The position numbers and the translations under genes are program-made. Source: an uncultured Alphaproteobacteria bacterium (GTDB lineage: Bacteria; Pseudomonadota; Alphaproteobacteria; GCA-002720895). Taken from it: a stretch of 34,990 nucleotides of DNA. Below are positions 1 to 34,990 of this stretch, piece by piece. Location of the stretch: NCBI GenBank assembly GCA_902607475.1, contig CACLKH010000010.1, forward strand, positions 1 to 34,990, in the 5' to 3' direction. The first letter of the stretch is position 1. Each line of letters opens with the position of its first letter. The notes beneath the pieces were generated by a model that was not told the origin of the DNA, ran no database searches, and saw only the letters and a list, made by a program, of their open reading frames with translations.

Positions 1-1
1 T

Positions 2-514
2 AAATTTTCTAATGATTTTAACGCATTATCAAATAATTCTTTGAATTTTCCAAAAATACAAATTTTTTTAACAGGAAAGATAGAAAAATTTTTGGTATCA
101 CAAGATATAGATTCGGTTAAGAAAATATATCTTCAAAAATTGTACAAAAGCAGAAAAATTGATTCTATTAAAGGAAGTATATCTTACGGTCCAAATAAAA
201 GTGATTTAAAGGTTATGTTTTTAAAGAAAAAATTATTGGCTGAAAAGTGTTCAACAGGAGAACAGAAAATTATTTTAATATCTTTAATTGTTCAATTTTG
301 TAAATTGATGAATAATAAAAAAAATTTTCCAATTCTTTTACTTGATGAAATTGTAGCACATTTAGATAACAAAATTAGGCTGAGCTTATTTGAAGAATTA
401 AAAACTTTAAAAAATCAGGTATGGATGTCAGGTGCAGATATAAGCCTTTTTTCTTCAATAATAAAAGATAAAGAAGTTGTCAATTTAGAAATTGAAGATT
501 TGTTAAAACAATAA
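2..514 (+). CDS. recF: RecF, DNA repair/replication ATPase (C-terminal part)
   Basis: RecF is an SMC/ABC-like ATPase that loads RecA at single-strand gaps in the RecFOR pathway. The reading frame is open from the left edge of the window, so the N-terminus and Walker A lie outside; an internal TTG at 41 is not the start. The visible part carries the RecF-type ABC signature STGEQK and a Walker B strand PILLLDEIVAHLD followed by a D-loop, then a VWMSGAD segment where RecF proteins have their H-loop region. gyrB follows after 12 bp, the usual recF-gyrB order near bacterial origins, so dnaN and dnaA may lie further left. There is no addAB at its usual place later in the window, which makes RecFOR a likely main route to RecA loading (inference). 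Confidence 0.93.
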   Translation, partial: KFSNDFNALSNNSLNFPKIQIFLTGKIEKFLVSQDIDSVKKIYLQKLYKSRKIDSIKGSISYGPNKSDLKVMFLKKKLLAEKCSTGEQKIILISLIVQFCKLMNNKKNFPILLLDEIVAHLDNKIRLSLFEELKTLKNQVWMSGADISLFSSIIKDKEVVNLEIEDLLKQ

Positions 515-517
515 TAA

Positions 518-3001
<2,484 letters not shown>

Positions 3002-3010
3002 TTTTTGAAA

Positions 3011-3640
3011 ATGATAAAAAAAAAAACTAATTTCCTATTCATTATTTTTTTATTAAGTTGTTTTATACCAACAACCGCACTTTTTTGCGGTAGCCTAGAA
3101 GATACTTCTATGGAACATGGAGCAATACAAAAAAGCCGTGGATATAATGAAAAAGATATAGATTCTACTTCTGTAACTAGGCAAAGATTAATTAGAGATA
3201 TTGAAATGGGTGATATTGAAAAAGTTAAATTATTTATAAAAGACTATGGAGAAGATATAAATTTTATTAAAAATGGGGTAAATCCATTTACTCACACAGC
3301 AAGTATTAATAATCTTGAACTTCTAAAATTTTTTCTAAATGAAACTGAAATTGATATAGATGTTGTTGACGAATTTGGTAATACGGCTTTAATAAACGCA
3401 TCTGATAAAGGAAATTTAGAAATAGTAGATTATTTAATTAAAAATGGAGCAGATGTTAATCATCAAAACAAACAAGGCTTAACTCCTGCAATGAAAGCTG
3501 CGGAAAGAAATAATTTTTATGTAATTAAATTTTTATTAGATAAAAATATAGATATATCTAAATCTGATTATTCTGGAAGGACATTAAGAGAAATAGCAGA
3601 AAATAATAGAGATAAAAGAATATTGAAATTATTAAATTAA
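3011..3640 (+). CDS. Exported ankyrin-repeat protein
   Basis: A 209-residue protein of unknown specific role. A basic N-terminus and hydrophobic stretch (residues 6-24) form a signal peptide. LLSC at 14-17 could be a lipobox, or cleavage may occur near residue 25. The mature part holds about four ankyrin repeats: roughly 58-88, 89-121, 122-154 (with GNTALINASDKGNLEIV, the clearest) and 155-186, plus a partial one at the end. Ankyrin repeats bind other proteins, so a periplasmic or envelope scaffold is likely (inference). I chose the ATG at 3011 over an in-frame TTG at 3005. It starts 9 bp after gyrB and converges on the next gene with an 8-bp gap. Confidence 0.8.
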   Translation: MIKKKTNFLFIIFLLSCFIPTTALFCGSLEDTSMEHGAIQKSRGYNEKDIDSTSVTRQRLIRDIEMGDIEKVKLFIKDYGEDINFIKNGVNPFTHTASINNLELLKFFLNETEIDIDVVDEFGNTALINASDKGNLEIVDYLIKNGADVNHQNKQGLTPAMKAAERNNFYVIKFLLDKNIDISKSDYSGRTLREIAENNRDKRILKLLN

Positions 3641-3648
3641 GAAGCTTT

Positions 3649-4053
3649 TTATAATTCTTTAAATTTTTTGTGACCTAAAACAAAAAGAGCAATAGTTAGT
3701 ACAAAAATTATAGGTCCAGAATTTATTTGATCATTACCAAATTTAATAAAAAAAATCGGGTTATAAATAATTGCTATTACAGCAAAAATTGCTGCATAAA
3801 TATTATCTTTCTCATCCATATAAAATTTGTAAGTTAATACTAAGGCGCTAACAAATAAATAAATTCTAAGTATTGCAAAATAGATGTCTGGCACTGGAAG
3901 GAGACCAACTAAAAGTAAAATTCCTGGTACAATAAAGAAATATGTTTGAGCATCTAATTGTAAAAGTTTCAGACAATATTTTTTTATTATACCAAAATAT
4001 TGTCCCAAATTTTTTATATCAAAATTTTTTGTATTTTCTTTTTTTTCTACCAT
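3649..4053 (-). CDS. Small membrane protein, DUF6804-like
   Basis: A 134-residue protein with a charged N-terminal tail (about 35 residues) followed by four hydrophobic segments: about 38-55, 58-76, 84-103 and 113-128. The pattern LLPVPDIYFAILRIYL, then a short charged loop, then YNPIFFIKF resembles what I recall of the DUF6804 family; a profile search would settle this. No enzymatic motif is visible. The gene is divergent from gmhA across a 75-bp spacer and ends 8 bp from the convergent ankyrin gene, so it is probably a single-gene transcript. Confidence 0.7.
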   Translation of the reverse strand: MVEKKENTKNFDIKNLGQYFGIIKKYCLKLLQLDAQTYFFIVPGILLLVGLLPVPDIYFAILRIYLFVSALVLTYKFYMDEKDNIYAAIFAVIAIIYNPIFFIKFGNDQINSGPIIFVLTIALFVLGHKKFKEL

Positions 4054-4063
4054 AAGAAATATA

Positions 4064-4108
4064 TAGTTTTATTTTTTAAACTACCTAACTAATAATACTA
4101 ATATTATT
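4064..4108. promoter_or_regulatory. Two inverted repeats in a divergent intergenic spacer
   Basis: The spacer between the divergent DUF6804-like gene and gmhA holds two perfect inverted repeats: TAGTTT-N8-AAACTA at 4064-4083 and AATAATA-CTAA-TATTATT at 4091-4108. They could be operator half-sites for a shared promoter region. In DNA this AT-rich such repeats also occur by chance, so the call is weak. Confidence 0.25.
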
Positions 4109-4128
4109 AAATAATTCAAAATTTAGAT

Positions 4129-4716
4129 ATGAAAAAATTGCATATTAAGAAAATATTTGAATCTGAAATAAATAAACATATTTCCAGCACTGACTTTTTC
4201 CTAAAAAATAATTTTGAAGATTTTAAAAAATTTCTAAATTTTGTAATTAAAACACTAAAAAAAGGTAATAAAATAATTTTATTTGGAAATGGCGGTAGTG
4301 CATCGGATGCACAGCATATAGCAGCAGAATTAGTTGTAAAATACAAAAAAAAAAGAAAATCAATTCCTGCGATATCCTTATCAACTGATACTTCAACATT
4401 AACTGCAATTGGAAATGATTTTTCATTTAATGATATTTTTTCAAGGCAATTAGAATCTATTGGAAAACCAGGAGATATTGCTATTGGAATAACTACTTCA
4501 GGAAAAAGTAAAAACGTGATTAATGCATTAAAATTAGCTAAAAAAAAGAAAATAACATCTGTTATTTTAACAAAGAAAAAATACCCAAATAAAAAACAAA
4601 TAGAAAAAATTTCCGATTTAATACTGGGTGTTCCAGCGGATGAAACTGCAAGAATACAAGAACTTCACATTTTAGTAGGACATTTAATGTGTGCTGTTAT
4701 AGATGAAGTATTTTAA
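4129..4716 (+). CDS. gmhA: Sedoheptulose 7-phosphate isomerase
   Basis: GmhA converts D-sedoheptulose 7-phosphate to D-glycero-D-manno-heptose 7-phosphate, the first step towards ADP-heptose for the LPS inner core; it is cytosolic. At 195 aa it has the usual length. The SIS domain shows LFGNGGSASDAQHIAAELV (phosphosugar loop), a second loop TTSGKSKNV, and ETARIQELHILVGHLMC near the C-terminus, which carries the Glu and His expected at the active site. hldE, for the following steps, begins 10 bp downstream, so the two form an operon. Confidence 0.95.
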   Translation: MKKLHIKKIFESEINKHISSTDFFLKNNFEDFKKFLNFVIKTLKKGNKIILFGNGGSASDAQHIAAELVVKYKKKRKSIPAISLSTDTSTLTAIGNDFSFNDIFSRQLESIGKPGDIAIGITTSGKSKNVINALKLAKKKKITSVILTKKKYPNKKQIEKISDLILGVPADETARIQELHILVGHLMCAVIDEVF

Positions 4717-4726
4717 TTAAATAAAT

Positions 4727-6187
4727 ATGTCACAGAATATATCTGAAAAAATTTTGTCATTATTAAATAGAAAAATTTTTTGTTTAGGAGATTTAATGTT
4801 AGATAAGTATATTATTGGTACGACTAACCGCATATCTCCTGAAGGACCTATACCTGTTTTAGATATAAAGAAAGAAGTTAAGATGTTGGGTGGTGTTGGG
4901 AATGTTGTTAGAAACTTATGTACGTTAGCAGTAGAAACTCATTTAGTTAGTTTACTCGGAAATGATACAGTAAGTAAAGAAGTAGAAAAAAAATTAGATA
5001 AAATAAAAGTTAACAAAAATATAGTTAAGGATTCTAATAGACCGACAATTATAAAGTCACGTTTTATAGCAAATAATCAACAAATACTTAGAGTAGATAA
5101 AGAAAAAATAGTTCCTATTAGTAAAAGTACAGAAAAAAAAATATACGAATATTCAAAAAAAGAGATTTTAAAAGCAGATGCGGTTATAATATCAGATTAC
5201 AACAAAGGCCTAATAACAAAAAATATATTAAAAAAAATAATAAGTTTTTCAAAAAATCATAAGAAACCTGTAATACTAGATCCTAAAAGTACCGATTTTG
5301 AGAAATATAAAGGAGTTACAATTATTACTCCAAATATTAAAGAGTTAGAAGAGGTAATGAAAAAAAAATTAATTAATGATAAAGAAATTATTAATGCTTC
5401 CAGAGAACTAATTTCAAAATTTAAATTTAGCCATTTATTAGTAACTATGGGCAAACTTGGAATGATTTTAGTTTCAAAAAAAAAAAAGAATGTAATTAAA
5501 TTAAATGCAGAAGCAAAAGAAGTTTTTGATGTTTCAGGTGCAGGGGATACAGTTGTATCTTTTATAGCTGCAGGGATAGCTTGTTCATTAAAAATTGATG
5601 ATGTTGTTAAAATTGCAAATATTGCCGCTGGTATAGTAGTAAATAAAACAGGTACATCAGTAGCACATTTATCTGAGATGCTTGTTTCTGTTAATAAAAA
5701 TAATTATAGTTTATCAAAAGTTATGGATTTATATGAAGTAGAGAAAGTTTTAAATTTTTGGTTAAAAAAAAAAGAAAAAATTGGCTTTACTAACGGCTGC
5801 TTTGACTATCTTCATCCTGGACATGTTTCTTTGTTTCAGCAAGCAAAACAAAATTGTTCAAAGTTAATCGTTGCAGTAAACTCTGATAATTCTATTAAAA
5901 AAAGTAAAGGTCCTCTTAGACCAAAACAAAAGTTAAATACAAGACTCCAAGTTTTAAATTCAATACCATTTGTTGATTTAATTATTGTTTTTTCTGATAA
6001 AACACCTCTTAGTATTATTAAAAAAATTAGACCAGATTTATTGATTAAAGGAAGTGATTATAAAGAAAATCAGATTGTTGGTGCAAAAGAAGTTAAAAAA
6101 TATGGAGGAAAAATTTTAAGAGCTAAAATATTAAATAATTTTAGCTCATCAATAATTATCGACGAAATTTTGAGTACTTCCTTTTAA
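4727..6187 (+). CDS. hldE: Bifunctional heptose 7-phosphate kinase / heptose 1-phosphate adenylyltransferase
   Basis: HldE phosphorylates heptose 7-phosphate at C1 and, after removal of the C7 phosphate by GmhB, adenylylates heptose 1-phosphate. Both domains are present in the fused form (486 aa). The N-terminal PfkB/ribokinase domain (about 15-320) has DLMLDKYIIGTTNRISPEGP, the GGVGNVVRNL substrate loop, and the catalytic-base motif DVSGAGDT near 267. The C-terminal cytidylyltransferase-like domain begins around 352 with GFTNGCFDYLHPGH, which contains the HxGH nucleotide-binding motif. It follows gmhA in the same operon. gmhB and hldD, needed to finish ADP-L-glycero-heptose, are not in this window. 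Its stop overlaps that of the convergent asparaginase gene by a few bases. Confidence 0.96.
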   Translation: MSQNISEKILSLLNRKIFCLGDLMLDKYIIGTTNRISPEGPIPVLDIKKEVKMLGGVGNVVRNLCTLAVETHLVSLLGNDTVSKEVEKKLDKIKVNKNIVKDSNRPTIIKSRFIANNQQILRVDKEKIVPISKSTEKKIYEYSKKEILKADAVIISDYNKGLITKNILKKIISFSKNHKKPVILDPKSTDFEKYKGVTIITPNIKELEEVMKKKLINDKEIINASRELISKFKFSHLLVTMGKLGMILVSKKKKNVIKLNAEAKEVFDVSGAGDTVVSFIAAGIACSLKIDDVVKIANIAAGIVVNKTGTSVAHLSEMLVSVNKNNYSLSKVMDLYEVEKVLNFWLKKKEKIGFTNGCFDYLHPGHVSLFQQAKQNCSKLIVAVNSDNSIKKSKGPLRPKQKLNTRLQVLNSIPFVDLIIVFSDKTPLSIIKKIRPDLLIKGSDYKENQIVGAKEVKKYGGKILRAKILNNFSSSIIIDEILSTSF

Positions 6188-7197
6188 AATAGAATTTTTT
6201 CGAAAAAATTATTATTACTTAAAAAATTATTTCTATCTTTTTCATTTTTAAAACTTTGAAATGCTAGTGATAATTTTGCAAAAGCAGTTTCAACTGTGAT
6301 TCCTTTAAGACATTTAGCTTTTAATTTCATCAGAATTTTTAAACTAGGGTATGTGTTTTTTTTTTTATTAGAAATTGGAGCTACAAAAAAGGAAATTTTT
6401 TTATTTTTATTTTTTTTTATGAAATCTGTAAATTGAAGACTTGATGTTCCAGAATGGTATAAAGTATGTAAAATTACTTTAGGTTTTATTTTGATTAAGT
6501 TAAAAGAATTATAATTTAATCCAGGATATGAATGGATTAATAATATTTTATTAGAAAACTCAAATCCCATATTTAGACTATTTTTTTTTCCATTTTTTTT
6601 AATTGATGAAATAGAAGGATTATTTTTTTTTATAAAAGAGAATTTTTTATTTTTTAATATACAAAAAGGATCCCCAAAACCCGAGTTTAAATTATTATAA
6701 TAACTATTAATTTGTTTTATTCTGCTACCAATAAAAAAAGATATAAAATTATCTTTTGGATTTTTATATGGAACATAAGTTCCTGGTAATTTTATTTTTT
6801 CTATAAAATCAATTGCAGAAGTAAAATTTAATTTACCATTAGAATTTTTATCTTTTAACGGTTTATCGCTACTTACAAGAATTACTGGTTTATAAAAATT
6901 ATAAAAATATTGTGAAAGGGCAGATGATGTATATGATAATGTATCAGTTCCATGTGTAATAATAATTCCAGAAAATTTATTATTCCAATTTTCTTCTATA
7001 CATTTAATTATTTTATTCCAATTATTTGGAGTAGCATTTTCACTTAGAATATTAATTGGTTGTACAATTTTAAAATTAAAATTTTTTTTTTTTAGCAAAT
7101 ATGATTTTAAATAATTATTTTTTGAAACATTAACTACATTTTTTTTTTTTTCACTTCCTATTGTTCCACCAGTTAATATTAGTAATATTGTATTCAT
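6184..7197 (-). CDS. ansA: L-asparaginase, type I-like (cytoplasmic)
   Basis: Asparaginases hydrolyse L-asparagine to aspartate and ammonia. Both threonine motifs of the family are present: LTGGTIGS at the N-terminus and ITHGTDTLSYT around residue 80. A GSRIKQIN segment follows at the place where the catalytic Lys of type I enzymes is expected. There is no signal peptide, and 337 aa fits the cytoplasmic AnsA type. The sequence is diverged and Asn/Lys-rich, so substrate preference is uncertain. It is convergent with hldE (4-bp overlap) and divergent from the lipoprotein operon (36-bp spacer). A nitrogen-scavenging role is an inference. Confidence 0.85.
   Translation of the reverse strand: MNTILLILTGGTIGSEKKKNVVNVSKNNYLKSYLLKKKNFNFKIVQPINILSENATPNNWNKIIKCIEENWNNKFSGIIITHGTDTLSYTSSALSQYFYNFYKPVILVSSDKPLKDKNSNGKLNFTSAIDFIEKIKLPGTYVPYKNPKDNFISFFIGSRIKQINSYYNNLNSGFGDPFCILKNKKFSFIKKNNPSISSIKKNGKKNSLNMGFEFSNKILLIHSYPGLNYNSFNLIKIKPKVILHTLYHSGTSSLQFTDFIKKNKNKKISFFVAPISNKKKNTYPSLKILMKLKAKCLKGITVETAFAKLSLAFQSFKNEKDRNNFLSNNNFFEKILF
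6193..6210 (+). terminator. Possible AT-only hairpin after hldE
   Basis: A perfect 18-bp palindrome, AATTTTTTCGAAAAAATT, starts 6 bp after the hldE stop codon and lies inside the 3' end of the convergent asparaginase gene. In RNA it could fold on a UUCG or UCGA loop and end hldE transcription. There is no GC-rich stem, so efficiency is doubtful. Confidence 0.3.
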
Positions 7198-7233
7198 AGG
7201 ACTATTATAGAATAATTACATTATTAAGAAAGT

Positions 7234-7917
7234 ATGCCTCGATTATTAGTAATTTTTTTGTTTTTTTTTATATATAGTTGTTCCTCGTTTAATACGGAAC
7301 CTAAATATACAATTAGAATATTTGACAAAGAAAGCCCTCAAATTTTGTTAATGCCTGTAGATATAGAGATTTGTGAACTAACTATTGCTGGTATGTGTGA
7401 ACCTAGTGCATCGTGGACTCAAAGTTCTAAAGAAAATATTATTATAAGTTTTGAAGAAATTTTAAATACAAGAAATGCTATTTTAAAAAGATATAATAAA
7501 AATCAGCAAAATGATGAGATAATTCAATTAATTAAATTACATACCCAAATTGGGCAAGAAATAATTAATAATGAATATGGTTTATACAAACTACCAACAA
7601 AAAAAGAATTTAACTGGAATTTAGGAAAAAAGGTAAAATTATTAAAACAAAAAAATAATAGTGATTACGCAATATTTATTTTTTTTAGAGATCAATACTC
7701 AAGTACTGAAAGAGTTATTTACAATATAGTTACTGCTGTTTTATTTCCTGGCATTATACCTATAGGAGGTTCCCAAATAGCATTTGCTAGTTTAGTTGAT
7801 TTAAATAATGGTGAAATAACTTGGTTTAATGGCTATTACAGATCTTTTGGTGATGTAAGGGATTTAGAAAATGCAAGAAATACTGTTAATAAACTTTTTG
7901 AAGAATTTCCAGGATGA
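7234..7917 (+). CDS. Lipoprotein of unknown function (first gene of lipoprotein/M48 operon)
   Basis: A 227-residue predicted lipoprotein: hydrophobic signal with lipobox IYSC, lipidated Cys16. The mature part starts with a beta strand PQILLMPVDIEICELT and contains a region like SYRSFGDVR-type loops after the segment FASLVDLNNGEITWFNGYY. I recall similar alphaproteobacterial lipoproteins with 'MP-D-EL-AGG' and 'FASLVDL-TGE-WFN' motifs beside M48 proteases, but no function is established to my knowledge. Its ATGA end overlaps the start of the M48 gene by 4 bp, so the two are translationally coupled. Confidence 0.8.
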   Translation: MPRLLVIFLFFFIYSCSSFNTEPKYTIRIFDKESPQILLMPVDIEICELTIAGMCEPSASWTQSSKENIIISFEEILNTRNAILKRYNKNQQNDEIIQLIKLHTQIGQEIINNEYGLYKLPTKKEFNWNLGKKVKLLKQKNNSDYAIFIFFRDQYSSTERVIYNIVTAVLFPGIIPIGGSQIAFASLVDLNNGEITWFNGYYRSFGDVRDLENARNTVNKLFEEFPG

Positions 7918-9083
7918 AAAAAATATTTTTATTTATAATTATTTTTCTTGGAAGTTGTGCAACTCCTATAGGTGGAGCAAAAAAAGTTGAAGATATAAAA
8001 CCTCAAGAAACTCCTTCAATAGAATCAATTGAAGCAGGATTATGGATGCAAATGAATAATTATGAAGAAAAATTAAAAACTTCAGGGTCTAGACTTAAAG
8101 ATAAAGATTTAGAAAAATATTTAAAAGATATTTTATGCAAGTTAACTGCTGAATATTGTAAAGATATTAGAGTTTATGTGCAAAATATCCCTTACTTTAA
8201 TGCATTTATGGCACCTAACGGTATGATGGTTGTCTGGACAGGATTACTTTTACGTGCTCAAAACGAAGCACAACTTGCGACTGTTATAGGTCATGAAGCA
8301 GGCCATTATATTAAAAGGCATTCTCTTAAATCATGGTTAGATGCTAAATCTAGAACAGACTTAATGGCAATTTTATCAATAGGATTAGCAGTTGGTGGAA
8401 TACCAGGCGCTGGAGACATATTTAATGTAACACAATTACTTCAGGCTGGTTTTATGGCAAAACATAGTAGAGATAATGAAAGAGAAGCAGATAAGGTTGG
8501 ACTAGATTTTTTAGTAGATGCAGGATACGATCCTGATGAGGCACCAAAAATATGGGAAAACATAATTAAGGAAATGGAATTAGGAGAAGCAAGTAGACCT
8601 TTAACCTTTTTAGCTTCCCATCCGGCTCCAGAAGAAAGAATAGAAAATTTGAAAGAACAAACAGAAGGATATGAAAATATAAAAAATAAAAAAAACACGA
8701 AAGAATTAAAAGAAAAAATTCAACCTCATTTAAAAAAATGGATAAAAAATGAAATAAGACTTAAGAATAAACCAGAACAAACAGAATTTGTTTTAGAAAA
8801 AACATTTGAAGATAATGAAAATGACTATTTATTAAAATTCTATAAAGGAGAAATTTATCGTTTAATAGGTGTTAAAAAAGAAGAAAATAATTATGATAAA
8901 GCAATTGATTATTATAATGAATCGATAAAAGCAAAAAACGATTTTCCTGATGTATATAAAGAGCTTGGTTTATTACAGATTAAAATAGAGAAAAATGAGG
9001 AAGCAAAAAAAAATTTAAAAAAATATCTTGAGCTTGCAAAAAATCCTCAAGATGCAGCAATTATTGAAAGTTATTTAAATTAA
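7914..9083 (+). CDS. M48-family metalloprotease lipoprotein with C-terminal TPR-like region (BepA-like)
   Basis: A zinc metalloprotease probably acting at the periplasmic side of the envelope. The signal peptide ends in lipobox LGSC (Cys15). The zinc motif GHEAGH gives His127, Glu128 and His131; NEREAD supplies the probable third ligand Glu191. A hydrophobic active-site loop lies between them (about 148-172), and SHPAPEERI follows, as in BepA/LoiP-type proteases. Residues about 290-389 look like two to three TPR units (YDKAIDYYNESIKAKNDFPDVYKELG is the clearest part, quoted here only as a landmark at about 325-350). BepA relatives help assemble or degrade outer-membrane proteins such as LptD. 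The gene sits between two other lipoprotein genes, which suggests a common envelope quality-control task (inference). Confidence 0.93.
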   Translation: MKKIFLFIIIFLGSCATPIGGAKKVEDIKPQETPSIESIEAGLWMQMNNYEEKLKTSGSRLKDKDLEKYLKDILCKLTAEYCKDIRVYVQNIPYFNAFMAPNGMMVVWTGLLLRAQNEAQLATVIGHEAGHYIKRHSLKSWLDAKSRTDLMAILSIGLAVGGIPGAGDIFNVTQLLQAGFMAKHSRDNEREADKVGLDFLVDAGYDPDEAPKIWENIIKEMELGEASRPLTFLASHPAPEERIENLKEQTEGYENIKNKKNTKELKEKIQPHLKKWIKNEIRLKNKPEQTEFVLEKTFEDNENDYLLKFYKGEIYRLIGVKKEENNYDKAIDYYNESIKAKNDFPDVYKELGLLQIKIEKNEEAKKNLKKYLELAKNPQDAAIIESYLN

Positions 9084-9680
9084 ATGTTAGTTATAAAAAA
9101 AATATTTATTATTTCTTTTTTTCTAATTTTAATTTCTTGTCAGTCGGATAAGACATATATTCTAGTTGAGCCTGGAAAAGTTGAAATAAACAAAATTTAT
9201 TCGGTAAATACGAATATGAAATGGAGTCAATTCCAAGAAAGAGAATATAATTTTCTTTTTTGGACAGTAGATGGCTATACTTTGCAAAGAATTATTTTTT
9301 TTAAACCATTAGAAGATGGACAGTCATTATTTGATTATGATAGGTTGTTTACAAAGAAAAATGAAAAAAGACCTACCTTTAATTCAAAAATGAATAAATT
9401 TGAACTTAAGGAATTTTTTGAAAGTTGTATTATTTGGTCACGAGAATTTACAAGTTTTGAAACAAGTGATATAAAAAATTACAAAATTGGAGAAATTGAA
9501 GGTGTATCATTTGATATAAAAGCTCAAAATGAATTGGGTTTAAACTACAAAGGTTTTGCTGTTGCTGGTATAAAAAATAATAAGTTATATTCGATATATT
9601 TTATTGCAACTGAAATGGAATTTTATGATAGATATAAAAAAGAGGCTGAAAAAATAATTTCTTCAGTTAAGATTTTGTAA
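9084..9680 (+). CDS. Lipoprotein of unknown function (third gene of lipoprotein/M48 operon)
   Basis: A 198-residue predicted lipoprotein with lipobox LISC (Cys19). Its ATG directly follows the stop codon of the M48 gene. The mature part alternates strands and helices and ends with a segment YRKEAEKIISSVKI-like in character (about 180-198), reminiscent of DcrB/PsbP-fold proteins that end in a helix plus 'SI' strand. This fold suggestion is a guess. The 3' end overlaps the convergent ABC ATPase gene by 14 bp. No catalytic motif is visible. Confidence 0.78.
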   Translation: MLVIKKIFIISFFLILISCQSDKTYILVEPGKVEINKIYSVNTNMKWSQFQEREYNFLFWTVDGYTLQRIIFFKPLEDGQSLFDYDRLFTKKNEKRPTFNSKMNKFELKEFFESCIIWSREFTSFETSDIKNYKIGEIEGVSFDIKAQNELGLNYKGFAVAGIKNNKLYSIYFIATEMEFYDRYKKEAEKIISSVKIL

Positions 9681-10413
9681 ATTTTATAAAAATGTCTTCT
9701 AATTTTTTTTGCTTAAATTCTTTCATAATTTTTTTTTTAGTTTCAGATAAAACAATTTTTCCCTTAGATACAAAACATACTCTATCGCATAATTTTTCCG
9801 CTTCTTCGATATAATGTGTTGTTAAAAGAATAGTTTTACCTTTAGACTTCAATTTATTTATATATTTCCATAATTGACGTCTAAGATTTACATCGACACC
9901 TGCCGTTGGTTCATCTAAAACAAGAATTAATGGATCATGCACTAAAGCTTTTGCTATCATTAGTCTTCTTTTCATACCTCCTGACAAACTTCTTGTATAG
10001 GAATTAGCTTTACTATATAAATCTAAATCTTGAAGAATTTTCTTTGTTTTTCTATTTTTTTTTTTAATTCCATAAAGTCCTGCTTGAACTTCTAATATCT
10101 CACTTGGAGTAAAAAAAGGATCAAAGTTCAGTTCTTGAGGCACAATACCTATTTGGCAACTTGCTTGTTTTCTATTTGTATCAATATCATAATTATTTAT
10201 TTTTACTGTTCCCGAATTTTTTAAACATAATCCTGCTAATATATTTATTATGGTTGATTTACCAGCACCATTTAAACCTAATAAGCCAAATAAAGATCCT
10301 TTTGGAATTTGTAAATTTACATTAATTAAAGCTAAAACTTTTTCTTTTTTTTTATCAATAAAAGTTTTATTTAATTTTTTTATATCAATTACATATTTAA
10401 TTTTTTTTTCCAT
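9667..10413 (-). CDS. ABC transporter ATP-binding protein, ABC-2 (YadG/DrrA) type
   Basis: A 248-residue nucleotide-binding subunit. Walker A is GLNGAGKST, the Q-loop lies in IGIVPQELNFD, the signature is LSGGMKRRL, Walker B with the catalytic Glu is LILVLDEPTAGVD, and the H-loop His is in LTTHYIEEAE. The order and the DEPTAGVD segment point to the ABC-2 export family (YadG, DrrA, NodI). No permease gene adjoins it, so it must work with a membrane partner encoded elsewhere, or its operon was broken up. Substrate cannot be predicted. It is divergent from polA and overlaps the convergent lipoprotein gene by 14 bp. Confidence 0.93.
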   Translation of the reverse strand: MEKKIKYVIDIKKLNKTFIDKKKEKVLALINVNLQIPKGSLFGLLGLNGAGKSTIINILAGLCLKNSGTVKINNYDIDTNRKQASCQIGIVPQELNFDPFFTPSEILEVQAGLYGIKKKNRKTKKILQDLDLYSKANSYTRSLSGGMKRRLMIAKALVHDPLILVLDEPTAGVDVNLRRQLWKYINKLKSKGKTILLTTHYIEEAEKLCDRVCFVSKGKIVLSETKKKIMKEFKQKKLEDIFIKFTKS

Positions 10414-10470
10414 TAATTCAAAAATAATTTTTTTAATGCTAATATAAATAACCTCTTTTTTTAAAATGTA

Positions 10471-10476
10471 TATAAT
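10471..10476 (+). promoter_or_regulatory. Putative -10 box of polA
   Basis: A perfect TATAAT lies 9 bp before the polA TTG start codon. If used, transcription would begin at or very near the start codon, giving a leaderless or nearly leaderless mRNA. No good -35 hexamer is visible at 16-18 bp spacing. Confidence 0.35.
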
Positions 10477-10485
10477 TAGTTAAAA

Positions 10486-13197
10486 TTGAAAAATTTATTT
10501 TTAATTGATGGTTCAGGGTTTATTTTTCGTGCATTTTATGCACTTCCTTTATTAACAAATCCAGAAGGAACTCCTATAAATGCAGTCTATGGATATTGTA
10601 ACATGGTTTTAAATATATATGAAAAATTTAAACCTGAACAAATGATTGTAATTTTTGATACTAAAAAAAAAACATTTCGAAGTGATATTTATAAAGATTA
10701 TAAAAGTAATAGGACAGAGCCTCCAGAAGAATTGATACCTCAGTTTTCAATAATTAGAGATGCTACTGATGCATTACAAATTCCTAGAGTAGAAATGGAT
10801 GGATATGAAGCAGATGATATTATTGCCACATATACAAAAGAAGCTGAAAAAAAAGGTGTATCAGTGACAATTGTATCTTCAGACAAAGATTTGATGCAAC
10901 TAGTTAATAAAAATACAAAGATGTATGATTCAATGAAAAATAATTTTATTGGTATTAAAGAAGTAAAAGAAAAATTTGGAGTTAACCCTTCTAAAATAAT
11001 TGATGTTATGGCTTTAGCTGGCGACAGCATTGATAATGTTCCTGGAGTTTCAGGAATAGGTATCAAAACAGCAGCGGAATTAATAAATAATTTTAATAGT
11101 TTAGAAAATGTATTAGCTAAAGTTAATAAAATAAAACAGCCAAAAAGAAAGCAAATTTTAATTGATGAAAAAGAAAAGGCTTTAATCAGTAAAAAATTAG
11201 TAACTTTAAAAGACAATGTTGATGTAAAAAATAAATATGATTCTAATTTATTTCAAGGTATTAATCAAAAAACAGCATTAAAATTTTTTGAAAAGCACGG
11301 TTTTAAGAATTTAATTTCAAGATTTAGTAGAAAAGATGAAAATAATTCAATTAACCAATCTTCTAAAAAAAAAAATGAAAAATACTTTGTAATACAGTCT
11401 TTAGATGATTTAGAAAATTTAGAAAAAAAAATTCAAAAAACTAAATTACTTTCCGTTGATACTGAGACAAACTCATTAAACGCAAATTTAGCAGAACTTG
11501 TGGGGATTTCATTATCAACAACTAAAAATGAAGCTTTTTATTTACCATTTAAACATAGTTTAAGTAATGATAATAAATTTAAAAATTTAGATTTAAAAAA
11601 ATGTTTACCAACTCTAAAAAAAATTCTTGAGGAAAAGTCTGTAGTAAAAGTAGGACATAATATTAAGTATGATAAAATTATTTTATCAAATATTGGAATT
11701 AACTTAAATCCAATAGATGACACCATGCTTTTGTCCTATGTTTTAGATGCAGGAAAATTTAGACATAACTTAGATGATTTAGCAAAAATTTACTTAGATC
11801 ATGAAACAATAAAATATAAAGATATTGTTGGAGTAGGAAAAAAAGAAAAGACATTTGATGAGGTTAATATAAATGATGCATATATTTATGCTGCAGAAGA
11901 TTCAGATGTAACATTTCAGTTATATAAAATATTAAAAAAAAGAATTATTTCAGAAAAACTTTCTAACGTTTACGAATGTATTGAGAAACCACTTATTAAT
12001 GTTTTAGCTAAAATGGAAAAAGAAGGTATTAAAATTGATATAAAACAATTAAAAGATTTAAGCTCATTTTTTCAAAAAAAATTATTAAAAATAGAAAAAG
12101 AAATTTTTAAATTATCGAGTATAGAATTTAATATTGCCTCACCTAAACAATTAGGAGAAATATTATTTGACAAACTGTGTTTTGAAGGTGGAAAAAAAGG
12201 TAAAAGAGGGGCATATAGTACTAGTGTAGATGTTTTAGAAAATTTATCTTACCAAGGACATAAGATTGCAGATTTTCTTTTAGAATGGAGACAAATATCA
12301 AAATTAATAAATACTTATACAGATTCTTTAATTAATGAAGTTAATAAAAAAACATTAAGAATACATACTTCTTATTCTATGGCTGCTACAAGTACAGGAA
12401 GATTATCATCAACTGATCCAAATTTACAAAATATTCCAATAAGAACTGATGAAGGAAAAAAAATAAGAAATGCATTTATATCTGAGAAAGGTTTTAAATT
12501 AGTATCTTTAGATTATTCTCAAATTGAATTAAGGTTATTGGCCCATATAGGAAAAGTTGAAGATTTAAAAAAAGCATTTGATCAAAATATAGATATTCAT
12601 AAGAAAACAGCTTCTCAAATTTTTAATGTAGAATTAAAAGATGTTGATGATGATTTAAGAAGAAAAGCAAAAACAATAAATTATGGTATTATTTATGGAA
12701 TTAGTGCATTTGGACTTGCAAAACAATTAAAGATTCAAAGATCTGAAGCAGATTTAATTTTAAAAGAGTATTTTAAAAATTATAAAGGAATATTAAGTTA
12801 TATTGATGAAATAACTAATTTTTGTAAAAAAAATGGATTTGTTAAAACATTATTTGGAAGAAAATGTTATATTGATGGAATTAATAATAAAAATCCCAAT
12901 TTTAGGAATTTTGCAGTTAGAGCTGCTATTAATGCGCCAATTCAAGGTTCCGCAGCAGATATTATAAAAAAAGCTATGATAAATATAGATAAATTTCTTG
13001 AGGAAAAAAAAACTAAATCAAAAATGATTTTACAAGTTCATGATGAATTATTATTTGAAATGAGTGAATCAGAAATTAATCATCTTTCAATGGATATAAA
13101 AAAAATAATGGAAAACGCGTCTTTACCAGAAGTAAAATTAGACATACCATTAATAGTTGACATCGGAGAGGGATTTAGTTGGGCAGAGGCTCACTAA
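10486..13197 (+). CDS. polA: DNA polymerase I
   Basis: A full-length three-domain enzyme (903 aa) for Okazaki fragment maturation and repair synthesis. The 5'-3' nuclease domain (about 1-290) starts LFLIDGSGFIFRAF and includes DGYEADDIIAT. The 3'-5' exonuclease (about 305-490) retains Exo I SVDTETNS (Asp near 324) and the Exo III-like YAAEDSDVT, so proofreading looks intact. The polymerase domain has motif A LDYSQIELRLLAHIG (Asp near 675), O-helix RRKAKTINYGIIYGIS, and motif C QVHDELLFE near 851. The start is TTG at 10486: an in-frame TAG ends 6 bp upstream, and the conserved N-terminus begins at once, so no other standard start fits. chvI follows after 13 bp. Confidence 0.97.
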   Translation: MKNLFLIDGSGFIFRAFYALPLLTNPEGTPINAVYGYCNMVLNIYEKFKPEQMIVIFDTKKKTFRSDIYKDYKSNRTEPPEELIPQFSIIRDATDALQIPRVEMDGYEADDIIATYTKEAEKKGVSVTIVSSDKDLMQLVNKNTKMYDSMKNNFIGIKEVKEKFGVNPSKIIDVMALAGDSIDNVPGVSGIGIKTAAELINNFNSLENVLAKVNKIKQPKRKQILIDEKEKALISKKLVTLKDNVDVKNKYDSNLFQGINQKTALKFFEKHGFKNLISRFSRKDENNSINQSSKKKNEKYFVIQSLDDLENLEKKIQKTKLLSVDTETNSLNANLAELVGISLSTTKNEAFYLPFKHSLSNDNKFKNLDLKKCLPTLKKILEEKSVVKVGHNIKYDKIILSNIGINLNPIDDTMLLSYVLDAGKFRHNLDDLAKIYLDHETIKYKDIVGVGKKEKTFDEVNINDAYIYAAEDSDVTFQLYKILKKRIISEKLSNVYECIEKPLINVLAKMEKEGIKIDIKQLKDLSSFFQKKLLKIEKEIFKLSSIEFNIASPKQLGEILFDKLCFEGGKKGKRGAYSTSVDVLENLSYQGHKIADFLLEWRQISKLINTYTDSLINEVNKKTLRIHTSYSMAATSTGRLSSTDPNLQNIPIRTDEGKKIRNAFISEKGFKLVSLDYSQIELRLLAHIGKVEDLKKAFDQNIDIHKKTASQIFNVELKDVDDDLRRKAKTINYGIIYGISAFGLAKQLKIQRSEADLILKEYFKNYKGILSYIDEITNFCKKNGFVKTLFGRKCYIDGINNKNPNFRNFAVRAAINAPIQGSAADIIKKAMINIDKFLEEKKTKSKMILQVHDELLFEMSESEINHLSMDIKKIMENASLPEVKLDIPLIVDIGEGFSWAEAH

Positions 13198-13210
13198 ATT
13201 AGTATTTAAT

Positions 13211-13915
13211 ATGAAAAATAATGTTTTTTTAATTGATGATGATAAAAATATATTAACATCAGTTTCCATGTTATTAGAATCTGAAGGTTACAAAGTTAAA
13301 ACATTTTCTGATGGAGAATCCGGTTTAAAAGCAATACTAGAAAATCATCCAGATATAGCTGTTGTTGATGTAAAGATGCCCAGATTAGACGGAATTGAAC
13401 TATTAAAAAAATTAAGAAAAACATCAGATATGCCAGTTATTTTTTTAACTTCAAAAGATACAGAAATTGATGAATTATTAGGTTTAAAAATAGGAGCAGA
13501 TGATTATATTACAAAGCCATTTTCTCAGAAAATTTTAATTGAAAGAATAAGAGTTTTAATTAAAAGATCTGAATTAAAAGATGAAAAAGGAAAAAATAAA
13601 ATTAATGATAAAAATTCTTTAAAAGTAGGCAGTATATTTTTAGATACAGAAAAATATATGTGTAAATGGAAAAATAAAACTGTGAATTTAACTGTAACAG
13701 AATTTTTACTAATAAAATCATTGGTAGAAAAAATTGGAACAGTTAAATCAAGAGATCAATTAATTCTTTCAGCATTTGGAGAAGATAAGGAAAATATTGA
13801 TGATAGAGCGATTGACCATCATTTTAAAAGAATAAGAAAAAAATTTAAAAACAGTGATAATAATTTTAATTCTATAGTCACAATTTACGGTGGTGGGTAT
13901 AAATTTTCTGAATAA
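13211..13915 (+). CDS. chvI: Response regulator, ChvI-type (OmpR family)
   Basis: A 234-residue DNA-binding response regulator. The receiver domain (about 1-120) has the acidic triad FLIDDDKN, the phosphorylation site VVDVKMPRLDG, the conserved Thr/Ser switch FLTSKD, and the Lys in ITKPFS. The C-terminal winged helix (about 137-234) includes TVTEFLLIKSL and RAIDHHFKRIRKKF. I chose ATG at 13211, where the conserved receiver begins; a TTG at 13157 in the same frame would add an unconserved tail inside polA. With ChvG it forms the alphaproteobacterial system that responds to acidity, envelope stress or host contact in rhizobia. The kinase gene follows after 12 bp. Confidence 0.93.
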   Translation: MKNNVFLIDDDKNILTSVSMLLESEGYKVKTFSDGESGLKAILENHPDIAVVDVKMPRLDGIELLKKLRKTSDMPVIFLTSKDTEIDELLGLKIGADDYITKPFSQKILIERIRVLIKRSELKDEKGKNKINDKNSLKVGSIFLDTEKYMCKWKNKTVNLTVTEFLLIKSLVEKIGTVKSRDQLILSAFGEDKENIDDRAIDHHFKRIRKKFKNSDNNFNSIVTIYGGGYKFSE

Positions 13916-13927
13916 AAATTTATAACA

Positions 13928-15514
13928 ATGTTCAGAAATAAAATAACTATATCACCATTACTGTTAAGATTATTAACGTTAAATATTTTAGCTCTTTTCT
14001 TTTTGTTAGGAGGATTGTTTTCTATCGATAGATATCAACAAACTTTACAAGAAAATGAATTTAAAAAATTAGAAGATGAAGGTAGAATTCTCTCTCAAGC
14101 AGTTGGAAGAACTATATTGCCAATTGATGATTTAAGATCTCAAGTTATTATTACTAGAGAAGCACAGGAAACTATTGGGTATTTGCTTAGTCAAAGTAGA
14201 GTAAGAATTAGATTATTTTCTTATCAAGGAGACTTACTAGCTGATTCTGAAAGATCTGTTGGATTTCATACAAGAATTAAATCTATTGAATTACCATCTT
14301 TAGAAAAAAAAAATATTTTTAGAATTTTTTTTGAAAAAGTTTATTCTTATATTTCTCTCTTCCTCGTTAAAACAAGTAAATTAAATATTTATAAAGAAAA
14401 CACATTACAACAAGCAGAAGATTATGAAGAAGTTTTGAATGCTTTATATGGTGAAGAAACTAGACTTTTAAGACAATTAGAAAGTGGGAAAAAATTATTT
14501 GGAGTTGCTTTACCAGTTCAATCATACAAAAAAATAACAGGAGCTATTTTATTAACATTTGATAGTACAAACATTGAGAATAAACTTAAAGATTTTCGTT
14601 TTGAGGTTTTTAAGATTTTCTTTTTAGCTTTATTTTTAACTATATGTGTTTCAATTTATTTATCTACAAATATAGTTAAACCTATAAGAAAGTTAGCGAA
14701 CGCAACAAGAAATATAAATCCATCTGACGGAAGAAAGATATCTGTACCACAATTTTCCGATAGAAAAGATGAGATAAGTGAATTATCAGTTTCAATTAAA
14801 GAAATGTTAAACTCAATTTGGAATCGAATGGATGCAATAGAAAATTTTGCTGCAGATGTAGCTCATGAAATTAAAAATCCACTAACATCATTAAAAAGCG
14901 CAATTGAAGTTGTTAATAATACAAAAGATAAAAAACAAATAAATAAACTTACAAAAATTATTAACCAGGATGTACAAAGATTGGACCGTTTAGTTACAGA
15001 TATTTCTAATGCATCGAGGTTAGATGCAGAGTTATCAAGAGAAAAAATGCAAAAAATTAATATAAAAAAAATATTAGAAGAAACTGTAGATTTTTATAAT
15101 AGAGAAAAAAATAAAATCTTATTTAATTTTACAAGAAATTTTAATTATTTTATTTATGGAAATAAAGAAAGATTATCTCAAGTTTTTAATAATTTAATAG
15201 ATAACGCTTTATCTTTTAATAAAAAAAATAAAAAAATTCAGATTTTTTTAAAAAGTAATAAAGATAAAGTATTTGTTGAAATTAAGGATTATGGGCCTGG
15301 TATACATATAAATAATTTTAATAAAATTTTTGAAAGATTTTATACAGAAAGACCATCTCATGAAAAATTTGGAAATCATTCAGGCCTTGGATTAAGTATA
15401 GTAAAACAAATATTAGACGTGCATAGAGGATTGATTAAAGTAGAAAATAGACTAAATAAAAATAAAAAAACTATTGGAGCCAAATTTATAATAACTCTTC
15501 AAAAAATTATTTAG
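13928..15514 (+). CDS. chvG: Sensor histidine kinase, ChvG-type
   Basis: A 528-residue inner-membrane kinase. TM1 is at about 11-32 and TM2 at about 226-247, with a periplasmic sensor domain of about 190 residues between them, consistent with the ChvG stimulus-sensing domain. A HAMP linker (about 248-300) follows. The dimerisation box ADVAHEIKNPLTSLKSA holds the phospho-accepting His near 312. The ATPase domain has the N-box NNLIDNALSF, G1 IKDYGPGIH and G2 HSGLGLSIVKQI. It is co-transcribed with chvI. In many alphaproteobacteria hprK and PTS genes come next; here ahcY follows directly. Confidence 0.94.
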   Translation: MFRNKITISPLLLRLLTLNILALFFLLGGLFSIDRYQQTLQENEFKKLEDEGRILSQAVGRTILPIDDLRSQVIITREAQETIGYLLSQSRVRIRLFSYQGDLLADSERSVGFHTRIKSIELPSLEKKNIFRIFFEKVYSYISLFLVKTSKLNIYKENTLQQAEDYEEVLNALYGEETRLLRQLESGKKLFGVALPVQSYKKITGAILLTFDSTNIENKLKDFRFEVFKIFFLALFLTICVSIYLSTNIVKPIRKLANATRNINPSDGRKISVPQFSDRKDEISELSVSIKEMLNSIWNRMDAIENFAADVAHEIKNPLTSLKSAIEVVNNTKDKKQINKLTKIINQDVQRLDRLVTDISNASRLDAELSREKMQKINIKKILEETVDFYNREKNKILFNFTRNFNYFIYGNKERLSQVFNNLIDNALSFNKKNKKIQIFLKSNKDKVFVEIKDYGPGIHINNFNKIFERFYTERPSHEKFGNHSGLGLSIVKQILDVHRGLIKVENRLNKNKKTIGAKFIITLQKII

Positions 15515-15570
15515 TATAGCTATATTATTTAGATTGATTATGAAATTTTTTTTATTAAGTTCTATTTGTC

Positions 15571-16857
15571 ATGGCAAATTATAAAGTAAAAGATATAAAA
15601 CTTGCTGATTGGGGTAGGAAAGAAATAAGTATTGCTGAAACTGAAATGCCTGGTTTGATGTCATTAAGAAAAGAATACAAAAATAAAAAACCATTAAATG
15701 GTGCGAGAATTTTAGGTTGTTTACATATGACTATACAAACGGCAGTTCTAATAGAAACACTAATTAATTTAGGAGCTGAAGTTAGATGGAGTTCATGTAA
15801 TATTTTTTCAACTCAAGATCACGCAGCAGCTGCTATCGCAAAAAGAGGTATCCCAGTTTTTGCTTGGAAGGGAATGACAGACGAAGAATTTTGGTGGTGT
15901 ATAGATCAAACAATAATTGGAGAAAAAAATTGGAAACCAAATTTAATTTTAGATGACGGAGGAGATCTGACTAAAGTAATGCATGAGAAATATAAAAATA
16001 TTCTTAAATCTGTGAAAGGCTTATCTGAAGAAACTACAACCGGAGTTCGTAGATTATATGATATGGAAAAAAAAAATAAATTATTAGTACCAGCAATTAA
16101 TGTCAATGATAGTGTTACAAAATCAAAATTTGATAATTTGTATGGATGTAGAGAAAGTTTAGTTGATGGAATTAGAAGAGCAACCGATGTTATGCTTTCA
16201 GGTAAAGTAGCAGTAGTGTGTGGATATGGAGATGTAGGTAAAGGATCTGCTGCTAGCTTGAGAAATGGTGGTGCAAGAGTAATGGTTACTGAAATTGATC
16301 CAATTTGCGCTTTACAAGCATCTATGGAAGGATATGAAGTTGTCAAAATTGAAGATGTATTAACAAAAGGAGATATTTTTTGTACAGCAACAGGAAATGT
16401 AGATGTTATTACATTAGAACACATGAGAAAAATGAAAGATAGAGCGATTGTTTGTAATATAGGACATTTTGATAGTGAAATACAAATTGATGCATTAAAA
16501 AATTATAAATGGGATGAAATTAAACCACAAGTAGATGAAGTTCAATTTCCAGATGGAAAAAAATTAATAATTTTATCAAAAGGAAGATTAGTAAATTTAG
16601 GAAACGCAACAGGACACCCAAGTTTTGTTATGAGTGCTTCTTTTACAAATCAAGTTTTAGCACAAATAGAATTATGGACAAAATCTGAATCCTATAATAA
16701 AAAAGTATATGTTTTACCTAAAGAACTAGACGAAAAAGTAGCAGAATTACATTTAGGTAAACTAGGTTCTAAATTAACTAAATTAACAAAAAAACAAGCC
16801 AAATATATTGACGTAAAAGCCAACGGTCCATTTAAACCAAATTACTATAGATATTAA
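15571..16857 (+). CDS. ahcY: S-adenosylhomocysteine hydrolase
   Basis: AhcY splits S-adenosylhomocysteine to adenosine and homocysteine, clearing the by-product of methylation. The NAD-binding motif is [13 protein letters not shown]; the substrate domain includes [18 protein letters not shown] and [10 protein letters not shown]; the C-terminus KPNYYRY is the conserved lid tail. At 428 aa it is the short form and lacks the roughly 40-residue insert of many bacterial AhcYs. The 56-bp leader holds a TATAGCTATA palindrome; I see no SAH or SAM riboswitch. metZ elsewhere in the window acts on the same methionine-homocysteine pool. Confidence 0.98.
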
Positions 16858-16873
16858 TAGTATATTGTAAATT

Positions 16874-17275
16874 ATTAAAATTTTAATCACATCATTAAAA
16901 AAGACAGAAAAGTTAGCTAATCAACTTGCAGCTAAATCAAAAATAGATGATATTTATTTTTTACGAGGGGAATTAGGATCTGGGAAAACAACATTTGCAC
17001 GTTTTTTTATCCGAGAAGTTGCTAGATTAAATAAAAAAAAAATTAAAGAACCAATAACCAGTCCAACATATAATTTAATTAATAATTACAATTGTGGTAA
17101 TAATATTAATATTTGCCACGTAGATCTTTATAGAATGAAAACTATTAAAGAAATAGAAAAAATAGGTTTTTTTGAAGAGATAGAAAATAAAATAGTTTTA
17201 ATAGAATGGCCTGAAAAAATAGAGAAAATATTAAAAAAAAAAATAGATATTTTATTTATTAGAAAAAAAAAGTAA
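16874..17275 (+). CDS. tsaE: tRNA threonylcarbamoyladenosine biosynthesis ATPase TsaE (apparent ATT start)
   Basis: TsaE is the ATPase partner of TsaB and TsaD in making t6A37 on ANN-decoding tRNAs. About 133 aa, with P-loop GELGSGKTT (Lys38), SPTYNL at the switch position, HVDLYR (82-87) and VLIEWPEK, all TsaE hallmarks, and a TAA stop at 17273. Its frame opens after a TAA at 16868 and has no ATG, GTG or TTG before the P-loop. ATT at 16874 (or 16871) gives the expected N-terminus (M/I-KILITSLKKTEKLA...). It lies 16 bp after ahcY and 7 bp before the amgK-like gene, the normal alphaproteobacterial position. A sequencing error cannot be excluded. Confidence 0.88.
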   Translation: MKILITSLKKTEKLANQLAAKSKIDDIYFLRGELGSGKTTFARFFIREVARLNKKKIKEPITSPTYNLINNYNCGNNINICHVDLYRMKTIKEIEKIGFFEEIENKIVLIEWPEKIEKILKKKIDILFIRKKK

Positions 17276-17282
17276 AAATTTT

Positions 17283-18266
17283 ATGGATATTTCTATTTTT
17301 AAAAAAAGCGGTATCAATGATTTTAAATTAAAACCAATTAAATCTGATGCATCATTCAGAAAATATTTTCGCGTTATTATTAAAAATCAGAAAAAAAAAT
17401 TATTGTTAGTTAATTCTCCAAAGAAAACTGAAAATAATTTGGGATATTTAAAAACTACAAGTATTTTAGAAAAAATGAATTTATCAGTTCCCAAAATTAT
17501 TAATTTTGATATTTCCAAAGATTTTTTTTTGATTGAAGATTTTGGTATAAATACATATACAAATTCATTAAAAAATGGGGAAAGTGAATTTAAGCTTTAT
17601 AATTTAGCTACGGATATTTTGTTACATATAAATAAACATTCAAAAAGTCTAGAAAAAGAATTGCCAAAATATACAAATAAAAAATTAATAGACGAAGTTT
17701 TGTTATTTTTAAAATGGTATTGGCCTGCAATTTATAAAAAACCACCAAAAAAAAGAGTTATTAGTGAATTTGTTAAAATTTGGGAAAATTTATTAAATAA
17801 GAATTTAAAAACAAAAAAAGTATTAGTGCATAGGGATTTTCATATAGATAATCTTTTTTTTCTTAAGAATAGACAAAATCTTAAAGCTTGTGGTTTAATT
17901 GATTTTCAAGATGCAGTTATTGGGCCATCTTCATATGATTTAGTATCACTTTTAGAAGATTCTCGAAGAGATGTGGATAAAAATATTATTTCTAAAATGT
18001 ATAGAAAATTTATAAAAAAGTTATCAAAAAAAGAAAAAGAAAATTTTACTAAAGAATATGAAATTTTAGCAGCTAACCGTCATTTAAAAGTTATTGGTAT
18101 TTTTTCTAGGTTATATATGCGAGATAAAAAAAAAAATTATTTGAAACATATTCCAAGATTGTGGAGATTAACAGAACAAAATTTAAATTTTAATTCATTA
18201 AGTGAATTAAATAAGTGGATTAATAATTTTTTTCCAAAAAAATTTAGAATTAAACCAAGGATTTAA
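17283..18266 (+). CDS. amgK: Aminoglycoside-phosphotransferase-like sugar kinase, AmgK-like
   Basis: A 327-residue kinase of the APH/choline kinase fold. The N-lobe has SDASFRKYFRV; the catalytic loop is VHRDFHIDNLFF (around 187-198); the metal-binding Asp lies in GLIDFQDAVIGP. AmgK phosphorylates the anomeric position of N-acetylmuramic acid or GlcNAc in the peptidoglycan-recycling route that bypasses de novo UDP-MurNAc synthesis. The following gene, one base after the stop, is a MurU-like nucleotidyltransferase, the next enzyme of that route, which supports the call. The symbol is assigned from this pairing and from the locus order; substrate is inferred. Confidence 0.82.
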   Translation: MDISIFKKSGINDFKLKPIKSDASFRKYFRVIIKNQKKKLLLVNSPKKTENNLGYLKTTSILEKMNLSVPKIINFDISKDFFLIEDFGINTYTNSLKNGESEFKLYNLATDILLHINKHSKSLEKELPKYTNKKLIDEVLLFLKWYWPAIYKKPPKKRVISEFVKIWENLLNKNLKTKKVLVHRDFHIDNLFFLKNRQNLKACGLIDFQDAVIGPSSYDLVSLLEDSRRDVDKNIISKMYRKFIKKLSKKEKENFTKEYEILAANRHLKVIGIFSRLYMRDKKKNYLKHIPRLWRLTEQNLNFNSLSELNKWINNFFPKKFRIKPRI

Positions 18267-18267
18267 T

Positions 18268-18948
18268 ATGGGTATCTCAACAATCATGATTCTTGCAGCT
18301 GGTCTTGGTAAGAGAATGAAATTATATACGAAGAATATTCCAAAACCATTAATAAAAATTAGAGGTGAAACTTTAATTGAAAAAATAATAAAAAAATTAG
18401 AAATTAAAGGTTTTAAAAAAGTAGTTATAAATATTTTTTATTTAAAAAATAAAATAAAAAAAGAATTAACTAATAAATTTAAAATAAAAATTCATTATTC
18501 TGAGGAAAAAGTTTTATTAAACACAGGGGGTGGAATTAAAAATGCTATAAAAATTTTAAAGGTAAAAGAATTTTTTGTCATTAATAGTGATATTATTTGG
18601 GAAGAAAAAACAGATAGCCCTTTTGATCAATTAAATAAGTTTTGGAATAAAGATAAGATGGATGCTCTTTTATTATTATACCCAAAAAAGAAAAAAATAG
18701 GCGACTATAATATAAATAAATCAAATAGGATTATTTCTAATAAAAATAAACCGAAGTATATTTTTACAGGTATACAGATTCTTAAATCTAAAATTTTTTT
18801 AAAAAAAAGAGAAAAAATTTTTCATTTATCATCAATTTATGAGCAATTAATTGAAAAAAAAAGACTTTTTGGCTTAGTTTACAACGGAAAATGGTTTCAT
18901 ATTGGTACATTAGAAAGTTTGAAAGAATATGAAAAAATGTTAAAATGA
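18268..18948 (+). CDS. murU: Sugar-1-phosphate nucleotidyltransferase, MurU-like
   Basis: A 226-residue GT-A-fold nucleotidyltransferase. The N-terminal signature is MILAAGLGKRM with the following KPLIKIRGETLIE; NTGGGIKNA is the nucleoside/sugar loop; VINSDIIWE carries the metal-binding Asp; WFHIGTLESL is the C-terminal end of the fold. MurU makes UDP-MurNAc from MurNAc-1-phosphate and UTP in cell-wall recycling. It is translationally coupled to the amgK-like gene (TAATATG junction). trxA follows 13 bp downstream, at the point where addB and addA stand in many alphaproteobacteria. Confidence 0.83.
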   Translation: MGISTIMILAAGLGKRMKLYTKNIPKPLIKIRGETLIEKIIKKLEIKGFKKVVINIFYLKNKIKKELTNKFKIKIHYSEEKVLLNTGGGIKNAIKILKVKEFFVINSDIIWEEKTDSPFDQLNKFWNKDKMDALLLLYPKKKKIGDYNINKSNRIISNKNKPKYIFTGIQILKSKIFLKKREKIFHLSSIYEQLIEKKRLFGLVYNGKWFHIGTLESLKEYEKMLK

Positions 18949-18961
18949 TTTTTTTTTTACT

Positions 18962-19282
18962 ATGAGCATACAATCAATAAAAGAATCTTCTTTTGAAGAT
19001 GAAGTTGTTAATTCAGATACTCCAGTTTTAATAGATTTTTGGGCAGAGTGGTGTGGTCCTTGTAAAGAAATTTCTTCTGTTTTGGAGGAAATTGCTGATG
19101 AAATGAAAAATAAATTAAAAATTGTAAAAATAAATATCGATGAAAATCCAAATATACCAAATCAATATGGAATTCAAAGCATACCTACATTAATAATTTT
19201 TAAAAAAGGGGAACCAATAGCAACAAAGGTTGGTAGCGGTATAAAGTCAGAATTACTAACTTGGATTGAAAGATCAATATAA
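18962..19282 (+). CDS. trxA: Thioredoxin
   Basis: A 106-residue classical cytosolic thioredoxin, a general disulfide reductant. The active site is WCGPC (Trp30, Cys31, Cys34) in IDFWAEWCGPCKEIS; the cis-proline loop is QSIPTLIIF; no signal peptide. It converges on folC with a 2-bp gap, the same relative placement as in other alphaproteobacteria but without addAB before it. Confidence 0.97.
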   Translation: MSIQSIKESSFEDEVVNSDTPVLIDFWAEWCGPCKEISSVLEEIADEMKNKLKIVKINIDENPNIPNQYGIQSIPTLIIFKKGEPIATKVGSGIKSELLTWIERSI

Positions 19283-19284
19283 AA

Positions 19285-20643
19285 CTATTTTTTTAGTAAT
19301 TTAGATACTTCTTTGTACATATATAAAGATCCACATATAAGTATTTGACCTGGTGATTCATTTAATAATAATTTTCTTATTGCATGTTTTATATTTTTAG
19401 CAGTTTCTACATTAAATTCATTTAATTTAGCTATTTCATAAAGTTTTTTATTTGGATAATAAGGAGAATTACTTTTTATAGTTACCGTTATTAGTTTAGT
19501 AGTAATTTTTTTAAAAGAATTTAGAAAATCTTTTGGATTTTTTGAGTTTAACATACCAAAAATTAAATATAATTTTTTTACATTCCATTTTTTAAATGTT
19601 TTTGCTAGAGCTCTGCTTGCACTTTTGTTATGCCCTCCATCAAACCAGAACTTCCATTTTTTATTATTTATTTTTTTTGAAAATAATTCTTTGTTTAAAT
19701 ATATTTTTTGTAATCTTCCCGTCCATTTAACAGTTTTTAAGCCTTTTTTTACAAAATTCTTGTTAAATTTTTTTTTCATTATTAAATTAAAAGCTTTTAA
19801 AGCTATACCAGCATTAATAATTTGATGTTCTCCTATCAAGTTTGGTTGAGGATATTTTTCTTTTTTGTTATTTTTTAGATTATTAAAAAAAATAATATGA
19901 TTTTTTTTTTCATTTTTTTTTATAAACCAATCTTTTTTATAAAAAAAAGTTTTTACATTAAAATTTTTTGCTACTTTTTTTATAATTTCAATAGCTTTTT
20001 TTGTTTGTTTTCCAATAACAACAGGTGAATTTTTTTTAATAATACCTGCTTTTTCTTTTGCTATTTGTTTTATATTTGAACCTAAAAAATTTTTGTGATC
20101 AATTGATATTTCATTAATAATTGTGATAATTGGTTTTTTTATAATATTTGTTGCATCTAATCTTCCCCCGAGGCCAGTTTCAAGTATTGTAAAATCAGCT
20201 GGTTTTATTTTAAATGCTAGAAATGCAGCAGCTGTAGTCATTTCGAAAAAAGTTATTGGCTTTCCGTCATTTTTTTTATTACACATATCAAGTAAAACTT
20301 CTAGAAACTCATTAGATATATTTTGATCGTTTAAATTAATTCTTTCATTAAAATTAATTAAATGAGGAGATGTGTATGTATTTACAGTAAAGCCAGAGGC
20401 TTGAATAAATGATTTTAAAAAAGCAAGAACAGAACCTTTTCCATTTGTTCCAGCTATATGTATTATATTTTTAATTTTTTTTTCAGGATTTCCTAGTTTA
20501 TATAAAAGATTATTTATACGCTCAAGAGATAAGTCAATTTTTTTTGGATGTAATTGTTCTAATTTTTTTTCAAGGCTAATTTCTAAATTTTTAACTTTTA
20601 AATCTTTTTTACTAATATAAGTGGATTTTGTCTGATAAAGCAT
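19285..20643 (-). CDS. folC: Folylpolyglutamate synthase / dihydrofolate synthase
   Basis: FolC joins glutamate to dihydropteroate and extends the polyglutamate tail of folates. At 452 aa it has the Mur-ligase fold: ATP-binding loop HIAGTNGKGS, LETGLGGRLDATN, SIDHKNFLG with the conserved His, and the C-terminal domain with WFDGGHNKSASRAL. The sequence is extremely Lys/Asn-rich, as expected from base composition. It ends the long minus-strand block, 13 bp after accD. Confidence 0.95.
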   Translation of the reverse strand: MLYQTKSTYISKKDLKVKNLEISLEKKLEQLHPKKIDLSLERINNLLYKLGNPEKKIKNIIHIAGTNGKGSVLAFLKSFIQASGFTVNTYTSPHLINFNERINLNDQNISNEFLEVLLDMCNKKNDGKPITFFEMTTAAAFLAFKIKPADFTILETGLGGRLDATNIIKKPIITIINEISIDHKNFLGSNIKQIAKEKAGIIKKNSPVVIGKQTKKAIEIIKKVAKNFNVKTFFYKKDWFIKKNEKKNHIIFFNNLKNNKKEKYPQPNLIGEHQIINAGIALKAFNLIMKKKFNKNFVKKGLKTVKWTGRLQKIYLNKELFSKKINNKKWKFWFDGGHNKSASRALAKTFKKWNVKKLYLIFGMLNSKNPKDFLNSFKKITTKLITVTIKSNSPYYPNKKLYEIAKLNEFNVETAKNIKHAIRKLLLNESPGQILICGSLYMYKEVSKLLKK

Positions 20644-20656
20644 TAAAAGATTTTGT

Positions 20657-21511
20657 CTAATTTTTATTTTCTATAAATTTTAAAATTTTATATATTTTAT
20701 TTTTTAAATCTTTTCTATGCACAACCATATCTATCATTCCGTGTTCTAAAAGATAATCAGCCGTTTGAAAGTTATCAGGTATGCTTTCTTTTATAGTTTG
20801 TTCTATTACTCTTCTTCCTGCAAAACCAATTGTCGCACCTTTTTCAGCTATCAATATATCTCCAAGCATAGCAAAAGACGCACATACACCACCGGTTGTT
20901 GGATCAGATAAAACAACAATATAAGGGATTCTATTTTCTTTTATTTTTTGAATTGCAGCTATAGTTCGAGGCATTTGCATCAAAGACAAAATACCTTCTT
21001 GCATTCTTGCACCACCAGATGATGGAATAATAATTAAAGGTATATTTTTTTTTACTGAAATTTCACTGGCTTTTACAATGGAATTTCCAACGTTTATTCC
21101 CATTGATCCTCCCATAAAATTAAAGTCAAAAACAACTAATAAGACTTCAATACTTTCAATTTTTCCTTCAGCTAAAATTACAGCATCATCTTCTTTTGTT
21201 TTTTTTTTAGCCTGTTTAAGTCTATCTTTATATTTTTTTTTATCTTTAAAGGATAAAGGATCAATTTTACTAGGTGGAACTTTAATTTTTTCATATTTTC
21301 CATCATCTAAGAGAAATTTAATTCTTGTATCTGAAGGTAATCGCATATGTGTTCCGCACTCATTACATACTCCAAGAGTTTTTTCAAAATCTTTGTAATA
21401 AATCATTATTTGTTTCTCACATTGACATTTTATCCATAGATTTTTTGGTATATTCTTTTTTTTAACTAAAGATTCTAATTTAGGTTTGATATAATTTGTT
21501 AGCCAATTCAT
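20657..21511 (-). CDS. accD: Acetyl-CoA carboxylase carboxyltransferase subunit beta
   Basis: AccD, with AccA, transfers the carboxyl group from biotin to acetyl-CoA, making malonyl-CoA for fatty-acid synthesis. It is 284 aa. The carboxyltransferase core has FNFMGGSMGINVG, IPSSGGARMQEG and SDPTTGGVCASFAMLGD. The N-terminal zinc ribbon has four cysteines, Cys29, Cys31, Cys49 and Cys52, so the first knuckle is C-x-C, whereas AccD usually has C-x2-C (E. coli CDSC). The spacing change is compensated by an extra residue later. accD-folC adjacency is common in proteobacteria. It starts 5 bp after trpA. Confidence 0.96.
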   Translation of the reverse strand: MNWLTNYIKPKLESLVKKKNIPKNLWIKCQCEKQIMIYYKDFEKTLGVCNECGTHMRLPSDTRIKFLLDDGKYEKIKVPPSKIDPLSFKDKKKYKDRLKQAKKKTKEDDAVILAEGKIESIEVLLVVFDFNFMGGSMGINVGNSIVKASEISVKKNIPLIIIPSSGGARMQEGILSLMQMPRTIAAIQKIKENRIPYIVVLSDPTTGGVCASFAMLGDILIAEKGATIGFAGRRVIEQTIKESIPDNFQTADYLLEHGMIDMVVHRKDLKNKIYKILKFIENKN

Positions 21512-21516
21512 AATAT

Positions 21517-22332
21517 TTATAGTGCCGAAGTTAAACTTTTAATATAATTCAATACAAAATTAATTAATTTTATTTTATTATATTTTTTTTTAAGTGCTTC
21601 TTCCACTCTTTTAATGATAGATGACCCTACAACTACTGCATCAGCATATTCAGATAATTTTTTAACATCTTTTTTATTTTTTATTCCAAAACCAACAGCA
21701 ATTGGAAGCCTTGTAAGTTTTTTTAAGTTTTTTATTTCTGTTTGAAGTCTTATATTAGATTTATAATTTGCTCCCGTAATTCCTGTTATAGAAATGTAGT
21801 ATATAAAACCAGAAGAGTTTTTGATAATTTTTTTAAACCTATTTTTATCTGTTGTTGGAGTTGCTAATTTTATAAAATGTATTTTATTTTTTATAATAGG
21901 CAAACATAATTCATTATCTTCTTCAGGAGGTAAATCAACAACAATTACTCCATTTATTTTATTTTTTTTTATCTCTTTTATAAAATTATTTATGCCGAAT
22001 TTATGAATTGGGTTGTAATAACCCATTAAAATAATAGGCGTAATTATATCTTTTTTTCTAAATTTTTTTATTAAATTAAATGTTTTTTTTAAATTCATTT
22101 TATTTTTTATTGCTCTATCATTGGCTTTTTGTATAACAGGTCCATCAGCCATTGGATCAGAGAAGGGCATACCTAATTCAATTATGTCTACTCCAGAATT
22201 GGGAAGTTTTTCTAAAATTTTGTATGATGTATTAAAATCAGGATCACCAGCAGTTATAAAAGATATAAATCCACATTTTTTTTTTTTTTTTAATTCATCA
22301 AATTTTTTTTTTAATAAATCTTGTTGTGGCAT
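21517..22332 (-). CDS. trpA: Tryptophan synthase alpha chain
   Basis: TrpA cleaves indole-3-glycerol phosphate to indole, which is channelled to TrpB. The 271-aa TIM barrel keeps catalytic Glu52 (IIELGMPFSDP) and Asp63 (MADGP), and the phosphate loop GFGIKNKKD followed by VVVGSSII. It lies 5 bp after trpB and 5 bp before accD in one transcript. Confidence 0.97.
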   Translation of the reverse strand: MPQQDLLKKKFDELKKKKKCGFISFITAGDPDFNTSYKILEKLPNSGVDIIELGMPFSDPMADGPVIQKANDRAIKNKMNLKKTFNLIKKFRKKDIITPIILMGYYNPIHKFGINNFIKEIKKNKINGVIVVDLPPEEDNELCLPIIKNKIHFIKLATPTTDKNRFKKIIKNSSGFIYYISITGITGANYKSNIRLQTEIKNLKKLTRLPIAVGFGIKNKKDVKKLSEYADAVVVGSSIIKRVEEALKKKYNKIKLINFVLNYIKSLTSAL

Positions 22333-22337
22333 TGAAT

Positions 22338-23543
22338 TTAGATATTAATTTTTAATTTTTTTGCAACAGTAAAAATATCTTTATCTCCTCTTCCACACAT
22401 GTTCATTACAATAATATTATTTTTTGGCATTCTTGGAGCTTTTTTAATTAAATAAGCAAGAGCATGGCAGGGTTCTAATGCAGGAATAATACCTTCGATT
22501 TTTGTACAAATTTTAAATGCATCTAGCGCCTCATTATCTGTAACACTAACATATTTAACTCTTTTATTATCTTTTAACCATGCATGTTCAGGGCCCACTC
22601 CAGGGTAGTCTAGACCAGCGGATATTGAATGTGGTTCTATAATCTGTCCATCTTTATCTTGTAAAATATAAGTTTTACTTCCATGTAGAACTCCTAATTG
22701 ACCTTTTGCAATTGATGCAGCATGCTTTTTATTAAGACCTTCGCCTGCAGCTTCAACAGCAATCATTTTTACTTTTCTATCATTTAAAAATGGATAAAAA
22801 AGACCCATTGCATTAGAACCACCCCCTACACACGCTATTAAAAAATCTGGCAGCCTACCTTCGGCTTTTTTTATTTGATCTTTTGTTTCATATCCAATTA
22901 CTGATTGAAAATCTCTAACCATTTCGGGATAAGGGTGAGGTCCAGCAACACTACCAATTATATAAAAAGTATTATTTACGTTTGTTACCCAATCTCTCAA
23001 AGCTTCATTCATAGCATCTTTTAAAGTTTTGGATCCACTTTTAACTTTTTCTACTTTTGCTCCTAGAAGTCTCATTCTAAAAACATTTGGCATTTGCCTT
23101 TTATAATCAACCTCGCCCATATATATAGTGCATGGAAGATTAAATAATGCACAAACAGTAGCAGTTGCAACTCCATGCTGTCCAGCACCAGTTTCTGCTA
23201 TTATTCTTTTTTTACCCATACTTTTGGCAAGAAGTATTTGTCCAAGTGTATTATTAATTTTATGGGCTCCCGTATGATTTAATTCATCCCTCTTAAAATA
23301 AATTTTTGGACCATTAAGTTTTTTTGAAAGATTTTCTGCAAAATATAAAGGAGAAGGTCTTCCCACATAATCTTTTAAGTATTTTTTAAATTCATTAATA
23401 AATTTTTTTTTCTTTTTAATACTTTTGTATGCTTTTTCTACTTCTAGAATTAAAGGAACAAGTGTTTCAGCAACAAATCTTCCTCCATATTTTCCAAAAT
23501 GTCCTGATGTATCAGGGACTGATTTATAGGTATTTCTTTTCAT
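22338..23543 (-). CDS. trpB: Tryptophan synthase beta chain
   Basis: TrpB condenses indole and serine to tryptophan using PLP. At 401 aa it is full length. The PLP lysine is Lys95 in HTGAHKINN, the substrate loop is [12 protein letters not shown], and the PLP phosphate is bound by [10 protein letters not shown]. The conserved GRFVAETL opens the protein. It starts 2 bp after trpF. It is less skewed in composition than trpF and pyrF, as expected for a highly conserved enzyme. Confidence 0.98.
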
Positions 23544-23545
23544 AT

Positions 23546-24190
23546 TTATAATTTAGTTGCTAATTTTAAAAATTTATTTATTTTTTTAATATTTTTTTTA
23601 CCAGGTATTGTTTCAAGACTAGAAGAAACATCTATAAATCTTATATTAGAATCTTTAATTGCTTGTTCCAAGTTATTAATATTAATGGCTCCAGATAAAA
23701 TTAATTTTTGTTTATCTTTAATTTTTTTAAATAAATTCCAATCTAATTTTCTACTTTTTTTTTTAAAACTTAATTTTTTTTTTGTTACTATTTTTGTATC
23801 TATTAAAATATAATCTGAAACTTTTTTGAAATTAGAAATTTTTTTTATATCATTCTTATTTGATATTTTTAATGCTTTAATAATTTTAGTTTTTGATATT
23901 TTTTTTACATTTCGTATAAAACCAGGCGTTTCATTTCCATGAAATTGTAAATAATCAAGATCTACAGTTTCGGTAATTTTTTTTATTTCTTTAATATTTG
24001 TATTTGCTATAACACCTACTCTTTTTATTTTTTTTTTAGCAAAATTAGAAATTTTCTCTGCTGTTTTTAGATTTATAAATCTAGGGGATTTATTATAAAA
24101 AATAAATCCTACCATTTTTGCTTTTCCTTTAATACATGCTTTTACATGATTAATAGATTTAACGCCACATATCTTTACATTGAGTACCAT
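23546..24190 (-). CDS. trpF: Phosphoribosylanthranilate isomerase
   Basis: TrpF isomerises phosphoribosylanthranilate to the carboxyphenylaminodeoxyribulose phosphate in tryptophan synthesis. The 214-aa barrel has the catalytic Cys in [16 protein letters not shown] with a conserved His, [15 protein letters not shown] and IDVSSSLE. The start codon overlaps the pyrF stop in a TAATG junction. The remaining tryptophan genes (trpE, G, D, C) are not in the window. Confidence 0.94.
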
Positions 24191-24894
24191 TAATTTTTTT
24201 CTAAATAATTTTTTATTTCTTTATTAATTAACTTAAGAGTTTTTTTTGGTTTTTTTGATTCTGTTATTGGTCTGCCAATAATAATGTAAGTTGCACCTTT
24301 TTTTATAGCGCTTAAAGGATCCATTGTTCTTTTATGTTCATTTTTTTTATTTTTTTTTGTTCTAATACCTGGAACAAAAATTGTAATATTTTTTTTAATT
24401 TTTTTTGTTATTTCGAGATCTTTTGGTGCAAGAATTAATCCGGAAGTATTATTTTTTAATGCATTGAGCACTAATTTTTTTATTTCATTTTGTATTGATT
24501 GTTTTATTCCTATTTCATTAATACTTTTTTGATCATGGTGAGATAAAAGTGAGACAGTTAATATTTTTGTAAAATTAGATGCTTTTGTAGCAGCTTTTAT
24601 CATGCTACTTCCTCCTAGACCATGTATACTTAAATAATTTACTTTTAGAGAATCTACGACCTTCACTGCTTTATAGACAGTAGTAGGAATATCATGAAAT
24701 TTTAAATCTAAAAAAATTGGTAATTTGTATTTTTTAAATTTTTTAATTATGTTTGGTCCATAATTAGAAAATAGTTCTTTTCCTATTTTTAAACCTGCAA
24801 GATCATTTTTTAATAGTTTAATAAGACCTTCAGCAGTTTTTATGTTGTTTGTATCTAAAGCTAAAAATACTCTTTTAAATTTTTTTTTCAGCAA
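24190..24894 (-). CDS. pyrF: Orotidine 5'-phosphate decarboxylase
   Basis: PyrF makes UMP from OMP, the last step of de novo pyrimidine synthesis. The 234-aa barrel has LALDTNN, the catalytic DLKFHDIPTTV tetrad region (Asp63, Lys65, Asp68), GLILAPKDLE, VPGIRTKK and IIGRPITES. The start is TTG at 24894, the only standard start near the conserved N-terminus. It begins 9 bp after ihfB and overlaps trpF by one base. Confidence 0.95.
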   Translation of the reverse strand: MLKKKFKRVFLALDTNNIKTAEGLIKLLKNDLAGLKIGKELFSNYGPNIIKKFKKYKLPIFLDLKFHDIPTTVYKAVKVVDSLKVNYLSIHGLGGSSMIKAATKASNFTKILTVSLLSHHDQKSINEIGIKQSIQNEIKKLVLNALKNNTSGLILAPKDLEITKKIKKNITIFVPGIRTKKNKKNEHKRTMDPLSAIKKGATYIIIGRPITESKKPKKTLKLINKEIKNYLEKN

Positions 24895-24903
24895 AATATC
24901 AGA

Positions 24904-25185
24904 TTACTTAGGATTTAATTTTTTAAATAAAATTTTCCCCATTTTAAATTTTGGGTGAACTTTTTTTTCTATTTCTATATTTTTTCTATTTTGAGGATTT
25001 ATACCTATTCTTTTATTTCTTGTTTTTGTAAAAAAAGAACCAAAACCTCTAATTTCAATTCTTTTTCCTTCTGCTAAAGCTTTGGTTACTTCTCTAAAAA
25101 AGACGTTCACTATATTTTTAATCTCTGAAATTTTGTATTTATTATTTTTACTAAGTAAAGTTTTAACAAGATTTGATTTATTCAT
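24904..25185 (-). CDS. ihfB: Integration host factor subunit beta-like DNA-binding protein
   Basis: A 93-residue HU/IHF-family protein that bends DNA. The helical N-terminus is followed by EGKRIEIRGFGSF and the DNA-intercalating arm RIGINPQNRKNIEI, where the arm-tip Pro is present; the C-terminus contains HPKFKMGKILFKKLN. The position between rpsA and the trpF/pyrF genes matches ihfB (himD) in alphaproteobacteria, which is why I prefer IHF-beta over HU. The sppA and lapA-type genes often found here are absent. Confidence 0.92.
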   Translation of the reverse strand: MNKSNLVKTLLSKNNKYKISEIKNIVNVFFREVTKALAEGKRIEIRGFGSFFTKTRNKRIGINPQNRKNIEIEKKVHPKFKMGKILFKKLNPK

Positions 25186-25203
25186 TTTATAAGTTCTAAA
25201 TTA

Positions 25204-26880
25204 TTATTTTTTTTTCTTTTTTTTTTTTTCTCCTAAAATCTTTCCTAGAGTTGCACCGCTATCTAATGAACCAAACTCTTTTTTAATCTTTTTTTGCTCT
25301 TTAGATTCAATCTCTTTTATTGATAATACAACAATTTTACTTTCATTATCAATTTTTTTTATCATTGCATCAAGTTTTTCATTTGCTGCATAACGTCTTG
25401 GATTTTGTTCAGATTCATCCATAGACAAGTTTTCTTTATTAATAAAACCATCAAGGTTGTTATCTAATTTTACTTTAACTCCATTATCTTTTACATGAAT
25501 AACAGAGCAAGTTACTACATTTTTTATTTTAATATCTTTAATTTTTTCTTTAAATGGCTTATCATCAAGCTGTTTTATACCTAAAGAAATTCTTTGTTTT
25601 TCTTCATTAACATCTAAAATTATTGTTTTAACAGTATCTCCAGTTTTAAAATTTGCTGCTGATTTATTATCCCATTCCCAATCTAAATCAGAAATATGAA
25701 CCATTCCATCTAAATTCTCTTCTAAATTTACAAAAATTCCATATTCTGTTATATTTCCTACTTTGCAATCTACAATTTTTCCTTTTTTGTATTTTTTAGA
25801 ATATTTTATCCATGGGTTAGCACTTTCTTTTTTCATTCTAAAACTTAGTTTTCTTTTTTCCAAATCAAGCTCAAGTATTGTTACATCAACTAAATCTCCC
25901 ATTGAGACAATGTCGCTTGGATTAGTTTTTTTTTTATCCCATGTCATTTCAGATACATGAATAAGACCTTCTATACCATCTTCAAGCTCTATAAAAGCTC
26001 CATAATCTGTAATTTTACTAACTTTTCCAGAATAATTTTTTCCTTCTTTATACTTTTTTTCAATTTTTTCCCATGGATCTTTACTTAATTGTTTAATACC
26101 TAATGATATTTTATTTGATTCAGTATTACATTTTAAAATTTTAACTTTTATATTTTGCCCAATTTTTAAAAAATCAGATGGATGATTAATTCTTTTCCAA
26201 GAAATATCAGTTAAATGAATAAGTCCATCTATCGTGCCAAGATCTACAAAAGCTCCATAATCTGTAATATTTTTTACAATTCCATTTGCTGATTTTCCTT
26301 CTTTTAAATTTTTTTTAGAATCTTTTATGTTTAGTTTGAGATTTTCTTCTAAATAAGCCTTTCTTGAAATTACAATGTTTCCTCTTTCTTTATCAATTTT
26401 TATTACTTTAAATGATAGTTTTTGTTCTACGAGATGATTAATATCTTTTATTGGTTTAACATCTACTTGACTACCTGGTAAAAAAGTAATAACGCCGTCA
26501 ACATCTACAGTATATCCGCCTTTAACTTTACCATAAATTTTTCCATCTACAGGTGTATCTTTTTTTAAGCTTTCATTAAATGAATTAAAAGCAACCTCTT
26601 TTTTTGCTTTCTCTCTGCTTAAAACCGCCTCACCATTTTTATCTTCTATTCTTTCAACAAAAACATCAATTTTATCTCCTACTTTAATTTCTTTCTCTTT
26701 ATCACAAAATCTTAGTTCATCTATAGATATCCTTCCTTCGCTTTTCAAACCAACATCTACTAATGCATGATTGTTATCTATTGATATAACTTTTCCATTG
26801 ACCACTTTACCTTCAAAATTTTTAATTTTTTTTAGAGATTGGTTTAGTAAAGCTTCAAAATTTTCAGTATTTTCAGTCAT
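25204..26880 (-). CDS. rpsA: 30S ribosomal protein S1
   Basis: S1 binds mRNA and helps initiation on leaders with weak or no Shine-Dalgarno sequence. The protein has 558 residues and six S1 (OB-fold) repeats at about 20-85, 103-168, 195-262, 280-348, 366-435 and 455-517; repeats 3 and 4 are the clearest (ITDYGAFVDLGTIDGLIH, ITDYGAFIELEDGIEGLIH). It ends in a lysine tail of seven residues. ihfB follows after 18 bp. In most proteobacteria cmk lies just upstream; here only a 53-bp gap separates it from aroA. Confidence 0.97.
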   Translation of the reverse strand: MTENTENFEALLNQSLKKIKNFEGKVVNGKVISIDNNHALVDVGLKSEGRISIDELRFCDKEKEIKVGDKIDVFVERIEDKNGEAVLSREKAKKEVAFNSFNESLKKDTPVDGKIYGKVKGGYTVDVDGVITFLPGSQVDVKPIKDINHLVEQKLSFKVIKIDKERGNIVISRKAYLEENLKLNIKDSKKNLKEGKSANGIVKNITDYGAFVDLGTIDGLIHLTDISWKRINHPSDFLKIGQNIKVKILKCNTESNKISLGIKQLSKDPWEKIEKKYKEGKNYSGKVSKITDYGAFIELEDGIEGLIHVSEMTWDKKKTNPSDIVSMGDLVDVTILELDLEKRKLSFRMKKESANPWIKYSKKYKKGKIVDCKVGNITEYGIFVNLEENLDGMVHISDLDWEWDNKSAANFKTGDTVKTIILDVNEEKQRISLGIKQLDDKPFKEKIKDIKIKNVVTCSVIHVKDNGVKVKLDNNLDGFINKENLSMDESEQNPRRYAANEKLDAMIKKIDNESKIVVLSIKEIESKEQKKIKKEFGSLDSGATLGKILGEKKKKKKK

Positions 26881-26933
26881 AAAATCAATTTTATAAACTT
26901 TATGCAGTTTTTTGTAATTTTAAAAGCTTTTTT

Positions 26934-28256
26934 TTAATTTTTTTTTGAAAAATTTGCTCCTATATCTTTCATTATTGTTACAAAATTAGGAAAACTTGTT
27001 TTTATACAATTTACGTTATCAATAATAATATTTTTTTTAGAAGCTAAACCCATTACTAAAAATGCCATTGCTATTCTGTGATCACAATAAGTTTTAATTT
27101 TAACATCTCTAGTAATATTAATTTTTTTATTTCCAGTTATTTGAAGACCATCATTTTTTTTTTTAACTTTTATTTTACACGTAGTTAAGCCTTCATATAA
27201 AGATTTTATTCGATCACTTTCTTTATTCCTAAGTTCACTACCTCCACTAAAAGATGAATTTCCTTTAGCAAAAGCGGCTAAAACAGAAAATATAGGAATT
27301 TCATCAATCATGTTTGCTACTGTTTCTTTTCCTAAATGAACTCCTTTTAAGTTACTTGATTTAAAAGTAATATCTCCGACCTGCTCATTTGAAATTCTTT
27401 TTTTGTTGGAAATTTTTATTTTAGCATTCATTTTTTTTAAAATATTAAAAAAAGTTGTTCTTGTTTTATTTATATTTACTTTCATTATTTTAATTTCCGA
27501 TTCAGGTGTAATTAGAGCAGCAGAACCAATTATTGAAGCGGCAGAAGGATCGCCAGCAATTGAAATATTTTTTGCTTTTAATTCTTTTTGACCAGTTATT
27601 TTAATTATTTTTTTTTTTTTAAATTTTTTGATTTGAATTTTTGCACCTATTTTTCTTAACAAAATTTCAGTATGATTTCTGGTTGGAGTATTTTCAATTA
27701 TAGTTGTTAAACCTGGTGAATTAAGTGATGCTATTAATATCGCTGATTTAATTTGGGCAGATGGATTTTTTTGATTATAAATAATTGGCATAGTTTCATT
27801 AAAACCTTTAATGATAATTGGCAGCTTGTTATTTTTGGAATTAATTTTTGCACCCATTTTTCTTAATGGTTTTATTAATTCATGCATATTTCTATTACTT
27901 AAACTTTTATCTCCAATAAATTTAGTTTCAAAATTTTGATTACACAAAAGTCCCAACATTAATCTTGTAGCTGTACCAGAATTTCCCATGTAAAGGTTTT
28001 TTTTTGTTGAACTTAATCCCCCTATTCCTACTCCTGATATAATAGTTGAAGTTTTTTTTTTAATAATTTTTACACCTAGCAATTTTAAATTTTTTATAAG
28101 ATTATTTACGTCATCAGAATAAGATATTCCTTTGATTCTTGTTGACCCAATGGCTGTTGATCCTAAGATTAGGACTCTTTGAGAAATAGATTTATCTCCT
28201 GGAATTTCAATAACTCCATTTAACGAACTACTTTGTTTTGAACTAAATTGATTCAA
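26934..28256 (-). CDS. aroA: 3-phosphoshikimate 1-carboxyvinyltransferase (EPSP synthase)
   Basis: AroA joins phosphoenolpyruvate to shikimate 3-phosphate, the penultimate step to chorismate. The protein has 440 residues, GDKSISQR near residue 20 (Lys22, Arg27), GNSGTATRLMLG for PEP binding, PSAQIKSAIL (the SAQ-x-K pattern of the class II type), the catalytic Asp in MIDEIPIFSVLA, KESDRI and CDHRIAMAF. The start is TTG at 28256, since no ATG or GTG lies at the conserved N-terminus. It heads the minus-strand block and feeds chorismate to the tryptophan and folate branches encoded further along it. Confidence 0.96.
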   Translation of the reverse strand: MNQFSSKQSSSLNGVIEIPGDKSISQRVLILGSTAIGSTRIKGISYSDDVNNLIKNLKLLGVKIIKKKTSTIISGVGIGGLSSTKKNLYMGNSGTATRLMLGLLCNQNFETKFIGDKSLSNRNMHELIKPLRKMGAKINSKNNKLPIIIKGFNETMPIIYNQKNPSAQIKSAILIASLNSPGLTTIIENTPTRNHTEILLRKIGAKIQIKKFKKKKIIKITGQKELKAKNISIAGDPSAASIIGSAALITPESEIKIMKVNINKTRTTFFNILKKMNAKIKISNKKRISNEQVGDITFKSSNLKGVHLGKETVANMIDEIPIFSVLAAFAKGNSSFSGGSELRNKESDRIKSLYEGLTTCKIKVKKKNDGLQITGNKKINITRDVKIKTYCDHRIAMAFLVMGLASKKNIIIDNVNCIKTSFPNFVTIMKDIGANFSKKN

Positions 28257-28369
28257 TTTTTTTAATTTATTAATTAGTATATTATTATCTTTACTAAATA
28301 ATAAATTTAAATTAAAAATAATTAAATTTTTTTGTTTATTTATAATTTATTTTATTTATATATTGAGTT
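28257..28369. promoter_or_regulatory. Divergent promoter region aroA / FYDLN-acid gene
   Basis: A 113-bp spacer of almost pure A and T separates the two divergent genes. A TATAAT at 28341-28346, 23 bp before the plus-strand ATG, is a candidate -10 box. No clear -35 element or operator is visible; the composition makes promoter calls uncertain. Confidence 0.35.
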
Positions 28370-28699
28370 ATGGTAAAATCATCTTGGGGAGTTAAAAGAA
28401 CATGCCCTTGTGGTAACGGGGTTAGATTTTATGATCTAAATAAAAAAGAAATTGAATGCCCTAGTTGTGGAGAAACTATAAATGTTGAACATTTGTCAGT
28501 ATCAACTCTTGAAAATAATTTAAGAAAAAAACCACATGCAAAAGTTTTAGAAGAATCAAAGACATCCAATGCAAAAAATAAAAAAATTTCAAATGTTAAA
28601 GATACAGATGTAGAAATAGATTCAGATGATGATCCAAAAACACAGGTAAAGGAAATAATTGGTGATAAATTAAAAGACAAAGATAAAGAAAAAGAATAA
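28370..28699 (+). CDS. FYDLN-acid family protein (TIGR02300-like)
   Basis: A 109-residue protein with an N-terminal zinc-ribbon-like part and an acidic, lysine-rich tail (about 55-109). The family name motif is VRFYDLNKKEIECPSCG. Cysteines are Cys12, Cys14, Cys30 and Cys33; as I recall, relatives have C-x2-C in the first knuckle, whereas here it is C-x-C with one extra residue before FYDLN. Function is unknown, but the family is typical of alphaproteobacteria and usually lies beside aroA, as here. Confidence 0.88.
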   Translation: MVKSSWGVKRTCPCGNGVRFYDLNKKEIECPSCGETINVEHLSVSTLENNLRKKPHAKVLEESKTSNAKNKKISNVKDTDVEIDSDDDPKTQVKEIIGDKLKDKDKEKE

Positions 28700-28707
28700 T
28701 TCTTTTT
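28689..28707. terminator. Possible bidirectional AT-rich terminator
   Basis: A 9-bp perfect inverted repeat, AAAAAGAAT-A-ATTCTTTTT, spans the stop codon of the FYDLN-acid gene and the stop of the convergent membrane-protein gene. It is followed by T-rich sequence on both strands. It has almost no GC, so it is only a candidate. Confidence 0.35.
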
Positions 28708-29084
28708 TATTTATGTTTCTTTTTTAAATCTTTTTTTAAATCTTCATGATCACCAATTGCAATATGATATTTGCTTTTTATTATATATTTTTCTAATAAA
28801 GGTATAATAGGAAGAACAATAAGTCCTCCTAGAAAAATACCTAAGGCGGCTTCTCTTAAATCAGGATCTATAAGTGAAGCAATTAAATCAGCTAATGAAT
28901 GTGCTATTATTACTCCAATAATACCTGCAATAAAACCATTAGATATTAATTTTAAGAATCTATTTATACTCCACCCTGTATAAAATCCTAATAACATAAT
29001 TCCAACATGAACAACTCCGAAGATAAATCCTTTTAATAAATATTTATCCTGTAAGTAAGAAAGGTTTTCTATTATATGTTGCAT
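28707..29084 (-). CDS. Three-helix membrane protein of unknown function
   Basis: A 125-residue protein with three predicted membrane helices at about 17-38, 45-70 and 81-106, and a charged, lysine-rich C-terminal tail presumably in the cytosol. The Gly-rich helices (GFIAGIIGVIIAHSLADLIA) suggest tight packing. I do not recognise the family. It is convergent with the FYDLN-acid gene (7-bp gap) and lies upstream, on the same strand, of no other gene, so it is probably transcribed alone. Confidence 0.72.
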   Translation of the reverse strand: MQHIIENLSYLQDKYLLKGFIFGVVHVGIMLLGFYTGWSINRFLKLISNGFIAGIIGVIIAHSLADLIASLIDPDLREAALGIFLGGLIVLPIIPLLEKYIIKSKYHIAIGDHEDLKKDLKKKHK

Positions 29085-29141
29085 AAATTATGAATTATAA
29101 TTTATATCATAAAAATAATTTTTGTTATAAATATTTATTTA

Positions 29142-29282
29142 TTAACTTTTCTTTGTAAACGCAAATTCTCTATAAGATTGTATTGATCCTCTGCCATAAT
29201 TATAGTTTTTCTCAAATTTAGCTAAAAATATAGCAGATGTTATTAAAAATGCAGATATGGTAATAAAATAAATTAATTTCAT
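29142..29282 (-). CDS. Small single-pass membrane protein (46 aa)
   Basis: A short reading frame with ATG start and TAA stop, 46 codons long. The first 22 residues, MKLIYFITISAFLITSAIFL, form one hydrophobic helix; the rest is polar, with KNYNYGRGSIQSYREFAF, and ends in KKS. The hydrophobic start, aromatic-rich tail and lack of any other gene in this stretch suggest a real small membrane protein, but its size makes chance possible. No function can be assigned. It occupies part of the 383-bp spacer between two longer genes. Confidence 0.5.
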   Translation of the reverse strand: MKLIYFITISAFLITSAIFLAKFEKNYNYGRGSIQSYREFAFTKKS

Positions 29283-29399
29283 TTTTTTGATTTGTTAAAA
29301 ATTAATAATAGTTACAATTTATATTTAATAAAAAATAACCATTAATCTAATTTATATTTGTTATAGACATTATAGATTTAAATGATAATTGGTTTAAAA

Positions 29400-29474
29400 G
29401 GGACTATAGATTGGTTATAAGAGTTCTTCGCTGGAAATGAAGAGGCTGTCGATTTGATCCTATCTAGTTAAATT
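29400..29474 (+). pseudogene. Degenerate tRNA-like element, anticodon-arm GGA
   Basis: The region reads like a decayed tRNA. The anticodon arm is excellent: stem CTTCG (29426-29430), loop CTGGAAA with T33 and anticodon GGA (29431-29437), stem TGAAG (29438-29442), extendable by two pairs. A D-loop-like TTGGTTA precedes it, and a variable loop AGGCT plus T-loop-like TTTGATC follow. GGGACTA at 29400 can partly pair with TAGTT at 29465. The 5' strand of the D stem and the T stem do not pair, there is no CCA end, and GGA with a short variable loop does not fit bacterial tRNA-Ser. A possible promoter (TTGTTA, 17 bp, AATGAT) lies just upstream at 29358-29386. It may be a tRNA pseudogene or attachment-site remnant. 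Confidence 0.4.
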
Positions 29475-30022
29475 CCTTTTTTATCGATAATAGAAATTTG
29501 TAGATCTTCTTTCTTTTTTTCTGAAATCATTTTTAAATTAGTAACTATTAGACGAAGGTCTACACTGCTGAACCTCTTGCCAGTTCCTATTTTTGTACAC
29601 ATTATCTCAACTTTATTGTGCATATCACTTGTATCATTATTTTGTACTTTATATTCATAATCTCTATCTGTTGTAATATTTAATTTAACACCATACTTTT
29701 CACTAAAATGCTTTTCTAGAGCACGTAAACTGTTTCTGCACATTATGAATTCATCTAATTTTTCAGATTCAAAATAAGTGTTAGTAGAAATCTTCCAAAC
29801 TCGTTTTGTCATACTTGTGCAATAAACAATGTGTTTTTTAAATAACTTATTTGGCACCTTCCCTTTCGTACGATATGTATCAGACATTGAATCTATGCAT
29901 TTTTCTCCAAATTTGATTCCAAACAATTCTATAATTTCTTCTGGTTGTCTTTCCTCTATTACTTCAGCCCATACACTATGAACTGGGAAAAAAAGAAGAA
30001 GTATGATTAAGAGTTTTTTCAT
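29468..30022 (-). CDS. Secreted protein of unknown function
   Basis: A 184-residue protein with a clear signal peptide (MKKLLIILLLFFPVHSVWA, cleavage after residue 19). The mature part begins near ELFGIKFGEKC, has four cysteines spread over about 100 residues (possible two disulfides in the periplasm), and ends in a charged tail. I do not recognise the family. A TATAAT on the minus strand at 30043-30038 could be its promoter, shared with the divergent NTF2-like gene. Its stop codon lies at the 3' edge of the tRNA-like element. It belongs to the accessory islet. Confidence 0.7.
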   Translation of the reverse strand: MKKLLIILLLFFPVHSVWAEVIEERQPEEIIELFGIKFGEKCIDSMSDTYRTKGKVPNKLFKKHIVYCTSMTKRVWKISTNTYFESEKLDEFIMCRNSLRALEKHFSEKYGVKLNITTDRDYEYKVQNNDTSDMHNKVEIMCTKIGTGKRFSSVDLRLIVTNLKMISEKKKEDLQISIIDKKGI

Positions 30023-30078
30023 TTTTTTTATATTAAAATTATAGCACTGTGTTCCGTGATTTATTAGAAAAATTTATA

Positions 30079-30114
30079 TATAATTAATACAAGATTTTTA
30101 AAAGGAGATGAGGA
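30079..30114 (+). promoter_or_regulatory. Promoter -10 box and strong Shine-Dalgarno of the NTF2-like gene
   Basis: TATAAT at 30079-30084 is followed by AAGGAG at 30102-30107 (7 bp before the ATG) and GAGG at 30110-30113. Such a ribosome-binding site is exceptional here; nearly all other genes in the window have none. Confidence 0.6.
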
Positions 30115-30480
30115 ATGAACAATACAACTAATGATAATGAAATGATTGAAAAGACCGTGCAGTTCTATATTGATGGAGCAAAGTCCGGAAAAGGTGATGA
30201 TATGAAACCAGCATTCCACAAAGATGCGACGATCTTTGGTTATATTGGGGACGACTTATTTGCTGGACCAATACAAAAGCTTTTTGACTGGAATGATAAA
30301 AATGGACCAGCAACTGAAATTGAAACAAAAATAACTAGCATTGATGTAGTTGGAACTATTGCAACTGTTCGTCTTGAATCTGATAACTGGACGGGTCATA
30401 AATTTACTGATTTTTTTACTCTACTTAAGGTAGAGGGTACATGGAAAATAATGAATAAAGTATTTCATCTCCATGCTTAA
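30115..30480 (+). CDS. NTF2/SnoaL-like protein, putative lumazine-binding type
   Basis: A 121-residue protein of the cone-shaped NTF2 fold. The N-terminal helix VQFYIDGAKSGKGDDMKPAF, then FHKDATIFGYIGDD, and the C-terminal strands FTDFFTLLKVEGTWKIMNK match the pattern I know as Lumazine_bd_2/SnoaL-like. Such proteins are isomerases, small-molecule binders or protein partners; the role here is unknown. By hand count the gene is about 35% GC, higher than several neighbours (about 22% in samples of trpF). A tautomerase gene follows after 31 bp, probably in the same operon. Confidence 0.85.
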   Translation: MNNTTNDNEMIEKTVQFYIDGAKSGKGDDMKPAFHKDATIFGYIGDDLFAGPIQKLFDWNDKNGPATEIETKITSIDVVGTIATVRLESDNWTGHKFTDFFTLLKVEGTWKIMNKVFHLHA

Positions 30481-30499
30481 CTTATCTATATTATAATTT

Positions 30500-30506
30500 A
30501 AGGAGG
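30500..30506 (+). promoter_or_regulatory. Strong Shine-Dalgarno of the tautomerase gene
   Basis: AAGGAGG, a near-complete match to the anti-Shine-Dalgarno sequence, lies 5 bp before the ATG at 30512. A TATAAT at 30492-30497 just upstream could give the gene its own promoter, though AT-rich spacers often contain one. Confidence 0.6.
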
Positions 30507-30511
30507 AATCA

Positions 30512-30877
30512 ATGCCCTTTGTCACAATTACTTTACTAAAGGGTAAAGGTAAGGAATATATTAAAGCTGTTACAGATGGAATAAATTCTGCAGTTATAGA
30601 AACTATGGGATTTCCTGATGATGACCGATACCAAGTAGTTCACCAAGTAAGTGAGGATTGTCTTCAATATCAAGGTAGAACTGATGACAGAGTAATGATG
30701 CATTTAGTTATGCGCTCGGGTCGCTCAAATAAATCAAAGCAAGCGTTTTATAAAAAGGTGGTTAAAAATTTGTCCAAAAAACCTGGAATTAAACCTGAAA
30801 ATGTTTTTATAACAATTACTGAAAATCAAGATATTGATTTTTCATTTAAGGATGGAATTGCTCAATTCGTTGTTTAA
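30512..30877 (+). CDS. Tautomerase-superfamily protein
   Basis: A 121-residue protein beginning MPFVTITLLKG, so removal of Met exposes the catalytic Pro1 of the tautomerase superfamily. The two beta-alpha-beta units (about 2-60 and 65-115) are the longer Tautomerase_2 type, with GFPDDDRYQVVHQ, HLVMRSGRSNKSKQAFY and the C-terminal FKDGIAQF that resembles the 'W-F-x-G-x-A-Q' ending I recall from this family. Members isomerise keto-enol substrates or dehalogenate small organic acids; the substrate here is unknown. It follows the NTF2-like gene and converges on metZ with a 15-bp gap. Confidence 0.88.
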   Translation: MPFVTITLLKGKGKEYIKAVTDGINSAVIETMGFPDDDRYQVVHQVSEDCLQYQGRTDDRVMMHLVMRSGRSNKSKQAFYKKVVKNLSKKPGIKPENVFITITENQDIDFSFKDGIAQFVV

Positions 30878-30892
30878 AAACTTTTTATCTCA

Positions 30893-32062
30893 TTAAACTT
30901 TCTTTAATGCCAAATCTATATCTTTTATAATATCTTCCACATCTTCTAAACCAACTGATAATCGAACCAGTTTGTTATTTATATTTAAAAAATTTTTATC
31001 TTTTTTTAAAATTTTCAAATGGGTAGTTGAAGCTGGATGAATAATTAAACTTTTTACATCACCTAAATTATTTGAGATATGTATCATTGAAAGTTTATTT
31101 AAAAATTTAAAAGTTGTATTTTTATCTCCTTTTATATAAAAACTAATTATATTTCCAAATCCATCCATTTGTTTGTCTATCAATTTTTTTTGTGAATACT
31201 CTGAAAGTCCTGGAAAAATTGTTTTTTGAATTTTTGGATGATCTTTTAAAAAAAATGCTACCCTTGATGCATTTTTACAAAGTTGTTCTATTCGTAAAGG
31301 ATATGTTTCTAAACTTTTTAATAATATCCAAGCTGTAAAGGGATCCATAGTGGGACCGGTGTTGCGATAAAAAAATTTAAGTTTTTCTTCATAAAACTTT
31401 TTAGAAGAAAGTAACAGGCCTCCCATAGTTCTTCCCTGTCCATCTATATGTTTAGTGGTGGAATAAATAACAATATCTGCGCCATAATTTAAAGGTTTTT
31501 GCAAAATTGAAGAAGCAAAAACATTATCTACAATAACTTTTGCATTATAATGATGTGCGATTTCTGAAACTGATTCAATATCAACAATTTCAAGAGTTGG
31601 ATTGGATGGTGTTTCAAAAAAAATACAGGAAGTTTTTTTATTTATTGCTTTGCGCCATTGTTGTAAGTTTTTTCCATCAATAAAAACAACTTCAATTCCA
31701 TATTCTGGCAAAATATCTTTTATAATATTATAGCAAGATCCAAACAAAGCTCTTGATGCAACAACCCTATCACCTTTTTTGCTTTGACACATTAATGATG
31801 CAAATACTGCTGACATTCCGGAAGAAAACGCTCTACATGATTCAGCTCCTTCAAGCTCTGCAAATTTTTTTTCTAATTGATTAACTGTTGGATTATCAAA
31901 TCTAGAATATTGATACCTATCTATTTTCTCATTAAATACATCTTCAGCTTCCTGTGCGCTGTTATAAACATAACCGGAAGTTAAATATAATGGCAGGGAT
32001 GTTTCTTGAAAAACGCTTTTATTGGTTTCTTTATGTATAAAATCAGTAATTTTTTTTTTCAT
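30893..32062 (-). CDS. metZ: O-succinylhomoserine sulfhydrylase
   Basis: A 389-residue PLP enzyme of the Cys/Met metabolism family. It probably makes homocysteine from O-succinylhomoserine and sulfide. It has YQYSRFDNPT, SSGMSAVFASL for PLP binding, FFETPSNPTLEI, the Asp in VIVDNVFAS, and the PLP Lys204 in STTKHIDGQGR; the 'KHIDGQGR' form is typical of MetZ rather than of cystathionine synthases. It acts near AhcY, which also yields homocysteine. I found no SAM-II or SAM-V riboswitch in its upstream spacer, although alphaproteobacterial met genes often carry one. Confidence 0.88.
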   Translation of the reverse strand: MKKKITDFIHKETNKSVFQETSLPLYLTSGYVYNSAQEAEDVFNEKIDRYQYSRFDNPTVNQLEKKFAELEGAESCRAFSSGMSAVFASLMCQSKKGDRVVASRALFGSCYNIIKDILPEYGIEVVFIDGKNLQQWRKAINKKTSCIFFETPSNPTLEIVDIESVSEIAHHYNAKVIVDNVFASSILQKPLNYGADIVIYSTTKHIDGQGRTMGGLLLSSKKFYEEKLKFFYRNTGPTMDPFTAWILLKSLETYPLRIEQLCKNASRVAFFLKDHPKIQKTIFPGLSEYSQKKLIDKQMDGFGNIISFYIKGDKNTTFKFLNKLSMIHISNNLGDVKSLIIHPASTTHLKILKKDKNFLNINNKLVRLSVGLEDVEDIIKDIDLALKKV

Positions 32063-32069
32063 AGCGTTA

Positions 32070-32075
32070 ATTATA
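32070..32075 (-). promoter_or_regulatory. Extended -10 box close to the metZ start codon
   Basis: On the minus strand TGATATAAT (an extended -10 form) lies 7 bp before the metZ ATG, so the transcript would begin at about the A of the start codon. A TTGATG further upstream is too far (22 bp) to be a normal -35. This suggests leaderless transcription. Confidence 0.4.
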
Positions 32076-32133
32076 TCATTGGGATCTTATTTTTCTGCAT
32101 CAAAAAAATTTAAGTTCTATTCCACTTTTTTTC

Positions 32134-32169
32134 TTACTATAAAACGAGTTTTACTGTAGTTTATAGTAA
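32134..32169 (+). promoter_or_regulatory. Perfect 10-bp inverted repeat ending at the start codon of the GT39-like gene
   Basis: TTACTATAAA (32134-32143), a 16-base loop, and TTTATAGTAA (32160-32169) are exact inverted repeats; the last A is the first base of the ATG. A smaller palindrome AAAACGAGTTTT overlaps the left arm and the loop and could compete with it. It may be an operator, or an RNA hairpin that hides the start codon. Confidence 0.4.
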
Positions 32170-33587
32170 TGTACCCTAAAAATAAAAGCCTCGATTACAT
32201 CTATGCTTTTATAATTGGGTTTGTAATAGCATTAATAACACTATTTTATAAATATTTTAATTTTGATCTTCTAAATACAGATTTTGAAACTACTAAATAT
32301 CTTATACCTGCTTTAGTTTTAAATGAAACTAATTCTATTATACATTTTAAAGTTTCATTATTTGATCGATTACCTATTTACCCCATTGTTATTTCTTTAA
32401 TATTAAAATTTTTTGGAACAGTAAATTATTTCGCAATACTTTTTTTTCAATCAATATTAAATGGTTTAATTCTTCTAGTTTTAATTGCTACAAAAAATTT
32501 GTTTACGAATAAATATTATTGGTTAAGTATTTTTTTGTTGGCTCTTAATGCCAATTTTTTTTGGTCATCTAGTATTATTTTACCTGACATACTTAATGTT
32601 TTTTTTATTTCTTGTGCTATTTATTTTTTTTTAAAATTCATTCTAAAAAAACAATCGATTAATTTGATTATAATTGGAAGTATTTTTTTTGGCTTATCCT
32701 TTTTAACTAAACCTTCAGGAATTTTACTTCCAATATTTTTATTCTTTTTTCTTATAATTTATTTTCTTTTTGAAAAGAAGTATAAATTAACAAAAGTTTT
32801 AATTTTTTCTATTTTACCCATAACTATAATTGCTTTAATTTCTTCACCTTTATATTTGTTTAATTATAAAAAGACCGGTCAATTTTTTTTAACAGACCAA
32901 AAAGGGACACATCTTTTATTTTGGATTTATCCATGTATTGTTAAAAAATGGGGCTGTGGTTACAGAGATCAAGATGCTATAAAAAAAGCTGTAAGTCTAA
33001 GTGAAATTGAATTAAAAAAAGAATTTGGTACAGATTTCAAATTCGAATATCCATATGTTTTTGATTTTGAAAATGATAAATTAAGATATTCAAAAAATCT
33101 TTCTATTGAAGAAAATTATTTTAAAAATATTGCATTAAGATCAAAAATTAATGAGAAAATTTTTTTTAATTTGGTAAAAGAAGAAGAAAAAACTCAAATT
33201 TTAACGTCATTTATTGGTTCAGTTTCAAAAATGTTATTACATACATCAATCATAGGTATTTTTGAACAGCATGATATTTCATATAAAGAATTAAAATCAA
33301 TAATCACTTTGAAAAAAAATAACGTAACGATTCCAGGAACAATTTGGTTGATTTCACAAATTATAATAATTTTTCTTAGAATATTACAATTTTATGGTTG
33401 TATTTCTGTTTTTAAAAAAAATGAAAAGAAAAACACTTGGTTAGTTGTTTTTCTTTTATTAATTTCTTTTCCTTTTATAATATCAACTATGGGTATAGGT
33501 AATCCAAGATATAGAATTCCTTTGGAGCCAATACTTTTTCTATTATCAATTATTGGCATAAAGAATCTAAAAAGAAATGATATTTAA
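32169..33587 (+). CDS. Membrane glycosyltransferase, GT39/ArnT-like (GT-C fold)
   Basis: A 472-residue integral membrane protein with about ten to eleven helices. The first loop (about 36-70) carries acidic residues and ends in RLPIYPIVIS, close to the 'R-P-YP' motif of polyprenol-phosphate-sugar-dependent glycosyltransferases (ArnT/PMT, GT39). A second landmark is FLTKPSG in a central helix region, and the C-terminal GNPRYRIPLEPIL ending is common in the group. A soluble segment at about 240-330 probably faces the periplasm. It would transfer a sugar from a lipid carrier to LPS, glycan or protein; donor and acceptor are unknown. It overlaps the next gene by 11 bp. Confidence 0.82.
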   Translation: MYPKNKSLDYIYAFIIGFVIALITLFYKYFNFDLLNTDFETTKYLIPALVLNETNSIIHFKVSLFDRLPIYPIVISLILKFFGTVNYFAILFFQSILNGLILLVLIATKNLFTNKYYWLSIFLLALNANFFWSSSIILPDILNVFFISCAIYFFLKFILKKQSINLIIIGSIFFGLSFLTKPSGILLPIFLFFFLIIYFLFEKKYKLTKVLIFSILPITIIALISSPLYLFNYKKTGQFFLTDQKGTHLLFWIYPCIVKKWGCGYRDQDAIKKAVSLSEIELKKEFGTDFKFEYPYVFDFENDKLRYSKNLSIEENYFKNIALRSKINEKIFFNLVKEEEKTQILTSFIGSVSKMLLHTSIIGIFEQHDISYKELKSIITLKKNNVTIPGTIWLISQIIIIFLRILQFYGCISVFKKNEKKNTWLVVFLLLISFPFIISTMGIGNPRYRIPLEPILFLLSIIGIKNLKRNDI

Positions 33588-34920
33588 AAAAGGTAAAATT
33601 TCGAATTACATATCAATTCTTTTTACAAGTATATCGTTTTTGATTTTTTTTTATGTCTTATATCGTGATGTGATTGTTCATTATGGAACTCAGCCAAATT
33701 TTTATTACAAATATTATGTAATAAGTTTTATATTAATTTTTTTTTCAATATTTTCTTTTTTTTTAAAAAAAAATATAAAAATTAATATTTTAATTATTCT
33801 AATATCTTCAATTTTCAGTTTTTATTTATTAGAGGCAATTTTTTTTATAAAAAAGAATATTAATTTTGATTATAGAACTAGACTTGAAGTATATGAAGAA
33901 ATGAAAAAAAATTATAGAAATGTTGCATTGACAATTGCGCCAATTTTAATTGATGCTGATAAACCAATTCATACATTAGGTGGTATTTCAAATAGAGAAA
34001 CTATTCATTGTAATGAAAGTGGTGTATATGAAATTTATAAAAGTGACAGATATGGATTTAATAATCCAGAAAAAGAATGGACTAAAAAAGAGATTAGTTA
34101 TTTATTAGTTGGCGACTCTTTTACTCATGGCGACTGTGTTGATGAAGAGTATACAATAAGTAGTAATATTAGAAAAAAAATAAATAATAAATATGGAGTT
34201 CTTAATTTAGGATACCGAGGCAATGGTCCACTTACTGAATATGCAACACTTATAGAATATTCTTCACACATAAATGTAAAAAGAATAATTTGGCTATACT
34301 ATGAGGGTAATGATTTAGCAGAATTAGCTTCTGAATATAATGCGCCAATGTTAAATAACTATTTATTTGATAATAATTTTTCACAAGAACTAATTTTTAG
34401 ACAAAATGAAATAGATAATGGGTTAGAAAATTTTTTAGAAAAAAATATATATGAAAAAAAATTAGAAGATAAAAAAAATATGCTTAAAGATGAGATTTTA
34501 AAGTTTATAAAATTATACAGATTGCGAACTATTACATTAGATAGATTTTTTCCTAACACAGAAAAGCCCATATCTTCTGAAACGTTAAAAAAGTTTTCTA
34601 ATATAACTTCTTTATTTAAAAAATATACTGACGAAAAAGAATTAAAATTGTACTTTGTTTATTTACCCGAATATTCAAGATACAATTCAAAAAAAAATAA
34701 TAATGACAATTTTCGTAGTTATAAAAAAGTTATTGAAATTGTAAAAAGCTTCGACATACCGATTATTGACATAAATAAAGAAATGTTTGAAAAAAATGAT
34801 GATCCATTATCTTTATTTCCGCATAGATATTACTGGCATTATAATAAAAAAGGGTATAAAAATGTTGCTGATATTATATTTAATAAGACTTTTTTAATTG
34901 AAAATAATAAAATTGATTAA
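33577..34920 (+). CDS. Membrane-anchored SGNH-hydrolase-like protein
   Basis: A 447-residue protein with three N-terminal membrane helices (about 10-28, 44-64, 69-90) and an extracytoplasmic SGNH-type domain. Block I is LLVGDSFTHGD with the nucleophile Ser, a Gly occurs in NLGYRGNGP, block III-like YYEGNDLAE supplies Asn, and WHYNKKGY near the C-terminus gives the probable catalytic His. Long helical linker sequence at about 270-350 is lysine-rich. Such proteins acetylate, deacetylate or otherwise trim glycans. Its overlap with the GT39-like gene suggests joint modification of one surface glycan (inference). Confidence 0.83.
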   Translation: MIFKKGKISNYISILFTSISFLIFFYVLYRDVIVHYGTQPNFYYKYYVISFILIFFSIFSFFLKKNIKINILIILISSIFSFYLLEAIFFIKKNINFDYRTRLEVYEEMKKNYRNVALTIAPILIDADKPIHTLGGISNRETIHCNESGVYEIYKSDRYGFNNPEKEWTKKEISYLLVGDSFTHGDCVDEEYTISSNIRKKINNKYGVLNLGYRGNGPLTEYATLIEYSSHINVKRIIWLYYEGNDLAELASEYNAPMLNNYLFDNNFSQELIFRQNEIDNGLENFLEKNIYEKKLEDKKNMLKDEILKFIKLYRLRTITLDRFFPNTEKPISSETLKKFSNITSLFKKYTDEKELKLYFVYLPEYSRYNSKKNNNDNFRSYKKVIEIVKSFDIPIIDINKEMFEKNDDPLSLFPHRYYWHYNKKGYKNVADIIFNKTFLIENNKID

Positions 34921-34972
34921 TTGGATTTATTAAAAAAAACATTACTATTTAATTAAATATTACATATAATTC

Positions 34973-34990
34973 ATGTCACACGATCAATTT
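34973..34990 (+). CDS. Possible start of a further gene at the window edge
   Basis: ATG followed by codons for SHDQF runs to the right edge of the window. TATAAT lies at 34965-34970, only 2 bp before it. Six codons are too few to name a product, and the frame may not be a gene. Confidence 0.3.

Follow-up and report, generated by a model that had tools for sequence, protein, structure and literature searches.

The window, the whole 34,990-nucleotide stretch analysed here, belongs to an assembly of 841 kb in 40 contigs (72% complete). The named relatives of the lineage are MarineAlpha6_Bin4 and a MAG labelled Pelagibacteraceae SP38, so the host is a marine member of the Alphaproteobacteria whose genome is small. 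Towards the right end of the window, a degenerate tRNA-like element lies between the surroundings of a FYDLN_acid family gene and an orphan gene that runs against it on the opposite strand (Table 1). Comparison with a same-genus genome (G002), which carries an intact tRNA-Ala(GGC) gene at this place, defines the features listed.

Table 1. Features around the tRNA-like element, with the related tRNA fragments on contig C4 of the same assembly (window coordinates unless C4 is named).
Feature	Position	Strand	Remarks
FYDLN_acid family gene (PF09538, TIGR02300-type)	28370..28699	+	Pfam 1.4e-16; precedes tRNA-Ala(GGC) as a conserved neighbour in Alphaproteobacteria
Spacer between membrane-protein gene and relic, with small ORF 29142-29282 (minus)	29085..29399	.	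Alignable with G002, 73-82% by segment
tRNA-Ala(GGC) relic	29400..29467	+	tRNA positions 1-68; 51/68 against intact G002 gene; tRNA-Ala model 18 bits
Slot of the last 8 tRNA bases	29468..29475	+	Relative CTCCACCA, window TTAAATTC; G002 homology already over
Orphan gene, 184 aa, probable signal peptide MKKLLIILLLFFPVHSVWAE	29468..30022	-	Stop codon abuts relic; candidate islet cargo
Promoter-like motif ATCACGGAACACAGTGCTATAAT upstream of orphan gene	30038..30060	-	4 copies in all 841 kb of the assembly, allowing up to 3 mismatches
Lumazine-binding-like, tautomerase and Cys/Met-metabolism PLP enzyme genes	30115..32062	.	Pfam; 78-84% DNA identity to relatives G003, G004 and G005
tRNA-Ala(GGC) 3' copies on C4	53780-53828; 57285-57339; 59670-59722	one orientation	tRNA positions 22-28 to 76

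Within 29400-29475, the anticodon arm CTTCG-CTGGAAA-TGAAG is complete and reads as the initial annotation gave it, but it is not perfect, as was claimed: the fifth pair of its stem, 31-39, is G-U rather than Watson-Crick. Several features of a functional tRNA-Ala(GGC) are missing. Fifteen of the 21 cloverleaf pairs form (acceptor stem 5/7, D stem 3/4, anticodon stem 5/5, T stem 2/5), the last eight bases are replaced, the anticodon is GGA and ARAGORN called no tRNA, here or anywhere in the window. Both the GG of the D loop and the terminal CCA are absent, in agreement with the earlier description of broken D and T stems and no CCA. Pairs kept in G002 and lost here are 1-72 and 2-71 of the acceptor stem, 11-24 of the D stem, and 51-63 and 53-61 of the T stem; G3-U70 is retained, and pair 4-69, G-C in G002, has become A-U. 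The anticodon loop differs from that of G002 by C36 to A, so that GGC now reads GGA, and by G38 to A. The serine identity once read from the anticodon is therefore mistaken, the anticodon being alanine GGC with a changed third base. A serine tRNA was rejected on account of the variable region, which at 5 nucleotides is no long arm and was rightly judged unfit for a bacterial serine tRNA; the real tRNA-Ser(GGA) of this genome lies elsewhere, at L019 1404-1493. We also rejected a functional mis-reading tRNA combining G3-U70 with a serine anticodon, because the 3' end, the D-loop GG and the T stem are lost.

General searches pass over the element. The Rfam general tRNA model gives no match to it even with permissive settings (E up to 10), no other Rfam family matches it, and a 121-bp DNA query containing it returned nothing but A/T-rich chance matches in 60 relatives. 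A covariance model of tRNA-Ala(GGC), built from 20 alphaproteobacterial genes, matches the relic over its full length (1-76) with 18 bits (E 0.019 over 53 kb), and this is the sole match of the model in the window. The intact G002 gene, which is part of the model's own training set, scores 95.6 bits.

Synteny identifies the element at once. Among 29 further FYDLN loci taken from relatives, 20 alphaproteobacterial loci have an intact tRNA-Ala(GGC) downstream of the FYDLN gene on the same strand, and several of those without one are cut by contig ends. In G002, the intact gene (L047 36-111, minus) lies 688 nt downstream of FYDLN on the same strand; the relic begins 700 nt downstream of the FYDLN gene of the window. 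Positions 17469-29467 of the window are collinear with G002 over 12,024 alignment columns at 80% identity (BLAST), and the alignment breaks off within the 3' strand of the acceptor stem, at tRNA position 68. The relic aligns to the G002 tRNA without a gap, and the next best site in the window, on either strand, reaches 30/68. Sharing both place and sequence with the intact G002 gene, the element is, on this comparison, an orthologous relic of tRNA-Ala(GGC), and the proposal of a tRNA pseudogene stands. Of the two grounds that had been named for abandoning a tRNA reading, one was found and the other was not: the general tRNA model misses the element, but a matching tRNA occupies the orthologous place in a relative. 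The case carries the caution that an old tRNA relic can be missed by a general tRNA model and revealed by synteny. The intact G002 gene has peculiarities of its own. Positions 32 and 38 of its anticodon loop are C and G, against A32 and T38 in each of the 19 other alphaproteobacterial copies aligned, and its T stem contains a T-T mismatch.

Beyond 29467, the window is unrelated to the sequence that follows the tRNA in G002, which confirms that the left edge of an islet lies at the element, as first proposed. The gene group beyond this edge had been taken as foreign, and this holds for one gene. The best relative of the orphan protein among 96 genomes is a protein of an islet on contig C4 of the same assembly, similar at the N terminus (50% over 40 aa, E 0.003), and the two genes share 92% of their DNA over 48 bp in the signal-peptide region. 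Pfam gave no confident family for the orphan gene or the C4 islet proteins except a pilin N-terminal motif. The promoter-like motif upstream of the orphan gene points the same way, its other three copies in the assembly being located in the tRNA-Ala-fragment islets of C4. The motif nevertheless makes only a moderate link between the orphan gene and these islets, since G003 carries partly similar sequence at the same place, and for the same reason it was rejected as a clean cassette boundary. From about 30033 rightward the window aligns with G003, which has a different gene beyond that point; the islet may thus be a single-gene replacement. The genes at 30115-32062 and the glycosyltransferase gene that follows match genomes of the same genus or family at 75-84% DNA identity. 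Judged by this similarity, the right-flank genes are therefore not foreign to the lineage; the orphan gene alone is.

A look for an intact tRNA matching the element elsewhere in the genome had been proposed as a check. The assembly contains no intact tRNA-Ala(GGC); matching pieces are the three 3' copies on C4, which are 49-55 nt long, lie in a single orientation and are 98-100% identical to the G002 tRNA. The copy at 59670 extends 35 nt into the post-tRNA sequence of G002 with one mismatch. The copies adjoin islets of pilin and orphan genes that carry no recombinase gene, and four tandem type IV pilin-like genes are located between two of them. Arm-like repeats (GACACAATTTTTGCTCAAAA) are present at islet ends on C4, which itself ends just beyond one such repeat. 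The copies resemble attachment-site duplications, the trace usually left by elements integrating at the 3' half of a tRNA. With three such islet-side copies on one contig, tRNA-Ala(GGC) was therefore an integration hotspot in this genome. The near-identity of the fragments to the G002 tRNA also suggests that an intact tRNA-Ala(GGC) existed recently in the lineage or in a donor.

At the window copy itself, the accessory DNA starts within the 3' part of the tRNA, where homology to G002 ends at position 68, and the relic is probably a dead edge of the hotspot. The initial annotation's attachment-site remnant is accordingly plausible, given this junction and the C4 copies, but no partner was found: the window, whose contig ends 5.5 kb past the relic, has no second tRNA 3' fragment and lacks the arm-like repeat as well. 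With neither partner fragment nor repeat in the window, integration at this copy is no more than plausible. A dedicated integrase was found neither in the assembly nor in the islets of the window and C4, and the only tyrosine recombinase of the assembly is an integrase-family protein of XerC/D size on contig C11. A search of viral contigs for the intact tRNA 3' end gave none, and no contig-tip overlap joins C10, the contig of the window, to C4; the tips of C32-C40 read as N and gave no information.

We put the probability at about 0.88 that the element is the dead tRNA-Ala(GGC) copy of the FYDLN locus, with integration and subsequent junction damage as its inferred history. A mobile element of the C4 type would have integrated at the tRNA-Ala(GGC) gene next to FYDLN, and the junction would later have been damaged with the loss of the last eight tRNA bases, after which the tRNA gene would have been freed from selection. 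Alanine codons would now be read by tRNA-Ala(UGC), or else by a tRNA-Ala(GGC) whose intact gene lies in an unassembled part of the genome; such a gene, if there is one, would most likely adjoin the right end of C4.

The same remains could also have been produced by decay without site-specific integration, with tRNA-Ala(GGC) dispensable in an AT-rich streamlined genome and its 3' end removed when an independent deletion or rearrangement introduced the orphan gene. The codon GCC is rare, accounting for 18 of the 335 alanine codons in 15 ORFs of the window, and tRNA-Ala(UGC) is able to decode every alanine codon; the lack of an attachment-site partner within the window and the right flank common to G003, as expected after an ordinary rearrangement, also fit this course. 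We nevertheless consider it somewhat unlikely. Homology to G002 breaks off within the 3' end of the tRNA, the place at which elements that target tRNAs join; the orphan gene has both its signal-peptide DNA and a rare promoter-like motif in common with the tRNA-Ala-fragment islets of C4, and the near-identical 3' fragments imply a recent intact copy in the lineage or a donor. An unlikely variant of the integration history is that mobile cassettes replaced the host tRNA gene, the FYDLN-side copy having died as an integrated element supplied an intact tRNA-Ala(GGC) or moved it beside the C4 array. If so, a core tRNA function would now depend on a mobile island.

Whatever removed its 3' end, the relic most likely does nothing now. 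Its identity to G002 (75%) is that of the nearby spacers (73% and 77%), and 15 of the 17 substitutions replace G or C by A or T (G>A 6, C>T 5, C>A 2, G>T 2; in the reverse direction A>G 1 and T>C 1), as expected for selection-free sequence in an A/T-rich genome. Spacer-rate divergence and A/T bias together make a strong, if not final, case for an unconstrained pseudogene, the neutral rate being taken from the single relative G002. A tRNA-derived regulatory RNA, as the initial annotation allowed, or a non-canonical tRNA still transcribed here, could account for the survival of the anticodon arm and of five of the seven acceptor pairs, which include G3-U70 and the double change at 4-69. We hold this to be very improbable given the divergence, a predicted fold no better than that of shuffled sequence (z +1.0) and the loss of the CCA, the D-loop GG and the T stem. 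The consensus scan found no plus-strand promoter before the relic and lends no support to the one suggested at 29358-29386. The element is a fossil of an ordinary tRNA gene and no novel type of RNA. That its likeness to a tRNA arose by chance, for which the silence of ARAGORN and the Rfam general model might be cited, has next to no probability at an orthologous position closing 12 kb of collinear sequence, with 51/68 identities against 30/68 at the next best site.

Fragments of tRNA genes left by the integration of mobile elements are common in prokaryotes, for which they have been catalogued (PMC9897764). The present locus resembles them in having a partial, non-canonical tRNA gene beside accessory DNA and several islet-side 3'-half copies in the same genome. 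It differs in that the window holds the original gene with its 5' end complete, aged and degraded along its whole length, instead of a fresh 3' fragment, and in that no partner fragment was found. Another parallel is offered by the additive flexible genomic islands of the streamlined freshwater Ca. Methylopumilus (Methylophilaceae), which are marked by repeats of the 3' end of tRNA-Lys (PMC10872708). C4 likewise repeats the 3' parts of one tRNA beside small orphan-gene islets in a streamlined genome, whereas the repeat is 49-55 nt of tRNA-Ala(GGC) here and 20 nt of tRNA-Lys there, the C4 cargo includes tandem type IV pilin-like genes, and the window site is decayed. Tycheposons, the tRNA-bordered islands with a tyrosine recombinase from Prochlorococcus (as reported in PMC10872708), share the location at a tRNA gene; unlike them, the islets of the window and of C4 have no recombinase gene. 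What the locus adds is that a tRNA gene conserved among Alphaproteobacteria has disappeared from its usual site in a streamlined marine lineage, in a genome where small islets of pilin and orphan genes have that tRNA as their integration hotspot. Beyond the lost gene, the hotspot and the caution about synteny, this is ordinary biology.

Several further observations concern the islets and their surroundings. The proteins of the C4 pilin array (L126 11455-13535, corresponding to C4:57454-59534) have near-identical N termini (KGFSLIELLVVVAIIGILAAVGVVAYNGYTK) and differing C-terminal parts, and pilin-like DNA occurs again on contigs C27 and C21. A recurrent motif, approximately ATCACGGATCACGGTGCTATAAT, directly precedes genes for small exported or pilin-like proteins; such sites are found at 30038-30060 in the window, at 5038, 11426, 12021 and 15793 in L126, at 280 in L205 and at 3870 in L215, and the motif may mark a shared regulon. 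Finally, the intact tRNA-Val(GAC) gene at L022 722-796 (contig C5) is followed about 500 nt downstream by a nearly identical copy of its 3' part, at 1302-1360, and tRNA-Val(GAC) is thus a second tRNA that looks like an integration site in the same genome.
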